From Oceanicola sp. 502str15 (GTDB taxonomy: Bacteria > Pseudomonadota > Alphaproteobacteria > Rhodobacterales > Rhodobacteraceae): a stretch of DNA of 64,000 nucleotides. The number at the start of each line of letters is the position of its first letter. Within the stretch, counting starts at the first letter, position 1. The stretch lies in the NCBI RefSeq assembly GCF_024105635.1, contig NZ_WYDQ01000001.1:4175390-4239389 (forward strand), written 5' to 3'. This document shows, one piece after another, positions 1-64,000 of the stretch. The position numbers and the translations under genes are program-made. The notes under the pieces were generated by a model. That model did no database searches, was not told the DNA's origin, and was given only the letters and a program-made list of their open reading frames with translations.

Positions 1-1
1 C

Positions 2-406
2 CCCGGCATCCGCGCCTACATGGACAACACCGTGGCCTTCGCCAAGGAACACGGCCACGTGCAAACCCTCTTCGGGCGCAAGATCCACACGCCAGAGATC
101 AACGCCAAGGGCCCCGGCGCGGGCTTTGCCAAGCGCGCCGCGATCAACGCGCCGATTCAGGGCACGGCGGCTGATGTGATCCGCCGCGCCATGGTGCGGA
201 TGCCCGAGGCGATCGAGGGCCTTCCGGCAAAGATGCTGCTCCAGGTCCACGACGAACTGATCTTCGAAGTCGAAGAGGCGGCCATCGACGACACCATCGC
301 CGTGGTGAAAAAGGTCATGGAAGGCGCCGCCAGCCCGGCGGTGCATCTCGACGTTCCGCTGGAGGTTGATGCGGGGCAGGGCGACAGCTGGGCCGAAGCA
401 CATTGA
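2..406 (+). CDS. polA: DNA polymerase I, C-terminal part (cut by window edge)
   Basis: These are the last 134 residues of a family A DNA polymerase I; the rest lies off the left edge. The frame is open from base 2 and ends in TGA. Two polymerase-domain landmarks are visible: the segment TLFGRKIHTPEIN and, near the end, palm motif C, VHDELIFEV, whose Asp is a catalytic metal ligand in this family. The enzyme fills gaps during repair and Okazaki fragment processing. Only 16 nt separate it from the pseudouridine synthase gene and no hairpin is seen between them, so read-through transcription is plausible. Confidence 0.95.
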   Translation, partial: PGIRAYMDNTVAFAKEHGHVQTLFGRKIHTPEINAKGPGAGFAKRAAINAPIQGTAADVIRRAMVRMPEAIEGLPAKMLLQVHDELIFEVEEAAIDDTIAVVKKVMEGAASPAVHLDVPLEVDAGQGDSWAEAH

Positions 407-422
407 TTGACGGGCTGCCCCC

Positions 423-998
423 ATGCTCCTCGCCCTGAACAAACCGATGAACCTGCTCTCGCAATTCACCGACGAGGGCCAGTGGCAGGGGCTTTCGCGC
501 CTTGGCCTGCCGCCAAAGGTCTACCCGGCGGGGCGGCTGGACCGGGACTCCGAGGGCCTGCTGCTGCTCACCGATGACGGCGCGCTGCAGGCCCGCATTT
601 CCTCGCCCAAGTTCAAGATGGCCAAGACCTATTGGGTGCTGGTCGAGGGCACGCCGGATGCCGCCGCGCTGGAAGCACTGAAGATGGGCGTGACCCTCAA
701 GGACGGCCCCACCAAACGCGCCGAGGTTTCCGTGATCGCGCCGCCCGAGGGCCTGTGGGAACGCGCCCCGCCCGTGCGCATCCGCAAGGCCCCCGACACA
801 TGGCTCACCCTCACCATCCGCGAGGGGCGCAACCGGCAGGTCCGCCGGATGACAGCCGCCGTCGGCCACCCGACCCTGCGCCTCATCCGGGCACAGATCG
901 GCCCCTGGGCGCTCGACGGCCTCGCCCCGGGCGCATGGCGCGAACTCGACGCGACGCCGCCCGAACCCCGCCGGAAGACCCTGCGCCTCAAGCGCTAG
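423..998 (+). CDS. rluE: 23S rRNA pseudouridine synthase, RluE-like
   Basis: A 191-residue pseudouridine synthase of the RsuA/RluB/C/D/E/F group. The catalytic aspartate lies in GRLDRDSEGLLLLT (D40), and the later GRNRQVRRM motif is typical of the RluE/RluF side of the family. There is no N-terminal S4 RNA-binding domain, as in RluE, which converts U2457 of 23S rRNA in E. coli. The start is the first ATG. No clear Shine-Dalgarno precedes it, but the protein begins directly with the family's LALNKP strand. Its 3' end overlaps the convergent WYL regulator gene by 4 nt. The exact rRNA target is inferred from family resemblance. Confidence 0.85.
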   Translation: MLLALNKPMNLLSQFTDEGQWQGLSRLGLPPKVYPAGRLDRDSEGLLLLTDDGALQARISSPKFKMAKTYWVLVEGTPDAAALEALKMGVTLKDGPTKRAEVSVIAPPEGLWERAPPVRIRKAPDTWLTLTIREGRNRQVRRMTAAVGHPTLRLIRAQIGPWALDGLAPGAWRELDATPPEPRRKTLRLKR

Positions 999-1711
999 CA
1001 GGCCCCGCTACGGCGCTCGTCGAACCCGCCGCGATGCCGCTCCATCCGGTAGAAATCCGCCAGCGCCTTGCCCGGCTCGATCCGGAAGCGCTCGCCGCTG
1101 TCCATGCCCTTGATCCGGTCCACGCGGAACATTCGGAAGTCGTCTCGCAACTCGCACCAGCCGATCAATGTCCACGTCCGGCCCCAGAAGATCAGCGACA
1201 AGGGCCGCACCACGCGCGCCGTCACGGCCCCCTCGGCATCGCCGTAGTCCAGCACCAGCCGCTCGCGGGCATCCACCGCCCGCTCGATTCCATCCAGCCG
1301 CCGCCGGGTGTCGTCATCCATCAGGTAGGGCATTGAAAACGCATGTATCTGCAAGCCCGCCGCCTTGTCGCGCTCGGCCTCGGGCAGCACGGCAGAGATC
1401 TTCACCAGCGCCTCCTCGGCGGCCTCGGCCATCTCCAGCCCGCCCCAGGCCCGGATCAGCCGGGCACCCGCCACCAGCGCCACGATCTCGCTTCGGTTGA
1501 ACATCAACGGCGGCAGGTCAAAGCCCGCGCGCATCAGGTAGCCTACACCCGCCTCGCCCTCGATCGGCACGCCCGAGCCCACGAGATCCGCAATGTCGCG
1601 GTAAATCGTGCGCTCGGACACCTCCAGCCGCTCGGCCAGCATCCGCGCCGTCACCAGCCGCCCCCCTCGGAGCAGCTGGACGATCTGAAACAGGCGATCC
1701 GCGCGGCGCAT
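995..1711 (-). CDS. YafY-type transcriptional regulator (HTH + WYL domain)
   Basis: A 238-residue regulator. Residues 1-60 form a DeoR-like winged helix (LFQIVQLLRGGRLVTARMLA, then the recognition segment SERTIYRDIADL). The C-terminal half is a WYL ligand-sensing domain, recognisable in VVRPLSLIFWGRTWTLIGW followed by ELRDDFRMFRVDRI. It starts 3 nt after the stop of the upstream glyoxalase-fold gene, so the two are almost certainly one transcript, and the regulator probably controls that operon. The ligand is unknown. Confidence 0.85.
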   Translation of the reverse strand: MRRADRLFQIVQLLRGGRLVTARMLAERLEVSERTIYRDIADLVGSGVPIEGEAGVGYLMRAGFDLPPLMFNRSEIVALVAGARLIRAWGGLEMAEAAEEALVKISAVLPEAERDKAAGLQIHAFSMPYLMDDDTRRRLDGIERAVDARERLVLDYGDAEGAVTARVVRPLSLIFWGRTWTLIGWCELRDDFRMFRVDRIKGMDSGERFRIEPGKALADFYRMERHRGGFDERRSGAC

Positions 1712-1714
1712 CCC

Positions 1715-2125
1715 TCAGCCCTTGCTGTATTCGAACAACCCGATGGAATTTCCATCCGGGTCGATCGTATAGGCAAAGCGCCCGGAAGGAATGGGGATAA
1801 TCCCCGGCAGCACCCGGCCCCCGGCCTCCATCGCCCGCTCCAGCGCGGCTTCGAGCACGGGCACATGCAGATGCACCGTCACCCCGGTGCCATCGCCCGC
1901 AGGCTTGCCGGCATAGAGATGGCCCGCCACCCCATCCATCGGCGATTTCACCGGCAGCATGGCCACCGGGTTCGGCCCCTCGTCATTGCGCTCCAGCGGA
2001 TGGCCCAGCACCGCGCCGTAATAGGCAATGGCAGCATCCAGATCGCTCACCGGAATCTCGCACCACACCAGCGCGTCATCAGGCAGGGCGGTTGCATCGG
2101 CGGGGTTTGTCATCGTTTCGGTCAT
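1715..2125 (-). CDS. VOC (glyoxalase/bleomycin resistance) family protein
   Basis: A 136-residue single-module vicinal-oxygen-chelate protein. It has the paired beta-alpha-beta-beta-beta motifs, opening with LVWCEIPVSDLDAAIAYYGA and closing with the usual DPDGNSIGLFE segment. I chose the ATG at 2125 because a GAGGAG Shine-Dalgarno lies about 8 nt upstream. A longer in-frame extension would read through intergenic repeat sequence. The substrate cannot be deduced. It lies 3 nt upstream of the WYL regulator gene and is probably the regulator's target. Confidence 0.85.
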   Translation of the reverse strand: MTETMTNPADATALPDDALVWCEIPVSDLDAAIAYYGAVLGHPLERNDEGPNPVAMLPVKSPMDGVAGHLYAGKPAGDGTGVTVHLHVPVLEAALERAMEAGGRVLPGIIPIPSGRFAYTIDPDGNSIGLFEYSKG

Positions 2126-2230
2126 TGCAGGAACTCCTCGGCAGGGTTGAACATGCCCCATCATGGCCCCCCCCTCCTGACAGCTACCTGTCAGGAGCCT
2201 GTCAGCCGCTCTGAAGTTTCTCGCAGCCCG

Positions 2231-2266
2231 TTCATTTTCTTGCGGAAAATACTCCCGCCGGAGGCA
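2231..2266 (-). repeat. Dispersed intergenic repeat, family A (long form)
   Basis: Read on the minus strand this copy has GCCTCCGGCGGGAG, then TATTTTCC, then GCAAGAAAATGAA. The same module recurs at 12531, 23890 and as an inverted pair at 31028-31090. It sits between the DUF1285 and VOC genes. The CTCC/GGAG part can form a small hairpin. Function unknown. Confidence 0.7.
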
Positions 2267-2311
2267 TCCCAAAAAATGGAATGCGCCGCAGGCGCTCAAT
2301 TGAACAGGAGG

Positions 2312-2902
2312 TCAGGGCAGTTCGGCGGCGGGGATGATCCTGAAGAACCTGCCGCCCGACCACAGGCCGAACCAGTCGTCCTGCACGGTGCCGATCTCTA
2401 CCAGCCGGTAAAAGCTCTTGCGGTCGATCAGCGCCTCCAGCCCTGCGCGCACATGCACGTAGGGCGAAGGTTCGCCGGTTTCGGGGTCGCGCTCCACCCG
2501 AATCGGGTTTTCCGGCCCGGCTTCCGAAAGGTCGCCCACGTTGGTCTCGAAGGTCAGCACCTGCGCTTCGCCGCTGCCGGAAGCGGTGAAATCCACCGCA
2601 ACGAAGGGGGCGTCATCCACCGTGATCCCGACTTTCTCCACCGGGGTCACGAGAAAGTAATCGCCGCCCTCCTTCTTGAGGATGGTCGAGAACAGCCGCA
2701 CGAGTTCGGGGCGGCCGATCGGCGTGCCGAGGTAAAACCACGTGCCATCGCGGGCAATCCGCATGTCGAGGTCGCCGCAGAACTCGGGGTTCCACAGGTG
2801 AACGGGCGGCAGCTTGCCCTTTTTGGCGGCGCTTCTGGCCGCGCTTTCGATGCTTTGGGCGTCGGGTTTCACAATATCTTGTCTGGCCTTCGATTTCGCC
2901 AT
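2312..2902 (-). CDS. DUF1285 domain-containing protein
   Basis: A 196-residue soluble protein from the ATG at 2902; a GTG at 2911 is an alternative start. It matches the DUF1285 pattern: [22 protein letters not shown], then [19 protein letters not shown] and a C-terminal [14 protein letters not shown]. The family is widespread in proteobacteria and has no established biochemical function. It is transcribed away from the MoxR operon, sharing a short divergent promoter region with it. Confidence 0.85.
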
Positions 2903-2963
2903 TGGTCTCACATGCGATAGATGGCTTACTGGGCCCTAACCTAGCCGACCAAGGAGAAATGTC

Positions 2964-3967
<1,004 letters not shown>

Positions 3968-3971
<4 letters not shown>

Positions 3972-4897
3972 GCGATGCGCCTTCAGTTGCTCTCCATGCC
4001 GGCGTAGGGCGCGGGCTGCGGTCCCGGGCCGAGGGGCTGGCCGCCGCGCTGCCGCCGCTGCTGGCCGATGCCGAGCACCTCGCGCAAACCGTGCTGCTGG
4101 GGGCCCATGGCCGCCGCCGCTCGGGCATGGGCGACGAGTTCTGGCAATACCGCCCGCTGGCGGTGGGCGATGAGGCGCGCAGCATCGACTGGCGGCGCTC
4201 GGCCAAGTCCGATCAGCACTTCGTGCGCGAGAAGGAATGGCAGGCGGCGCAATCGGTGATGCTCTGGGCCGACGAGGCGATGTCGATGCGCTTTTCCGGT
4301 GCTCCCGGCAAGCGCCCCTCCAAGGCCGAGCGCGCCCGGCTCCTCAGCCTTGCCGTGGCCGTGCTGCTGGTGCGCGGCGGGGAGCGCGTGGGGCTTGCCC
4401 GGCTCGATCAGCCGCCCCGCTCCGGCCCGCTGCAACTGATCCGCATCGCCGATGCGCTGGGCGGGGCGATGGAGGCCGAGGAAAAGGCGCTGCCCGGCCC
4501 CGATTACGGCGCACCGCGCGGCGATACCCTGCCGCTGCATTCCCGTGCCGTGTTTCTCAGCGATTTCATGGGTGACATCGACGCGGTCGAAACCGCGCTG
4601 GCCCGCGCCGCCGACCGTGGTGTGCGCGGCGCGATGGTGATGATCCTCGACCCGCAGGAAGAGGAGTTTCCCTTCGACGGGCGCACGATCTTCGAGAGCA
4701 TGGGGGGCAGCCTCGCCCATGAAACCCGCAAGGCCGGCGATCTGCGCAGCCGCTACCTCGCGCGGCTCGCCGCCCGCAAGGACCGGCTGGAGCAGCTTGC
4801 CCGCACCACCGGCTGGCAGTTTACCACCCACCACACCGACGCCCCGGCGCAAACCGCGCTGCTCTGGCTCTACGGTGCGCTGGAGCATGGCCGCTGA
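3968..4897 (+). CDS. DUF58 domain-containing protein
   Basis: A 309-residue DUF58 protein. The signature runs GDEFWQYRPLAVGDEARSID followed by WRRSAK (about residues 55-80). DUF58 proteins are von Willebrand-like and are genetically tied to MoxR ATPases. I place the start at a TTG that overlaps the moxR stop (TTGA). No ATG lies upstream of the conserved region and the next Met is inside it. The stop overlaps the following ATG by 1 nt, so translation is coupled on both sides. Confidence 0.9.
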
Positions 4898-7707
4898 TGT
4901 TTGCCATCGGCCCCATAGGTTTTACCGCGCCGCTCCTGCTCTGGGCGCTGGTCGTGCTGCCGCTGCTCTGGCTGCTGCTGCGCGCCGTGCCGCCCGCGCC
5001 GATCCGCCGCCGCTTTCCCGGTGTCGCCCTGCTGCTGGGCCTCGAGGATGAAGACAGCCAGACCGATCGCACCCCCTGGTGGCTGCTTTTGCTGCGGATG
5101 CTTGCCGTGGCCGCCATCATCATCGGTTTCGCCGGCCCCGTGCTGAACCCCGAAGAGCGCCGCGAGGGCACCGGCCCGCTGCTGATCGCGCTCGATGGCG
5201 GCTGGGCCGATGCCCGCGACTGGCCGGGCCGCATGGCCCGGATCGAAGGGCTTCTGGCCGATGCCGCCGCCACCGATCGCCCCGTTGCCGTGGTGTCGCT
5301 CACCGCGCTGCCGGCTCCCGGCGAACTGCCCATGCTGGCCGCCGGTGCATGGTCGCCGCGCCTTGCCGGCCTCGAGCCCACCGCATGGCCGCCCGAGAGC
5401 GGCGCAGCGACGGAGTGGATCGAGAGCCTCGATGAGGGTTTCGAAACCTACTGGCTGTCGGACGGTCTTGCCCATGACGGCCGCGAGACGGTGCTGGCCG
5501 CGCTGGAAGACAAGGGGCCGGTGACGGTGTTCGAAAGCCCCCGCCGCCCGCTCGGGCTGCGCCCCGTCCGGTTCGAAGACGGGCAGGTGCGCCTCACCGT
5601 GCTGCGCCCCGACGCGCTTGCCGCCCAGACCGCCACCGTGCTGGCCTATGGCCGCGACCCCTCCGGCACCGAGCGCGCGCTGGCGCGCGCCGAGGTCGCG
5701 TTCGACACGGCCGCCACCGAGGCTGAGGTGGCCCTGGTGCTGCCCGCCGAGCTGCGCAACCGCATCACCCGCTTCGAAGTGCAGGGCATTCGCGGGGCAG
5801 GGGCCGTGACCCTCTCCGACGACGGGCTGCGCCGGCGCGAGGTGGCGCTGATCGCAGGCCGCGAAGATCGCGAGGGGCTGGAGCTGCTCTCGCCGCTGCA
5901 CTACCTCGAACGCGCGCTGGAGCCGACCGCCGATCTGGTCGAGGGCACCCTGCCCGATATCCTGCTGGCCAACCCCGACGCCATCGTCTTCGCCGACGTG
6001 GCCGACCTGCCGGACGCCGAAAAGGAAGACCTGCTGGCCTGGGTCGAGGAGGGCGGCCTGCTGCTACGCTTCGCCGGGCCGCAACTGGCGGCCTCCGATG
6101 TGAGCCGGCGCGAGGAAGACACGCTGATGCCGGTGCGCCTGCGGGAGGGCGGGCGCTCGGTGGGGGGCGCGATGAGCTGGGGCGAGCCCAAGGCGCTGCG
6201 GCCCTTTCCCGAGACCTCGCCGTTCTACGGCCTCGCCCTGCCGGACGACGTGACCGTGACCGCCCAGGTCATGGCCCAGCCCGACCCTGAGCTGGCCGAC
6301 CGGGTCATTGCCTCGCTGGCCGATGGCACGCCGCTGGTCACACGCAAGCGGCTGGGGCAGGGCTCTGTGGTGCTGTTTCACGTCACCGCCAATGCCGAAT
6401 GGTCGTCGCTCCCCCTCTCCGGCCTCTTCGTGCAGATGCTCGAACGGCTGGCCATTTCCACCCGCCCCGCAACCCCCGATGCGGGCGAGCTGGAAGGCAC
6501 CGTCTGGACACCCGAGCGGGTGCTCGACGGCTTCGGCGTGGTGCAGGACGCGGGCACGCTGCCCGGTGTCGAAGGCGCAGACCTCGGCGCGGCCCTTGCA
6601 GGCACCGCCCCGATCGGGCCGGACCTGCGCCCGGGGCTCTATGCCGGGGAGGACAGGTTGATCGCGCTCAACGTGCTGGGGCCCGAGGCGGTGCTGGAGC
6701 CGGTGAGCTGGCCTGCGCGGGTGCCGGTCGAGGGGCTGGCCGTCAACCGCGAGACGGCGTTGAAGGGCTTCGTCCTCACCGCGGCGCTGGTGGCGCTGGC
6801 ACTCGATATCATCGCCTCCCTCTGGCTCGGTGGCCGCCTCTTCGCCCCGCGTGCGCGCAGCACCCGGCGCACGGGCGCGGCGGGCGCCGTGCTCATCGCC
6901 GCGCTCCTCATCACCGCGCCCGATGGCGCATCAGCGCAGCAGGAAGACGTCGACCTTCTGGCGCTCGAGGCCACCACCGAGGTGGTGCTCGCCCATGTCG
7001 TGACCGGCGATCCGCGGCTCGACGAGGTGGCCCACGCCGGGCTGCGCGGCCTCTCGGACACCCTCTTCCGCCGCACCTCTATCGAGCCCGCCGAGCCGCT
7101 GGCGGTGAACCTCGAAACCGACGAGCTCGCCTTCTTCCCTTTCCTCTACTGGCCGGTGAACCCCAACCAGCCGACCCCCTCCGCCGAGGCCTATGCCAAG
7201 CTCAACCGCTACCTGCGCACCGGCGGCATGATCCTGTTCGACACCCGAGATGCCGATATCGGTGGCTTTGGCGCCGCCACGCCCGAGGGGCGCAAGCTGC
7301 AGGAGCTGGCCCGCCCGCTCGACATTCCGCCGCTGGAGCCGATCCCGCAGGACCACGTGCTCACCCGCACCTTCTACCTGTTGCAGGATTTCCCCGGCCG
7401 CTGGGCCAGCCGTGACGTCTGGGTCGAGGCCGCGCCGGAGGATGCCGAGGTGGTCGAGGGCATGCCCTTCCGCAACCTGAATGACGGCGTGACACCGGTG
7501 GTCATCGGCGGCAACGACTGGGCCGCGGCCTGGGCAGTGGAAAACAACGGCGCGGCGATGTTCCCCGTGGGGCGCGGCTACGCGGGCGAGCAGCAGCGCG
7601 AGATCGCCTATCGCTTCGGGGTGAACCTCATCATGCATGTGCTCACCGGCAACTACAAATCCGACCAGGTCCACGTGCCTGCGCTGCTCGACAGGCTGGG
7701 CCAATGA
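4897..7707 (+). CDS. BatA-like N-terminus plus DUF4159 membrane protein
   Basis: A 936-residue membrane protein. The N-terminus has two hydrophobic segments (about residues 10-28 and 62-80) in the BatA/aerotolerance-type arrangement. A long periplasmic or cytoplasmic middle region follows. A further membrane segment lies around 645-665, then a short hydrophobic stretch, and from about 690 a DUF4159 domain (AFFPFLYWPVNPNQPTPS is characteristic). It is the third gene of the MoxR operon and overlaps both neighbours by 1-4 nt. It probably forms the membrane part of a MoxR/DUF58 complex; its physiological role is not established. Confidence 0.85.
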   Translation: MFAIGPIGFTAPLLLWALVVLPLLWLLLRAVPPAPIRRRFPGVALLLGLEDEDSQTDRTPWWLLLLRMLAVAAIIIGFAGPVLNPEERREGTGPLLIALDGGWADARDWPGRMARIEGLLADAAATDRPVAVVSLTALPAPGELPMLAAGAWSPRLAGLEPTAWPPESGAATEWIESLDEGFETYWLSDGLAHDGRETVLAALEDKGPVTVFESPRRPLGLRPVRFEDGQVRLTVLRPDALAAQTATVLAYGRDPSGTERALARAEVAFDTAATEAEVALVLPAELRNRITRFEVQGIRGAGAVTLSDDGLRRREVALIAGREDREGLELLSPLHYLERALEPTADLVEGTLPDILLANPDAIVFADVADLPDAEKEDLLAWVEEGGLLLRFAGPQLAASDVSRREEDTLMPVRLREGGRSVGGAMSWGEPKALRPFPETSPFYGLALPDDVTVTAQVMAQPDPELADRVIASLADGTPLVTRKRLGQGSVVLFHVTANAEWSSLPLSGLFVQMLERLAISTRPATPDAGELEGTVWTPERVLDGFGVVQDAGTLPGVEGADLGAALAGTAPIGPDLRPGLYAGEDRLIALNVLGPEAVLEPVSWPARVPVEGLAVNRETALKGFVLTAALVALALDIIASLWLGGRLFAPRARSTRRTGAAGAVLIAALLITAPDGASAQQEDVDLLALEATTEVVLAHVVTGDPRLDEVAHAGLRGLSDTLFRRTSIEPAEPLAVNLETDELAFFPFLYWPVNPNQPTPSAEAYAKLNRYLRTGGMILFDTRDADIGGFGAATPEGRKLQELARPLDIPPLEPIPQDHVLTRTFYLLQDFPGRWASRDVWVEAAPEDAEVVEGMPFRNLNDGVTPVVIGGNDWAAAWAVENNGAAMFPVGRGYAGEQQREIAYRFGVNLIMHVLTGNYKSDQVHVPALLDRLGQ

Positions 7708-9812
7708 TGAACGCCGACAGCATCGTCTTCGCGCCGCACCTGCCGTGGATCGCGCTCTATGCCGCCTGTGCCCTCGCGGTGCTGCTCATCGTGCTCGCCA
7801 TCTGGCGCGGGCTGGCCGGCTGGTGGCTGCGGGCGCTCGCCGCCGTGGCGCTGCTTGTGGCGCTGGCCAACCCCTCGCTGCAACAGGAAGAGCGCAACCC
7901 GCTCTCCGACATCGTGCTGGTGGTGGTCGATGAAAGCTCGTCGCAGGCCCTCTCCGACCGCGCCGACCAGACCGGGGCCGCCCTTGGCCGGGTGCTGGCG
8001 CAGATCGCCGCCATGCCCAACACCGAGGCCCGCGTGGCCGTGGTGGGCGATGGTGAGGGCGACGAAGGCACGCGTGCCATGGCCGCGCTCTCCGAGGCCT
8101 TGGCCGAAGAGCCGCGCGCCCGGGTCGCCGGGGCGATCCTCATCTCCGACGGCCGGGTGCACGACATGGAGCGCACCCCCGATCTGCCCGCCCCGCTGCA
8201 CCTGCTGATGACCGGCCATTCCACAGACTGGGACCGCCGCCTCGTGATCCAGAACGCCCCCGCCTTCGGCATCCTCGGGGAAGAGGTCAACCTCACCCTG
8301 ATGATCGAGGACCAGGGCGACGTGCCCTCCGGCGCGGGCGCCGGCGCCACGGTGCCGCTCTCCATTGCGATCGACGGTGAGGAGCCGCGCACCTATGACG
8401 TGCCGGTGGGCGAGGAGCTGTCGCTGCCCGTCACCCTCAGCCATGGCGGCAAGAACGTGATCCAGTTCATCACCCCGGCGGCGGAGGGCGAGCTGACCGA
8501 CCGCAACAACGCCGCCGTCGTGCAGATCAACGGCGTGCGCGACCGCCTGCGGGTGCTTCTGGTGAGCGGCGAGCCGCATCCGGGCGAACGGACCTGGCGC
8601 AACCTGCTGAAGTCCGACAGCTCCGTCGACCTCGTGCACTTCACCATCCTGCGCCCGCCCGAAAAGCAGGATGGCGTGCCGGTCTCCGAGCTGTCGCTCA
8701 TCGCCTTCCCCACCCGCGAGCTGTTCATCGAGAAGATCGACGAGTTCGACCTGATCATCTTCGACCGCTACAAGCGCCGCGGCATCCTGCCCACGCTCTA
8801 CCTCGACAACATCCGTGATTACGTCGAGCGCGGCGGGGCGGTGCTGGTGGCCGCCGGGCCGGACTTTGCCAGCGCCGATTCCATCTACCGCTCGCCGTTG
8901 GGCGACATCATGCCCGCCTCGCCCTCGGCCCGCGTGCTGGAAGACGGCTACCTGCCCGAAGTCACCGAACTGGGCGAGAAGCACCCTGTCACCGAGGGGC
9001 TCGAGGCGCTCTATCCCTCCGAGGAAGAGGGCGTGCCGGGCTGGGGCCGCTGGTTCCGCCTCGTCGATCTGATCCCCACGCCGGGCGAGAATGGCGGGCA
9101 GGTGGTGATGTCGGGTCTGGAAGACCGCCCGTTGCTGGTCTTGCAGCGCCACGGCGAAGGTCGGGTGGCGCTGATGGCCTCCGACCACGCATGGCTCTGG
9201 TCACGCGGCTTCGAGGGCGGCGGGCCGCAGCTCGAGCTGCTGCGGCGACTGGCGCATTGGATGATGAAGGAGCCCGACCTCGAAGAAGAGAGCCTGACCG
9301 CCGAGGCCGTGGGCCAGGAGATGACGATCACCCGCCGCACCCTTGGCGATGCGCCCTCCGAGGTGGAGGTGATCGGCCCCGATGGCTCGGTCTACGTGGT
9401 GCCGCTCGAAGAGGTTTCGCCGGGGCTCTACCAGGGCGTCTTCGAAGGGCCGGACCTTGGCCTCTATCGTCTTGCCGAAGGCGACAAGACCGCCGTCGTG
9501 GCGCTCGGGCCGTCCGCGCCCAAGGAGTTCGAGCAGACCATTGCCACGGGCGAGGTCGTCCAGGCGGCAGTGGATACGCGGCGCGGTGGCGTGGTGGCGC
9601 TGGAAGAGGGCACCCCCGGCATTCGCGAAGTGCGCGAAGGCCGCGTGGCCTCGGGTCGCGGCTGGGTCGGGATCACCCCGCGCGGGGCCTATGTCACGGC
9701 TGATGTCACGGTGATTCCGCTGGTGAACCCTCTGCTCTTCCTCGTGCTGGCCGCACTGCTGACGTTGGGTGCCTGGCTGATCGAGGGGCGACGCGGCGCG
9801 AAGGGCGCCTGA
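7704..9812 (+). CDS. Large membrane protein with glutamine amidotransferase-like fold, MoxR operon
   Basis: A 702-residue protein. Two hydrophobic helices lie near the N-terminus (about residues 12-30 and 36-54) and one near the C-terminus (about 670-690). The central region, LRVLLVSGEPHPGERTWRNL through EFDLIIFDRYKRRGILP and GGAVLVAAGPDF, resembles the class I glutamine amidotransferase-like fold found in Bat/MoxR clusters. I see no obvious Cys-His-Glu catalytic triad, so it is probably a structural protein. The start ATG overlaps the previous stop (ATGA). It is the last gene of the operon. Confidence 0.75.
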   Translation: MMNADSIVFAPHLPWIALYAACALAVLLIVLAIWRGLAGWWLRALAAVALLVALANPSLQQEERNPLSDIVLVVVDESSSQALSDRADQTGAALGRVLAQIAAMPNTEARVAVVGDGEGDEGTRAMAALSEALAEEPRARVAGAILISDGRVHDMERTPDLPAPLHLLMTGHSTDWDRRLVIQNAPAFGILGEEVNLTLMIEDQGDVPSGAGAGATVPLSIAIDGEEPRTYDVPVGEELSLPVTLSHGGKNVIQFITPAAEGELTDRNNAAVVQINGVRDRLRVLLVSGEPHPGERTWRNLLKSDSSVDLVHFTILRPPEKQDGVPVSELSLIAFPTRELFIEKIDEFDLIIFDRYKRRGILPTLYLDNIRDYVERGGAVLVAAGPDFASADSIYRSPLGDIMPASPSARVLEDGYLPEVTELGEKHPVTEGLEALYPSEEEGVPGWGRWFRLVDLIPTPGENGGQVVMSGLEDRPLLVLQRHGEGRVALMASDHAWLWSRGFEGGGPQLELLRRLAHWMMKEPDLEEESLTAEAVGQEMTITRRTLGDAPSEVEVIGPDGSVYVVPLEEVSPGLYQGVFEGPDLGLYRLAEGDKTAVVALGPSAPKEFEQTIATGEVVQAAVDTRRGGVVALEEGTPGIREVREGRVASGRGWVGITPRGAYVTADVTVIPLVNPLLFLVLAALLTLGAWLIEGRRGAKGA

Positions 9813-9854
9813 CGCCGCCACGCGGCTGTTGGCCACCAGTCCATTGCCGCAGGC

Positions 9855-9877
9855 CGTAGGGTGGGTGCCAACCCACC
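9855..9877 (+). repeat. Dispersed intergenic repeat, family B
   Basis: Sequence CGTAGGGTGGGTGCCAACC plus ACC. The GGTGGGT/ACCCACC arms form a small hairpin. Related copies (GTAGG-hairpin) lie at 25071, 31151 and 32896. It sits after the MoxR operon, in front of the stop of a convergent gene, and may act as a bidirectional terminator. Confidence 0.65.
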
Positions 9878-9883
9878 ATCCCG

Positions 9884-10228
9884 CTAGCGCAGATCCACCT
9901 GGTATCGGGTGCCGTCCCAGCCTTCGGGCAGGGTGCTGGTCTCGATCCAGACCCGAGTCACGCCCTGCGGGATCTTCACCCCCGACAGGCTGCGGGTGAA
10001 GGGCTGTTCGTCGACATGGGGATGGAGCAGCTTGCGGGTGCCCAGCACCCGGCCGGTCTCGTTCGTCACCCGCCAGCCGTTGGCGTAATCCTCCCAGCCT
10101 GTGTCGGCATGGGAGAGGGTCACGTCAAACCGCCAGGCACCGCCCGATGGCGCGGCCTTCACGGCCTCCACCACCGCCGGATCGGCCATTGCGGGAAGAG
10201 CGAAGAGAAACGGGATGAGCCAGCGCAT
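9884..10228 (-). CDS. Small exported protein of unknown function
   Basis: A 114-residue protein with a clear signal peptide (MRWLIPFLFALPAMA, cleavage probably after AMA). The mature domain is beta-rich (GAWRFDVTLSHADTGWEDYA, then GWRVTNETGRVLGTRKLLHP). I chose the ATG at 10228 because it places the signal peptide at the N-terminus; a start 9 nt further upstream is possible. The protein is predicted to be periplasmic. I do not recognise the family by name. It is convergent with the MoxR operon. Confidence 0.75.
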   Translation of the reverse strand: MRWLIPFLFALPAMADPAVVEAVKAAPSGGAWRFDVTLSHADTGWEDYANGWRVTNETGRVLGTRKLLHPHVDEQPFTRSLSGVKIPQGVTRVWIETSTLPEGWDGTRYQVDLR

Positions 10229-10275
10229 GCCGGGCACTGTGCCACAGTATTGCGCTGCTCTGGGTCACAACCCTG

Positions 10276-10974
10276 TCAGCCGTCGGGCTGCATCAGCACT
10301 TCGCGCGACTGGCTCCAGAACTCCCGCCGCCAGATCACCACGGCGCTGACCACCGCGCCCAGCCCAAGGCCCCACGGCCCCACCAGCCAGCCAATCGCGC
10401 CGAGCGCAAAGTAGATCGAGCGCATTCCGCGGTTGAAGCTCTTGGCGGCGGTTATGTTGATCTCGGCGGCCTTGGCGGCGCGGGGGTAGGTGGCCGGGTG
10501 GTCCTCGTCATTGGGAATCGCGCCCATCACCACCGAGGAGTAGCCAAACAGCCGGTGCGCCCAGACGAACTTGAGGAAAGCATTGGCGAGGAAGAACAGG
10601 ATCAAGGTGATCTTGACCTCAAAGGCCAGCGTGGTCGTGGTGCCGAGCGAAAGGTCTGCCGCAACGCTCGCCAGCTGCTCGGGGTTGCCGATCACCGCCA
10701 GCCCGCCGCCAATGGCGATCATGCAGGCCGAGGCAAAGAAAGTGGTGCCCTGCCGAAGGTTGCCGAGGATGGTGGCGTCGAAGATGCGCGGCTGGCGGGT
10801 GACATGCTCGCGCAGCCAGTCGCGCCGGTAGGCCTGCATCAGCACGGAGACTGAGGGCTTGCCGGCGGGCGGATGCTCCACCACCCATCCAAGCCCGGCC
10901 CAGAGCGTGAGAATGAGCGCGACGGCCACGGCATCGGCACTGGAAAACGGGGCAAGAAGAGGCATCAGATCCAT
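10276..10974 (-). CDS. DUF599 family membrane protein
   Basis: A 232-residue integral membrane protein. It has the DUF599 features: an N-terminal helix, the loop YRRDWLREHVTRQPRIFDA, the segment FFASACMIAIGGGLAVIG, and the motif LKFVWAHRLFGYSSVVMGA. Four or five membrane helices are visible. No function is established for the family. It is transcribed divergently from glcD, so the two share the 11.0-kb promoter region. Confidence 0.85.
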   Translation of the reverse strand: MDLMPLLAPFSSADAVAVALILTLWAGLGWVVEHPPAGKPSVSVLMQAYRRDWLREHVTRQPRIFDATILGNLRQGTTFFASACMIAIGGGLAVIGNPEQLASVAADLSLGTTTTLAFEVKITLILFFLANAFLKFVWAHRLFGYSSVVMGAIPNDEDHPATYPRAAKAAEINITAAKSFNRGMRSIYFALGAIGWLVGPWGLGLGAVVSAVVIWRREFWSQSREVLMQPDG

Positions 10975-11003
10975 GGCCGGACCCTATGTCGCGCCAGCTC
11001 CGG

Positions 11004-11017
11004 TTGCCAGATGGCAA
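11004..11017. promoter_or_regulatory. Perfect palindrome upstream of glcD
   Basis: TTGCCA-GA-TGGCAA, 6-bp arms with a 2-nt centre, 49 nt upstream of the chosen glcD start. It directly abuts a second palindrome at 11018. TTGCCA could also serve as a -35 for a TATATT at 11025, although that spacing (15 nt) is short. Confidence 0.5.
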
Positions 11018-11042
11018 AATTGGTTATATTTTCTGACCAATT
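11018..11042. promoter_or_regulatory. Inverted repeat AATTGGT/ACCAATT, candidate GntR (GlcC-like) operator
   Basis: Arms AATTGGT (11018-11024) and ACCAATT (11036-11042) are perfect complements separated by 11 nt. The half-site resembles the TTGGT/ACCAA halves used by FadR-subfamily GntR regulators such as GlcC and PdhR, but the spacing is wider than usual. Its position in front of glcD makes it a candidate glycolate-responsive operator. Confidence 0.45.
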
Positions 11043-11065
11043 CGCCAGCAACGGAGCCCGCCGCC

Positions 11066-12511
11066 ATGGAAATGCCCGAGCCAGACCCGCAGATCCTTGC
11101 TCGAAAGGCCCGCATCGTCGAGCGCCTGCGCGCCGTGCTGCCCGGCGGGGTGATCGACGCGCCCGAAGAAGTGCGGGCCTATGAGTGCGACGCGCTCACC
11201 GCCTACAAATGCCCGCCCCTCGCCGTGGTGCTGCCCGCCACGACCGAAGAGGTCTCTGCCGCGCTCGCAGTCTGCCACGCCGAGGGCGTGCCGGTTGTGC
11301 CGCGCGGTTCGGGCACCTCGCTCGCGGGCGGGGCGCTTCCCACCGCCGACAGCGTGATCCTCGGGGTCTCGCGCATGGCCGATGTGCTGGAAAGCAATTA
11401 CCCCGACCGCTACGTGCACGTGCAGACCGGGCGCACCAACCTCTCCGTCACCGGTGCGGTGGAGGCGGACGGCTTCTTCTACGCGCCCGACCCCTCGAGC
11501 CAGCTTGCCTGCGCCATCGCGGGCAATATCGCCATGAACTCCGGCGGGGCGCATTGCCTCAAGTACGGCGTGACCACCAACAACCTGCTCGGCGTGACCA
11601 TGGTGCTCGCCGATGGCACCATCACCCGTGTCGGCGGCCCGTGGATGGATGCGCCCGGCCTCGACCTGCTCGGTCTCATCTGCGGCTCCGAGGGCCAGCT
11701 TGGCGTGGTCACGGAGGCCTGGCTCCGCATCCTGCCCAAGCCCGAAGGCGCTAGGCCCGTGCTGATCGGCTTCGACAGCTCCGAGGTGGCGGGCCAATGC
11801 GTGACCAACATCATCAAGGCGGGCGTGCTGCCCGTGGCCATCGAGTTCATGGACCGCCCCTGCATCCGTGCCACCGAGGCCTTCGCAGGCGCGGGCTACC
11901 CCGATTGCGAGGCGCTGCTGATCGTCGAGGTCGAAGGCTCGGAAGCGGAGATCGACGCGCAGCTTGCCTTGATCTGCGGTATCGCCGAAGAGCTGAACCC
12001 GGTGGAGGTGCGCCAGAGCGGCTCGGCGGAGGAAAGTGCCCGCATCTGGCTGGGCCGCAAATCGGCCTTCGGGGCGATGGGCCAGATCAACGATTACATG
12101 TGCCTCGACGGGACGATCCCGGTCAGCGAGCTGCCCCTCGTGCTGCGCCGCATCGGGGAGATGAGCGAGGAGTTCGGGCTGGAGGTCGCAAATGTCTTCC
12201 ACGCAGGCGACGGCAACATGCACCCGCTGATCCTGTTCAACGCCAACGAGGAGGGCCAGCTCGAACTGTGCGAACGTTTCGGGGCCGAGATCCTGAAGCT
12301 CTGCGTCGAGGTCGGCGGCTGCCTGACCGGCGAGCATGGCGTGGGCATCGAGAAGCGCGACCTGATGGAGGTGCAATATCGCCCCGACGATTTGGCCGCG
12401 CAGATGGACGTGAAAGACGTGTTCGACGCGGGCTGGATCCTGAACCCGGCCAAGGTGTTTCCGCTGACGGTCTCGGCGGGGCGGCGGCGCGCGCCTGATC
12501 GGGCGGCGTGA
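11066..12511 (+). CDS. glcD: Glycolate oxidase FAD subunit GlcD
   Basis: A 481-residue FAD-linked oxidase of the GlcD/D-lactate dehydrogenase family. The FAD-binding PCMH domain includes VPRGSGTSLAGGALPTADSV and NSGGAHCLKYGVTTNN. The C-terminal cap carries NVFHAGDGNMHPLILF and GCLTGEHGVGIEKRDLM, typical of GlcD. It oxidises glycolate to glyoxylate together with GlcE and GlcF. I chose the ATG at 11066 (MEMPEPDP), which has a GGAG about 9 nt upstream; longer frames run back through the palindromic promoter region and antisense to DUF599. It is the first gene of the glc cluster. Confidence 0.93.
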   Translation: MEMPEPDPQILARKARIVERLRAVLPGGVIDAPEEVRAYECDALTAYKCPPLAVVLPATTEEVSAALAVCHAEGVPVVPRGSGTSLAGGALPTADSVILGVSRMADVLESNYPDRYVHVQTGRTNLSVTGAVEADGFFYAPDPSSQLACAIAGNIAMNSGGAHCLKYGVTTNNLLGVTMVLADGTITRVGGPWMDAPGLDLLGLICGSEGQLGVVTEAWLRILPKPEGARPVLIGFDSSEVAGQCVTNIIKAGVLPVAIEFMDRPCIRATEAFAGAGYPDCEALLIVEVEGSEAEIDAQLALICGIAEELNPVEVRQSGSAEESARIWLGRKSAFGAMGQINDYMCLDGTIPVSELPLVLRRIGEMSEEFGLEVANVFHAGDGNMHPLILFNANEEGQLELCERFGAEILKLCVEVGGCLTGEHGVGIEKRDLMEVQYRPDDLAAQMDVKDVFDAGWILNPAKVFPLTVSAGRRRAPDRAA

Positions 12512-12530
12512 GCGCTGTGGGATCGGGGTA

Positions 12531-12558
12531 GAGTATTTTGAGCAAGAAAATGAACAGG
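12531..12558 (+). repeat. Dispersed intergenic repeat, family A (short form)
   Basis: GAGTATTTTGAGCAAGAAAA followed by TGAACAGG. It fills the glcD-glcE gap and ends about 9 nt before the chosen glcE ATG, so it contributes the leader of glcE. It lacks the GCCTCCGGCGG part of the long form. Confidence 0.65.
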
Positions 12559-12567
12559 TTGAGCATC

Positions 12568-13671
12568 ATGGAACCGGCGAGCGAGGTTGAGCTGGCAGAG
12601 GCGCTGGCGGCGGCGGACGGGCCGGTTTCGGTGCGCGGCGGCGGCACACGCGGGGTGCGGGGCGAGGGCGAGCCGCTGCGCTACGCGGGGCGGGGGATTT
12701 CGCTTTACGAGCCGGGCGCGCTGACCTTGGTGGCACAGGCCGGCACGCCGGTGGCCGAGATCGAGGCGGCGCTTGCGGCAGAGGGCCAGCGGCTGGCCTT
12801 CGAGGTGCCCGACATGCGTGGGCTGCTCGGGACCGAAGGAGAAAGCACCATTGGCGGCGTGGTCGCGGCCAATGCGAGCGGGCCGCGGCGGGTGTCGGTC
12901 GGGGCGGCGCGTGATTTCTGCCTCGGGGTGCGCTTTGTCGATGGCGCGGGCCGGGTGGTGCAGAACGGCGGGCGGGTGATGAAGAATGTCACCGGCTACG
13001 ATCTGGTGAAGCTGATGGCCGGAAGCCATGGCACGCTGGGGGTGTTGAGCGAGGTGTCGCTGAAGGTGCTCCCGAGGCCCGAGGTGGCCGGGGTGCTCTC
13101 GCTCGGCGGGCTCTCGGTGGCGCAGGCGGTGGCGGCGATGTCTGCCGCGCTGGGCACGCCTTGGGAGATCACGGCGGCCTGCCATACCGACTTTGATGCG
13201 AATGACCGCGCCTCGACGCAGCTCAGGATCGAAGGGATGGCCGGGTCCGTGGCCTATCGGCTCGGGCGGCTGAAGGAGGCGCTGGGCGGCTTCGGCGAGG
13301 TCGAAACCGTGGTGAGCGACAGCCACGATTGGCCGTGGTTCCGAGATGTGCAGAGGTTCGCGGGCGGGGCCGAGGATGTCTGGCGGCTGCATTGCAAGCC
13401 TTCCGACGCGGCCGGCCTTGTGGAGCGGCTCCCCGAGGGGGCGAAGGTGATGCTCGACTGGGGCGGGGCGCTGATCTGGGCCGCCGTGCCGGAGGGCACC
13501 GACCTGCGCGCCGCTCTCGGGGCTTTCGATGGCCATGCAACGCGGGTGCGCGGGCAGGGGGGCGGTATCCCCCGGTTCCACCCCGAGCCGCCCGCTCTGG
13601 CGGCGCTCACGGCGGGGCTGCGCGCCAAGTTCGATCCGCGTGGCATCTTGAACCCCGGGTTGATGGGGTGA
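12568..13671 (+). CDS. glcE: Glycolate oxidase FAD-binding subunit GlcE
   Basis: A 367-residue FAD-binding protein. It keeps the PCMH half of the family (PVSVRGGGTRGVRGEG near the start, then GLLGTEGESTIGGVVAANAS and NVTGYDLVKLMAGSHGTLGV) and has a shortened C-terminus, as GlcE does. I place the start at the ATG at 12568, which matches the usual N-terminus. An ATG at 12550 and a TTG at 12538 are in frame but lie inside a dispersed repeat. It forms the glycolate oxidase complex with GlcD and GlcF. Confidence 0.9.
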   Translation: MEPASEVELAEALAAADGPVSVRGGGTRGVRGEGEPLRYAGRGISLYEPGALTLVAQAGTPVAEIEAALAAEGQRLAFEVPDMRGLLGTEGESTIGGVVAANASGPRRVSVGAARDFCLGVRFVDGAGRVVQNGGRVMKNVTGYDLVKLMAGSHGTLGVLSEVSLKVLPRPEVAGVLSLGGLSVAQAVAAMSAALGTPWEITAACHTDFDANDRASTQLRIEGMAGSVAYRLGRLKEALGGFGEVETVVSDSHDWPWFRDVQRFAGGAEDVWRLHCKPSDAAGLVERLPEGAKVMLDWGGALIWAAVPEGTDLRAALGAFDGHATRVRGQGGGIPRFHPEPPALAALTAGLRAKFDPRGILNPGLMG

Positions 13672-13675
13672 GCGG

Positions 13676-14038
13676 ATGGACCTGATGACAGGCCTCATCA
13701 TGGGCGGCCTAATCGTGCTTGCCGCCATGCTGGCCACGGCGCTGGCACGCCCTGTCGCCGTGCCTCTGGCGATCGTGGGCCTCGGCGGCGCGATCCTTGC
13801 TTTTATGGGCTATTCCATGAACACCTCGCCCTGCACCGGCGATGCGGCGGGCTGTGGCATGTCGAGCGGGTTTGAGGCGCTGATCCTGATGTCCGTGGCC
13901 GCTCCGCTGGTCTGCGGGGCACTGGCGGCGGTGCTCTGGCGGCTGGTGGCCGGGCGCGAGGCCGGGCTGGGTACGCGGCTGCTCTCCATCGTGGTCTCCG
14001 CCGTGCTGCTCACCCTTGTTGGCCTTCTCTTTCTCTGA
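13676..14038 (+). CDS. Small membrane protein between glcE and glcF
   Basis: A 120-residue hydrophobic protein with four likely membrane helices (about residues 6-25, 27-45, 68-88, 101-119). A short polar loop with two cysteines (SPCTGDAAGCGMSS) lies between helices 2 and 3. It starts 4 nt after glcE and ends 15 nt before glcF, so it is part of the operon. I do not recognise the family. A role as membrane anchor or glycolate-related membrane component is only a guess from position. Confidence 0.75.
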   Translation: MDLMTGLIMGGLIVLAAMLATALARPVAVPLAIVGLGGAILAFMGYSMNTSPCTGDAAGCGMSSGFEALILMSVAAPLVCGALAAVLWRLVAGREAGLGTRLLSIVVSAVLLTLVGLLFL

Positions 14039-14053
14039 CGGGACGAACCAAAG

Positions 14054-15403
14054 ATGAAAACCGAATTCACCGAGGCCCAACTGGCCGATCCGGGCACCGC
14101 GCGGGCCAACGAGATCCTGCGGGCCTGCGTGCATTGCGGCTTCTGCACCGCCACCTGCCCGACCTACCAGGTGCTGGGCGACGAGCTCGATAGCCCGCGC
14201 GGGCGGATCTATCTCATCAAGGACATGCTCGAGAACGAACGGGTGCCCGACGAGAAGACCGTCAAGCACATCGACCGCTGCCTCTCCTGCCTTGCCTGCA
14301 TGACAACCTGCCCCTCGGGCGTGCATTACATGCACCTTGTCGATCACGCCCGCGCCTACATCGAAGACAACTACAAGCGCCCGCTCCCCGACCGCGCCCT
14401 GCGCTGGCTGCTTGCGCGCATCCTGCCCTATCCGGGGCGGTTTCGGCTGGCGCTGCTGGGGGCCAAGATTGGCAGACCATTCCGCAGCCTGATCCCCTCG
14501 GCCCGGTTGCGCGCGATGCTGGAGATGGCGCCCAAGCGCATTCCGCCGGTCTCCCGCAACGACGACCCGCAGAGCTTTGCCCCCACCGCTCCACGCCGCA
14601 AGCGCGTGGCGCTGATGACGGGCTGTGCCCAGAAGGCGCTGAACACCGATATCAATGATGCCACCATCCGCCTGCTCACCCGGCTTGGCTGCGAGGTGGT
14701 GGTGGCCGAGGGCGCGGGCTGCTGCGGCGCGCTCACCCACCACATGGGCCGCGAGAGCGAGGCGCATGGCACCGCCGCAAGGAACATCCGCGCCTGGGTG
14801 TCCGAGATGGACGGGCACGGCCTGGATGCCATCGTCATCAACACCTCGGGCTGCGGCACCACGGTCAAGGACTACGGCCACATGTTCGGCCAAAGCGAGC
14901 TGGCCGATGAGGCCGCGCGGGTGGCCGGGATCGCCAAGGATATATCCGAGGTACTGGCCGAGCTGATGCCGGAGGCCCCGGTTGCGGCCCGCAACCTTGC
15001 CAAGTCCGAGATCGCGGGCACCGACGCCATGGCGCAGAGCGCGGAGGGCAGCGGGCCGATCCGAGTGGCATATCATGCTGCCTGCTCGCTCCAGCACGGG
15101 CAGAAGATCAAGGACCACCCCAAGGCGCTGCTGAAGGCGGCAGGTTTCGAGGTGGTGGAGCCGGCCGACAGCCACCTCTGCTGCGGCTCGGCGGGCACCT
15201 ACAACCTGATGCAGCCCGAGATCTCGGGGCAGCTCAAGGCCCGCAAGGTGCAGACGCTGGAGGCAAAATCCCCCGACATCATCGCGGCGGGAAACATCGG
15301 CTGCATGATGCAGATCGGCTCGGGCACGGCCACGCCCATCGTCCACACCGTCGAGCTGCTCGATTGGGCGACCGGCGGGCCAAAACCGCCCGCGCTGGGC
15401 TGA
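14054..15403 (+). CDS. glcF: Glycolate oxidase iron-sulfur subunit GlcF
   Basis: A 449-residue protein with two 4Fe-4S ferredoxin motifs: CVHCGFCTATC (C25, C28, C31, C35) and CLSCLACMTTC (C76, C79, C82, C86). Two CCG-type cysteine motifs follow (GAGCCGALTHHMG and HLCCGSAGTYN), as in GlcF and heterodisulfide reductase-like proteins. It passes electrons from the GlcD/GlcE flavins to the quinone pool. Last gene of the glc cluster, followed by a strong hairpin. Confidence 0.93.
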   Translation: MKTEFTEAQLADPGTARANEILRACVHCGFCTATCPTYQVLGDELDSPRGRIYLIKDMLENERVPDEKTVKHIDRCLSCLACMTTCPSGVHYMHLVDHARAYIEDNYKRPLPDRALRWLLARILPYPGRFRLALLGAKIGRPFRSLIPSARLRAMLEMAPKRIPPVSRNDDPQSFAPTAPRRKRVALMTGCAQKALNTDINDATIRLLTRLGCEVVVAEGAGCCGALTHHMGRESEAHGTAARNIRAWVSEMDGHGLDAIVINTSGCGTTVKDYGHMFGQSELADEAARVAGIAKDISEVLAELMPEAPVAARNLAKSEIAGTDAMAQSAEGSGPIRVAYHAACSLQHGQKIKDHPKALLKAAGFEVVEPADSHLCCGSAGTYNLMQPEISGQLKARKVQTLEAKSPDIIAAGNIGCMMQIGSGTATPIVHTVELLDWATGGPKPPALG

Positions 15404-15421
15404 CCTCCGCCAACTCAGGCA

Positions 15422-15459
15422 GCGCCGCGGCTTTCCTGCAACGTTTGCAGCCGCGGCGC
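15422..15459 (+). terminator. Strong hairpin downstream of glcF
   Basis: Arms GCGCCGCGGCT (15422-15432) and AGCCGCGGCGC (15449-15459) are perfect 11-bp complements around a 16-nt loop. No T-run follows, so it is either a weak or factor-assisted terminator, or a processing/stability hairpin. Confidence 0.55.
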
Positions 15460-15526
15460 GCCCCTTGCCACAAAATCGCCCCACGGCGCCGATAGGTCCG
15501 GGCGCAGAGATCAGTTCGGGACCGTC

Positions 15527-16351
15527 ATGCGCCAAGCCTTCTTCTCCGCCCTTGCCGGGGCCCTTTGCCTTCTTGGTCTTCCCGCCACCGCACAGGACAC
15601 CGGGCTGACCCGGATGGCCACCTCCGATCAGGGGCGCGGCTGGGAGGCCGTCGGGCGGCTGGAGATGGGGCGCAAGAGCTTCTGCACCGGGGCGCTGATT
15701 GCGCCCGACCTGGTGCTGACGGCGGCCCATTGCCTCTACCACATGGACACCGGCGAGCGGATCGAGATCGGCGATGTCGAGTTTCGCGCGGGCTGGCGCG
15801 AGGGCCGCGCCGAGGCCTATCGGGGCGTGCGCCGGGCCGTGACCCATCCGAACTATGTCTACAAGGGCCGCGACCAGCTGGATCGGGTCGCGCTCGACGT
15901 GGCGCTGCTTCAGCTCGACAGGCCGATCCGCAACATCCGCGTCACCCCGTTCGACACCGCCGCCGCGCCGCGCGAGGGTGACAGCGTCGGGGTGGTGTCC
16001 TACGCGCAGGACCGGGCCGAGGCGCCCTCCTACGAGAGCGGTTGCGAGGTGATCGAGCGGCGAGGCGGGGTGCTGATGCTCTCCTGCTCGGTCGATTTCG
16101 GCTCCTCCGGCGCCCCGATCTTCACCATCGGGGCACATGGGCCGCAGGTGGCCTCGGTGATTTCGGCCAAGGCCACCATGCAGGGCCGTCCGGTGGCGCT
16201 GGGCACCGAGATCGGCCCCGTGCTCGACGTGCTCATGGCAGAAATCGCAACCGGCGGCGACGTGCTGAACCGGGGCGGCACGGTGCGCTTTCTGGGCGGC
16301 ACCGATGGGGGCGAACGCCGCGAGATCGGCGCCCGCTTCGTCAAGCCATGA
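15527..16351 (+). CDS. Exported trypsin-like serine protease (first of a pair)
   Basis: A 274-residue protein with a signal peptide (MRQAFFSALAGALCLLGLPA, then TAQ). It has an S1-type catalytic triad: His68 in LTAAHC, Asp124 in DVALLQL, Ser194 in FGSSGAP. It is predicted to be periplasmic or secreted. The substrate-binding region is short, and no PDZ domain is present, so it is not DegP-like. Its stop overlaps the ATG of a second, related protease by 4 nt. The two share LGW/GWEAVGRL, LTAAHCL and FGSSGAP and both end in FVKP. Confidence 0.88.
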   Translation: MRQAFFSALAGALCLLGLPATAQDTGLTRMATSDQGRGWEAVGRLEMGRKSFCTGALIAPDLVLTAAHCLYHMDTGERIEIGDVEFRAGWREGRAEAYRGVRRAVTHPNYVYKGRDQLDRVALDVALLQLDRPIRNIRVTPFDTAAAPREGDSVGVVSYAQDRAEAPSYESGCEVIERRGGVLMLSCSVDFGSSGAPIFTIGAHGPQVASVISAKATMQGRPVALGTEIGPVLDVLMAEIATGGDVLNRGGTVRFLGGTDGGERREIGARFVKP

Positions 16352-17181
16352 TCCGCCGCGCCCTCCTTGCCGCGCTGGCCCTTGCCACCGCCACTCCCGC
16401 GCTGGCCGACAGCGCCCTGCGCCGCCTGTCGCTGCGCTCCGAGGGGCTGGGCTGGGAGGCCGTCGGGCGGCTCGACCTTGGCGGCGGCTCTTTCTGCTCC
16501 GGCGCGCTGATAGAGACCGACCTCGTGCTCACCGCCGCGCATTGCCTGTTTGACCATGCGGGCAACCGCGCCAACCCGCGTGCCATCATCTTTCGGGCTG
16601 GCTATCGCGACGGGATGGAGGTGGCCACGCGCACCGGGCTCCGCGCCGTGGTGATGCCGGGCTACGTGCCGGGGAGCGACGATGTGATCGGCCAGCTCAT
16701 GGCCGATGTCGCCCTGCTCCAGCTCGACCGGCCCATCGCAGCGGCCAATGCCGAGCCCTACGGGATTTCGGCCAATGTCCGCGCCGGAGAGAACGTGGCC
16801 GTGGCCTCCTACGGGCAGGGCCGCGAAGAGGCGCTGTCGCTGCAACGCTCCTGCTCCGTGCTGGGCGAGCGGCTCGGCGCTCTGGCGTTCTCCTGCGATG
16901 TCACCTTCGGCTCTTCCGGGGCACCGGTCTTCGACCTCACCGGCGGGCGGCCCGAGATCGTGTCGATCATTTCCAAAGGCGCGCGCGAAGAGGGCAAGGT
17001 GCTCTCGCTCGGCATGCGGGTCGAACCTGCGGTGCGCCAGCTTCGCGCCGACCTGCGGGCCGGGCGCGGGGTTTTTCCGCAAGTTGTCGGCGCGGCCAAG
17101 CGGGTTGCCGTCGGGGCGTCGTCCAGCACCGGGGCCCGCTTCGTGCGGCCGGGCTCTGGGCCGAGGTTCGTCAAACCCTGA
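16348..17181 (+). CDS. Exported trypsin-like serine protease (second of a pair)
   Basis: A 277-residue paralogue of the preceding protein, beginning with a signal peptide (MIRRALLAALALATATPALA). The triad is His65 (LTAAHC), Asp120 (DVALLQL) and Ser190 (FGSSGAP). The ATGA overlap with the previous stop fixes this start; longer in-frame extensions lie inside the first gene. The C-terminal tail is Ser/Gly/Arg-rich and ends in FVKP like its partner. Tandem duplication with translational coupling suggests that they act together, perhaps as a heteromer or on the same envelope substrate. Confidence 0.88.
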   Translation: MIRRALLAALALATATPALADSALRRLSLRSEGLGWEAVGRLDLGGGSFCSGALIETDLVLTAAHCLFDHAGNRANPRAIIFRAGYRDGMEVATRTGLRAVVMPGYVPGSDDVIGQLMADVALLQLDRPIAAANAEPYGISANVRAGENVAVASYGQGREEALSLQRSCSVLGERLGALAFSCDVTFGSSGAPVFDLTGGRPEIVSIISKGAREEGKVLSLGMRVEPAVRQLRADLRAGRGVFPQVVGAAKRVAVGASSSTGARFVRPGSGPRFVKP

Positions 17182-17232
17182 CACCCGTGCATCTGCGCGC
17201 TTTCCGCCCGCCGATCCGGGCACCCCACACCC

Positions 17233-17261
17233 CTTGAATCCACCAAAATCCACCCCCACAT
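17233..17261 (+). promoter_or_regulatory. RpoH-like heat-shock promoter for hsp20
   Basis: CTTGAA (17233-17238), a 15-nt spacer, then CCCCACAT (17254-17261), close to the sigma-32 consensus CTTGAA/CCCCATnT. The predicted transcript would have a leader of about 100 nt before the hsp20 ATG. Confidence 0.6.
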
Positions 17262-17347
17262 ATCTCCTGCACGGGCGCCACACGGGCCCGCGCAGAACCC
17301 CGCGCCTGTCCGCAGCAGGAAGGCGCATGTGACTGAAAACGCTTATC

Positions 17348-17366
17348 TATCGCTCAATGGAGGATA
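17348..17366 (+). promoter_or_regulatory. ROSE-like RNA thermometer hairpin at the hsp20 ribosome binding site
   Basis: Upstream strand TATC-G-CTC (17348-17355), loop AATG (17356-17359), downstream strand GAGGATA (17360-17366). All seven pairs are Watson-Crick and G52 (position 17352) is bulged. The downstream strand contains the GGAGG Shine-Dalgarno of hsp20. A UYGCU motif with a bulged G opposite the Shine-Dalgarno is the hallmark of ROSE elements in alphaproteobacterial small heat-shock genes, which open on heating. Confidence 0.7.
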
Positions 17367-17369
17367 CCC

Positions 17370-17837
17370 ATGCGTAATTACGACCTTTCCCCCCTCTACC
17401 GCGCCACCGTCGGCTTCGACCGCTTCGCCGACCTGATGGACCGCGCCCTCACCGCCGACGGCACCCAGCCGACCTACCCGCCCTACAACATCGAGAAAGT
17501 CGCCGAAAACGACTACCGGATCTCGGTTGCCGTGGCCGGGTTTGCCGACTCTGAGCTTTCGGTCGAAGTGAAAGAGGGTGCCCTGATCGTCTCCGCCAGC
17601 AAGGGCGAGAGCGACGAGGGCAAGAAGTACCTTCACCGTGGCATCGCCACCCGCGCCTTCGAGCGCCGCTTCACCCTGGCCGACCACGTCAAGGTGACGG
17701 GCGCAACCCACGCCGATGGCATGCTGCACATCGACCTCGTGCGCGAAGTCCCCGAGGCCCTGAAGCCCCGCCGGATCGAGATTGCCGGTGGGTCGACCAA
17801 GACCATCGAGGCCACGAAAGAGACCGTCGAGGCGTAA
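17370..17837 (+). CDS. Small heat-shock protein, Hsp20/IbpA family
   Basis: A 155-residue alpha-crystallin-type chaperone. The alpha-crystallin domain spans about residues 33-130 (PPYNIEKVAENDYRISVAVA, then LHRGIATRAFERRFTLADHV), followed by a short tail. Such proteins hold unfolding proteins for later refolding. It has an RpoH-like promoter and a ROSE-like hairpin covering its ribosome binding site, so both transcription and translation are probably heat-controlled. A second paralogue lies at 55312. A terminator follows. Confidence 0.93.
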   Translation: MRNYDLSPLYRATVGFDRFADLMDRALTADGTQPTYPPYNIEKVAENDYRISVAVAGFADSELSVEVKEGALIVSASKGESDEGKKYLHRGIATRAFERRFTLADHVKVTGATHADGMLHIDLVREVPEALKPRRIEIAGGSTKTIEATKETVEA

Positions 17838-17863
17838 GCTTCCGGTTTCGGTGTAACGACAGG

Positions 17864-17891
17864 GGCGCGCGGGGAAACTCGCGCGCCTTTT
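17864..17891 (+). terminator. Rho-independent terminator after hsp20
   Basis: Arms GGCGCGCG (17864-17871) and CGCGCGCC (17880-17887) with an 8-nt loop, then TTTTCC. It lies 27 nt after the hsp20 stop. Confidence 0.8.
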
Positions 17892-17982
17892 CCTTTGCCG
17901 CCGCCTCCGCTTCCCGCAACATCCGGGTCGAGCGGCGCTCCCTTCCCGGTCATGCAGGCCGGGAAAGAGGGAGATCGCTGCA

Positions 17983-18699
17983 ATGAACTTTCTGCTGATC
18001 CACGGAAGCTGGCACGGGGCCTGGTGCTGGTACAAGGTCGCGCCGCGCCTGCGGACCGAGGGGCACCGGGTGATCGTGCCCGATCTGCCCGGACGCGGCC
18101 GGGCGCAGCGCCCGCGCCAGCTCATCACGCTCAACATGATGGCCGCCCACCTCGTACCACTGCTGCCCGAAGGCGAGAAAACCACCATCGTCGTTCACAG
18201 CCGCTATGGCATCCTCGCCTCCCGGCTGGCCGAACTGGCCCCCGAGCGCATCGCGCGCACCATCTACCTCGCCTCCTTCATGCTGCCCGAAGGCGCCCGC
18301 GCCGCCGATTACTTTCGCGCCGACAAGGGTTCGCTCCTGCGGCCTCATATCTCCATCGGAAAGCTCGGCATGTGGGATGATCTCGCCCCGGAGATCTACC
18401 ACGAGGGTCTCTACCACGATTGCAGCACAGAAGACGTGGCTCTGGGCCACAGCCTGCTTTGCCGCGAGCCCCTGCGCCCCGCGCTGGCCCGCCTTGCGCT
18501 CACAGCAGCTCGATACGGCTCCGTGCCCCGCGCCTACATCCGGCTGACCGAAGATCGCGCGGTAACGCCCGCATTGCAGGACAGATGCCTGTCCGAAACG
18601 CCGGTCGAACGGGTGGAAGAGCTGAAGGCCAGCCATTCGGCCTATTTCTCGCAGCCCGATGCGCTGGTCAAAACCATCCTGCGGCTTGGCGGAAGCTGA
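17983..18699 (+). CDS. Alpha/beta hydrolase, plant-esterase (SABP2/EstC)-like
   Basis: A 238-residue alpha/beta hydrolase. It opens with NFLLIHGSWHGAWCWYKVAP (oxyanion region) and DLPGRG. The nucleophile is Ser73 in VVHSRYG, the acid probably Asp in TEDRAVTPALQ, and the base His in KASHSAYFSQP. The nucleophile elbow is unusual: the first Gly of GxSxG is Val and the last is Tyr. The architecture is closest to the methylesterase/hydroxynitrile lyase-like group. Substrate unknown. The gene stands alone between a terminator and a convergent operon. Confidence 0.85.
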   Translation: MNFLLIHGSWHGAWCWYKVAPRLRTEGHRVIVPDLPGRGRAQRPRQLITLNMMAAHLVPLLPEGEKTTIVVHSRYGILASRLAELAPERIARTIYLASFMLPEGARAADYFRADKGSLLRPHISIGKLGMWDDLAPEIYHEGLYHDCSTEDVALGHSLLCREPLRPALARLALTAARYGSVPRAYIRLTEDRAVTPALQDRCLSETPVERVEELKASHSAYFSQPDALVKTILRLGGS

Positions 18700-18717
18700 A
18701 GGGCAGGGGCCCCGCGA

Positions 18718-19407
18718 TCAATACCGCGGCGGCTTGCTCTTCCACGTCCCGAGCCATTTCCGCCACCCGGCCCGCTTTTCATTGGCCGCCGCCTCAACCC
18801 GGTCCCACCGGTCCTCCGCCGCATCGAGCGTCGGGTCCAAGGCCCGCTCGCGGAACTGCCGCCACATCGCCCGGATGAACAACAGCGCGATGCCCAGCAG
18901 CACGAAGAAGGAAATGTTGAACCACGGAATCGAGTAATGATCCGGCCCGTCGATCGGCTTCACGCCGATCGCGTTGGGATAGATCGAGAAGAACCGGTTG
19001 CGAAAGCCGTAATGCGTGATCAGCACCCACTGCGGGGCGGCGCTGGTCGAGATGTATTCCTGCGCGTCGGCCTGAAGGTCGGAGCTGTCGAACTTGAAGT
19101 AGGGCGGCCAGATCCAACCCGAATCCTCGTTGCGATACACCATCACCCCGGTCGCCTCGCGCGGGATGAACCCGAGCAGAAACGACTTCTGCTTCACGGT
19201 CTGGATGAAGCGCACATCGCGGGTGGCCATCTCGGCCGCGCCGCTGTCGGCCTGCGCGTAGAACATCCGGTTGAAGCCAGAGAAGTCCTGCCGGATCACC
19301 TCGGTCCCGGTGATGCGCACCACGTCATGCTGGGGCAGCACGTAGAGGAAGATCAGCGCGATCATGGTGATGAAAGCCCATTTGATCGCGCGCCAGAGTA
19401 TCCGCAT
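18718..19407 (-). CDS. DUF1523 family membrane protein
   Basis: A 229-residue protein with an N-terminal membrane helix (about residues 7-24) and a second one (about 166-184). Between them is an exported domain of about 140 residues starting HDVVRITGTEVIRQDFSG. A charged cytoplasmic tail follows. This matches DUF1523, a family without established function. It is the last gene of the minus-strand cassette that begins at 26195 and starts 8 nt after the 91-residue membrane protein gene. Confidence 0.82.
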   Translation of the reverse strand: MRILWRAIKWAFITMIALIFLYVLPQHDVVRITGTEVIRQDFSGFNRMFYAQADSGAAEMATRDVRFIQTVKQKSFLLGFIPREATGVMVYRNEDSGWIWPPYFKFDSSDLQADAQEYISTSAAPQWVLITHYGFRNRFFSIYPNAIGVKPIDGPDHYSIPWFNISFFVLLGIALLFIRAMWRQFRERALDPTLDAAEDRWDRVEAAANEKRAGWRKWLGTWKSKPPRY

Positions 19408-19415
19408 ATTGCCCC

Positions 19416-19691
19416 TCAGTTGGCGTTGGTCAGGTAGAGGATCACGCCGACGACGATCACCGGGATGACATAGACCAGCAAGATCAGTTTCTTGCGCAGC
19501 CCGCTGTGATAGGCCGCCATCCCGCCCTCGATATAGGCACTCCGCGCCGCATCGTCACCCCCGTCCGGGTGATCCTCGGCCCAGCGGTCCTCCAGCTTTT
19601 CGCGGCGGATCGAGCGCGAGTAGATCGAGATGCAGAAATAGAGCACCGTCAGAACGATGAACCCCACCACGACCAGCCGTATCAACCCCAT
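19416..19691 (-). CDS. Small two-helix membrane protein
   Basis: A 91-residue protein with membrane helices at about residues 4-24 and 69-87. A charged middle segment (RREKLEDRWAEDHPDGGDDA) lies between them. It sits 3 nt downstream of the DUF6638-like gene and 8 nt upstream of the DUF1523 gene. I recognise no named family. Its context suggests that it is a membrane partner of the cassette. Confidence 0.78.
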   Translation of the reverse strand: MGLIRLVVVGFIVLTVLYFCISIYSRSIRREKLEDRWAEDHPDGGDDAARSAYIEGGMAAYHSGLRKKLILLVYVIPVIVVGVILYLTNAN

Positions 19692-19694
19692 CCG

Positions 19695-21053
19695 TTACCT
19701 CCTCACCGCGCCCCATGGCCCGACGATCCTGATGCGCTCTTCCGAGACACGGGGTTCGGGCGGGGGGCTTGGCTCTTCCATCGCATCTTCCCCGGTGCCG
19801 AAGAGTGCCGCCCGCGCCCCCTGCTTGTCCACCGCGTATTCGCGGGCGAGGAAATCGGCGACAAATTCCTTCTTGCTGTCCGGCCACTCCCGGTAGAGCG
19901 CGTAGAACAGCTCCTTGTGGCAGATGAAGAGCTGGCGCACGTCGAGCCGCGACAGCTCGGAAAGCAACTGGTTGATCAGATCGCGGTCGGGGTGGTTGGT
20001 GGCGCGCAGCGTATAGAAATAGGCCGGATGGCTCGAGGTAATCTTCGGCCAGCCCCCGCCCTGCTCGGCCCAGCGGACCAGCTCGTTCAGCGCATGAAAC
20101 TCCGGCGGCAGGGCGCTGCCAAGCGTCTGCGCCAGCTTGCGCAGATCGCCCCGCGAGCGCGAGGGCACGTCCTTGCCCAGCGTCGCGGCCACATCGACCA
20201 GGATGAAATCCATCTTCTGCTTCAGGATCGCCGTCGCATCGGTGCCTTTCGCCTTCACGATCGGCTCGACGAGGTTGTTCAGCTCCAGAAACTTCGCAAT
20301 CCCGGCCCGGTCGGAGAGGTCGAACAGATAGGGCGAGGGGATCTTGCCGATGCTTGCCTTGTCGCCGCAGGCAATCGTCGCCGGATGCTCCACATCGCGG
20401 AAAATGTAGAGCCCGCCAAAATGCGCCGTCCAGAAGTTGCCCTGGGTGAAGCTGGGCGCCTTGAAGGTCACCGGGTTGCGGGTGACATCCCCAGTCTGCT
20501 TGGCCAGCCCGATCATCTCGGCAATCAGCACATCATCCCACCAGGCATCGGGCTTGGTCTTGAAGGTGGCGATCTTCTCGGAAAGCGCCTCGGCCTGCTC
20601 GATATGCCCCGAGGTGGTATCGGCCCGCACGGTGATCTTCTTGATGTCGAAGAGGCGGGCGGGCGTGTTGACCTCGAAAACGGTATTATCCAGCTCCCCC
20701 AGCACCGCATCCCGCGAGGTCAGCGCAAAAAGCTGGCTCTCGTTCTCCTCGATGAACTGCCGCAGAATGCCGCGGCTCATGGAGAACTTGGCGTTCAGCA
20801 GGGGGGCGGTTTTCTGCGCGGTTGTGAGGAGGATGAACTGCCGGTTCACCCCGTTTGGGTTGAGATAGAGCAGATCGTCGAACTCGAAGGCGATCTCGGG
20901 GGAGAAGCCGGAGATATCGACGTGGAAGTCGGGCAGCTCCGTCCGCTTGCCGGTGAGCTTGTGGAGCGCCCGGTTGTAGCGGTCGATCAGGGCAGGGGAG
21001 GCGACCTCGATGAGGTTGCCGAACATCAGGCCGCGGGTGATGAGGCGTTTCAT
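19695..21053 (-). CDS. DUF6638-like uncharacterised protein
   Basis: A 452-residue soluble protein from the ATG at 21053. That start has a GGAGAGGA Shine-Dalgarno and overlaps the stop of the upstream PutAbiC gene by 4 nt (ATGA). It begins MKRLITRGLMFGNLIEVASP and has a proline- and glutamate-rich C-terminal tail (EEPSPPPEPRVSEE). I believe it belongs to the uncharacterised family DUF6638, but this is from memory of the sequence type and not a search. No catalytic motif is evident. It is part of the AAA-ATPase cassette. Confidence 0.7.
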   Translation of the reverse strand: MKRLITRGLMFGNLIEVASPALIDRYNRALHKLTGKRTELPDFHVDISGFSPEIAFEFDDLLYLNPNGVNRQFILLTTAQKTAPLLNAKFSMSRGILRQFIEENESQLFALTSRDAVLGELDNTVFEVNTPARLFDIKKITVRADTTSGHIEQAEALSEKIATFKTKPDAWWDDVLIAEMIGLAKQTGDVTRNPVTFKAPSFTQGNFWTAHFGGLYIFRDVEHPATIACGDKASIGKIPSPYLFDLSDRAGIAKFLELNNLVEPIVKAKGTDATAILKQKMDFILVDVAATLGKDVPSRSRGDLRKLAQTLGSALPPEFHALNELVRWAEQGGGWPKITSSHPAYFYTLRATNHPDRDLINQLLSELSRLDVRQLFICHKELFYALYREWPDSKKEFVADFLAREYAVDKQGARAALFGTGEDAMEEPSPPPEPRVSEERIRIVGPWGAVRR

Positions 21054-21931
21054 GATTCCTCTCCAAAGCAAGACGGAGGTACAAAGTCTCGATGCGCCTC
21101 GCTAATAAGTATGCCTTTTGGAAGATTGTTGAACAGCGCGAAAGTCTCCGCATATTTCATCATGTTGGCGCCGGTAGTGGTTTGGCAGTTATAAAATAGC
21201 ACGGCGAGTTCGTAGTCTGAAAAAAGTGCTCGAAACAGCTTCTTATGTCGAGGCTGGCAGTGTGGGTTCTCCGAAATCGTCCGCATTGCGTTATATGTGA
21301 AGCGAAAATAGTGGCCCAAATTTGCGCCTTGCTTTTCGTACAAATCCCGATATTCGGCTAGGGTTTCAGCCAATGATTCAGCCGGGGAAACACCGCTCCA
21401 ATCCTTGTCTTTGTCAAACAGGAGGTTGTAGAAGAACGGAAAGTAGTCTCTTCCTGATACTGTGAGCCGCTCTTCGCTCACCAACCGACCCTCCGAGAAC
21501 CTTAAAGGTCGGTATGTGTGTCTAATCGAACTGGTTATTGAATTTTGAGTTGAAATCAGCTCAAAGAATGAAGTTTCGAATCTCTGCTTCTCATAATTCA
21601 GGTTCGACTCGTGGAACTCTTCTTCAGTAGCAGAAAGTACTTCTCTCTGCGCCGCCAGCTCTTGGCTTTGAAGCCAGACGGTAACTATTATCCATAGAAA
21701 AGCGAGAGTTCCGGCTATCCCAGCTAGGGTATCACCAATCTCGTTTGAGCTCGACTTCAGGAACATGCTCCATCGCTCGGAACAAACCTTGCCCTGCCAA
21801 ACGTGAAACGAACAAACTTCTTGTTGGGCGAGGGCAAAGGTAACTAATCCGACGGTAGCTGTTCCAAGCAATCCCCAGATGATTGGATTCTGAATTCTCC
21901 AGAACGAGATTGGGGCTAGCTTGTCCCTCAC
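21050..21931 (-). CDS. Putative phage abortive infection protein (PutAbiC family)
   Basis: A 293-residue protein with two N-terminal membrane helices (about residues 16-36 and 68-88) and a coiled coil (90-117). Three blocks typical of PutAbiC follow: RFETSFFELISTQNSI (117-132), LGHYFRFTYN (205-214) and YELAVLFYNC (240-249). The family is linked to abortive infection, in which an infected cell dies or stalls before phage release. The start is a GTG overlapping the stop of the AAA ATPase gene (GTGA), and the stop overlaps the next ATG (ATGA). Base composition is much more AT-rich than its surroundings (for example 19 G/C in the 60 bases 21541-21600, my count), which points to recent horizontal acquisition. 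Confidence 0.82.
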   Translation of the reverse strand: MRDKLAPISFWRIQNPIIWGLLGTATVGLVTFALAQQEVCSFHVWQGKVCSERWSMFLKSSSNEIGDTLAGIAGTLAFLWIIVTVWLQSQELAAQREVLSATEEEFHESNLNYEKQRFETSFFELISTQNSITSSIRHTYRPLRFSEGRLVSEERLTVSGRDYFPFFYNLLFDKDKDWSGVSPAESLAETLAEYRDLYEKQGANLGHYFRFTYNAMRTISENPHCQPRHKKLFRALFSDYELAVLFYNCQTTTGANMMKYAETFALFNNLPKGILISEAHRDFVPPSCFGEES

Positions 21932-23862
21932 CCCTTCCCCTCCAAATACCGCCGCTTCGCCTCCTCCTGCCGCCCGAAGTCCCGCACCATCCCGTCAATC
22001 GCCACCTCGTCCGACTTGTCGGCGTAGCGGAACTCGCTATCCGCGTACCTATTAACCTCCTGAATCACCATCTCCATGGTGATCGGCTGGCGCAGCTCCG
22101 AAACCATCCCCAGCTTCTCTTCATATGGCTTGAACAGGAACAGCTCCGGCTCCTCCATCCACTCGTCGGGCAGCTCGAAGTCCATCGCGCGGACCTTCAC
22201 CGCGTCGGTGATGTTCTTGATCGCCCGCCCGGTAAACCGCTCATCCGCCTCCTGGATCGCCTTCAGGTAGCGGCCTACCTTGGCAATCGTGTCCAGCGCC
22301 CCGATCTCGGCCTGCACCCGGTCGAACACCTCCAGCAGCCCCGCCTCATGGGGCTTGCTATGCCCCTCGAAGCTGGCCGACACCGCCTTCTTGATCTCCT
22401 GCGCCGCATAGGCCTCGTGATCCCCGAGGGGCAGCGAATGGTTCTTGCCCATCAGCAGATAAAGAATGTCGATGTAATCCTCCCGCGTCTGAGGCCCGTC
22501 CACCAGGAACCGCGCCCCGGCCCGCTGCCGCAGGGCGTCATCCACGTTCTCCGGGTAGTTCGAGAACATCCCGAAGGTGCAGTTCCCCCGCACCACCGTG
22601 TTGGCCCCCGCAAAGGCCTCCATCAGCACCGCCGTCACCTCCTGCTGGCCGGCGCTGCTCTGCCGGTCGCCGCGCTTGCCCGCGATCTGGTCGATATCAT
22701 CCACCGTCCCAAACCCGATCACCCCAGGGTCCAGCACGTTGTTGATGAAGGCCTTCGCGTTCTGCCCCGACTTGCCCTGATAGCTGTCGATATTGTCGAT
22801 GCCGAAGTTCTGGTAGCGGAACGGATAGCCCGCCACACCGCAATATTCGCTCACCAGACCGGCCATCATCTGGATCAGCGTCGTCTTGCCGGTGCCCGGC
22901 GCGCCATCGCCCATGAAAGTGAAGATGAAGCCGCCCAACTCGACGAAGGGGTTCAGCTTGCGCTCGAAATCATAGGCCATGATCATCTTCGCCAGCCGCA
23001 TCGCCTGATACTTGGCGATGTGGTTGCCCACCACCTCGTTGGGCTTCTTGAACTGCATCACCAGCGTGCTGCCCTTGGCCTTGCGCGCCGGGGTAAAGCC
23101 CGCGATGGTCAGGTCATCGGCCTCCACGCGATACTTCGCGCCGGTGAAGGCCCCCACGCGCGGGGCGGTCTGGCCCCGAAGCGCCACCTTCTCCATCAGT
23201 TGCTCGGCATAGGCCATGACCGTGGCCACCAGCTTCGGCTCCGCATCGGCAAAGCTCGCCAGCTCCTGGTCCAGCTCCCAGAGGCAGCCGTGGAGCGCCA
23301 ACGGCGCGTTGTCGGTCAGCACCTCTTCCACCGCCCCGATCTCCACCGAAGCCTCGCCCGCCGAACTTGCCAGCAGGAAGGAGGTCGCATTGCCGAAGGA
23401 ATACATCACCGCCAGCGCCTCGGCGGCCAGAAGCTCGGAAAATTCCGCCTTGCGGGTCTCGGGCAGGCGGCCTTCAAGGTTTTCCTTCTTCAGCTCCACC
23501 AGCCCGGTCGCCTCGCCAAAGCCTTCGCCCACGGCGAGCGCCACGGCAATCGCGCGGCGCAGGGCGTGCAGAACCGTGGCCTGCGTGGGCGAAACCAGCG
23601 GGTCGCCCTCATCGGCGGACTCGATGCGCTCCACCAGCCGCACCCCCTCGGGGCGGGCGCTGCTGCGGGTCACCAGTCCCGGCGTGGTCGAGCGAAACCG
23701 CCGCCGTGTGCCAATCCCGGCCGAGCGCTCGGGCGTGGCGGCCTCCTTGGGTGCGGCGATCCGGGGGGTATGGTCGATGCCTTCCAGCATCCCCGCCGCC
23801 GCCTCGTAATGCTTGCGGATCTCTTCTTCCCGAAGTTCCATCTCGTCGCTCGAAAGGCTCAT
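21928..23862 (-). CDS. AAA-family ATPase of an uncharacterised cassette
   Basis: A 644-residue protein. The N-terminal 100 residues are charged and low in complexity, and a helical region follows. The ATPase core has Walker A GDGAPGTGKT (318-327), a Walker B-like IGFGTVDDID (382-391), a sensor-1 region GMFSNYPENVDDALRQRAGA with candidate arginine fingers at about 445-447, and a helical lid. The substrate is unknown. It is the central enzyme of the 18.7-26.2-kb operon and probably acts on, or remodels, a complex involving the coiled-coil and membrane partners. Confidence 0.82.
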   Translation of the reverse strand: MSLSSDEMELREEEIRKHYEAAAGMLEGIDHTPRIAAPKEAATPERSAGIGTRRRFRSTTPGLVTRSSARPEGVRLVERIESADEGDPLVSPTQATVLHALRRAIAVALAVGEGFGEATGLVELKKENLEGRLPETRKAEFSELLAAEALAVMYSFGNATSFLLASSAGEASVEIGAVEEVLTDNAPLALHGCLWELDQELASFADAEPKLVATVMAYAEQLMEKVALRGQTAPRVGAFTGAKYRVEADDLTIAGFTPARKAKGSTLVMQFKKPNEVVGNHIAKYQAMRLAKMIMAYDFERKLNPFVELGGFIFTFMGDGAPGTGKTTLIQMMAGLVSEYCGVAGYPFRYQNFGIDNIDSYQGKSGQNAKAFINNVLDPGVIGFGTVDDIDQIAGKRGDRQSSAGQQEVTAVLMEAFAGANTVVRGNCTFGMFSNYPENVDDALRQRAGARFLVDGPQTREDYIDILYLLMGKNHSLPLGDHEAYAAQEIKKAVSASFEGHSKPHEAGLLEVFDRVQAEIGALDTIAKVGRYLKAIQEADERFTGRAIKNITDAVKVRAMDFELPDEWMEEPELFLFKPYEEKLGMVSELRQPITMEMVIQEVNRYADSEFRYADKSDEVAIDGMVRDFGRQEEAKRRYLEGKG

Positions 23863-23889
23863 CGCTCAATTCCTTCTCGAAACCCGCCT

Positions 23890-23925
23890 CATTTTCTTGC
23901 CGGAAATATCTCCCGCCGGAGGCAT
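23890..23925 (-). repeat. Dispersed intergenic repeat, family A (long form)
   Basis: On the minus strand: GCCTCCGGCGGGAG, ATATTTCC, GGCAAGAAAATGAGG. It lies in the 68-nt gap between the 376-residue protein gene and the AAA ATPase gene, so it is inside the presumed operon. Confidence 0.7.
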
Positions 23926-23930
23926 AAAAT

Positions 23931-25061
23931 CTATCTGTAGCCAAACACCCGCCCACCGGGCGACACCACGAACTTGCGCACGCCCGAAAAGCCCGGCGGG
24001 TTCTTCTCGGCCAGCACCTGGTAGGGGCGTTCGGGCATGATGATGGCGCGTTGCTGCCGCGTGGCCCCGGTGTCGGCGCCGCGGCCCGAGAAAGGGTCGA
24101 GGGTGAATACCTCGCGCTCCACCGACGAAAACCAGCCCGCCTTCTCGCTGCGCACCCGTTCGCTCACCAGCTCTTCCTCGGTCCAGGCCAGCGCCCAGTC
24201 CTGCCCCTCGGGGGCCTTGGCCTCGGCCAGCACCTCGCAGAGCGGGCCGGATTGCACCGTATAGGCGGAAGAATACATCGGCCCCACGTGGAAGCGCCGG
24301 ATGCGCTTGGGGTGCAGGTCGTCGAAATCGGTATCGAAGCCTTGCGCGATGGTCAGCAGCTTCAGGCCTGAGAAGCTCTGCGCCATCAGATGAGCCTGCG
24401 CTGCGGGCCAGCGGCGCTCGTCCTTGGGCAGGCTCACGCGGCCGGAATCCTCGCAATCCATCAGGTAGATCACCGGCAGGTTCACCTGGCTGTCGAAGAT
24501 CGCCCAGTGGATCAGGAAGTTGCGCCGCTCGCCGCTGCTGCTCTGCCAGAGCGCCTCGGGGTCATTGCGCGCCCAGAAGATATTCTCGCCCAGCAACGCC
24601 TCGTAGTAGAGCCGCTGCGCCATGGCATATTGCAGCTTTGTCGGAATGCTCAGCTCGCCCACGATCTGGCGGATCATGTCATCCTTCAGCGCGGCGGCAT
24701 CGGGCATGTTCTGCAAATGCCGCCCGGCCTGCTGGGCATCCACCGCCATGGTCAACATTTCCTGAAACACCGGAAAGCCGCTCTCGTGCCGGTCAAAATC
24801 GAGCTTGCCCACCGGCGTGCCCTCGCGGCCCGTCAGCAGGTATTTGTTGCCGAGCGCCGCAAAGGCGTTCGACAGCCCGCCGATGTAGCGACCCAGAATG
24901 GTAACTTCCGCCTTCGAAAGGCTTCCCTCCACCTCCATCGCCGCCGCCACCTTGGCCAAATGCCCGGTGATCGCCTCGAACTTCGAGAAATACCGCCGCG
25001 TGGCAAACTCGTCGTTCAGCTGCGCGTGGTCGGCGGTGAGGGCCTTCTTGGTATCGGTCAT
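23931..25061 (-). CDS. Uncharacterised protein of the AAA-ATPase cassette
   Basis: A 376-residue soluble protein, mostly helical in its N-terminal half (RYFSKFEAITGHLAKVAAAM) and mixed later (FLIHWAIFDSQVNLPVIYLM). The C-terminus carries a repeated basic/glycine pattern. No signal peptide, membrane segment or recognisable catalytic motif is seen. It lies between the coiled-coil gene (57 nt upstream, with a family B repeat in the gap) and the AAA ATPase gene. I do not recognise the family. Confidence 0.75.
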   Translation of the reverse strand: MTDTKKALTADHAQLNDEFATRRYFSKFEAITGHLAKVAAAMEVEGSLSKAEVTILGRYIGGLSNAFAALGNKYLLTGREGTPVGKLDFDRHESGFPVFQEMLTMAVDAQQAGRHLQNMPDAAALKDDMIRQIVGELSIPTKLQYAMAQRLYYEALLGENIFWARNDPEALWQSSSGERRNFLIHWAIFDSQVNLPVIYLMDCEDSGRVSLPKDERRWPAAQAHLMAQSFSGLKLLTIAQGFDTDFDDLHPKRIRRFHVGPMYSSAYTVQSGPLCEVLAEAKAPEGQDWALAWTEEELVSERVRSEKAGWFSSVEREVFTLDPFSGRGADTGATRQQRAIIMPERPYQVLAEKNPPGFSGVRKFVVSPGGRVFGYR

Positions 25062-25070
25062 GCCGTTCCC

Positions 25071-25094
25071 GTAGGCTGGGTGAAACCCACCACC
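25071..25094 (+). repeat. Dispersed intergenic repeat, family B (diverged)
   Basis: GTAGGCTGGGTGAAACCCACC plus ACC, with GGGT/ACCC arms. It lies between two genes of the minus-strand cassette. Confidence 0.55.
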
Positions 25095-25118
25095 CCCCGT
25101 GCGGAGGGTGGCAAGGGC

Positions 25119-26195
25119 TTACGCCCCGTAAATATTCTTGTCGTGCTTCTCGACAATCTTCTCGAAGCGCCGGGCAAAGCGTTCGTCAGCCTTGGCCTTC
25201 TGTTCCAGCACCTTGCGGGCAAAGACCATGTGGTCTTCATGGGCCTCCATCATGTCGGCCATCCGCTGGTTGGTGGCCGCGCCGATGCCCGCCATGGCGG
25301 CCTGGGCCTCCTGGTCGGTCTTCACCCCGATCTCGTTGATCCGGTGGGCGACGTCCTGCTGCTGGGCGGTCTTCAGCGACTTGGTGAGCGCATCATAGAG
25401 CACCACGCGCTGCTTGGTGTCTGTCTGCAGCTTGTTGATCAGCACCATCTGGGTTGCGGCCTGGTTCTGCAGCGAGTCGACCCAGGTCTTGCCCTTCTCG
25501 ATGTAGCGCTCCAGCGTCTGACTCTTGGCCAGCTTGACCTGCTCCTCCTGCACCAGCTCGTTGTACTTGTTGTTCAACTCGGCCAGCTCGGTTTCCAGCT
25601 TGGTGCGGGCGGCGGCGTCCTGCTCGACCGAGATCTTGTTTTCCAGCTCGATGATCTTGGGATCGAGGGCGGTGACTTCGGCGCGCAGCGCCTCAAGTTC
25701 GCCCACAGTCAGCTCGCGCTCGTCGAGGGTTTCGGTCAGGTTGGCCTCCACCTTCACCTTCTCGCCGTTCAGGATGGTCAGCTGGTTTTCCAGCAGCTTC
25801 ACGATCACGTCCGACTTGGAGATGAGGTCTTGCAGCTTGTCGTCGATATTGGCGGTGCGGATGCGCTCCTGCCGCAGGCTCTCGGATTTGCCCGCCGAGA
25901 AGATGCCCACGAAGCTCTCCCAGCCGGTCTTGTCGCGGATCTCCGAGAAATCCTCCGAGAAGCCGGTGGTCACATCGTCGAGGCCCATGATGAGCTCTGC
26001 GATATTGGCGTTCATAAGCTCGGTGTGCTGGTGCACGTCCTCAAGCGTGGCGTTCTCGATATCGATCTGAATGTCCTGCCCCTCGGCCATCTTCTGGCGG
26101 GCGGTCTCGATCCGGCTCGAAAGCTCGGAGATCTTGCCCTGGGTCTCGGCCACCTGGGCCTGGGATTTCTCGATCATCGCATCAAAATCGGCCAT
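25119..26195 (-). CDS. Long coiled-coil protein, first gene of the AAA-ATPase cassette
   Basis: A 358-residue acidic protein that is almost entirely helical. Heptad-rich coiled coil runs over about residues 1-45 and 125-235. A conserved-looking block follows (ATQMVLINKLQTDTKQRVVL, then YDALTKSLKTAQQQD). It has no signal peptide or membrane helix. The length and the helical block are faintly reminiscent of TelA-type proteins, but I cannot assert membership. It starts the minus-strand operon and is transcribed divergently from the BCCT transporter gene. Confidence 0.75.
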   Translation of the reverse strand: MADFDAMIEKSQAQVAETQGKISELSSRIETARQKMAEGQDIQIDIENATLEDVHQHTELMNANIAELIMGLDDVTTGFSEDFSEIRDKTGWESFVGIFSAGKSESLRQERIRTANIDDKLQDLISKSDVIVKLLENQLTILNGEKVKVEANLTETLDERELTVGELEALRAEVTALDPKIIELENKISVEQDAAARTKLETELAELNNKYNELVQEEQVKLAKSQTLERYIEKGKTWVDSLQNQAATQMVLINKLQTDTKQRVVLYDALTKSLKTAQQQDVAHRINEIGVKTDQEAQAAMAGIGAATNQRMADMMEAHEDHMVFARKVLEQKAKADERFARRFEKIVEKHDKNIYGA

Positions 26196-26383
26196 CTCGC
26201 GTCCTCAAATTACATGGTGCTGGGGCGTATGTGGGGGTTTTAGCGCGTTTTGTTAAGGATCGTCACGTGCCAAATGCGGTCATCCGGGGGCCGATCCCTG
26301 CCACCCCGGGCAGGAATTTTGGAACATCCCCGCCGCTCTCCCGTTGGTTGCGTAACACGTGATCACAATCGGGGGACGATTCC

Positions 26384-28069
26384 TTGCACCAGCTCGCCAG
26401 CCGCCTTGGCCTGCGCACCGATCCAACCATCTTCTTCATCTCTGCGGGGCTGACCCTGCTCTTCGTGCTTGCGCTGGTCATCGCGCCCGAGCCCATCGGC
26501 GATGCTTTCGCCACAGGGAGGGCCTGGATCGTGACCAATCTCGGCTGGTTTTTCATCCTCGGCGTCAATGTCTGGCTCGGCTTCCTGATCTGGGCAGCCT
26601 GCTCGCGCCACGGCCATATCCGGCTCGGGCCGAAGGGCTCGCGGCCCGAGTATACCAACCTCAGCTGGTTCACGATGCTCTTTGCCGGCGGCATCGGCAC
26701 CGTGCTGATGTTCTGGGGCGTGGCCGAACCGATCTCGCATTTCGCCGAGCCGCCGCTGCAGGGCGTCACCCCCTTCAGCGAGGAGGCGGCGCAGGATGCG
26801 ATTTCCATCGCCATCTATCACCTCGGCCTGCACACCTGGGCCATCTTCGCGCTCCCCGGCCTCGCCTTCGCCTACTTCATCAACCGCTATGAGCTGCCCG
26901 TCAGGGTCAGCTCGGTGTTCTACCCGTTGCTGCGCGAGGGCATCCACGGCCCCGTCGGCAAGGCGATCGACATCGCCTCCATCCTCGGCACCCTCTTCGG
27001 CGTGGCCGTTTCCCTCGGCCTCGGCTCCAGCCAGATCGCGGCGGGCCTTGATGCGCTCACCGGCTCGGGCACCGGCCCGGGCGTGCAGGTGATGATCCTC
27101 GCCGTGCTCACCGTGGTCGCCATCGGCTCCATCGTCGTCGGCCTCGACAAGGGCGTGAAGGTGCTCTCCAACCTCAACATCGGCATGGCCGTGGCGCTGA
27201 TGATCTTCGTTCTGGTCTTCGGCTCCACCCTCTTCCTGCTGCGCGGCATCGTCGAAACCTTCGGCCTCTATTTCGAGAACCTGCCGCACCTGATGTTCTG
27301 GAACGACATGCTCGCCAACGAGAACCCCGACAACCCGCCCTGGGGCTGGCAGGGCAGCTGGACGGTGTTCTACTGGGCCTGGACCGTCACATGGTCGCCC
27401 TTCATCGGCCTCTTCGTCGCGCGCATCTCGCGCGGCCGCACCATCCGCGAGTTCGTCTTCGGCGTGCTGCTCGCACCCTCGCTCTTCACCCTCGTCTGGT
27501 TCTCCATCTTCGGCTGGCAGGCGATGGAGTTCGACGGGTTGGGCCTCGCCGCCCGCGCCGCCATGGGCGAGGCGGCAGGCGAGATCAGCGCGGCAGTGGC
27601 CGAGTCTGTGCCGCTGGCCATGTTCGCCTTCTTCGAGCATTTCCCCTTCACCGAGTTCATCCAGGGCTTCGCCGTGGTGATCGTGGCGATCTTCTTCGCC
27701 ACCTCGTCCGACTCCGCCTCGCTGGTGGTCGACATGCTCTGCACCGGCAAACCCACCCCCGGCCCGGTCGGGCAGCGGGTGTTCTGGGGCGCCGCCGAGG
27801 GGCTGGTGGCCGCCATGCTCATCATCCTCGCCGGCGAGGCCGGGCTGACGGCGCTGCAACAAGTCATCACCGTGGTCGGCCTGCCGATCTTCCTGCTGGT
27901 CTGCATGATGATCCCCTCGTTGATCCGCGGCTTTGCCGAGGAAGACATCGAGCACATCAACATCGGCACCCGCCCCGAGCTCGAGGCCTTCCACCCAGAT
28001 GACGACGTGGAAATCGACGCCCGCAGCACCGCCGGGCGCACCCCGGAGCGCCCCGCACCCGCGGAGTAG
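26384..28069 (+). CDS. BCCT family (betaine/carnitine/choline) transporter
   Basis: A 561-residue transporter with about 12 membrane helices. Family signatures are AGGIGTVLMFWGVAEPISHF and the Trp-rich segment FYWAWTVTWSPFIGLFVARI followed by SRGRT. One canonical Trp of that segment is Thr here. It imports quaternary ammonium osmolytes or nutrients, driven by Na+ or H+. The start appears to be a TTG at 26384 with a GGGGGA Shine-Dalgarno 8 nt upstream; no in-frame ATG lies nearby before the first helix. An M20 peptidase gene follows closely. Confidence 0.9.
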   Translation: MHQLASRLGLRTDPTIFFISAGLTLLFVLALVIAPEPIGDAFATGRAWIVTNLGWFFILGVNVWLGFLIWAACSRHGHIRLGPKGSRPEYTNLSWFTMLFAGGIGTVLMFWGVAEPISHFAEPPLQGVTPFSEEAAQDAISIAIYHLGLHTWAIFALPGLAFAYFINRYELPVRVSSVFYPLLREGIHGPVGKAIDIASILGTLFGVAVSLGLGSSQIAAGLDALTGSGTGPGVQVMILAVLTVVAIGSIVVGLDKGVKVLSNLNIGMAVALMIFVLVFGSTLFLLRGIVETFGLYFENLPHLMFWNDMLANENPDNPPWGWQGSWTVFYWAWTVTWSPFIGLFVARISRGRTIREFVFGVLLAPSLFTLVWFSIFGWQAMEFDGLGLAARAAMGEAAGEISAAVAESVPLAMFAFFEHFPFTEFIQGFAVVIVAIFFATSSDSASLVVDMLCTGKPTPGPVGQRVFWGAAEGLVAAMLIILAGEAGLTALQQVITVVGLPIFLLVCMMIPSLIRGFAEEDIEHINIGTRPELEAFHPDDDVEIDARSTAGRTPERPAPAE

Positions 28070-28116
28070 GCGATCGGGCGTTGTGGCGGCACGGGCTTTG
28101 CGCCTAACGTGCCGCC

Positions 28117-29403
28117 ATGCCTTCCGATCTTGACGCCCGCCTGTCCCAAGCCATCCGCGCCCGCGAGGGCGAGCTGGTGGCGCTCTGTGGCGACCTCGTG
28201 CAGATCCCCACGCTCAACCCGCCCGGCCAGCACTACCGCGCGATATGCAGCTACCTCGCCGAACGCCTCGGCAAGCAGGGCTTCGAGGTCGAGATGATCC
28301 GCGCCGAGGGCGCCCCCGCCGACTCCACCGAATATCCGCGCTGGAACGTGGTTGCCCGCCGCGAGGGCAAGCGGGCAGGGGAGTGCGTGCACTTCAACTC
28401 CCACCATGACGTGGTCGAGGTCGGTCGCGGCTGGACTGTCGACCCCTTCGGCGGCGAGGTGAAGGACGGCAAGCTCTATGGTCGCGGATCCTGCGACATG
28501 AAGGGCGGCCTCGCCGCCTCCATCATCGCCGTCGAAGCCTTCCTCGAGACCTGCCCCGATTTCTCCGGCGCGGTCGAAATCTCTGCCACGGCGGATGAGG
28601 AATCCGGCGGCTACGGCGGCGTCGCCTACCTTGCCGAACGTGGCTGGTTCTCGCCCGAGCGCGTGCAGCACGTCATCATCCCCGAACCGCTCAACAAGGA
28701 CCGCATCTGCCTCGGCCATCGCGGCGTCTGGTGGGCCGAGATCGAAACCTTTGGCCGCATCGCCCACGGCTCCATGCCGTTTCTGGGCGACTCCGCCGTG
28801 CGCCACATGGGCGCCGTGCTGGCCGAAATGGAGGCCACGCTCTTTCCGCTGCTCGCCACCAAGCGCACCGACATGCCGGTGGTGCCGGAGGGCGCCAAGC
28901 AGAGCACGCTCAACATCAACTCCATCCACGGCGGCGAGGGGGATCACCCGGAAGACTACACCGGCCTGCCCGCCCCCTGCGTCCCCGACAGCTGCCGCAT
29001 CGTGATCGACCGGCGCTTCCTGATCGAGGAGGAGCTGGCCGAGGTGAAGGGCGAGGTCACCGCGCTGATGGAAAAGGTCAAAGCCGCCCGGCCCAGCTTT
29101 ACCTACGAGATCCGGGACCTCTTCGAAGTGCAGCCTACCATGGCCCCCGAAGATGCCCCCATCGTGCGCACCACCGCGGCCGCCATCGAAAAGGTGCTCG
29201 CCCGCCAGCCCGATTACGTCGTCAGCCCCGGCACCTACGACCAGAAGCACATCGACCGCATCGGCAAGCTCTCCAACTGCATCGCCTACGGCCCGGGGAT
29301 ACTGGACCTCGCCCACCAGCCCGACGAATGGGTCGGCGTGCAGGACATGGTCGACAGCGCCACGGTCATGGCCCTCGTGCTGGCCGAGCTGCTCGCCCGC
29401 TAA
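28117..29403 (+). CDS. M20 family metallopeptidase (ArgE/DapE type)
   Basis: A 428-residue zinc-dependent deamidase/peptidase of the acetylornithine deacetylase/succinyl-diaminopimelate desuccinylase group. Metal and catalytic motifs are FNSHHDVVEVG, GRGSCDMKGGLAASI and ATADEESGGYGGVAYL, with a late HQPDEW segment. The dimerisation domain lies in the middle. The substrate is not fixed by sequence. Its position between a BCCT transporter and a peptide-binding protein suggests use of an imported N-acyl or peptide-like compound. Confidence 0.88.
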   Translation: MPSDLDARLSQAIRAREGELVALCGDLVQIPTLNPPGQHYRAICSYLAERLGKQGFEVEMIRAEGAPADSTEYPRWNVVARREGKRAGECVHFNSHHDVVEVGRGWTVDPFGGEVKDGKLYGRGSCDMKGGLAASIIAVEAFLETCPDFSGAVEISATADEESGGYGGVAYLAERGWFSPERVQHVIIPEPLNKDRICLGHRGVWWAEIETFGRIAHGSMPFLGDSAVRHMGAVLAEMEATLFPLLATKRTDMPVVPEGAKQSTLNINSIHGGEGDHPEDYTGLPAPCVPDSCRIVIDRRFLIEEELAEVKGEVTALMEKVKAARPSFTYEIRDLFEVQPTMAPEDAPIVRTTAAAIEKVLARQPDYVVSPGTYDQKHIDRIGKLSNCIAYGPGILDLAHQPDEWVGVQDMVDSATVMALVLAELLAR

Positions 29404-29468
29404 ACCGCCTATGCAGCCGTGCCCTCGCCCGCTAACCTGAGGGAAACCACTCAGGGAGGCCCAGCCCC

Positions 29469-30932
29469 ATGACCCTTCGCGCAACCCTTCTCGCCACCGC
29501 GTTCCTTGCCACGCCCGCACTGGCGCAAGACAGCATCACCCTCGGCATGGTGCTCGAGCCGCCAAACCTCGACCCGACCGGCGGCGCGGCGGCGGCCATC
29601 GACGAGGTGGTCTATGCCAACGTCTTCGAGGGCCTCACCCGCTTTGCCGCCGACGGCTCGGTGGTGCCCGCGCTGGCCTCCGGCTGGGAGGTCTCGGACG
29701 ATGGCTCCACCTATACTTTCACCCTGCACGAGGGCGTGAAATTCCACGACGGCAGCGATTTCACCGCCGACGATGTGGTCTTCTCCCTCGACCGCGCCCG
29801 CGCCGAAGACAGCACCAACGCGCAAAAGGCCCTCTTCGCCGGGATCGAAAGCGTCGAGGCGGTGAACCCGACGACCGTGAAGATCACCCTCGGCCAGCCC
29901 GATGGCGCCTTTCCCTTCAAGATGGCCTGGGGCGATGCGGTGATGGTCGACGAGGCAAGTGCCGCCGACCTCGCCACCAACCCCGTCGGCACCGGCCCCT
30001 TCACCTTCACCGAATGGGCGCAGGGCGACCATGTGACCCTCACCCGCAACCCCGACTACTGGGGCGAGGCCCCCGCGCTGGCCTCGGCCACCTTCAAGTT
30101 CATCACCGACCCCAACGCCGCCTTCGCCGCCATGATGGCCGGCGATGTCGATGCCTTCCCCAACTTCCCGGCGCAGGAAACCCTGCCGCAGTTCGAGGGC
30201 AACCCGCAGTTCAAGGTGATCATCGGCTCGACCGAGGGCGAAACCATTCTGGCGATGAACAACGCCGAGCCCCCGCTCGACAACGTGAAGGTCCGCGAAG
30301 CCATCGCCCATGCGATCAACCGGCAGGACCTGATCGACGGCGCGATGAACGGCTACGGCACCCCCATCGGCACCCATTTCGCCCCCCACAACCCCGACTA
30401 CGTCGACCTGACCGAGCTGTCGGCCTTCGACCCCGAAAAGTCGAAGGCCCTGCTGGCCGAGGCCGGCGTCTCCGACCTGACCCTGCGTCTCGCCCTGCCA
30501 CCCCCCGCCTACGCCCGGCGCGGCGGCGAGATCATCGCCGCCCAGCTGCGCGACGTGGGCATCGCAACCGAGATCACCAACATGGAATGGGCCCAATGGC
30601 TCGAACAGGTGTTCAAGGGCCGCGACTTCGACCTGACGATCATCAGCCACACCGAGCCGATGGACATCAACATCTACGCCCGCGACGACTATTACTTCCA
30701 ATACGCCGCCCCGGACTTCAAAAGCATGATGACCCTGCTCGAAGGCACCACCGGCCCCGACGCGCGCTCCGAGATCCTGAAAGCCGCACAGCAAAAGATC
30801 GCGGAAGACTTCGTCAACGGCTACCTCTTCCAGCTCCCCAAGACCGGTGTCGCCAATGCCAAGATCGAGGGCCTCTGGGAAAACGCCCCGACCCAGGCCA
30901 ACGACCTCACCGGCGTAAGCTGGGCCGACTGA
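29469..30932 (+). CDS. ABC transporter substrate-binding protein, family 5 (peptide/nickel type)
   Basis: A 487-residue periplasmic solute-binding protein with a signal peptide ([20 protein letters not shown]). The family 5 fold shows in [20 protein letters not shown] followed by GVKFHDG, and in [20 protein letters not shown]. These proteins feed dipeptides, oligopeptides or related solutes to an ABC importer. No permease or ATPase gene follows, because a convergent gene begins after an inverted-repeat hairpin. It must therefore use a transporter encoded elsewhere. It is 65 nt downstream of the M20 peptidase gene. Confidence 0.9.
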
Positions 30933-31027
30933 GCCCCGCCCGCCCGGCGCTCCCACCCGCCCACCCCGCGCCGGACGGCCGCCGCTCAGTCGGCCCCGCG
31001 GCGTGGCGTGGGTTGATATGTCGGGCA

Positions 31028-31090
31028 GAGTATTTCGAGCAAGAAAATGGGGCAGGGCACCGCCTGTTCATTTTCTTGCTGCAAATACTC
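31028..31090. repeat. Inverted pair of family A repeats forming a large hairpin
   Basis: Arm 1 (31028-31049) starts GAGTATTT and ends GCAAGAAAATG. Arm 2 (31069-31090) is its reverse complement with two mismatches. The loop is 19 nt. The 22-nt arms give a long hairpin between the substrate-binding protein gene and the convergent isomerase gene, suited to bidirectional termination. Confidence 0.75.
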
Positions 31091-31150
31091 CAGTGCAGGG
31101 TCTGCGGCGCGCGCAACAGCCGTTAGAAAGCCCCCCGCGCGCCACACCCC

Positions 31151-31172
31151 GTAGGGCGGGACTTGTCCCGCC
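31151..31172. repeat. Dispersed intergenic repeat, family B
   Basis: GTAGGGCGGGACTTGTCCCG plus CC. The arms GGCGGGAC/GTCCCGCC are perfect complements around TT. An identical 22-nt copy lies at 32896. It is just before the end of the convergent isomerase gene. Confidence 0.7.
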
Positions 31173-31179
31173 GCCCCGA

Positions 31180-31773
31180 TCAGCCCTTCAGATGGGCTTC
31201 GAGATCATCGAGCCGGTCGTGACCCCAGAACAGCGCCCCGTCGTCGACCACGTAGAATGGGGCGCCGAACGCCCCCTTCTCCACGGCTTCGTCGAGGTTC
31301 TTCCCATAGGTCTCCGCCCCGGCCAGCAGGCCGCGGTCGGCGATGCCCGGATCAAACCCCGCCGCCGTCAGGCAGGCCTTGATCACATCGTCCTGCGCAA
31401 TGTCCTTCTCTTCCGCCCAGACCGCCCGCAGCAGCCCCTGCGCCAGCGCGCCCACGTCGCCGCCGCCCTCGGACTGCGCCGCGATCAGCGCGTAGCTCGA
31501 CGGTGCGGCATTGGTCGGAAAATGCGCCGGGGTGAAGGTCATCGGCAGGCCCGTCTTTGCCGCCGCCCGCTTCAACTCCTGCATCCGGTAGGCCTTGCGG
31601 TTCTCGTGCCGCTCGCCCGGCGGGGTGCCGCCGGTGCGGGCGAAGAGCGCCATGATATCCACCGGCTTGTAGGCGATGCTCGCCCCCGCGCCGGCCGCAA
31701 TTTTCTCCAGCCGGTCGCCCGCGAGATAGGAGAAGGGGGATATGGTGGAGAAGAAGTAATCTATATGCGGCAT
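31180..31773 (-). CDS. 2-hydroxychromene-2-carboxylate isomerase-like DsbA-family protein
   Basis: A 197-residue thioredoxin-fold protein of the HCCA isomerase/kappa GST-like group. It begins [20 protein letters not shown], where the Ser replaces the CxxC motif, and contains the C-terminal [12 protein letters not shown] and [10 protein letters not shown]. Such enzymes use glutathione; HCCA isomerase acts in naphthalene breakdown, but many genomic homologues have other, unknown roles. I chose the ATG at 31773, which sits 5 nt after a GGGAGG. A GTG 6 nt upstream would overlap that Shine-Dalgarno. Confidence 0.87.
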
Positions 31774-31869
31774 TTGCACCTCCCGGGCTCGCGCGTTTCT
31801 GGCCCTGACGGTAGGCCGGTGCTATGGGGTGTCAACATTACGATTCTGTCACGCGCGAGGGGAACCGCG

Positions 31870-32892
31870 ATGCCCAATCCGACCGAACCCAAACTGATGT
31901 CCGGCAATGCCAACATGCCGCTGGCCAAGGCGATCTGCCGGCGCATGTCCATGCACCGGGGCATGACCGTGGGGCTGGTCGATGCCCGGGTCGAGCGGTT
32001 CAACGACCAGGAGATCTTCGTCGAGGTCTACGAGAACGTCCGCGGCGAGGACATGTTCATCATCCAGCCCACCTCCAACCCCGCGAACGACAACCTGATG
32101 GAACTGCTCATCATGTCCGACGCGCTCAAGCGCTCCTCGGCGGCGCGCACCACGGCGGTGATCCCCTACTTCGGCTATGCCCGGCAGGACCGCCGCACCA
32201 AGGCCCGCACGCCGATTTCGGCCAAGCTGGTCGCCAACCTTATCGCCGAGGCCGGCATCGAGCGGGTGCTGACGATGGATCTCCACGCCGCCCAGATCCA
32301 GGGCTTCTTCGACATCCCGGTCGACAACCTCTACGCCTCGCCGATCTTCGCCCTCGATATCCAGCACCACATGAAGGACAAGCTCGAGGACGTGATGGTC
32401 GTCAGCCCCGACGTGGGCGGCGTGGCCCGCGCCCGCGAGCTGGCCCAACGGATCGGGGCGCCGCTCTCGATCGTCGACAAGCGCCGCGAGAAGGCGGGCG
32501 AAGTGGCCGAGATGACAGTGATCGGCGACGTGAAAGACAAGGTCTGCGTGATCGTCGATGACATCTGCGACACCGCCGGCACGCTCTGCAAGGCTGCCGA
32601 GATCCTGATGGAGAACGGCGCGACCGAGGTGCACAGCTACATCTCCCACGGGGTGCTCTCCGGCCCGGCGGTGGAGCGGATCACCAAGTCGGTGATGAAA
32701 AGCCTCGTGATCACCGACAGCATCGAGGCCACCGAGGCGGTCAAGGCCTGCCCCAACATCCGCATCGTGCCCACCGCCCCGATGTTCGCCCAGGCGATCC
32801 TCAACATCTGGTCCGGCACCAGCGTCTCCTCGCTCTTCGACCACAACACGCTGGTCCCGATCTACGAGGGCTTCTACGGCACCGACGTCTGA
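31870..32892 (+). CDS. prs: Ribose-phosphate pyrophosphokinase
   Basis: A 340-residue PRPP synthetase, which makes phosphoribosyl pyrophosphate from ribose 5-phosphate and ATP for purine, pyrimidine, His, Trp and NAD synthesis. Visible motifs are [14 protein letters not shown], the catalytic [20 protein letters not shown] and the PRPP-binding [20 protein letters not shown]. The ATG at 31870 has a GAGGGGAA Shine-Dalgarno and gives the normal length. A longer open frame upstream runs antisense to the isomerase gene and is rejected. A family B repeat follows within 4 nt of the stop. Confidence 0.95.
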
Positions 32893-32895
32893 GGC

Positions 32896-32917
32896 GTAGG
32901 GCGGGACTTGTCCCGCC
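32896..32917. repeat. Dispersed intergenic repeat, family B
   Basis: Same 22 nt as at 31151 (GTAGGGCGGGACTTGTCCCG plus CC). It is placed between the stops of the convergent genes prs and the MFS exporter, where its hairpin could terminate both. Confidence 0.7.
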
Positions 32918-32923
32918 ATCCTC

Positions 32924-34117
32924 CTACCGGCGCAGCACCAGCGGCAAGATCGCCAGCACCAGCACCGCGCCCAGGGCAAAGGGCGCGCCCGGCCAGTACA
33001 GCGTGCCGCCCTCGGCGGTGAAGGCCCGGAACAGCGGCGTGAAGATCAGCGGCGCCAGAACCGCGGCCAGCGAGGCCAGCGCCGCGATCACCCCCTGCAC
33101 CATGCCCTGCTCGTCCTCTCCCGCCCCGTTGGCCGCAATCGCGGTGAGCGTGGGCGGCACCAGGTCCGACAGGGCGGCCAGCGGCATCACCAGCACCACG
33201 ATCCATGTGGTCGTGGCAAAGCCGAAGACCGCCATCGCGAAGCCCGAAATCACCAGCCCCAGCACCACCAGCCGCCGCTCGCCCAGCCGTGCCACCGCCA
33301 GCGGCATCACCACGCCCTGCGACAGGGCCATCAACGCCCCGTAGGCCGAGAGCGACAGGCCGACGGCCAGCGTGCTCCACCCCAGCGCCGCCTTGCCCCA
33401 GAAGGCCCAAAGCACCGGGTAGACCATGTTGGCGAACTCGAAGAGCGCAAGGCAGATCAGAGGCACCGCGAGGCCGGGCAGGGCAAAGGCCCGGCGGAAG
33501 CTGGCAAAGGGGTTCATGTCGCGGGCGCCGAAGGCGCGGCGGTTCTCCTGCTTCAGAGATTCCGGCAGCACCAGCAGCCCGAGGCAGAGGTTCGCCGCCG
33601 CCAGCCCGGCGGCCAGCCAGAACGGCGCCGTCACATGCCAGCCCGCCACCACGCCCCCCAGCGCGGGCCCCATGACGAAGCCGATGCCGAAGGCCGCGCC
33701 GATCAGCCCGAACCGGGCTGCACGCTGGTGTTTTGGCGTGATATCAGAGACATAGGCCGTCGCGGTGATATAGGTCGCGCCCGCCACCCCGGCCAGCGTC
33801 CGCCCCAGCAGCAACAGCCAGAAGCTGTCGGCCAGCGCCATCACCACGTAGTCGAGCGACAGGCAGGCCAGCGCCACCAGCAGCACCGGCCTGCGCCCCC
33901 AGGCATCCGAGATCGAGCCCACCACCGGCCCGAACACGAACTGCGCCCCGGCATAGGCCGCCATCAGCACACCGGCCCAAAGCGAGCCCTCGCCCACGTT
34001 CCCCGCGCCCACCCGCTCCATCAGATCGGGCATGATCGGAAACACGATGCCGATCCCGATGGCGTCGAGCATCAGGGTGGCAAGGATGAAGAACAGAGGG
34101 CCGTTCACGCGAGGCAT
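32924..34117 (-). CDS. TetA-like MFS efflux transporter
   Basis: A 397-residue major facilitator with about 12 helices. The N-terminal DAIGIGIVFPIMPDLMER segment and the loop 2-3 motif GSISDAWGRRPVLL, followed by GRTLAGVAGATYITATAYVS, are typical of the TCR/Tet group of drug:H+ antiporters. Such chromosomal genes are common in Rhodobacteraceae and do not by themselves show tetracycline resistance. No TetR-type regulator is adjacent. Confidence 0.88.
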   Translation of the reverse strand: MPRVNGPLFFILATLMLDAIGIGIVFPIMPDLMERVGAGNVGEGSLWAGVLMAAYAGAQFVFGPVVGSISDAWGRRPVLLVALACLSLDYVVMALADSFWLLLLGRTLAGVAGATYITATAYVSDITPKHQRAARFGLIGAAFGIGFVMGPALGGVVAGWHVTAPFWLAAGLAAANLCLGLLVLPESLKQENRRAFGARDMNPFASFRRAFALPGLAVPLICLALFEFANMVYPVLWAFWGKAALGWSTLAVGLSLSAYGALMALSQGVVMPLAVARLGERRLVVLGLVISGFAMAVFGFATTTWIVVLVMPLAALSDLVPPTLTAIAANGAGEDEQGMVQGVIAALASLAAVLAPLIFTPLFRAFTAEGGTLYWPGAPFALGAVLVLAILPLVLRR

Positions 34118-34316
34118 GTGGGCTTCTCGCTGCGGGCGATGTGCCCGGCAAGCAAAATATTGATGACAGGAACGGGCCGTCAGGCCGATTGAACCGGCCT
34201 CGTCTCGCTTCAGGCCGGGTCAAATCCCCCGCCGCAGGCGCCTTCTCCAGCATGTGATGCGGTGGTGCTCAAGGCCGTCGCCGCCTCGCCCCGGGGGCGC
34301 CAGCGGTCGTCCGGCC

Positions 34317-34667
34317 TCAGTACATGTCCCAGTCGTCCTCGTGGCGCAGCTCGCCCATCGCCATCCAGCTCGCGCGCACCCGGGCCACTCGGGTGTCGCC
34401 CCAGGTGCGGAACACCAGCTCAAAGCCATCTTCGGTGATGTTCTCCGCCCCGATGTCGGCCCGCTGGTTGGTCTTCTGGTCCATGTCCCACATAGACAGG
34501 TTCACCATCACCGTGGGCGGCGTACGATAGGTTTCCGAGAAGCTCACCGCCCGACGCGCCTGCCGCGGGCCTGTGCCCGTCCACATCTCGCCGCCGTCCT
34601 CGAAATCCGAGAACAGCACGACAGAGCCCTCATCGACCCCGACCAGGTGATTGCGCAAGCGTTTCAT
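34317..34667 (-). CDS. H-type lectin domain protein
   Basis: A 116-residue protein consisting almost wholly of one H-type lectin domain. It shows SFSETYRTPPTVMVNLSMWD, then ITEDGFELVFRTWGDTRVAR, then ASWMAMGE. These beta-sandwich domains bind GalNAc-type sugars in invertebrates; in bacteria the role is open. No signal peptide is seen, so it appears cytoplasmic unless exported by another route. It lies downstream of the atp operon terminator, on the same strand. Confidence 0.82.
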   Translation of the reverse strand: MKRLRNHLVGVDEGSVVLFSDFEDGGEMWTGTGPRQARRAVSFSETYRTPPTVMVNLSMWDMDQKTNQRADIGAENITEDGFELVFRTWGDTRVARVRASWMAMGELRHEDDWDMY

Positions 34668-34744
34668 TCAGTTCGTCATAACCCCGTCATCCCTGGTCCG
34701 TGGATAAAAGTAGATTTGGGCGAAAATTGGAACCAAAACGTAAA

Positions 34745-34772
34745 AAGCCCCGCCAATTTCTCGGCGGGGCTT
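34745..34772 (-). terminator. Rho-independent terminator of the atp operon
   Basis: Arms AAGCCCCGCC and GGCGGGGCTT (34745-34754 and 34763-34772) are perfect 10-bp complements with an 8-nt loop. On the minus strand TTTTTA follows the stem. It lies 24 nt beyond the atpC stop. Confidence 0.9.
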
Positions 34773-34796
34773 CTGAAAATTGTCTTGTTTCGGGGG

Positions 34797-35216
34797 TCAG
34801 CTGCCGGAGCGCGGCGCAACACCCAGATCGTTGCCCAGAGCGGCGATATCGGCCGCGGTCTTGGCGAGGGCGTCGAGATCCTCGGCGCTTGCATTGTCAC
34901 GTGCGGCGGCGGCGTCGGAGAGAAACTGCTCCAGCGTCTCCGGGGTCAGCTCCTCGGCCGGCACGGCGTGCTCGGCCAGAACGGTGGTGCCGTTCTCGTT
35001 AATCTCGGCAAAGCCGCCGATCACCGCGTATTTGCTTTCCGCACCGTCCTCGGCCTTCACGGTCAGAACACCGGGGCGCAGGGTGGTAATCATCGGGGAG
35101 TGCTGCGGCATCGCCGTCAGGTCGCCCTCGGCACCGGGAATCTGCACTTCACGGGCCGCCAGCGAGGCCAGACGGCGCTCGGGCGAAACCAGATCAAACT
35201 GCATGGTGTCAGCCAT
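34797..35216 (-). CDS. atpC: F1 ATP synthase epsilon subunit
   Basis: A 139-residue epsilon subunit. The N-terminal beta domain is typical ([20 protein letters not shown], then [20 protein letters not shown] and PGVLTV). The C-terminal helical part is present but short and alanine-rich. It connects the rotor stalk and modulates ATP hydrolysis. It is the last gene of atpHAGDC, followed by the terminator at 34745. Confidence 0.95.
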
Positions 35217-35283
35217 GGGTGGCTCCTGTTGGTTGGTGCTGCCCCCCGCGCCCGCCGTGAGGCGGGGCAGGGGGCGTTAGCTC

Positions 35284-37606
<2,323 letters not shown>

Positions 37607-37627
37607 GAGCTATCTCCCCGGCCAGCC

Positions 37628-39166
37628 TCAGGCAAAATCTTTTGCGAACGCGTCCAGAGCGGCCTTGATGTTGTCGGCCAGCTCGTCCTTCACCTTGCGA
37701 TCGTTCTCGGTGATGTCCTTGAGCAGGTCGGCATGCTTGCCACGCAGGTGCGACAGCAGCCCGGCTTCGAACCGGCCCACATCGGACACCGGCACGTTGT
37801 CGAGGTAGCCGTTGGTACCGGCGTAGATCACACAGACGATCTCGGCGTTGGTCAGCGGCGCATACTGCGGTTGCTTCATCAGCTCGGTCAGGCGCGCACC
37901 ACGGGCCAGCAGGCGCTGGGTGGAGGCGTCGAGGTCGGAGCCGAACTGCGCGAAGGCGGCCATCTCGCGGTACTGCGCGAGCGACAGCTTCACCGGGCCT
38001 GCAACCGAGGACATCGCCTTGGTCTGGGCCGACGAACCCACACGAGACACCGAGAGGCCGGTGTTCACGGCGGGGCGGATGCCCTGGTAGAACAGCTCGG
38101 TCTCAAGGAAGATCTGGCCGTCGGTGATCGAGATCACGTTGGTCGGAATGAAGGCCGACACGTCGCCGCCCTGGGTTTCGATGATCGGCAGCGCGGTCAG
38201 CGAGCCCGAACCATGCTCTTCGTTCAGCTTGGCCGAACGCTCGAGCAGGCGAGAGTGCAGGTAGAACACGTCGCCGGGGTAGGCTTCACGGCCGGGCGGA
38301 CGACGCAGCAGCAGCGACATCTGGCGGTAGGACACGGCCTGCTTGGAAAGGTCATCGTAGATGATCAGCGCGTGGCGGCCGTTGTCGCGGAAGAACTCGG
38401 CAATCGAGGTCGCGGTATAGGGGGCCAGGTACTGCATCGGCGCCGGGTCCGAAGCGGTCGCGGCAACGACGGTGGTGTATTCGATCGCGCCGGTCTCTTC
38501 GAGCTTCTTCACCAGCTGCGCCACGGTCGAGCGCTTCTGGCCGACGGCAACGTAGACGCAGTAGAGCTTCTTGCTCTCGTCGTCGCCGGCGGCGTCGTTG
38601 TAGCTTTTCTGGTTCAGGATCGCGTCGAGCGCCACGGCGGTCTTGCCGGTCTGACGGTCGCCAATGATCAGCTCGCGCTGGCCACGGCCGATCGGGATCA
38701 TCGCGTCCACCGACTTGAGGCCGGTCGCCATCGGCTCGTGCACCGATTTACGCGGGATGATGCCGGGGGCCTTCACGTCCGCGATCGAACGCTCGGTGGT
38801 CTTGATCTCGCCCTTGCCGTCCAGCGGGTTGCCGAGGCCGTCCACGACGCGGCCGAGCATGGCGTCGCCCACGGGCACGTCCACGATGGCCTTGGTGCGC
38901 TTGACGGTGTCGCCTTCCTTGATGTCCCGGTCGGAACCGAAGATCACGACGCCGACGTTGTCGCTTTCAAGGTTGAGCGCCATGCCCCGGATGTTGCCGG
39001 GGAATTCGACCATTTCACCGGCCTGGATGTTGTCGAGCCCATGCACGCGGGCAATACCGTCACCGACGGAGAGCACGCGGCCGACTTCGGCAACTTCGGC
39101 CTCCTGGCCAAAGTTCTTGATCTGGTCTTTCAGGATTGCGGAGATTTCCGCAGCTTGGAGAGCCAT
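37628..39166 (-). CDS. atpA: F1 ATP synthase alpha subunit
   Basis: A 512-residue alpha subunit with the non-catalytic nucleotide site P-loop GDRQTGKT and the conserved [19 protein letters not shown] block. It alternates with beta in the F1 hexamer. Its ATG shares 1 nt with the atpH stop (TAATG), which implies translational coupling. Confidence 0.98.
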
Positions 39167-39726
39167 TAGCCGACCTCTTTCATTGCGTTCTGAAGGGAAG
39201 ACAGTTTCGAACGGATCGAGCTGTCAATCATTTGCGAGCCGAGTTTCACGACGAGGCCGCCAATCAGGGCTTCATCGACGTGCGTATCGAGTTTCACGTC
39301 CTTGCCGACCTTCTTTGCGAGAGTCTCGGCGAGTTTCTTCTTCTGGGCGTCGGTGAGGGCCTTGGCCGAGGTGACTTCTGCCGTCACCTCTCCGTTTTCC
39401 TCAGCGATCATCGCCTTGAGCGCCTTCACCAGCTGGGGCAGGGCAAACAGGCGACGGTTCTGCGCCATCAGGCCCAGCGTCGAAGTGGTCAGGGCGTCGA
39501 GGCCCATCTTCTTGGCCACCGCCGTTGCCCCGGCAGCCTGTTCGGCGCGGGTATAGATCGGGTTGTTGATGAGATCCCGGAATGCATCACTCTCGTCGAG
39601 TGCCGCGCCGAGCGTGTCGGCGTCGCTTCCCAGCGATTTCAGTTTCTTGTCGCTCTTGGCGAGGTCGAAGAGCGCTGATGCGTAGCGCGCGGCGATGCTT
39701 GCGGATATCGAAGCCGTCTCGGACAC
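39166..39726 (-). CDS. atpH: F1 ATP synthase delta subunit
   Basis: A 186-residue delta subunit that links F1 to the peripheral stalk. It begins [20 protein letters not shown] and ends with the helical [19 protein letters not shown] place the start at the GTG at 39726, preceded by GAGGGG at 5-nt spacing. A longer frame to an upstream ATG adds residues not found in the family. First gene of the F1 operon; the F0 genes are not in this window, as expected for alphaproteobacteria with split operons. Confidence 0.93.
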
Positions 39727-40134
39727 GTCCACCCCTCGTTGTCGTTTTGGCCCGTTTGAATATGTGGGCTCTAGGCATAGATCGGGCATCACCGTCGCCG
39801 GTGCCCCCCGAAGTCGATGGGTGTCTAGCAGACGGTTTATGGGCTCGCAACTGCTTAAAGTGTCGGGGGCTGGAAGGTAAAATGCATGTAAAACAGTGCG
39901 TTAGCCCTTGTGCGACAGTTTGGTGTCATTTGGCCGCTGCCCGGCGGGGGGAATCTCTTTTGGCTCTGAATGCCATTGTATACCGTCGACCTGTCGCGAT
40001 TTCCCGAGCATTGCCAGTGGCTTGCTGCAAACTCTCGGGCGCGGGGCAGGGGCTTTGCCGGCCCGCGGCCGATTTCGCACCTGCGGCATTTGGCGCAGCC
40101 CGCCCGGATCGGCCCGGGCGCAACCGCCACCCGC
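39727..40134. other. 408-nt intergenic region upstream of the atp operon
   Basis: No credible gene is seen. The stretch 39870-40010 is noticeably less GC-rich than its surroundings and must hold the atpH promoter on the minus strand and any leader. I could not fix a convincing -35/-10 pair. The part nearest the methyltransferase stop (40050-40134) is GC-rich and contains several short GGCCCG/CGGGCC inversions. Confidence 0.5.
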
Positions 40135-40878
40135 TCAGGCCGGTTCCACCCCGGGCTGGCGCGCGCCTTCCAGCACCGGCACCCTCTGGCGCTGCTTCTT
40201 GCGCACCGCGCCGCCGGGCGCATAGACCCGCTTGCTCGCCTCCAGAATGAGCACGCCCCCCGCGAGGTAGCCCGACACCTTCCGCCCGGTCTTCTCCCAG
40301 AAGTTCGAAGACTTCACCCAGAACCGCCGGTGGCTCGGCGGGCTGAACAGCGCGGCAAGGTGGCGCTCCGGCACAAAGCCGTTGGCCCGCAGCTGCGCTT
40401 CGAGCTGGGTCAGCGAGTAGGGGCGACCAAAGCCGAAGGGCGTCACATCGCGCCGCGCCCAAAGCCCGGCCCGGTTGGGCACGATGAAGATCGCGCGGCC
40501 CCCGGGGCCCAGCACCCGGTGCACCTCGGCCAACAGCCGTCCCGGGTTGTCGGTGGTTTCCAGCCCGTGCAGGCAGACGAGCTTGTCGACCTGCCCGGTG
40601 GTGACCGGCCAGAGCGTCTCTTCCACCAGCACCGAATGGTTGGGCCCGCCGGCGGGCCACGGGGCCACGCCCTGCGCGCCCGGCATCAGCGCCATCACCC
40701 GCCGCGCATCCGCGAGGTAGGGGCGCAGCAGCGGCGTTGCAAATCCGTAGCCCGCCACCGTCTGTGCCTTTGCCTCCGGCCAGAGCGTCGTCACCTGGTC
40801 CCGGATTGCCCGTTGCGCCACACGCCCTAGCTGGGTGCGGTAATAGAAGTTCCTCAGGTCGAGAACGTCCAGATGCAT
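40135..40878 (-). CDS. SAM-dependent methyltransferase (class I)
   Basis: A 247-residue methyltransferase-like protein of the Methyltransf_11 type. The post-motif region [20 protein letters not shown] followed by [13 protein letters not shown] is the clearest signature. The usual glycine-rich motif I is poorly conserved, so cofactor binding is inferred. The C-terminal tail is basic. The gene is divergent from gloB, an arrangement common in Rhodobacteraceae. The substrate is unknown. Confidence 0.8.
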
Positions 40879-40960
40879 CGGTTGCCGGTAGCCCTCGCTT
40901 GGGTCGGGGTCGGGATTGGATTAGTCTGGCCAGACCATATCAGCGCGAAAGGGAAACGCC

Positions 40961-41722
40961 ATGCCCCTCGAAATCCTCACCGTCCCCTGCCTCTCCGACA
41001 ACTACGCCTATGTGGTCAAGGGCCCCGACGGGGTCTGCCTGATAGATGCGCCCGAGGCCGCGCCGATCATCGACGCGCTGGAGTCCAGCGGCTGGACCCC
41101 GGGCGTGCTGATGATCACCCACCACCACCACGACCACGTCGGCGGGGTGGAGGAGCTGCGCGAGAAATACGGCCTCAAGGTCATGGGCCCCAAGGCCGAG
41201 GAGGCCAAGCTGCCCCCGCTCGACATGGCGCTTGCCGAAGGGATGAACGGGGGCAACGGCGAGGGCTACACCGTGCCCCTCGAGGTGCCCGGCCACACCC
41301 TCGGCCACCTCGCCTTCCATTTTCCCAACGGCGGGGCGCTCTTCACCGCCGACAGCCTGATGGCGCTGGGGTGCGGCCGGGTGTTCGAGGGCACCTTCGA
41401 GCAGATGCACAACTCGCTGCAGAAACTCGCTGCCCTTCCGCCCGAAACCATGGTCTACTCGGGGCACGAATACACCATGAGCAACGCCCGCTTCGCCCTC
41501 AGCGTCGATCCCGACAACCCCGCGCTTCTCGAACGGGTCAAGAAAGTGGCAACCCGGCGCGAGGCCGGCGAACCCACCGCGCAGGTCACGCTGGCCGAGG
41601 AACTGGCCACCAACCCCTTCCTGCGGTGCGGTGACGCAGGCATCCGCGCCACAGTCGGCATGGAAAACGCCACCGATGCAGAGGTTTTTGCCGAAATCCG
41701 GCGGAGAAAGGATGCATTTTGA
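40961..41722 (+). CDS. gloB: Hydroxyacylglutathione hydrolase (glyoxalase II)
   Basis: A 253-residue metallo-beta-lactamase-fold thioesterase that hydrolyses S-lactoylglutathione in methylglyoxal detoxification. The binuclear metal motif is THHHHDHVGG (His54, His56, Asp58, His59), with later ligands in VPGHTLGHLAFH, FTADSLMALGCGRVFEG and YSGHEYT. The C-terminal glutathione-binding region is complete. It shares a short promoter region with the divergent methyltransferase gene. Confidence 0.95.
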   Translation: MPLEILTVPCLSDNYAYVVKGPDGVCLIDAPEAAPIIDALESSGWTPGVLMITHHHHDHVGGVEELREKYGLKVMGPKAEEAKLPPLDMALAEGMNGGNGEGYTVPLEVPGHTLGHLAFHFPNGGALFTADSLMALGCGRVFEGTFEQMHNSLQKLAALPPETMVYSGHEYTMSNARFALSVDPDNPALLERVKKVATRREAGEPTAQVTLAEELATNPFLRCGDAGIRATVGMENATDAEVFAEIRRRKDAF

Positions 41723-41933
41723 GCGCGGGGCCCTATAATGCCGCGAACGCTTTTCGGGGCGCCGCGCCGCACTCGGGTTTGCCGATCACAATTTGTGCAA
41801 ATCCGGCCCTCGCGTGAAAAAACTCTCACAAAAGACTTGAAGGTTCGGGTTTTCCACCGAACTTTAATCATATGAGGCCACGGTCAAGGACGGGCCAACC
41901 CCACCTAGGCCACCAGGGAAAGGAGCACATCGC

Positions 41934-44270
41934 GTGCCATCGTTTTCGAACACCCTCGAGCAAGCAATCCACGCCGCTCTGGCGCTGGCCAACGCACGCC
42001 GCCATGAGCTCGCCACGCTGGAACATCTCCTGCTGGCGCTGATCGATGAGCCTGACGCCGCCAAGGTGATGCAGGCCTGCTCGGTCGATCTGGACGAACT
42101 TCGCAGCACTCTCAACGACTTCATCGACGAAGACCTGTCGACTCTCGTGACCGAGATCGAAGGTTCCGAAGCCGTGCCAACCGCCGCCTTCCAGCGCGTG
42201 ATCCAGCGGGCTGCGATCCACGTGCAAAGCTCCGGCCGCACCGAAGTGACGGGCGCAAACGTGCTGGTGGCCATCTTCGCCGAGCGCGAGAGCAACGCCG
42301 CCTTCTTCCTGCAGGAGCAGGACATGACCCGCTACGACGCGGTCAACTTCATCGCCCATGGCGTTGCAAAGGACCCCGCCTTTGGCGAGGCCCGCTCGGT
42401 GTCGGGCGCAACCGACATGGATGAAGAGAGCGCCAGCGCCGAAACCGTCAATGCCGAGCCCGAAGAGAAGGAAAGCGCACTCACCAAGTATTGCGTCGAC
42501 CTGAACGCCAAGGCGCGCGACGGCGATGTCGATCCGCTGATCGGGCGCGAGTCCGAGGTCGAGCGCTGCATCCAGGTGCTCTGCCGCCGCCGCAAGAACA
42601 ACCCGCTTCTGGTGGGCGATCCCGGCGTGGGCAAAACCGCTATTGCCGAGGGGTTGGCCCGCAAGATCGTGCAGGGCGAAACCCCCGAGGTGCTCTCCAA
42701 CTCCACCATCTTCTCGCTCGACATGGGCGCGCTGCTCGCCGGCACCCGCTATCGCGGCGACTTCGAGGAGCGGCTGAAGGCCGTGGTGACCGACCTTGAA
42801 AAGCACCCCGACGCGGTGCTCTTCATCGACGAGATCCACACCGTCATCGGCGCCGGGGCCACCTCCGGCGGGGCGATGGATGCCTCCAACCTGCTGAAGC
42901 CAGCGCTTCAGGGCGGCAAGCTGCGCTGCATGGGCTCCACCACCTACAAGGAGTTCCGCCAGCACTTCGAGAAGGACCGCGCCCTGTCGCGGCGCTTCCA
43001 GAAGATCGACGTCAGCGAACCCACCGTCGAAGACTCGGTGAAGATCCTCCGGGGCCTCAAGCCCTATTTTGAGGAGCACCACGACATCAAGTATACCGCC
43101 GACGCGATCAAATCGGCTGTCGAGCTTTCGGCCCGTTACATCAACGACCGCAAGCTGCCCGACAAGGCGATCGACGTGATCGACGAGGCGGGGGCAGCCC
43201 AGCATCTCGTGGCCGAAAGCAAGCGCCGCAAGACCATCGGCACCAAGGAGATCGAGGCCGTCGTGGCCAAGATCGCCCGCATCCCGCCCAAGAACGTCAG
43301 CAAGGACGACGCCGAGGTTCTCAAGGATCTGGAAGCCTCGCTCAAGCGCGTGGTCTTCGGGCAGGACAAAGCGATTTCCGCGCTCTCCTCGGCCATCAAG
43401 CTGGCCCGCGCGGGCCTGCGCGAGCCCGAAAAGCCGATCGGCAACTACCTGTTTGCCGGGCCCACCGGCGTGGGCAAGACCGAGGTCGCCAAGCAGCTCG
43501 CGTCGCAACTCGGCGTGGAGCTGATGCGCTTCGACATGTCGGAATACATGGAGAAGCACGCGGTCTCGCGGCTGATCGGCGCGCCTCCGGGCTATGTCGG
43601 CTTTGACCAGGGCGGCATGCTCACCGATGGCGTCGACCAGAACCCGCATTGCGTGCTCCTGCTCGACGAGATCGAGAAGGCGCACCCGGATGTCTACAAC
43701 ATCCTCCTGCAGGTGATGGACCACGGCAAGCTGACCGACCACAACGGCCGGACAACCGACTTCCGCAACGTGATCCTCATCATGACCTCCAACGCCGGTG
43801 CGGCGGAGCAGGCCAAGGAGGCCATCGGCTTCGGGCGTGATCGCCGCGTCGGCGAGGATACCGCCGCCATCGAGCGCACCTTCACGCCGGAGTTCCGCAA
43901 CCGTCTGGATGCGGTCATCAGCTTCTCGCCGCTGGGCAAGGAAACCATCGTTTCGGTGGTCGAAAAGTTCGTGCTCCAGCTCGAGGCCCAGCTGATGGAC
44001 CGCGACGTGACCATCGAGCTCACCCCCAAGGCCGCCGAATGGCTCGCCGACAAGGGCTATGACGACAAGATGGGCGCCCGCCCCCTGGGTCGCGTGATCC
44101 AGGAAAACATCAAGAAGCCGCTGGCGGAAGAGCTGCTCTTCGGCCGGCTGATGAAGGGCGGTATCGTCAAGGTCGGCGTCAAGAACGGCGAGATCGACCT
44201 GCGCATCGAGGAGCCGGCCAAGGCCCGCCTCGGGGCGAAGAAGAAGCCACCGCTTCTCACCGCCGAATGA
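41934..44270 (+). CDS. clpA: ATP-dependent Clp protease ATP-binding subunit ClpA
   Basis: A 778-residue Hsp100 unfoldase that feeds substrates to ClpP. The N-domain (NTLEQAIHAALALANARRHE) is followed by AAA module 1 with Walker A GDPGVGKT and module 2 with GPTGVGKT. The start is a GTG at 41934 with AGGAG upstream. The 211-nt gap before it has no clpS, although the adaptor gene is often adjacent to clpA. An imperfect inverted repeat (GTTCGG/CCGAAC, 41843-41862) lies in that gap. The stop overlaps the next ATG by 4 nt. Confidence 0.95.
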   Translation: MPSFSNTLEQAIHAALALANARRHELATLEHLLLALIDEPDAAKVMQACSVDLDELRSTLNDFIDEDLSTLVTEIEGSEAVPTAAFQRVIQRAAIHVQSSGRTEVTGANVLVAIFAERESNAAFFLQEQDMTRYDAVNFIAHGVAKDPAFGEARSVSGATDMDEESASAETVNAEPEEKESALTKYCVDLNAKARDGDVDPLIGRESEVERCIQVLCRRRKNNPLLVGDPGVGKTAIAEGLARKIVQGETPEVLSNSTIFSLDMGALLAGTRYRGDFEERLKAVVTDLEKHPDAVLFIDEIHTVIGAGATSGGAMDASNLLKPALQGGKLRCMGSTTYKEFRQHFEKDRALSRRFQKIDVSEPTVEDSVKILRGLKPYFEEHHDIKYTADAIKSAVELSARYINDRKLPDKAIDVIDEAGAAQHLVAESKRRKTIGTKEIEAVVAKIARIPPKNVSKDDAEVLKDLEASLKRVVFGQDKAISALSSAIKLARAGLREPEKPIGNYLFAGPTGVGKTEVAKQLASQLGVELMRFDMSEYMEKHAVSRLIGAPPGYVGFDQGGMLTDGVDQNPHCVLLLDEIEKAHPDVYNILLQVMDHGKLTDHNGRTTDFRNVILIMTSNAGAAEQAKEAIGFGRDRRVGEDTAAIERTFTPEFRNRLDAVISFSPLGKETIVSVVEKFVLQLEAQLMDRDVTIELTPKAAEWLADKGYDDKMGARPLGRVIQENIKKPLAEELLFGRLMKGGIVKVGVKNGEIDLRIEEPAKARLGAKKKPPLLTAE

Positions 44271-45331
44271 CGGCACGGCCAGCAGAAACAGGGGGGCGCC
44301 TTCGGGCGCTCCCCTTCGCCTTTCTGGCCCTCGCCCTCTCCTCCGCCCCCGCGCTCGCCGGCCCGCCCCTGCTGGGCCTGCCGGTCGATTGCGAGCTGGG
44401 GCGCACCTGCTACATCCAGCAATATTTCGACCGCGACCCGGCCCCCGGCGAGGTGCAGGACTTCAGCTGTGGCGCGCTCGCCAACGATGGCCACGGCGGC
44501 ACCGATTTTGCCGTCGCCACCCTGGCCGAGGTCGCCGCCGGGGTCACGGTCATCGCCGCCGCCCCGGGGACGGTGCGCGGGTTGCGCGACGGGATGCCCG
44601 ACATCTCCTCCATGTCCGACGACGCGCCCGACCTCGAGGGCCGCAATTGCGGCAATGGCGTCGTGATCGACCACGGCGATGGCTGGACCACCCAGTATTG
44701 CCACATGCGCCAAGGCTCCGTTGTGGTCGAGGAAGGCCAGCGCGTTGCCATGGGCACCCCGCTCGGGCTCATCGGCATGTCGGGCCGGGCCTCCTTTCCG
44801 CATATGCACCTGAGCGTCCGGCAGGGCCCCGACAAGGTCGATCCCTTCGCGCCCGATCCCACCTCCGCCTGCGCGCTCCCCACCGGGGCGCAGGGCGACG
44901 CGCCCGCGCCCGAGCAGGCCACCCGCGCCACCCCCGGCGGCCGCACCGGACTCTGGCTCGAGCCGCCCGCCTATGTGCCCGGCGGCCTCATCGCCGTGGG
45001 CCTCACCTCCGCCGTGCCCAGCATCGCAGAGGTCCGCGCCGGCCTGCGCACCGCGCCCGTCACGGCGCCCAAGACGCCCGCCATGGTGATCTGGGGCTAT
45101 GCCTTTGCGGGCGAAGCCGGAGACGAGATCGAGATTGTGTTCGAAGGCCCCGAGGGCGAGATCGGCCGCCATACCGATGTGCTCGACAAGGCCCAGCCCT
45201 TCGTGCTGCGCGCCTATGGCAAGCGCACCCCCGCGGCCGGCTGGCCATGGGGCATCTACATCGGCACGGTGATCCACCGGCGCGGCGAGGTCGAACTTGG
45301 CCGCCGCTACATCCAGACCGAAGTGAACTAG
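44267..45331 (+). CDS. M23 family metallopeptidase, exported
   Basis: A 354-residue protein with a signal peptide in its first 30 residues (FAFLALALSSAPALA) and an M23/LytM domain. The zinc motifs are HGGTDFAV and the HxH in FPHMHLSV, with GNGVVIDHGDGWTTQYCHMR between. It is therefore a probable peptidoglycan endopeptidase, or a degenerate activator. The C-terminal half (about residues 205-350) is a beta-rich extension without a recognised family. The ATGA overlap couples it to clpA, an unusual partner. Confidence 0.87.
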   Translation: MTARPAETGGRLRALPFAFLALALSSAPALAGPPLLGLPVDCELGRTCYIQQYFDRDPAPGEVQDFSCGALANDGHGGTDFAVATLAEVAAGVTVIAAAPGTVRGLRDGMPDISSMSDDAPDLEGRNCGNGVVIDHGDGWTTQYCHMRQGSVVVEEGQRVAMGTPLGLIGMSGRASFPHMHLSVRQGPDKVDPFAPDPTSACALPTGAQGDAPAPEQATRATPGGRTGLWLEPPAYVPGGLIAVGLTSAVPSIAEVRAGLRTAPVTAPKTPAMVIWGYAFAGEAGDEIEIVFEGPEGEIGRHTDVLDKAQPFVLRAYGKRTPAAGWPWGIYIGTVIHRRGEVELGRRYIQTEVN

Positions 45332-46203
45332 CGCAGAAAGCCGATCGCGTAGGTCGTCGCCATCTGGTGATGCGCGAGGTATTCGTCGAGCTTGCCCTGC
45401 ACCGGCTGCCCGCCCGGCGCGGTGCCGGTTTCCAGCGCACCGAGGCCGCCGGAGATGAACAGGCAATCAAGGCCCTCGCCCATCGCCCCCTTCACATCGG
45501 TCAGCACCCCGTCGCCAATGCACAGCACCGGCCCCGCAGGGTCGCCCCCCACCTCCGCCAGACGGGCGCGGGCAAGGTCGTAGATCGGCGGATGCGGCTT
45601 GCCGAAATACAGGCTCTCGCCCCCCATCTCGGTGTAAAGCTGCGCCAGCGCCCCGGCGCACCACTCGCGGCTCTCGCCCCGGTCCACCACGATATCGGGG
45701 TTGGCGCAGAGCAGCTTCAGCCCCTTCTGCTTGGCATAGAGAAACTGCGCGCGCATCTCCGACGGGTCGGCAAACGGGTCGAACGGGCCGGTGCACACGA
45801 TGCCCTCGGCCTCTTCCAGCGCCACCTGTTCGATCGCCACCGGGTCTTTCACAATGTGCAGCGGCTCAAAGAAGGTCTGGTCGAAGGGCTGGCCGACAAA
45901 CCACACCTTGCTGCCCACCGCGCCGGTGAACATCGCCGCGCGGGCGCTATCGCCCGAGGTGGCGATCACATCCCATGCGTCATCGGGCACGCCCCATTTG
46001 CCAAGCTGCTTTTGCACCTCGGCGCGGGCGCGGGGCGCGTTGGTGAGCAACACCACCTTCTTTCCGGCAGCGCGAAACGTCTGCAACGCGGCCACCGCCT
46101 CGGGAAAGGCGGTGACGCCATTGTGGACGCAGCCCCAAAGATCGACGAAAGCCGCGTCGTAAAGGTGCGAAACCTCCGCGAGGCTCTCGACGATGCGGCT
46201 CAC
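45328..46203 (-). CDS. TIGR01459-type HAD-superfamily hydrolase
   Basis: A 291-residue HAD phosphatase of subclass IIA. Motif I is DLWGCVHNG (a Trp replaces the second Asp, as usual in this subgroup), motif II is VLLTNAPR, and the late motif is CIGDGVLTDVKGA. The family resembles NagD but has no assigned substrate. It overlaps the upstream pyrophosphatase gene by 4 nt and the convergent M23 peptidase gene by 4 nt. Confidence 0.88.
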   Translation of the reverse strand: MSRIVESLAEVSHLYDAAFVDLWGCVHNGVTAFPEAVAALQTFRAAGKKVVLLTNAPRARAEVQKQLGKWGVPDDAWDVIATSGDSARAAMFTGAVGSKVWFVGQPFDQTFFEPLHIVKDPVAIEQVALEEAEGIVCTGPFDPFADPSEMRAQFLYAKQKGLKLLCANPDIVVDRGESREWCAGALAQLYTEMGGESLYFGKPHPPIYDLARARLAEVGGDPAGPVLCIGDGVLTDVKGAMGEGLDCLFISGGLGALETGTAPGGQPVQGKLDEYLAHHQMATTYAIGFLR

Positions 46204-47120
46204 AGCTTGAGCGCCGGGATGATCTGCTTCTTGCGGCTCATCACGCCGGGCAGCACCACGCTGTCACCGCTGACCGAAGCACCAAAGCTCTTCTCGGCCA
46301 CGGTCTTCACCAGCTCGTTCGGCACCAGCAGCGTGGCCTCCTCGGCCAGAATGTCGATCACGAAGAGCAGCACCTGGTCCACGCCATCCTCGGCGGCCAC
46401 GGCCTTCATGCTCTCCATCAGGCTCTCCTTGCGGTCGAGCACGATCTTGGGCGCGGTGGTTTCCAGCACGGAAACGCGAAACTTGGTGCCCTCGACGGGG
46501 TATTCCTTGCTGTCCATCCGCAGCAGCTCGGCATCCGAAAAGGCCGAAACATCGCTCTTGGCCTCGAACATCTCTGAAGCATAGGCGCTCAGGTCCAGCC
46601 CAAGATCGGCGGCCAGCTCCTCGGCCAGCGCCTTGTCCTGATCGGTGGTGGTGGGCGAGCGGAACTCCAGCGTGTCGGAGAGGATGCAGGAGAGCATCAG
46701 CCCCTTGATCCCCTCGGGCATCTTGGCCGCGTTGTCGCCCATCAGGTTGTGCATGATGGTCGCGGTGCAGGCCAGCGGCTTGATGGTGATGTCGATCGGC
46801 CCCTTGGTCTCGATCCCGCCGGTCAGCTTGTGGTGGTCGATGATCTGGAGGATGTCGGCGTCGTTGATCGCCTCGGGCAGCTCGGCGGGGTTGTTGGTGT
46901 CGACGATCACCACCTTCTCACCAGCCTCGACGCCGCTGATGATCGCGGGCCGCTCGTAGCCCCATTTCTTCAGCACGAAGGCCGCCTCGGTGTTAGGCTC
47001 GCCCAGCAGCACGGCCTCGGCGGGCTGGCCGCGATGCTCAGACATGTACCACGCCCAGATGAGCGGGGAGCCGGTGCTGTCGGTGTCGGGGGATTTGTGG
47101 CCAAAAACCTTGATCGTCAT
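46200..47120 (-). CDS. ppaC: Manganese-dependent inorganic pyrophosphatase (family II)
   Basis: A 306-residue DHH-type pyrophosphatase that splits PPi into two phosphates. Metal and phosphate motifs are FGHKSPDTDS near the start, VDTNNP, IIDHHKLTGG and, at the C-terminus, SRKKQIIPAL. It is Mn2+-dependent and cytoplasmic. Its stop overlaps the HAD hydrolase ATG, forming a two-gene operon. Confidence 0.95.
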   Translation of the reverse strand: MTIKVFGHKSPDTDSTGSPLIWAWYMSEHRGQPAEAVLLGEPNTEAAFVLKKWGYERPAIISGVEAGEKVVIVDTNNPAELPEAINDADILQIIDHHKLTGGIETKGPIDITIKPLACTATIMHNLMGDNAAKMPEGIKGLMLSCILSDTLEFRSPTTTDQDKALAEELAADLGLDLSAYASEMFEAKSDVSAFSDAELLRMDSKEYPVEGTKFRVSVLETTAPKIVLDRKESLMESMKAVAAEDGVDQVLLFVIDILAEEATLLVPNELVKTVAEKSFGASVSGDSVVLPGVMSRKKQIIPALKL

Positions 47121-47198
47121 GTGGTGCCTGCGTGTCTTGAGGAGGAGTCGCGCGCCTTATAGGCGGGGCAGGGGGCCTTGTCACCCGCGGGGTGACGA

Positions 47199-47897
47199 TC
47201 AGCCGCCCGAGAGGGTCGAGAGCGCGAAGGCAATCAGCAGCCCCAGCGTCACGGCAACGCCGGTGCCATAGCGCTCTTCGCGGAAGGCCTGCGGAAACAC
47301 CTCCGTCGCCAGTGAGGCCGTCACCGCGCCCGCCGCGAAGCCCCGGATCAGCGCCAGCACCTCGTCATCCACGCCCGCCAGCGCGAAGTTGCCGATGATC
47401 GCGGCGGCGGCGAGGATCAGCGCGGTGCCGGTCCAGAGCCACATGATCCGCCCGCGCCCCATCTCGCCCTCCCGCATCTCCTTGGCCCCGCCCGCCGCTT
47501 CGGGCAGGTTCGAAAGTAGGATCGAGCCCGCCAGTGCTGCCACCTCCGGCACGCCCGCGCCGATCAGCGCCACACCGAGGGCGAGGTTCTCGGGGATGCC
47601 GTCCAGCGTGATCGCCAGCAACAGCCCCGCGCCCTCGCTGCCCTCGGTCTGCTTCTCGATCCACCAGTCCAGCCCGGTAAACACCAGCGCGCCTGCGGCG
47701 ACCGCCACCGAAAGCTCGATCAGCGAGGTCTGTTGCAGCGCGGGCTGGATCAGCTCGATCGTCACCGAAACCATCAGCGCCCCGCCCGCCATGGCCACCA
47801 TGAAGCCTTCCAACCCCTTGGGCAGCTTCCCCCAGAGGCCCCAGGCCGCGCCAATGATCAGCGCGGCGGAAACCACGGCAACGGTGAGAAAAAGCAT
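47199..47897 (-). CDS. ZIP family metal transporter
   Basis: A 232-residue membrane protein with about eight helices. The metal-site helices contain AITLDGIPENLALGVALIGA and FAAGAVTASLATEVFPQAFR. The ZIP family usually imports Zn2+ or other divalent cations. Here the HN...E pattern of helix IV is replaced by DGIPEN, common in this bacterial subgroup. No metal regulator site was recognised. Confidence 0.85.
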   Translation of the reverse strand: MLFLTVAVVSAALIIGAAWGLWGKLPKGLEGFMVAMAGGALMVSVTIELIQPALQQTSLIELSVAVAAGALVFTGLDWWIEKQTEGSEGAGLLLAITLDGIPENLALGVALIGAGVPEVAALAGSILLSNLPEAAGGAKEMREGEMGRGRIMWLWTGTALILAAAAIIGNFALAGVDDEVLALIRGFAAGAVTASLATEVFPQAFREERYGTGVAVTLGLLIAFALSTLSGG

Positions 47898-47963
47898 GGC
47901 GCGCGCTCCGGCAATCGCCGCGTCTAGGCGGCTCCGGCTAAACGCGCGGGGCGGCGGTGTGGT

Positions 47964-48554
47964 TCACATCAGCACGGGGTAAAGCGAGGCCACCAGAAGC
48001 AGCGCCATCGTGATGTTGAAGGCCCGAAGCCGGGCAGGGGAGGTAAGCAGGCGGCGGATCTGCTGGCCAAGCGCCGTCCAGAGGCTGATCGACGGAAAGG
48101 CAACCAGCGCGAAGGCCAGCACCACCGCAGCCACGGCGGGCAGGCTGTGGTCGGGCGCGTAAAGCGACAGGCCCGAAAGCGCCATGGTCCAGGCCTTGGG
48201 GTTCACCCATTGGAACCCCGCCGCCTGAAGCAGCGTCAGCGGCCGGCCCTCGGCGCTGGCCTCCCGCGGCGCGCCCGCATTGGCGATCTTCCACGCCAGC
48301 CACAGCATGTACCCCACCGCTGCCGCCTTCAGCACCAGTTCGGCCTGCGGAAACACCTCGAACACGGCGGCCAGCCCCGCGCCCACGGCCGAGAACAGCA
48401 CCAGCATCCCCACTACGATCCCGAACATATGCGGCAGCGAGCGGCGGAAGCCGAAGTTGGCGCCCGAGGCGAGCAGCATCATGTTGTTCGGCCCCGGCGT
48501 GGCGGTGCAGACAAAGGCAAAGCCGATGAGGGCGAAGAGGAGCGAGTCGGTCAT
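47964..48554 (-). CDS. LysE family amino-acid exporter
   Basis: A 196-residue RhtB/LysE transporter with about six helices. The N-terminal FALIGFAFVCTATPGPNNMM and the GFQWVNPKAWTMALSGL segment are characteristic. It exports amino acids or related compounds. The ATG at 48554 begins directly at the family N-terminus; a longer frame through the divergent promoter region is rejected. It is divergent from an Lrp-type regulator, a common LysE/LysG-like arrangement. Confidence 0.9.
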   Translation of the reverse strand: MTDSLLFALIGFAFVCTATPGPNNMMLLASGANFGFRRSLPHMFGIVVGMLVLFSAVGAGLAAVFEVFPQAELVLKAAAVGYMLWLAWKIANAGAPREASAEGRPLTLLQAAGFQWVNPKAWTMALSGLSLYAPDHSLPAVAAVVLAFALVAFPSISLWTALGQQIRRLLTSPARLRAFNITMALLLVASLYPVLM

Positions 48555-48627
48555 GGCGCAACTATCGCCGCGGTCTTGCGGCAGGTGCTTGCGTTTTCCC
48601 GGTGCGCAGGCGAATAATGCGCAACAT

Positions 48628-49080
48628 ATGACGAAGATTGATGACATAAACCGCCGAATATTGCGCGAACTCAGCCGCGATGGCCGCATCAGCAACACCG
48701 ATCTGGCCGAGCGGGTGGGCCTCTCGCCCTCCGCCTGCCTGCGCCGGGTGCAGGAGCTGGAGCGCAGCGGGGTGATCAAGGGCTATCGCGCCGTGCTCGA
48801 CCCGGTGGCCATGGGCAAGGGCTTCGTCGCAATGCTGGGCGTCGGCTTGTCGGTGCATACCAAGACGGCGCAGGAAGACTTCGAGCGCGCCATGCTGCAC
48901 GCGCCGCAGGTGCGCGAGGTGCATGGCGTGACGGGAACCATCGAGTATCTGCTGCGCGTCGAGGTCGAAGACATCGCCAGCTTCAAGACATTTCACACCG
49001 ACATCCTGGGCGCCTTGCCGCAGGTGACATCCATCACGACCTATGTTGTTGTCTGCTCTCCCAAGGACGAACGCGGCTAG
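48628..49080 (+). CDS. Lrp/AsnC family transcriptional regulator
   Basis: A 150-residue regulator. The N-terminal winged helix is DDINRRILRELSRDGRISNT then DLAERVGLSPSACLRRVQEL. The C-terminal RAM ligand domain begins at about residue 65. It probably senses an amino acid and controls the divergent lysE-type exporter; short GCGCAA elements flank the 73-nt shared promoter (at 48556 and 48619). The start ATG at 48628 gives the usual length. Confidence 0.92.
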   Translation: MTKIDDINRRILRELSRDGRISNTDLAERVGLSPSACLRRVQELERSGVIKGYRAVLDPVAMGKGFVAMLGVGLSVHTKTAQEDFERAMLHAPQVREVHGVTGTIEYLLRVEVEDIASFKTFHTDILGALPQVTSITTYVVVCSPKDERG

Positions 49081-49104
49081 GGCGAATTTTCCGCAAGCCT
49101 TCGG

Positions 49105-49132
49105 TTGACTCCCCTCCCACACCTCCTTACAT
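49105..49132 (+). promoter_or_regulatory. Housekeeping-type promoter of groESL
   Basis: TTGACT (49105-49110), a 16-nt spacer, TTACAT (49127-49132). The predicted transcription start falls at the left edge of the CIRCE element. Confidence 0.6.
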
Positions 49133-49140
49133 CGGCTCCG

Positions 49141-49167
49141 TTAGCACTCGCTCATGGTGAGTGCTAA
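49141..49167 (+). promoter_or_regulatory. CIRCE element (HrcA operator)
   Basis: TTAGCACTC-N9-GAGTGCTAA, a perfect match to the CIRCE consensus. It is the operator of the heat-shock repressor HrcA and lies 36 nt before the groES ATG, just downstream of the promoter. Confidence 0.97.
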
Positions 49168-49203
49168 CGGCAAGATTAACCTCGAACGAAGGAGCGTTCA
49201 GAG

Positions 49204-49491
49204 ATGGCATTTACCCCGCTTCATGACCGTGTTGTCGTCCGCCGCGTCGAATCCGACGAAAAGACCGCCGGCGGCCTCATCATCCCCGATAGCGCCAAGG
49301 AAAAGCCCGCCGAGGGCGAAGTTGTGTCCGTTGGCGCCGGTGCGCGTGACGACGCAGGCGCCCGCATCGCCCCCGATGTGAAGGCCGGCGACCGCGTGCT
49401 GTTCGGCAAATGGTCCGGCACCGAAGTTCAGATCGACGGCGAAGAGCTGCTGATCATGAAAGAGTCCGACATCATGGGCATCATCGCCTGA
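49204..49491 (+). CDS. groES: Co-chaperonin GroES
   Basis: A 95-residue GroES, the heptameric lid of the GroEL folding chamber. It begins [20 protein letters not shown]. The mobile loop ([20 protein letters not shown]) and the C-terminal [11 protein letters not shown] and [13 protein letters not shown] are standard. A GGAG Shine-Dalgarno precedes the ATG. Expression is HrcA-controlled through the CIRCE element. Confidence 0.98.
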
Positions 49492-49527
49492 GTCACCCGA
49501 ATTTCACCAACGTCCTCAGAGACATAG

Positions 49528-51183
<1,656 letters not shown>

Positions 51184-51209
51184 GCCAGCCCGGCTTTCGA
51201 GACTACGGG

Positions 51210-51237
51210 AAAGGGCCGCCTTCGGGTGGCCCTTTTT
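51210..51237 (+). terminator. Rho-independent terminator of groESL
   Basis: 11-bp stem AAAGGGCCGCC / GGTGGCCCTTT (one G-U pair) closed by a TTCG tetraloop and running into a T-run. It lies 27 nt after the groEL stop. Confidence 0.93.
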
Positions 51238-51266
51238 CTTTGCGCTCCCGCAGGCTAGGCATCGCC

Positions 51267-52127
51267 ATGCGCCTCGCCCTCCTGATCGCCCTCACCATGG
51301 CCGCCTTCGCCGCCAACTCGCTGCTCAACCGCGCGGCGGTGGATGCTGGGCTGACCGACCCGCTGGGCTATGCGCTGATACGCGTGGCCTCGGGCGCGGC
51401 AATGCTCTGGCTGCTGCTGGCGCTGCGGGGCAGGGGACTGTCTGTACAACCGGTGCCCGTGGCAGGGGCGATCTCCCTCACCGCCTACATGCTGGGCTTC
51501 TCGCTGGCCTACCTCACCCTCGGTGCGGGACTGGGTGCGCTCATCCTCTTCGGGGTGATCCAGATCACCATGTTTGCCGTCGCTGTCACTACCGGTGCCG
51601 CGCTCGGGGCCCAAAGGCTGGCCGGGGCAGTTACCGCCTTTTCCGGCCTGGCCTTTCTGCTCTGGCCCGGCGGTCGCATATCTGTCGACCCGGCAGGCGC
51701 GGCGCTGATGACCGTGGCGGGGATCGGCTGGGCCTTCTACACCCTCCAAGGGCGCGGCACAGCCGACCCGCTGGCCGCCAGTGCCCGCAACTTTCTATGG
51801 TGCCTGCCGCTTGTCGCCCTGGCCGCCGTGCTCGCCCGCCCAGACTGGCCCGCGCCCGGCGGCGTGGTCCTCGCGATGGTCGGCGGGGCGGTGACATCGG
51901 GCTTGGGTTACGTGCTCTGGTATGGCGTGCTTCCCCGGATCGAAACCACCACCGCCGCCGTGGTGCAGCTCTCCGTGCCGGTGATCGCCGTGGTCGCGGG
52001 CGCGCTGATTCTGGGTGAGGCGCTGAGCCTTCAGTTGCTGATTGCCGGCGCCGCCGTGCTGGGCGGCATCGCGCTGGCGCTCACCGCGCCAGCGGCTCCA
52101 GCGGATCGTAGCCAAACCCGCGATTGA
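51267..52127 (+). CDS. EamA/DMT family transporter
   Basis: A 286-residue drug/metabolite transporter with ten likely helices in two EamA repeats (the first starts LLIALTMAAFAANSLLNRAA). I chose the ATG at 51267, at the first helix. It is predicted to export small metabolites; the substrate is unknown. Its 3' end overlaps the convergent NUDIX gene by 47 nt. Confidence 0.85.
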   Translation: MRLALLIALTMAAFAANSLLNRAAVDAGLTDPLGYALIRVASGAAMLWLLLALRGRGLSVQPVPVAGAISLTAYMLGFSLAYLTLGAGLGALILFGVIQITMFAVAVTTGAALGAQRLAGAVTAFSGLAFLLWPGGRISVDPAGAALMTVAGIGWAFYTLQGRGTADPLAASARNFLWCLPLVALAAVLARPDWPAPGGVVLAMVGGAVTSGLGYVLWYGVLPRIETTTAAVVQLSVPVIAVVAGALILGEALSLQLLIAGAAVLGGIALALTAPAAPADRSQTRD

Positions 52128-52518
52128 AGGCGACGCTGCCAAGGCTGTCCGGCTTGTGGGGCAGGGCGGCCAGCTCGCCCGCCGTCACCCAGCGCCGCTT
52201 GCTCACCACCTTCTCCGGGTCTTCCCAATCGTCCGTCACCTCACCGGCCAAGACCTTGCAGCGAAAGAAGATTTCCACCTGATGAAAGCCCGTCGCCTTC
52301 TCGTGATACTCGTTCACAAGGCAGGGCGGCCCCACCTCCACCGTCAGCCCGGTCTCCTCATGCACCTCGCGGGCGAGGTTCTCGGGGAGCGATGCGTGCA
52401 TCTCCGCCCCGCCCCCGGGCGCGCACCAGAGCTGGTTCTTGGGATCGGCCCAGGCGTTGACGATCAGCAGGCGGTTGTCCTGCACGATGATGGCACGGGT
52501 GGCGAGGCGGATGGGCAT
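52081..52518 (-). CDS. NUDIX hydrolase
   Basis: A 145-residue NUDIX protein. The Nudix box is recognisable as GGGAEMHASLPENLAREVHE followed by ETGL. The metal-binding REVHEE core is intact, but the upstream Glu of the GX5E part is Ala. It probably hydrolyses a nucleoside diphosphate-linked substrate. Its last 47 nt overlap the end of the EamA gene on the other strand. Confidence 0.87.
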   Translation of the reverse strand: MPIRLATRAIIVQDNRLLIVNAWADPKNQLWCAPGGGAEMHASLPENLAREVHEETGLTVEVGPPCLVNEYHEKATGFHQVEIFFRCKVLAGEVTDDWEDPEKVVSKRRWVTAGELAALPHKPDSLGSVAFNRGFGYDPLEPLAR

Positions 52519-52582
52519 GGCCGCACCGTGACGCTGCGGCGCGGGAGTGGCAAGGGGCGCTTGCCGTGCCTACATGCCTCCC

Positions 52583-53317
52583 ATGCGCCTGATGCTCGCC
52601 CTCCTCCTCGCCCTTTCCGCCGCCCCCGCCGCGGCGAAAGACTGCGTGGTGCTGCTCCACGGCCTCGCCCGCGGCACCGGCTCCATGGCGCCGCTCGAAC
52701 TGGCGCTCACCGAGGCGGGCTACAACGTGGTCAACAAGGGCTACCCCTCCACCCGCCAGCCGGTTGAAACCCTCGTCGCCGCCGTGCCCGCCGCCTATGC
52801 CGCCTGCGAGGGCGCGCGGGTGCATTTCGTCACCCACTCCATGGGCGGCATCCTGCTGCGGATGTGGCTGGAAGAGGCCCGCCCCGAACGGCTTGGCCGG
52901 GTGGTGATGATGGGGCCGCCCAACGAGGGCAGCGAACTGGTCGATACGCTCTCCGACTGGGCGCTGTTTTCTGCCGTCAACGGCCCGGCGGGCGACCAGC
53001 TCGGCACCGACCCGGCCTCGGTGCCCAACACCCTCGGCCCGGCGTGGTTCGGCCCCGGCATCATCGCCGGCACCCTCAGCTTCAACCCGGTCTATTCCTC
53101 GATCATCCCCGGCCCGGATGACAGCAAGGTCGCCGTCGATCACACCCATGTCGAGGGCGAGGCCGACTGGCTCGCGCTGCCCGTCACCCACACCTTCATG
53201 ATGACCAACCCGGTCGTCATGGCACAGGTGATGACCTTTCTCGATACCGGCGCCTTCGACCCCTCGCTCGGCTACGCCGACGCTGTGGCCATGGGGCTGA
53301 AGGAGATCACCGAGTAA
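52583..53317 (+). CDS. Exported alpha/beta hydrolase (lipase class 2/PGAP1-like)
   Basis: A 244-residue protein with a signal peptide ([18 protein letters not shown]). The hydrolase core begins [16 protein letters not shown]. The nucleophile is Ser in VTHSMGG, and [11 protein letters not shown] supplies probable acid/base residues. It is likely a periplasmic lipase or esterase. An ATG 9 nt upstream (52574) is an alternative start; neither has a clear Shine-Dalgarno. Confidence 0.82.
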
Positions 53318-54380
53318 CCGGCTTCACCCGGTTCACATGCCCCATCTTCCGCCCGGCCCGCGCCTCGGCCTTGCCGTAGAGATGCAGCGCCGCATGGGCC
53401 TCCCGCGCAATCTCCGGCACCCGCAGGATGTCGTCGCCGATGAGGTTTTCCATCTCCACGTCCGAGTGCCGCTTGCCATCGCCCAGCGGCCATCCGGCCA
53501 CGGCGCGAATGTGCTGCTCGAACTGGTCCACCGTGCAGCCGTTCTGCGTCCAATGGCCGGAATTGTGCACACGCGGGGCGATCTCGTTCACGATCAGCGC
53601 GCCCGGCGTCACAAAAAGCTCCACCCCCATGACGCCCACATAATCCAGCGCATTCAGGATCTTGCCCGCCATAAGTGAAGCATCCACCGCCAGCCGGGGC
53701 GGCAGCTTCGCGGGCACGGTGGTGGTGGCCAGAATGCCGGATTTGTGCAGGTTCTCGCCAAGGTCGAAGCACACCACCTCCCCCGTCAGCCCCCGCGCGG
53801 CGATCACCGAAACCTCGAGGCTGAAGTCCACGAAGCCCTCCAGAACCGCCTCGGCGCCTTCCATCGCGGCCCAGGCCGTGGGGGCATCCTCTGCCGCCTT
53901 CAGCCGGGCCTGCCCCTTGCCGTCATAGCCCAGCCGCCGGGTCTTCAGGATCGAGGGCGCGCCGATTGCCGCCACCGCCTCGGCCATCTCGGCCTCCGAG
54001 GCCACCGCCGCAAAGGGCGCGGTTTCCAGCCCGAGCCCGCGCAGAAACTCCTTCTCCGTCAGCCGGTCCTGGCTGACCCGCAGCGCCTCGCGTCCGGGGC
54101 GGATCGGGCGCACCGCCTCCAGCACGTCGAGCGCGGCGGTGGGGATGTTCTCGAACTCGTAGGTGATGACATCGACGCTCTCGGCAAAGGCCCTCAGCGC
54201 CGCCTCGTCGTCATAGCCCGCCTGTGTCACCCGCGCCGCCACATCCCCCGCCGGGGCCGCCCCCGGCTCGAAGATATGCGCCCTGTAGCCCAGCCGTGCG
54301 GCGGCAACCGAAAGCATCCGCCCCAGCTGCCCGCCGCCCAGAATGCCAATCACCGACCCCGGCGCGAGCGGCTCAGACAT
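53307..54380 (-). CDS. purK: 5-(carboxyamino)imidazole ribonucleotide synthase PurK
   Basis: A 357-residue ATP-grasp enzyme that carboxylates aminoimidazole ribonucleotide in purine synthesis. It begins with [20 protein letters not shown]. The ATP-grasp segments [14 protein letters not shown] and [15 protein letters not shown] are typical. The ATG at 54380 is chosen; the longer frame lies inside purE, whose end overlaps purK by 8 nt. It overlaps the end of the convergent hydrolase gene by 11 nt. Confidence 0.95.
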
Positions 54381-54861
54381 CGCTCGGCTCCTCCGGGATC
54401 GAGGCCGAAAGCGCCTCGCGCCAGGCCTCCAGCCGCTCCGCCAGCGCCGCGTCGGAGACCGCAAGGATGCCCGCCGCCATCAGCCCCGCGTTCACCGCGC
54501 CGGCCTCGCCGATCGCCATGGTCGCCACCGGAAAGCCGCGCGGCATCTGCACGATGGAATACAGGCTGTCGACCCCGCTCAGCGCCTTGGTCTGCACCGG
54601 CACGCCCACCACCGGCACCCGCGTCTTGGAGGCCATCATTCCCGGCAGATGCGCCGCCCCGCCCGCGCCCGCAACGATCACCTTCAGCCCCCGTCCGGCG
54701 GCCTCCTTGCCGTAGGCCCAGAGCCGGTCGGGCGTGCGGTGGGCCGAAACGATCTTCGCCTCCCAGGCCACGCCAAGCTCGTCCAGCACATCGGCGGCAT
54801 GCTTCATCGTCGGCCAGTCCGACTGGCTGCCCATGATGATGCCCACAACGGGTTCTGCCAT
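54373..54861 (-). CDS. purE: N5-carboxyaminoimidazole ribonucleotide mutase PurE
   Basis: A 162-residue PurE. The substrate-binding motifs are [22 protein letters not shown] and [15 protein letters not shown]. It rearranges the PurK product to carboxyaminoimidazole ribonucleotide. First gene of purEK; purK follows with an 8-nt overlap. Confidence 0.97.
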
Positions 54862-54924
54862 GCTTCAAGGCTCCTCTGCCGCGAAAGAGCGGCCTTTATA
54901 GCCGCGCCGCCGGGTTACGCAATG

Positions 54925-55143
54925 TTACGCAATGATATCGGGGTAAAGCTCGTCTTCGACGCGGGCAATCTCGTCCTTCAGCGCCAGCTTCTTCTTCTTC
55001 ATCCGCTGGAGGGTAAAGCCATCGCCCTTGCCCTTTTCCAGAATCGCATGAATCGCCTCGTCCAGCTCGCGGTGCTCGCGCTTGAGCACTTCCAGCTTCA
55101 CGCGGAGCACCTCTTCATGGCTCATTTCGCCGGGAGCGTTCAT
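54925..55143 (-). CDS. YdcH/DUF465 family small protein
   Basis: A 72-residue, highly charged helical protein. The DUF465 pattern is EVLRVKLEVLKREHRELDEA then LQRMKKKKLALKDEIARVED. It has no known biochemical role. An internal Met at residue 7 is an alternative start; neither start has a good Shine-Dalgarno. It is divergent from the second hsp20 gene. Confidence 0.82.
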   Translation of the reverse strand: MNAPGEMSHEEVLRVKLEVLKREHRELDEAIHAILEKGKGDGFTLQRMKKKKLALKDEIARVEDELYPDIIA

Positions 55144-55216
55144 TTTGTGGTGGTCTTCACTCTGGGGCAGGTGCGGCAGAATATAAGGATTCTGGCCTCC
55201 CGCTCAATGCCCAGCC

Positions 55217-55245
55217 CTTGCCGCAGCGCCCTTCTGCCCCCATAT
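55217..55245 (+). promoter_or_regulatory. RpoH-like heat-shock promoter for the second hsp20
   Basis: CTTGCC (55217-55222), a 15-nt spacer, CCCCATAT (55238-55245). The -10 is a perfect sigma-32 type, and the spacing is identical to that of the first hsp20 promoter. Confidence 0.6.
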
Positions 55246-55284
55246 TTCTTTCGTGGCCGCCATGAAGGGGCTGCGTTCCGCATT

Positions 55285-55303
55285 GTCGCTTAAGCTAAAG
55301 GGC
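55285..55303 (+). promoter_or_regulatory. Possible ROSE-like hairpin at the second hsp20 ribosome binding site
   Basis: GTC-G-CTT (55285-55291) can pair with AAGGGC (55298-55303) around a 6-nt loop, with G55288 bulged and one G-U pair. The 3' strand overlaps the AAAGGG Shine-Dalgarno. It has the same UCGCU motif as the first thermometer but is weaker, and a competing GCTTAAGC self-pairing exists. Confidence 0.4.
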
Positions 55304-55311
55304 TGTGCCAG

Positions 55312-55725
55312 ATGAGCAAACTTACACTCGGGGCTCACCCGTTTCTCCTCGGTTTCGAGCAGCTTGAACGGCTGGTCGAGCGCACCGCCAAGTCGGGCAA
55401 CGAGGGCTATCCCCCCTTCAACATCGAGCAATCGGGCGACAGTTCCTATCGGATCACCCTCGCCGTGGCCGGTTTTTCGGAACAGGATCTCTCGATCACG
55501 GTTGAGGATTCACAACTGGTCATCCGCGGCCGTCACACCGACGACGAAGATGGCCGGGTGTTCCTGCACCGGGGCATCGCCGCGCGGCAGTTCCAGCGCA
55601 GCTTCGTGCTGGCCGATGGCGTCGAGGTGGCGGGCGCAACCATGGAAAACGGGCTCCTGCACGTGGACCTCACCCGCGCCGAGCCCGAAACCGTGGTGCA
55701 GACCATTAAGATCGACCGCGCCTGA
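55312..55725 (+). CDS. Small heat-shock protein, Hsp20/IbpA family
   Basis: A 137-residue alpha-crystallin chaperone, paralogous to the protein at 17370. Both share PPFNIE/PPYNIE, SYRI and LHRGIAARQFQRSFVLADGV-type blocks and open with an N-terminal arm ending in a -RF/-QLERL stretch. The C-terminal extension is shorter here. An RpoH-like promoter precedes it. The DUF1150 gene follows 57 nt downstream, a pairing seen in many Rhodobacteraceae. Confidence 0.92.
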   Translation: MSKLTLGAHPFLLGFEQLERLVERTAKSGNEGYPPFNIEQSGDSSYRITLAVAGFSEQDLSITVEDSQLVIRGRHTDDEDGRVFLHRGIAARQFQRSFVLADGVEVAGATMENGLLHVDLTRAEPETVVQTIKIDRA

Positions 55726-55782
55726 GCGCGGCAGCCCAGCCGAAACTTTCGAGGGACGGGCAACCTGCAAAGGAGACGTGTG

Positions 55783-56019
55783 ATGGACACGAAGTTTGCT
55801 GCTAACGAAGAAACCACCGGGGCCGAGCGCCCCATCGTCTACGTCCGCAAGGTCGAGGTCGACGACCTCCCCGACGAGGTCCGCGCCCAGGCCGAGATCC
55901 AGGACGACATCTACGCCGTGCACAACGACGAGGGCGAGCGCCTCGCGCTGGTCCAGGGCCGCGAACTCGCCTTCGTGCTCGCCCGCCAGCACGACATGTC
56001 CCCGGTCACGGTGCACTGA
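55783..56019 (+). CDS. DUF1150 family protein
   Basis: A 78-residue acidic protein. It matches DUF1150: IVYVRKVEVDDLPDEVRAQA followed by YAVHNDEGERLALVQGRELA and FVLARQHDMSPVTVH. The ATG at 55783 has an AGGAG at 7-nt spacing. It lies directly after hsp20 and is probably heat-coregulated. No function is known. Confidence 0.9.
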   Translation: MDTKFAANEETTGAERPIVYVRKVEVDDLPDEVRAQAEIQDDIYAVHNDEGERLALVQGRELAFVLARQHDMSPVTVH

Positions 56020-56932
56020 GGGGCGGGTTCCGGCCCGCCGAGGTCGGCCAAACCCCGAACGTCCGGCGCACATACGAAATGCAGGTGCGATCCGGCTCGT
56101 CCGGGTCGCCCCTGCTGGCAGCGAACTGCCAGAGCGCTTCATGTTCGTGAGCCTTCGATGTGCGCGGCGCGGGCAGGCCGCTGGCGATCCAGATCGGCAC
56201 GCCTCTGCGTGCCACCATGGCCGAGAGCCAGACATCATCTACGTGATAGGCCTCGTCAGGCACGTCCAGATCTTCGGGGCCAAAGAACCTCGGGCGCACC
56301 ACAACCCCGCCCCAGCCCTGCAGGATATCCGCATACCCGGCCCGCCCCACCCACCGGCGCGCCGCCCGCTCCGCGCGCGGCTGCTGACGCAGGCTGCCCG
56401 CGCGAAGCTGTCGCACGACGCTGTCGACGAAGTACCCTGCGTCGAGGCTACGGCGCCAGCCGCTGCGCACTCTGAAGCGCGGGCCAACTGCCCTGTCGGC
56501 GGGTGGCTCCACGCCAAGATCCACGTCAATGTCGCGGCCCGACAAGGCCACAACCTGGCCCGGCCGCACCTGCTGCAACCGGCTGAGCGACGCGGCCCAG
56601 CCCCGGTCGTAAAGCCGGTCGTCATCGCAGAAGAGCAGTTGCACATCCGGGCTTCCCTGCAAGCTGGCCGCTGCGGGAAGCACCTTGGTCGCGGGGCCAA
56701 GGTCGTCCTCCGTGCGGATGACTCGAATACCCTTGGGCACCTCGGGCGGGGAGCCATCGTAATCAGAGAACCGCCGATAGTATCGCGGCACATAAAGCCG
56801 TATCTCCGCCGGTTTGGCGGTCTGCCACAGCAGTGTTTCCAGCGTTTCCCGAACGGCGGCAAACCGTGGAGGGATCGTGGTCAGCGAGATGATGAGATCG
56901 GAGATGTCGGGCCTGTCCCTGGTATTCGTTTT
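56006..56932 (-). CDS. Second tandem glycosyltransferase-like frame without a canonical start
   Basis: The frame is open for 308 codons from directly after the TAG that ends the upstream paralogue. Homology to that paralogue begins about 8 codons in (DLIISLTTIPPRF versus LVISLTSIPSRF) and runs to the end (FGVWP versus YGVWGP). The GT-A-like DxD motif is LLFCDDDRLYD. There is no ATG, GTG or TTG between the TAG and a GTG at 56791, which would remove the first conserved strand and about 47 residues. A purine-rich AGGGACAGG lies just ahead of the conserved region. It is either a decayed copy, a readthrough domain, or a gene with a rare start codon. Confidence 0.6.
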   Translation of the reverse strand, partial: KTNTRDRPDISDLIISLTTIPPRFAAVRETLETLLWQTAKPAEIRLYVPRYYRRFSDYDGSPPEVPKGIRVIRTEDDLGPATKVLPAAASLQGSPDVQLLFCDDDRLYDRGWAASLSRLQQVRPGQVVALSGRDIDVDLGVEPPADRAVGPRFRVRSGWRRSLDAGYFVDSVVRQLRAGSLRQQPRAERAARRWVGRAGYADILQGWGGVVVRPRFFGPEDLDVPDEAYHVDDVWLSAMVARRGVPIWIASGLPAPRTSKAHEHEALWQFAASRGDPDEPDRTCISYVRRTFGVWPTSAGRNPPLSAP

Positions 56933-57787
56933 CTACGGGCCCCAAACGCCATATTGATCGCGCATCAGTTCGGCACATTTGAGGTTGGCCGTCGGGTTGT
57001 CGGCACCGTCGATCACGTTGCGCCAAAGCGCATCGGCATCATCGGCGTCGGTGGTCTGCGGCGCATAGAGGCCCTGCGGCACCCAGATCGGGATCCCCTT
57101 GCGCGCGAGCTGGCCCGAAAGCCAGACATCATCGACAGTCCAGACCACGGACGGAATGTCATGTGCCTCGGGTCCAAAGAACTGCGGGCGCACGACCACC
57201 CCGCCAAAGCCCTCGAACACATCGGCATAGCCGGCCCGGTCCATCAGCCGGCGAGGCGGCTTGCGGCGGGTGGCTCGAAGGCTGCGCAGGGCCCATTGCT
57301 GCTTGATGCGCGCCCGGCGATAGGCCCAGTCCCATCGGCGATCGCGGCGGCGATGGCGGGGCTCGCGCCGGCCGGCTGGTGTGGCAAGGCCAAGGCGCTC
57401 GTCCACTTCCCAGCCCGACAGCGCCACCGCCTCGCCGGGCCGCTCCGCTTGTGCCGCTGCAAGGGTCGCGGCCCAATCCGGTGCATAGCGCCGGTCATCA
57501 TCGCAAAACAGAATCTGCACGTCCTCTTCACCGCGCAGATCCTCGGCCGTGAACAGCACCTTGGTTGCGGGGCCCAGGTCTTCTTCGGGCCGCACGATGC
57601 GAATGACAGCAGGCACCTTCGGCAGCGTTCCGTCGAATTCCGGAAATCGCCTGTACCGGTGCGGAATGTGCAGCCTGATCTCCTCGACCTGTGCAGTCTG
57701 GGCCAAGAGGGCGTCCAGCGTCGGGCCGATCTCCGGGAAGCGGCTCGGAATGGACGTGAGGCTGATGACAAGGCGGGGTGTGCGCAT
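56933..57787 (-). CDS. Glycosyltransferase-like protein (GT-A fold), first of a tandem pair
   Basis: A 284-residue protein. It begins RLVISLTSIPSRFPEIGPTL and carries the DxD-type motif ILFCDDDRRYAPDWAATL, as expected for a nucleotide-sugar binding GT-A fold. DLGPATKVL and GGVVVRPQFFGPEA are shared with its tandem copy. I chose the ATG at 57787; a TTG two codons upstream is possible and no clear Shine-Dalgarno is seen. The stop is TAG and the next frame continues in phase. The acceptor is unknown. Confidence 0.75.
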   Translation of the reverse strand: MRTPRLVISLTSIPSRFPEIGPTLDALLAQTAQVEEIRLHIPHRYRRFPEFDGTLPKVPAVIRIVRPEEDLGPATKVLFTAEDLRGEEDVQILFCDDDRRYAPDWAATLAAAQAERPGEAVALSGWEVDERLGLATPAGRREPRHRRRDRRWDWAYRRARIKQQWALRSLRATRRKPPRRLMDRAGYADVFEGFGGVVVRPQFFGPEAHDIPSVVWTVDDVWLSGQLARKGIPIWVPQGLYAPQTTDADDADALWRNVIDGADNPTANLKCAELMRDQYGVWGP

Positions 57788-57834
57788 GAGCAAGAAGTAG
57801 GCGCAGGGCGAAAAAGAGGCAATGGCACCAATGA

Positions 57835-57865
57835 AAAGCCCCCGCGCACTCTGGCCGGGGGCTTT
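57835..57865 (-). terminator. Rho-independent terminator after sat-cysC
   Basis: 10-bp stem AAAGCCCCCG/CGGGGGCTTT (57835-57844 and 57856-57865) with an 11-nt loop. On the minus strand the stem runs into TTTTCATT. It separates sat-cysC from the glycosyltransferase genes. Confidence 0.88.
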
Positions 57866-57894
57866 CCGATCACTTCAGTCCGCTGCCGGGCACA

Positions 57895-59970
57895 TCAGCC
57901 CGCAACAAGCCCCATCTGCTCCAGCTTGAGCAGCACCTGGTGGGCGCAGTGGTCCACGTCGGTGCCTTCGGTCTCAACCCGCAGCTCGGGGGTTTCGGGC
58001 ACGTCGTAGGGGTCGGAGATGCCGGTGAACTCCTTGATCTTCCCTTCCCGCGCCAGCTTGTAGAGCCCCTTGCGGTCGCGCTTTTCGCACTCCTCGATCG
58101 AGGTGGCGACATGCACTTCGATGAAGGCGCCGAACTCCTCGATGTCCTCGCGCACCGCGCGGCGCGTGGTGGCATAGGGCGCGATCGGGGCGCAAATTGC
58201 GATGCCGCCGTTCTTGGTGATCTCGCTGGCGACATAGCCGATGCGGCGGATGTTCAGGTCGCGGTGCTCCTTCGAGAAGCCCAGCTCGCTGGAGAGGTTC
58301 TTGCGCACGATATCGCCGTCGAGCAGCGTCACCGGGCGGCCGCCCATCTCCATCAGCTTCACCATCAGCGCGTTGGCGATGGTGCTCTTGCCCGAGCCCG
58401 AGAAGCCGGTGAAGAACACGGTAAAGCCCTGCTTGGCCCGCGGCGGACGGGTGCGGCGCAGCTCCTTCACCACCTCGGGAAAGGAGAACCATTCGGGAAT
58501 TTCCAGCCCTTCGGCCAGACGGCGGCGCAGCTCGGTGCCCGAGATGTTCAGGATCGTGACGTCATCCTTGTCCTTGATCTCGTCCATCGGCTCGTATTGC
58601 GCGCGCTCCTGCACCCAGACCATGTGCTTGAAATCGACCATCTCGATGCCGATTTCCTCCTCGTGCTCGCGAAACAGGTCCTGCGCATCGTAGGGGCCGT
58701 AAAAGTCGTCACCGGCAGAGTTCTTGCCGGGGCCGGCATGGTCGCGGCCGACGATGAAATGGGTGCAGCCGTGGTTCTTGCGGATAAGCCCGTGCCAGAC
58801 CGCCTCGCGCGGGCCGGCCATGCGCATGGCAAGGTTCAGCAGGCTCATCGTGGTGGTGGCGGCCGGGTACTTGTCGAGCACCGCCTCGTAGCAGCGTACG
58901 CGGGTAAAGTGGTCGACGTCGCCGGGCTTGGTCATCCCCACGACCGGGTGGATCAGCAGGTTGGCCTGGGCTTCCTTGGCGGCGCGGAAGGTCAGCTCCT
59001 GGTGCGCACGGTGCAGCGGGTTGCGGGTCTGGAAGGCGACGACGCGGCGCCAGCCGAGCTTGCGGAAGTAGGCGCGCAGCTCGTTGGGGCTGTCGCGGCG
59101 GCCGCGGAAATCGTAGTGGATCGGCTGCTGCAAACCTGTGATCGGGCCGCCGAGATAGATCTTGCCGGCCTGGTTGTGCAGGTAGTTCACCGCCGGATGG
59201 GCGGAGTCGTCGGCGCCGAAGACCTTCTCCGCCTCGCGGGCCTTGTTGGGCTCCCACTTGTCGGTCACGGTCATGGTGGCGAGGATCACGCCTTCCTGGT
59301 CGCGCAGCGCAATGTCCTGTCCCAGCTCGATGCCCTCGGCAAACTTCTCGCCCACGTCCAGCGTGATCGGCATCGGCCAGAGGCTGCCATCGGCCAGCCG
59401 CATGTTCTCGACGACGCCGTTGTAATCCTCTTCCGACAGGAAGCCCTTCAGCGGGGTAAAGCCGCCGTTCATCAGCAGTTCGAGGTCGCAGATCTGGCGC
59501 GGGGTCAGGTCATGCGAGGTCAGGTCGGCGGCTTCGACCTTCAGCTTCTGGGCGCTCTCGTAGGAAACATAGAGCTCCGGGATCGGCGCGAGGTTGTTCT
59601 GCATTGGAATTCTCCTGTATTTGAGAGGGACGAGGCCACTTGCGGTGCCGGTCAGCTCGGCATGCAGGGCGTCATATTCAGCAAGTTTGCGGGCAAGAAA
59701 GCGGTCGGTGAGCCGTGTCTTTTCGGAGGCGCCGCGCAGCGTGAGCGCATAGGCAAAGCGCTGGCGGCGGTCGGGTCCGGGGCGCTCGGTCACCTGCACC
59801 AGCCGGGCTTCGGTGGCGGCGCGGAGCCATGCGTTGAGCCGCCCCAGTGAAATGTCCAGCGCCTCGGCCGTCATGCGCTGCGAGGCCTCCGGCGCCGTGT
59901 CGAGCTGGCGCAGAAGGCGGAAGAGCTGGTCCTCTTCCGGCAGGGGCAGGCGGGGCTGATGCGTGGTCAT
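57895..59970 (-). CDS. sat: MarR-type winged helix in frame with bifunctional ATP sulfurylase/APS kinase
   Basis: The open frame encodes 691 residues without a stop. Residues 1-106 form a MarR-like winged helix of the EPS-associated type (SQRMTAEALDISLGRLNAWL, then EKTRLTDRFLARKLAEYDAL). Residues 123-691 are a complete 569-residue sulfate-activation enzyme: ATP sulfurylase with QTRNPLHRAHQ and GRDHAGPG, then APS kinase with the P-loop GFSGSGKS. It makes APS and then PAPS from sulfate. The enzyme part starts at Met123 (59604) with its own AGGAGA Shine-Dalgarno, whereas the upstream ATG at 59970 has a weak one. Both a fusion protein and the enzyme alone may be made. Confidence 0.88.
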   Translation of the reverse strand: MTTHQPRLPLPEEDQLFRLLRQLDTAPEASQRMTAEALDISLGRLNAWLRAATEARLVQVTERPGPDRRQRFAYALTLRGASEKTRLTDRFLARKLAEYDALHAELTGTASGLVPLKYRRIPMQNNLAPIPELYVSYESAQKLKVEAADLTSHDLTPRQICDLELLMNGGFTPLKGFLSEEDYNGVVENMRLADGSLWPMPITLDVGEKFAEGIELGQDIALRDQEGVILATMTVTDKWEPNKAREAEKVFGADDSAHPAVNYLHNQAGKIYLGGPITGLQQPIHYDFRGRRDSPNELRAYFRKLGWRRVVAFQTRNPLHRAHQELTFRAAKEAQANLLIHPVVGMTKPGDVDHFTRVRCYEAVLDKYPAATTTMSLLNLAMRMAGPREAVWHGLIRKNHGCTHFIVGRDHAGPGKNSAGDDFYGPYDAQDLFREHEEEIGIEMVDFKHMVWVQERAQYEPMDEIKDKDDVTILNISGTELRRRLAEGLEIPEWFSFPEVVKELRRTRPPRAKQGFTVFFTGFSGSGKSTIANALMVKLMEMGGRPVTLLDGDIVRKNLSSELGFSKEHRDLNIRRIGYVASEITKNGGIAICAPIAPYATTRRAVREDIEEFGAFIEVHVATSIEECEKRDRKGLYKLAREGKIKEFTGISDPYDVPETPELRVETEGTDVDHCAHQVLLKLEQMGLVAG
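59602..59616 (-). promoter_or_regulatory. Internal ribosome binding site and start of the ATP sulfurylase part
   Basis: AGGAGA (59611-59616), a 6-nt spacer, then ATG (59602-59604) encoding MQNNLAPIPELYVS, the usual N-terminus of the enzyme. It is a better ribosome binding site than the one at the start of the long frame. Confidence 0.8.
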
Positions 59971-59986
59971 CGCAGGCGACTCAAAG

Positions 59987-60006
59987 TGTGTTCATTGATG
60001 AACACA
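59987..60006. promoter_or_regulatory. 20-bp perfect palindrome, candidate operator of the winged-helix regulator
   Basis: TGTGTTCAT-TG-ATGAACACA, 9-bp arms around a 2-nt centre, 17 nt upstream of the start of the winged-helix/sat-cysC frame. Size, symmetry and position fit a MarR-dimer operator used for autoregulation. Confidence 0.65.
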
Positions 60007-60099
60007 TCTGACATGAGAGGCGTAAAGAAAACCCGAAGATACACGCCTGCGGCAATTTGTTGCCAAAACACCGCGTCCTGCCCGCCTTCCGGGGCCGCC

Positions 60100-61884
60100 T
60101 CAGAGATAGAGCGCCCAGACCGCCGCGATCGTCGCCAGCCCGGCAACGATGTTCATCGGAACGCCCACCTTCAGGAAGTCGGTGAAGCGGTAGTTGCCCG
60201 CGCCATAGACCAGCGTGTTGGTCTGGTAGCCGATCGGCGTGGCAAAGCTGGCCGAGGCGCCGAACATCACCACGATCACCATCGCCCGCGCGTCCACCCC
60301 GAGGGCCGAGCCGAGGCCGATGGCGATGGGGGTGAGCAGCACGGCCACGGCGTTGTTGGTCACCGTCTCCGTCAGCACCGAGGCCAGCAGGTAAACCAGC
60401 GCCAGCGCGATCACCGGCGGCATCCCGGCCAGCACCGGGGTTGCCGCGCCCACGATGGCCTCCACCGCGCCGGTGTTCTGCAACCCGATGCCGATGATGA
60501 GCATGGCGAAGATCAGCACCAAAATCGCCCCGTCCAGCGCGCCCCATGCCTCGTCGGCGTCGATGCAGCGCAAGATCAGCATCGCGGCCACGGCCAGCAT
60601 GGAAAGGGTCGCAATATCCATCACCCCGAAGGCCGCCAGCGCCACCACCCCGAGCAGGGCAATCAGCGACAGCGGGGCGCGGCCGCGGCGGAAGGCGCGG
60701 CCCACCGGGCGGCTGACCGAGATCAGCTGCGCCTCTTCCTCCAGCGTCGAGAAGGCCTCGGGCGGGCCCTCCAGCAGCAGCTTGTCGGCGGCCCGCAGCC
60801 GCACCGAGCCAAGGTCGGGCCCGGCGGTCGCATGTCCGTGGCGATGCACCCCCAGCACCCGCACCCCGTAGCGCCGCCCCAGCGACAGCTCGCGCAGGCT
60901 CCGCCCGGCATGCGATTTCTGCGGCGCCACCACCACCTCCACCTGCGCCACCTCGCCCTCAAAGCGGTCGCCCCGGCGCAGGCCCACGCTGAGGCCCGCC
61001 GCCTCGTGCAGCGTCAGCAGCTCCGAGGTGGTGGCGGTCACGATCAGCCGGTCGCCCGCCTCCAGCACCTGGCTCGCCAGCTCGCTGCGGCGGGTCTCGC
61101 CCCGGCGCTTGAGGCCGGTCACCTTCATGCCGTTGCGGTTCAGCGCCGGCACCTGCCCCAGCGCCTTGCCCACCAGCCCGTTGTCGAGCACCGCCACCTC
61201 GGTGATGTAGGTCGCCTCGCCCATCAGCGCGCCGGGGTCGCTGTCGGGGCGCGAGGGCAGCGCAAACCGCCCGGCGAGGAACAGGTAGACCATGCCCGCA
61301 CCCGCCACGATCAGCCCCACCGGCGTGATCTCGAAGATCGAAAAGCCCTCAAGCCCCTGCGCCTGCGCCACCCCGTCCACCACGAGGTTGGTCGAGGTGC
61401 CGATCAGCGTGCAGGTGCCGCCGAGGATGGCAATGTAGCTGAGCGGAATGAGCAGCCGGGTCGAGGCGAGGCCAAGCGCGGCCGCCAGCCGGATCACCAC
61501 CGGGATCAGCACCAGCACCACCGGCGTATTGTTGACAAAGGCCGAGGCCAGCAGCGTCACCACCACCATCAGCGCGAGGGCCCGGCGCGGATGCTGCGCC
61601 GAGCGCGCAATCACCGCATCCGACACCGCCTCCAGCACCCCGGTCCGCACCAGCGCGCCCGACAGCACGAACATCGCCGCCACCGTCAGCGGGGCGGAGT
61701 TGGAGAAGACGCCGAGCATCTCCTTGCCGTCGACATATCCCAGCGCCACGAAAACCGCGGCGATCCCGGCGGCAGGCACCTCGGGCGGGTAGAGCTCGAG
61801 CACGAAGAGCACCAGCAGCAGGCCGATCAGCGCCAGCGCGATCACCACCTGCCATTCCGTCACGAAACCGGCAATGTCTGCCAT
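60100..61884 (-). CDS. SLC13 family transporter with two RCK_C (TrkA-C) domains
   Basis: A 594-residue DASS/SLC13 protein. Membrane blocks flank a cytoplasmic insert (about residues 205-395) that carries two TrkA-C-like domains (VLDNGLVGKALGQVPALNRN and SLRELSLGRRYGVRVLGVHR). The substrate loops FVNNTPVVLVLIPVV and LTETVTNNAVAVLLTPIAIG hold the duplicated NNT/TNN motifs. Its position 129 nt upstream of sat-cysC suggests that it imports sulfate. The ATG at 61884 is chosen over a TTG five codons upstream. Confidence 0.88.
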   Translation of the reverse strand: MADIAGFVTEWQVVIALALIGLLLVLFVLELYPPEVPAAGIAAVFVALGYVDGKEMLGVFSNSAPLTVAAMFVLSGALVRTGVLEAVSDAVIARSAQHPRRALALMVVVTLLASAFVNNTPVVLVLIPVVIRLAAALGLASTRLLIPLSYIAILGGTCTLIGTSTNLVVDGVAQAQGLEGFSIFEITPVGLIVAGAGMVYLFLAGRFALPSRPDSDPGALMGEATYITEVAVLDNGLVGKALGQVPALNRNGMKVTGLKRRGETRRSELASQVLEAGDRLIVTATTSELLTLHEAAGLSVGLRRGDRFEGEVAQVEVVVAPQKSHAGRSLRELSLGRRYGVRVLGVHRHGHATAGPDLGSVRLRAADKLLLEGPPEAFSTLEEEAQLISVSRPVGRAFRRGRAPLSLIALLGVVALAAFGVMDIATLSMLAVAAMLILRCIDADEAWGALDGAILVLIFAMLIIGIGLQNTGAVEAIVGAATPVLAGMPPVIALALVYLLASVLTETVTNNAVAVLLTPIAIGLGSALGVDARAMVIVVMFGASASFATPIGYQTNTLVYGAGNYRFTDFLKVGVPMNIVAGLATIAAVWALYL

Positions 61885-61942
61885 GTTGCACCACGCCAAG
61901 GGACCACCCGGCGCATAACGCCGCGATCAGCAGATAAGTTGC

Positions 61943-61970
61943 GCCGCCCGCCCGTGAAGGGGCGGACGGC
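61943..61970. terminator. Hairpin between trxB and the SLC13 gene
   Basis: GCCG-C-CCGCCC pairs with GGGCGG-A-CGGC (one mismatch) around a 6-nt loop. No T-run follows on the trxB strand, so termination is uncertain. Confidence 0.4.
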
Positions 61971-61988
61971 TGCCGATGCAAAATAAAG

Positions 61989-63002
<1,014 letters not shown>

Positions 63003-63080
63003 TCAACTGTGTCAGGCCATATAGGCCTCCCGACCGGCAAGAGAAAGGGCAGGGGCCTTACAGCAGGACAGGCGTTCCGG

Positions 63081-63113
63081 TTCTTGCGCAAACACGAAAC
63101 ATTCTTGCGCAAA
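63081..63113 (+). promoter_or_regulatory. Direct repeat of TTCTTGCGCAAA, candidate Lrp operator
   Basis: Two identical 12-mers at 63081-63092 and 63102-63113 are 21 nt apart, two helical turns. Each contains the palindrome TTGCGCAA. They lie 40-70 nt upstream of the regulator gene start, between it and trxB. Confidence 0.5.
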
Positions 63114-63153
63114 GTCGTGCCCCAGAGTAAAAACCGCCAAACCGGGGGAGAAT

Positions 63154-63654
63154 ATGGCCACTTCCAAACTTGATGAAATCGACCGCCACATCCTCGCCGA
63201 GCTTCAGGCCGACGGGCGGATGACCAATGTGGCGCTGGCCGAGAAGGTCGGCATTTCCGCGCCGCCCTGCCTGCGCCGGGTGCGCGCGCTTGAAGAGGCG
63301 GGGTATATCAAGGGCTACCACGCCGAGGTCGACAGCCGCGAACTCGGGTTCGAGGTGCAGGTCTTCGCCATGGTCGGGCTCAACAGCCAGGCCGAGGCCG
63401 ACCTGACCGCCTTCGAGCAGCGCTGCTGCGCCTGGCCGCTGGTGCGCGAGTGCCACATGCTGAACGGCGAGATCGACTTCATCCTCAAATGCGTCGCCCC
63501 CGACCTCTCCAGCTTCCAGAGCTTCCTCACCGGCCAGCTTCTGACCGCGCCCAACGTGGCCAGCGTCAAGACCTCGCTGGTGATCCGGGGCGCCAAGGAC
63601 GACCCGGGCGTGCCCTTCGAGGTGCTCGAAGCACGGCTCGCCAAGAGCGCCTGA
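63154..63654 (+). CDS. Lrp/AsnC family transcriptional regulator
   Basis: A 166-residue regulator of Lrp type, with the winged helix IDRHILAELQADGRMTNVAL then EKVGISAPPCLRRVRALEEA and a C-terminal RAM domain. A GGGGGAGA Shine-Dalgarno precedes the ATG. It resembles the Lrp homologue at 48628 in layout. Two TTGCGCAA-centred repeats lie upstream and probably serve autoregulation. In relatives such a gene is often placed beside trxB. The effector is unknown. Confidence 0.92.
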   Translation: MATSKLDEIDRHILAELQADGRMTNVALAEKVGISAPPCLRRVRALEEAGYIKGYHAEVDSRELGFEVQVFAMVGLNSQAEADLTAFEQRCCAWPLVRECHMLNGEIDFILKCVAPDLSSFQSFLTGQLLTAPNVASVKTSLVIRGAKDDPGVPFEVLEARLAKSA

Positions 63655-63684
63655 CCGCCGCCCATCTTGCTGCCAAAAAAGCGA

Positions 63685-63709
63685 CGGCCCCGCCGAGGGG
63701 ACGGGGCCG
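63685..63709. terminator. Bidirectional Rho-independent terminator
   Basis: 8-bp GC stem CGGCCCCG/CGGGGCCG (63685-63692 and 63702-63709) with a 9-nt loop. It is flanked by AAAAAA on the left and CTTTC on the right, so on the minus strand the stem runs into TTTTTT. It serves the convergent lrp gene and the edge gene. Confidence 0.85.
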
Positions 63710-63738
63710 CCTTTCTGCTCGATTCCGTTCGGCGCCGC

Positions 63739-63990
63739 TCAGGCGGCGCGCAGGTTCTCCAGCTCGAAGGCCGTCAGCCGAGGCACATCCATCGGCCCGA
63801 AATCCTCGAAGCGGTCGATATGCGGGAACAGCGCGAGGAACAGCGCCGACATTTCCCGGTCGTGCATCGCCTCCGATTTCAGCCCGGGGTGAAAGCTCTC
63901 CACCTGCACCCCGTTCGCGTAAAACGTCTGCTGCCCTTCAAAGCAGAGCTGCCAGACCTTCTGCGGCGACATCGGTGAAATCTCGATCAC
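63739..63990 (-). CDS. Unidentified protein at the right edge (complete or 5'-truncated)
   Basis: The visible frame ends TAFELENLRAA and is open to the window edge. A GTG at 63990 with GGAG 5 nt upstream would give an 83-residue protein. The frame continues upstream of it (GVSVIEIS) for at least three more codons, so the true start may lie outside. Features are an aromatic N-terminal part (QKVWQLCFEGQQTFYANGVQ) and a FGPMDVPRL segment. I recognise no family. Confidence 0.5.
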   Translation of the reverse strand: MIEISPMSPQKVWQLCFEGQQTFYANGVQVESFHPGLKSEAMHDREMSALFLALFPHIDRFEDFGPMDVPRLTAFELENLRAA

Positions 63991-64000
63991 GCTGACTCCG

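Follow-up and report, generated by a model that had tools for sequence, protein, structure and literature searches.

The locus lies within a 64-kb stretch of DNA (the window) and comprises a run of genes on the reverse strand, in which a gene for a PutAbiC-like membrane protein is set between those for an AAA ATPase and a DUF6638 protein (Table 1). We refer to the AAA-DUF6638 junction as the slot, to whatever stands in it as the occupant or cargo, and to the surrounding genes of the cassette as the core. The slot gene and its 4-nt overlaps with both neighbours are present as a preliminary description of this DNA had reported them, and these overlaps make translational coupling of the slot gene to the cassette plausible.

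Table 1. Genes and sequence features of the cassette, in order of window position.
Feature	Position	Strand	Details
DUF1523 protein (PF07509), 229 aa	18718..19407	(-)	Pfam, E 3e-61
91-aa core protein, hydrophobic by eye	19416..19691	(-)	adjoins DUF6638 in relatives
DUF6638 protein (PF20343), 452 aa	19695..21053	(-)	Pfam, E 1.8e-222
Slot (cargo) gene, PutAbiC-like membrane protein	21050..21931	(-)	293 codons, GTG start
ATGA, cargo stop sharing bases with DUF6638 start codon	21050..21053	(-)	4-nt overlap
GGAGAGGA at cargo gene 3' end, likely ribosome-binding site for DUF6638	21057..21064	(-)	read by eye
AAA ATPase (PF00004), 644 aa	21928..23862	(-)	Pfam
GTGA, AAA stop sharing bases with cargo start codon	21928..21931	(-)	4-nt overlap
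GGAGG within last AAA codons, likely ribosome-binding site of cargo gene	21939..21943	(-)	by eye; 7 nt ahead of cargo GTG
376-aa core protein without named family	23931..25061	(-)	family searches unmatched; aligned with homologues
358-aa coiled-coil-like core protein	25119..26195	(-)	weak family matches, none over cut-off

The slot gene also differs in base composition from its neighbours, as first described, with a GC fraction of 0.475 against 0.650 for the AAA gene, 0.630 for DUF6638 and 0.664 for the window. A recount of positions 21541-21600 returned the same 19 G/C as before, which is the window minimum for any 60-nt stretch and is first reached at 21513. The other 882-nt stretches of the window that do not overlap the cargo gene had a mean GC of 0.664 (sd 0.037) and a minimum of 0.582; no window stretch of equal length is as AT-rich as the cargo gene, whose AT-richness therefore lies far outside ordinary window variation.

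Because residues 1-55 of the encoded protein align with other slot proteins, we favour the GTG start over the internal methionine, 55 residues downstream, at which the database copy (P0001, 238 aa) begins. An HMM search placed the protein in putAbiC (PF16872), the family to which it had previously been assigned; the likeness, which is one of sequence alone, covers residues 204-272 in the C-terminal part (E 8.6e-14) and scores 52.3 bits against the curated Pfam cut-off of 22. Two membrane segments were predicted by simple hydropathy, and a structure model of the protein reached a pLDDT of 71.7, with a weak C-terminal part. Among mobile elements, its relatives comprise phrog_8999 (2.9e-16 in PHROGs), three phage records and ten plasmid records, and all the phage and plasmid relatives are less than 60% identical to it. 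A PADLOC search at E 1 returned no match for the window protein, the AbiC model included, and the PADLOC AbiC identity was rejected. Two other slot alleles were also sought in the window's own genome, and neither was matched in this search, which was run without a positive control.

Comparison of close relatives showed that the occupant differs between them while both flanks are conserved. When the full 64 kb was compared with four relatives from the same genus, the replaced stretch began at 21054 in all four and ended at 21893, 21923, 21926 and 21927, next to the AAA stop codon at 21928-21930; in three of the four, DNA homology broke off at a distance of 5 nt or less from the flanking genes. 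Seven genus genomes held five slot families, between which BLASTP gave no link at 1e-5: the PutAbiC-like protein of the window, an exonuclease with BRCT (L086), a 210-aa protein (L088), a 241-aa pair (L002 and L083, the latter with a DUF4145 match under the cut-off) and an HNH-type pair (L087 and L084, the latter shortened to 128 codons). Genomes G003 and G005 carried unrelated slot genes despite 93-96% DNA identity over the cassette genes measured. Across the seven genomes, identity at fourfold sites climbed toward the slot from both sides, and in a window-wide control, from which DUF6638 was absent, the 3' end of the AAA gene ranked just fourth of 20 genes. This pattern at synonymous sites is suggestive of a recombination footprint, though one that appears unexceptional against the 20 window genes.

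The earlier reading was that PutAbiC had been inserted precisely between AAA and DUF6638 genes that otherwise directly adjoin. This reading is supported in part, in that PutAbiC has a foreign composition, occurs in 1 of the 7 genus genomes, is missing from the other six, and is bordered by breaks that fall at the flanking genes. The rest of it needs correcting: all six genomes without PutAbiC hold 573-874 bp of different sequence in the slot, and in the wider sample described below the AAA and DUF6638 genes lie within 20 bp of each other in just 2 of 149 loci. That PutAbiC arrived recently, as the one insertion in an operon without other interruptions, is therefore very improbable.

The wider sample used the best 80 of 584 confirmed loci from a scan with the AAA protein, together with 60 further stretches from DUF6638 genomes that were hand-picked as lying inside their contigs, and it is skewed toward close AAA homologues. 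From 175 loci we obtained 149 distinct slots, having dropped 17 duplicates and 9 loci whose stretch lacked a flank (DUF6638 in 2, AAA in 7); some of these last 7 may have had longer slots or been rearranged. Slot length had quartiles of 361, 671 and 955 bp and ranged from -4 to 2104 bp, with 20 of the 149 slots at 200 bp or less. ORFs in the operon direction reached at least 120 codons in 90 slots and at least 180 codons in 67, whereas ORFs of at least 180 codons were found in only 1/106, 1/126, 0/146 and 0/144 loci at four other operon junctions; 59 of the 149 slots had no operon-direction ORF of 120 codons. At a threshold of at least 100 codons the counts were 120/149 for the slot against 23/106 and 10/126 for two other junctions, which means that the slot is not the sole variable place in the operon. 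On the evidence of these sequences, the AAA-DUF6638 junction is a standing variable slot, with PutAbiC as one of its many occupants.

At the 376-aa/AAA junction, an ORF that reached 180 codons was present in one locus of the 126, L011. This ORF (L011:5401-6966) has 521 codons and resembles a membrane protein.

Occupants were called AT-shifted if their ORF ran to 180 codons or more and its GC fraction was at least 0.06 under that of the flanks. Such ORFs were present in 52 of the 149 slots, and their proteins fell into 18 clusters without a BLASTP link at 1e-5, so that the AT-rich occupants represent many unrelated families, several of them of defence type. When 28 slot proteins were scanned singly against Pfam, 11 had a domain over the cut-off and 17 had none. 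The domains found across occupants were HNH (L087), Mrr (L011, L188), RNase_T with BRCT (L086), DUF433 and PIN_10 in two neighbouring genes (L010), DUF2971 (L049), DUF559 (L028 and L143, in a cluster that is itself GC-rich at 0.69), AbiJ_NTD4 (L112) and SLFN_AlbA_2 (L180). We also ran PADLOC on 44 hand-chosen slot proteins (one from a 134-codon gene and 43 from the 61 ORFs without the anchor that reached 150 codons; the 18 left out were mostly GC-rich or extra members of one cluster) and on a control of 44 mechanically called ORFs outside the cassette, taken from 95 that were non-redundant. The slot set, which was hand-chosen and less strictly filtered for redundancy, matched 20 models with a best E of 9.2e-33, against 7 models and a best E of 2.5e-6 in the control. 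This contrast supports a bias of the occupants toward defence, short of proof.

Many occupants fit the junction closely, starting on the AAA stop codon and ending on the DUF6638 start codon. Among the 52 AT-shifted occupants, 4-nt overlaps were present at the start in 22, at the end in 30 and at both in 13, and 27 of the 52 loci were tight at both ends. Across all 149 loci the AAA gene terminated in GTGA in 81 and ATGA in 31, and DUF6638 began with ATGAAA in 81. The motif at the AAA stop was equally frequent whether or not the slot was filled (37/52 occupied loci and 43/59 loci without an ORF of 120 codons), which indicates that it belongs to the core gene itself. The ATGA of DUF6638, on the other hand, was commoner in occupied loci (49/52 vs 37/59). 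Ribosome-site-like matches of at least 5 bases at the AAA end, counted without a random control, occurred in 32 of the 37 occupied and 32 of the 43 unoccupied ATGA/GTGA loci. Ahead of the DUF6638 start, a match of at least 5 bases was present in 7 of 30 occupants (control fraction 0.07) and one of at least 4 bases in 17 of 30 (control 0.22). Two glycine columns in the AAA tail ranked first and second of 43 in their use of GGG codons (0.75 each; median 0.29); since two non-tail glycine columns reached 0.74 and 0.72, selection for GGG codons in the tail is supported only modestly.

These observations bear on whether the slot is merely endured. If insertions that spare the frames of their neighbours were passively tolerated, the cargo would be selfish or decaying and would have no common purpose; the many unnamed occupants, the shortened HNH-type copy in L084 and the 20 slots of 200 bp or less would all be in keeping with this. 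We consider it distinctly unlikely, given that the occupants have defence-type domains and stronger PADLOC matches than the flanking controls, that overlaps are kept in many loci, and that the reading frames are long and intact. Instead, we think it probable that a conserved operon of the Rhodobacteraceae has, at its AAA-DUF6638 junction, a standing slot that takes one cargo gene of defence-like kind. Counting against this are the 59 slots without an ORF of 120 codons, the short, native-looking GC-rich proteins in others, the 17 of 28 singly scanned slot proteins with no Pfam family over the cut-off, and the ORFs at two neighbouring junctions. Homologous recombination through the core genes on either side would exchange the occupants, a route that would preserve the start and stop overlaps at both ends. 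For small foreign genes the slot would offer an expressed site: transcription would come from the core operon, ribosomes terminating at the AAA stop could reinitiate to translate the occupant, and translation would return to the core frame at DUF6638.

The occupant of the window, in this arrangement, is probably a membrane-anchored protein of abortive-infection type, built of membrane segments, a long helix and a C-terminal PutAbiC domain, which when triggered would stop the growth of infected cells or damage their membrane. The effector reading is drawn from the family name, the two predicted membrane segments and the company of defence-type occupants; the protein could alternatively be a regulator or decaying cargo.

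The N-terminal half of the window protein, the membrane anchor, is common to 17 occupants, in which N63, G66, D67, A70, G71, L76, Q88, E91 and L92 are invariant. PF16872 itself was found in only 3 of these 17 proteins, all three AT-shifted, and in none of the 44 other, hand-chosen slot proteins scanned, so that PutAbiC is far from a fixture of the site at normal GC, the case that would have spoken against its foreign origin. The C-termini of the 17 proteins fell into 9 clusters, and PADLOC returned one AbiC match (0.0011) and two AbiP matches (best 1.7e-6) among them. We extended the comparison to 137 sequences (120 listed relatives and the 17 slot proteins, the window protein being counted twice), in which the last 120 residues formed 42 clusters under the stricter of two cuts, the two biggest having 59 and 26 members. 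This was the cut we adopted, as a looser single-linkage cut gave one large cluster of 126/130; the count of 42 could be inflated by rapid divergence. In one pair, P0009 and P0099, both named Phaeobacter inhibens, identity was 76% over residues 1-124 with nothing significant beyond, a pattern that appears better explained by a switched C-terminal part. Polymorphic proteins combine a constant N-terminus with a switched C-terminus, and P0009 and P0099, compared whatever their locus, resemble them in having a shared N-terminus and a divergent C-terminus. The likeness is one of layout alone, and we do not extend it to an export signal, toxin domain or immunity gene. Matches to the window protein were found in 22 of 388 family genomes, adjoining DUF6638 in 13, elsewhere in a genome that has DUF6638 in 5, in a genome without DUF6638 in 3, and unplaceable in 1.

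The core genes are widespread in the family and well conserved. DUF6638 was present in 174 of 394 family genomes, drawn from 393 genera, and exceeded the cut-off in 5 of 289 genomes of the class, four of these 5 being Rhodobacteraceae. Of 149 family genomes scanned, 63 had the AAA gene, and all 63 likewise had DUF6638; at least four DUF6638 genomes (G050, G074, G102 and G114) were unmatched for AAA, provided that they were among the 149. Against 19 aligned homologues, the AAA protein was 72-78% identical and the 358-aa protein 75-81%, the latter above its 376-aa neighbour, and this high identity across genera argues for a steady function of the core's own. The 91-aa protein had no Pfam family over the cut-off. 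In PDB profile searches the 358-aa protein (at E 0.1) and AAA (at E 0.001) went unmatched, while the 376-aa protein and DUF6638 each had a single match at chance level (0.24 and 0.59, respectively); a structure model of DUF6638 (pLDDT 78.2) had no PDB fold match at E 0.001. In PADLOC, AAA weakly matched TRIP13 (3.5e-4) and IetA (0.005), and the 358-aa protein LmuB (5.4e-5); these matches may reflect generic AAA and coiled-coil sequence.

An alternative to which such matches lend a little weight is that the core operon works as a modular system of immunity or stress response: a trigger would be sensed by the AAA, coiled-coil and membrane proteins, with the slot gene as an interchangeable effector. 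The occupants overlap their neighbours inside the operon instead of standing last in it, which would suit this, as would the co-occurrence of the core genes and the single N-terminal anchor with its 9 clusters of C-termini across 17 slots. Yet some occupants, for instance Mrr or the DUF433/PIN pair, would be expected to act alone; 59 slots lack an ORF of 120 codons, the PADLOC matches of the core are weak, and, unlike fast-evolving defence genes, the 358-aa and AAA proteins keep 72-81% identity between the genera aligned. We therefore regard a modular system as unlikely, if conceivable, and hold in the same doubt its corollary, an uncharacterised immune platform whose sensing core is translationally coupled to an effector swapped in each lineage by allelic replacement.

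The cargo slot that we favour has counterparts among known hotspots. In Pseudomonas aeruginosa, the core defence hotspots cDHS1 and cDHS2 have median sizes of 26 kb and 6 kb (PMC10250203). They resemble the slot in having fixed core-gene flanks with varied immune genes between, and cDHS1 further resembles the slot of the window in its lowered GC inside. They differ from it in that the slot mostly holds one gene, lies inside an operon, often overlaps both neighbours and recurs in many genera of one family. The slot thus has the conserved flanks and variable content of a core defence hotspot without being a multi-gene island, its median being 671 bp and its largest member 2104 bp among the 149 slots (longer ones may be among those dropped). 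Phages and their satellites also have variable loci that carry diverse anti-phage systems (PMC9122126). Those loci lie in phages and satellites; the cassette here contained no phage structural or integrase family in the proteins scanned, neither in 7 searched with Pfam nor, apart from weak matches, in 5 searched with PHROGs, although the cargo has phage relatives.

Core genes that flank a defence hotspot are thus already known, and the slot differs from such hotspots in scale and position. Our literature searches, whose coverage took in few subscription papers, found no earlier account of the slot, and no paper was found on DUF6638, putAbiC or PF16872. If the proposal is correct, new small anti-phage genes could be harvested by reading the AAA-DUF6638 interval across the family, where many occupants match no named family. 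The slot would also be a natural experiment in the exchange of foreign genes inside an operon with start and stop overlaps preserved, and it points to a widespread core operon of unassigned role.

Several further observations concern other sequence in and around the cassette. Many slots hold short, GC-rich and native-looking proteins, roughly 105-140 aa long and predicted to have about three membrane helices (L003, L004, L011, L012, L029, L043 and others), which belong to several families without clear links and may represent the ancestral occupant. In the 64-kb comparison, two more stretches were replaced in some of the four genus relatives. The stretch at 17892-18717, immediately past DUF1523, was replaced in all four; in the window it contains what we take to be an alpha/beta-hydrolase-like gene, whereas two relatives have ORFs of 299 and 291 codons there and the others have shorter ones. 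It is perhaps a further variable position of the cassette. The junction between the 358-aa and 376-aa genes (25062-25123) spans about 60 bp in the window against 243-725 bp in three relatives, and in G003 it holds two small ORFs, of 140 and 81 codons, which resemble a toxin-antitoxin pair of Phd/PemK type.
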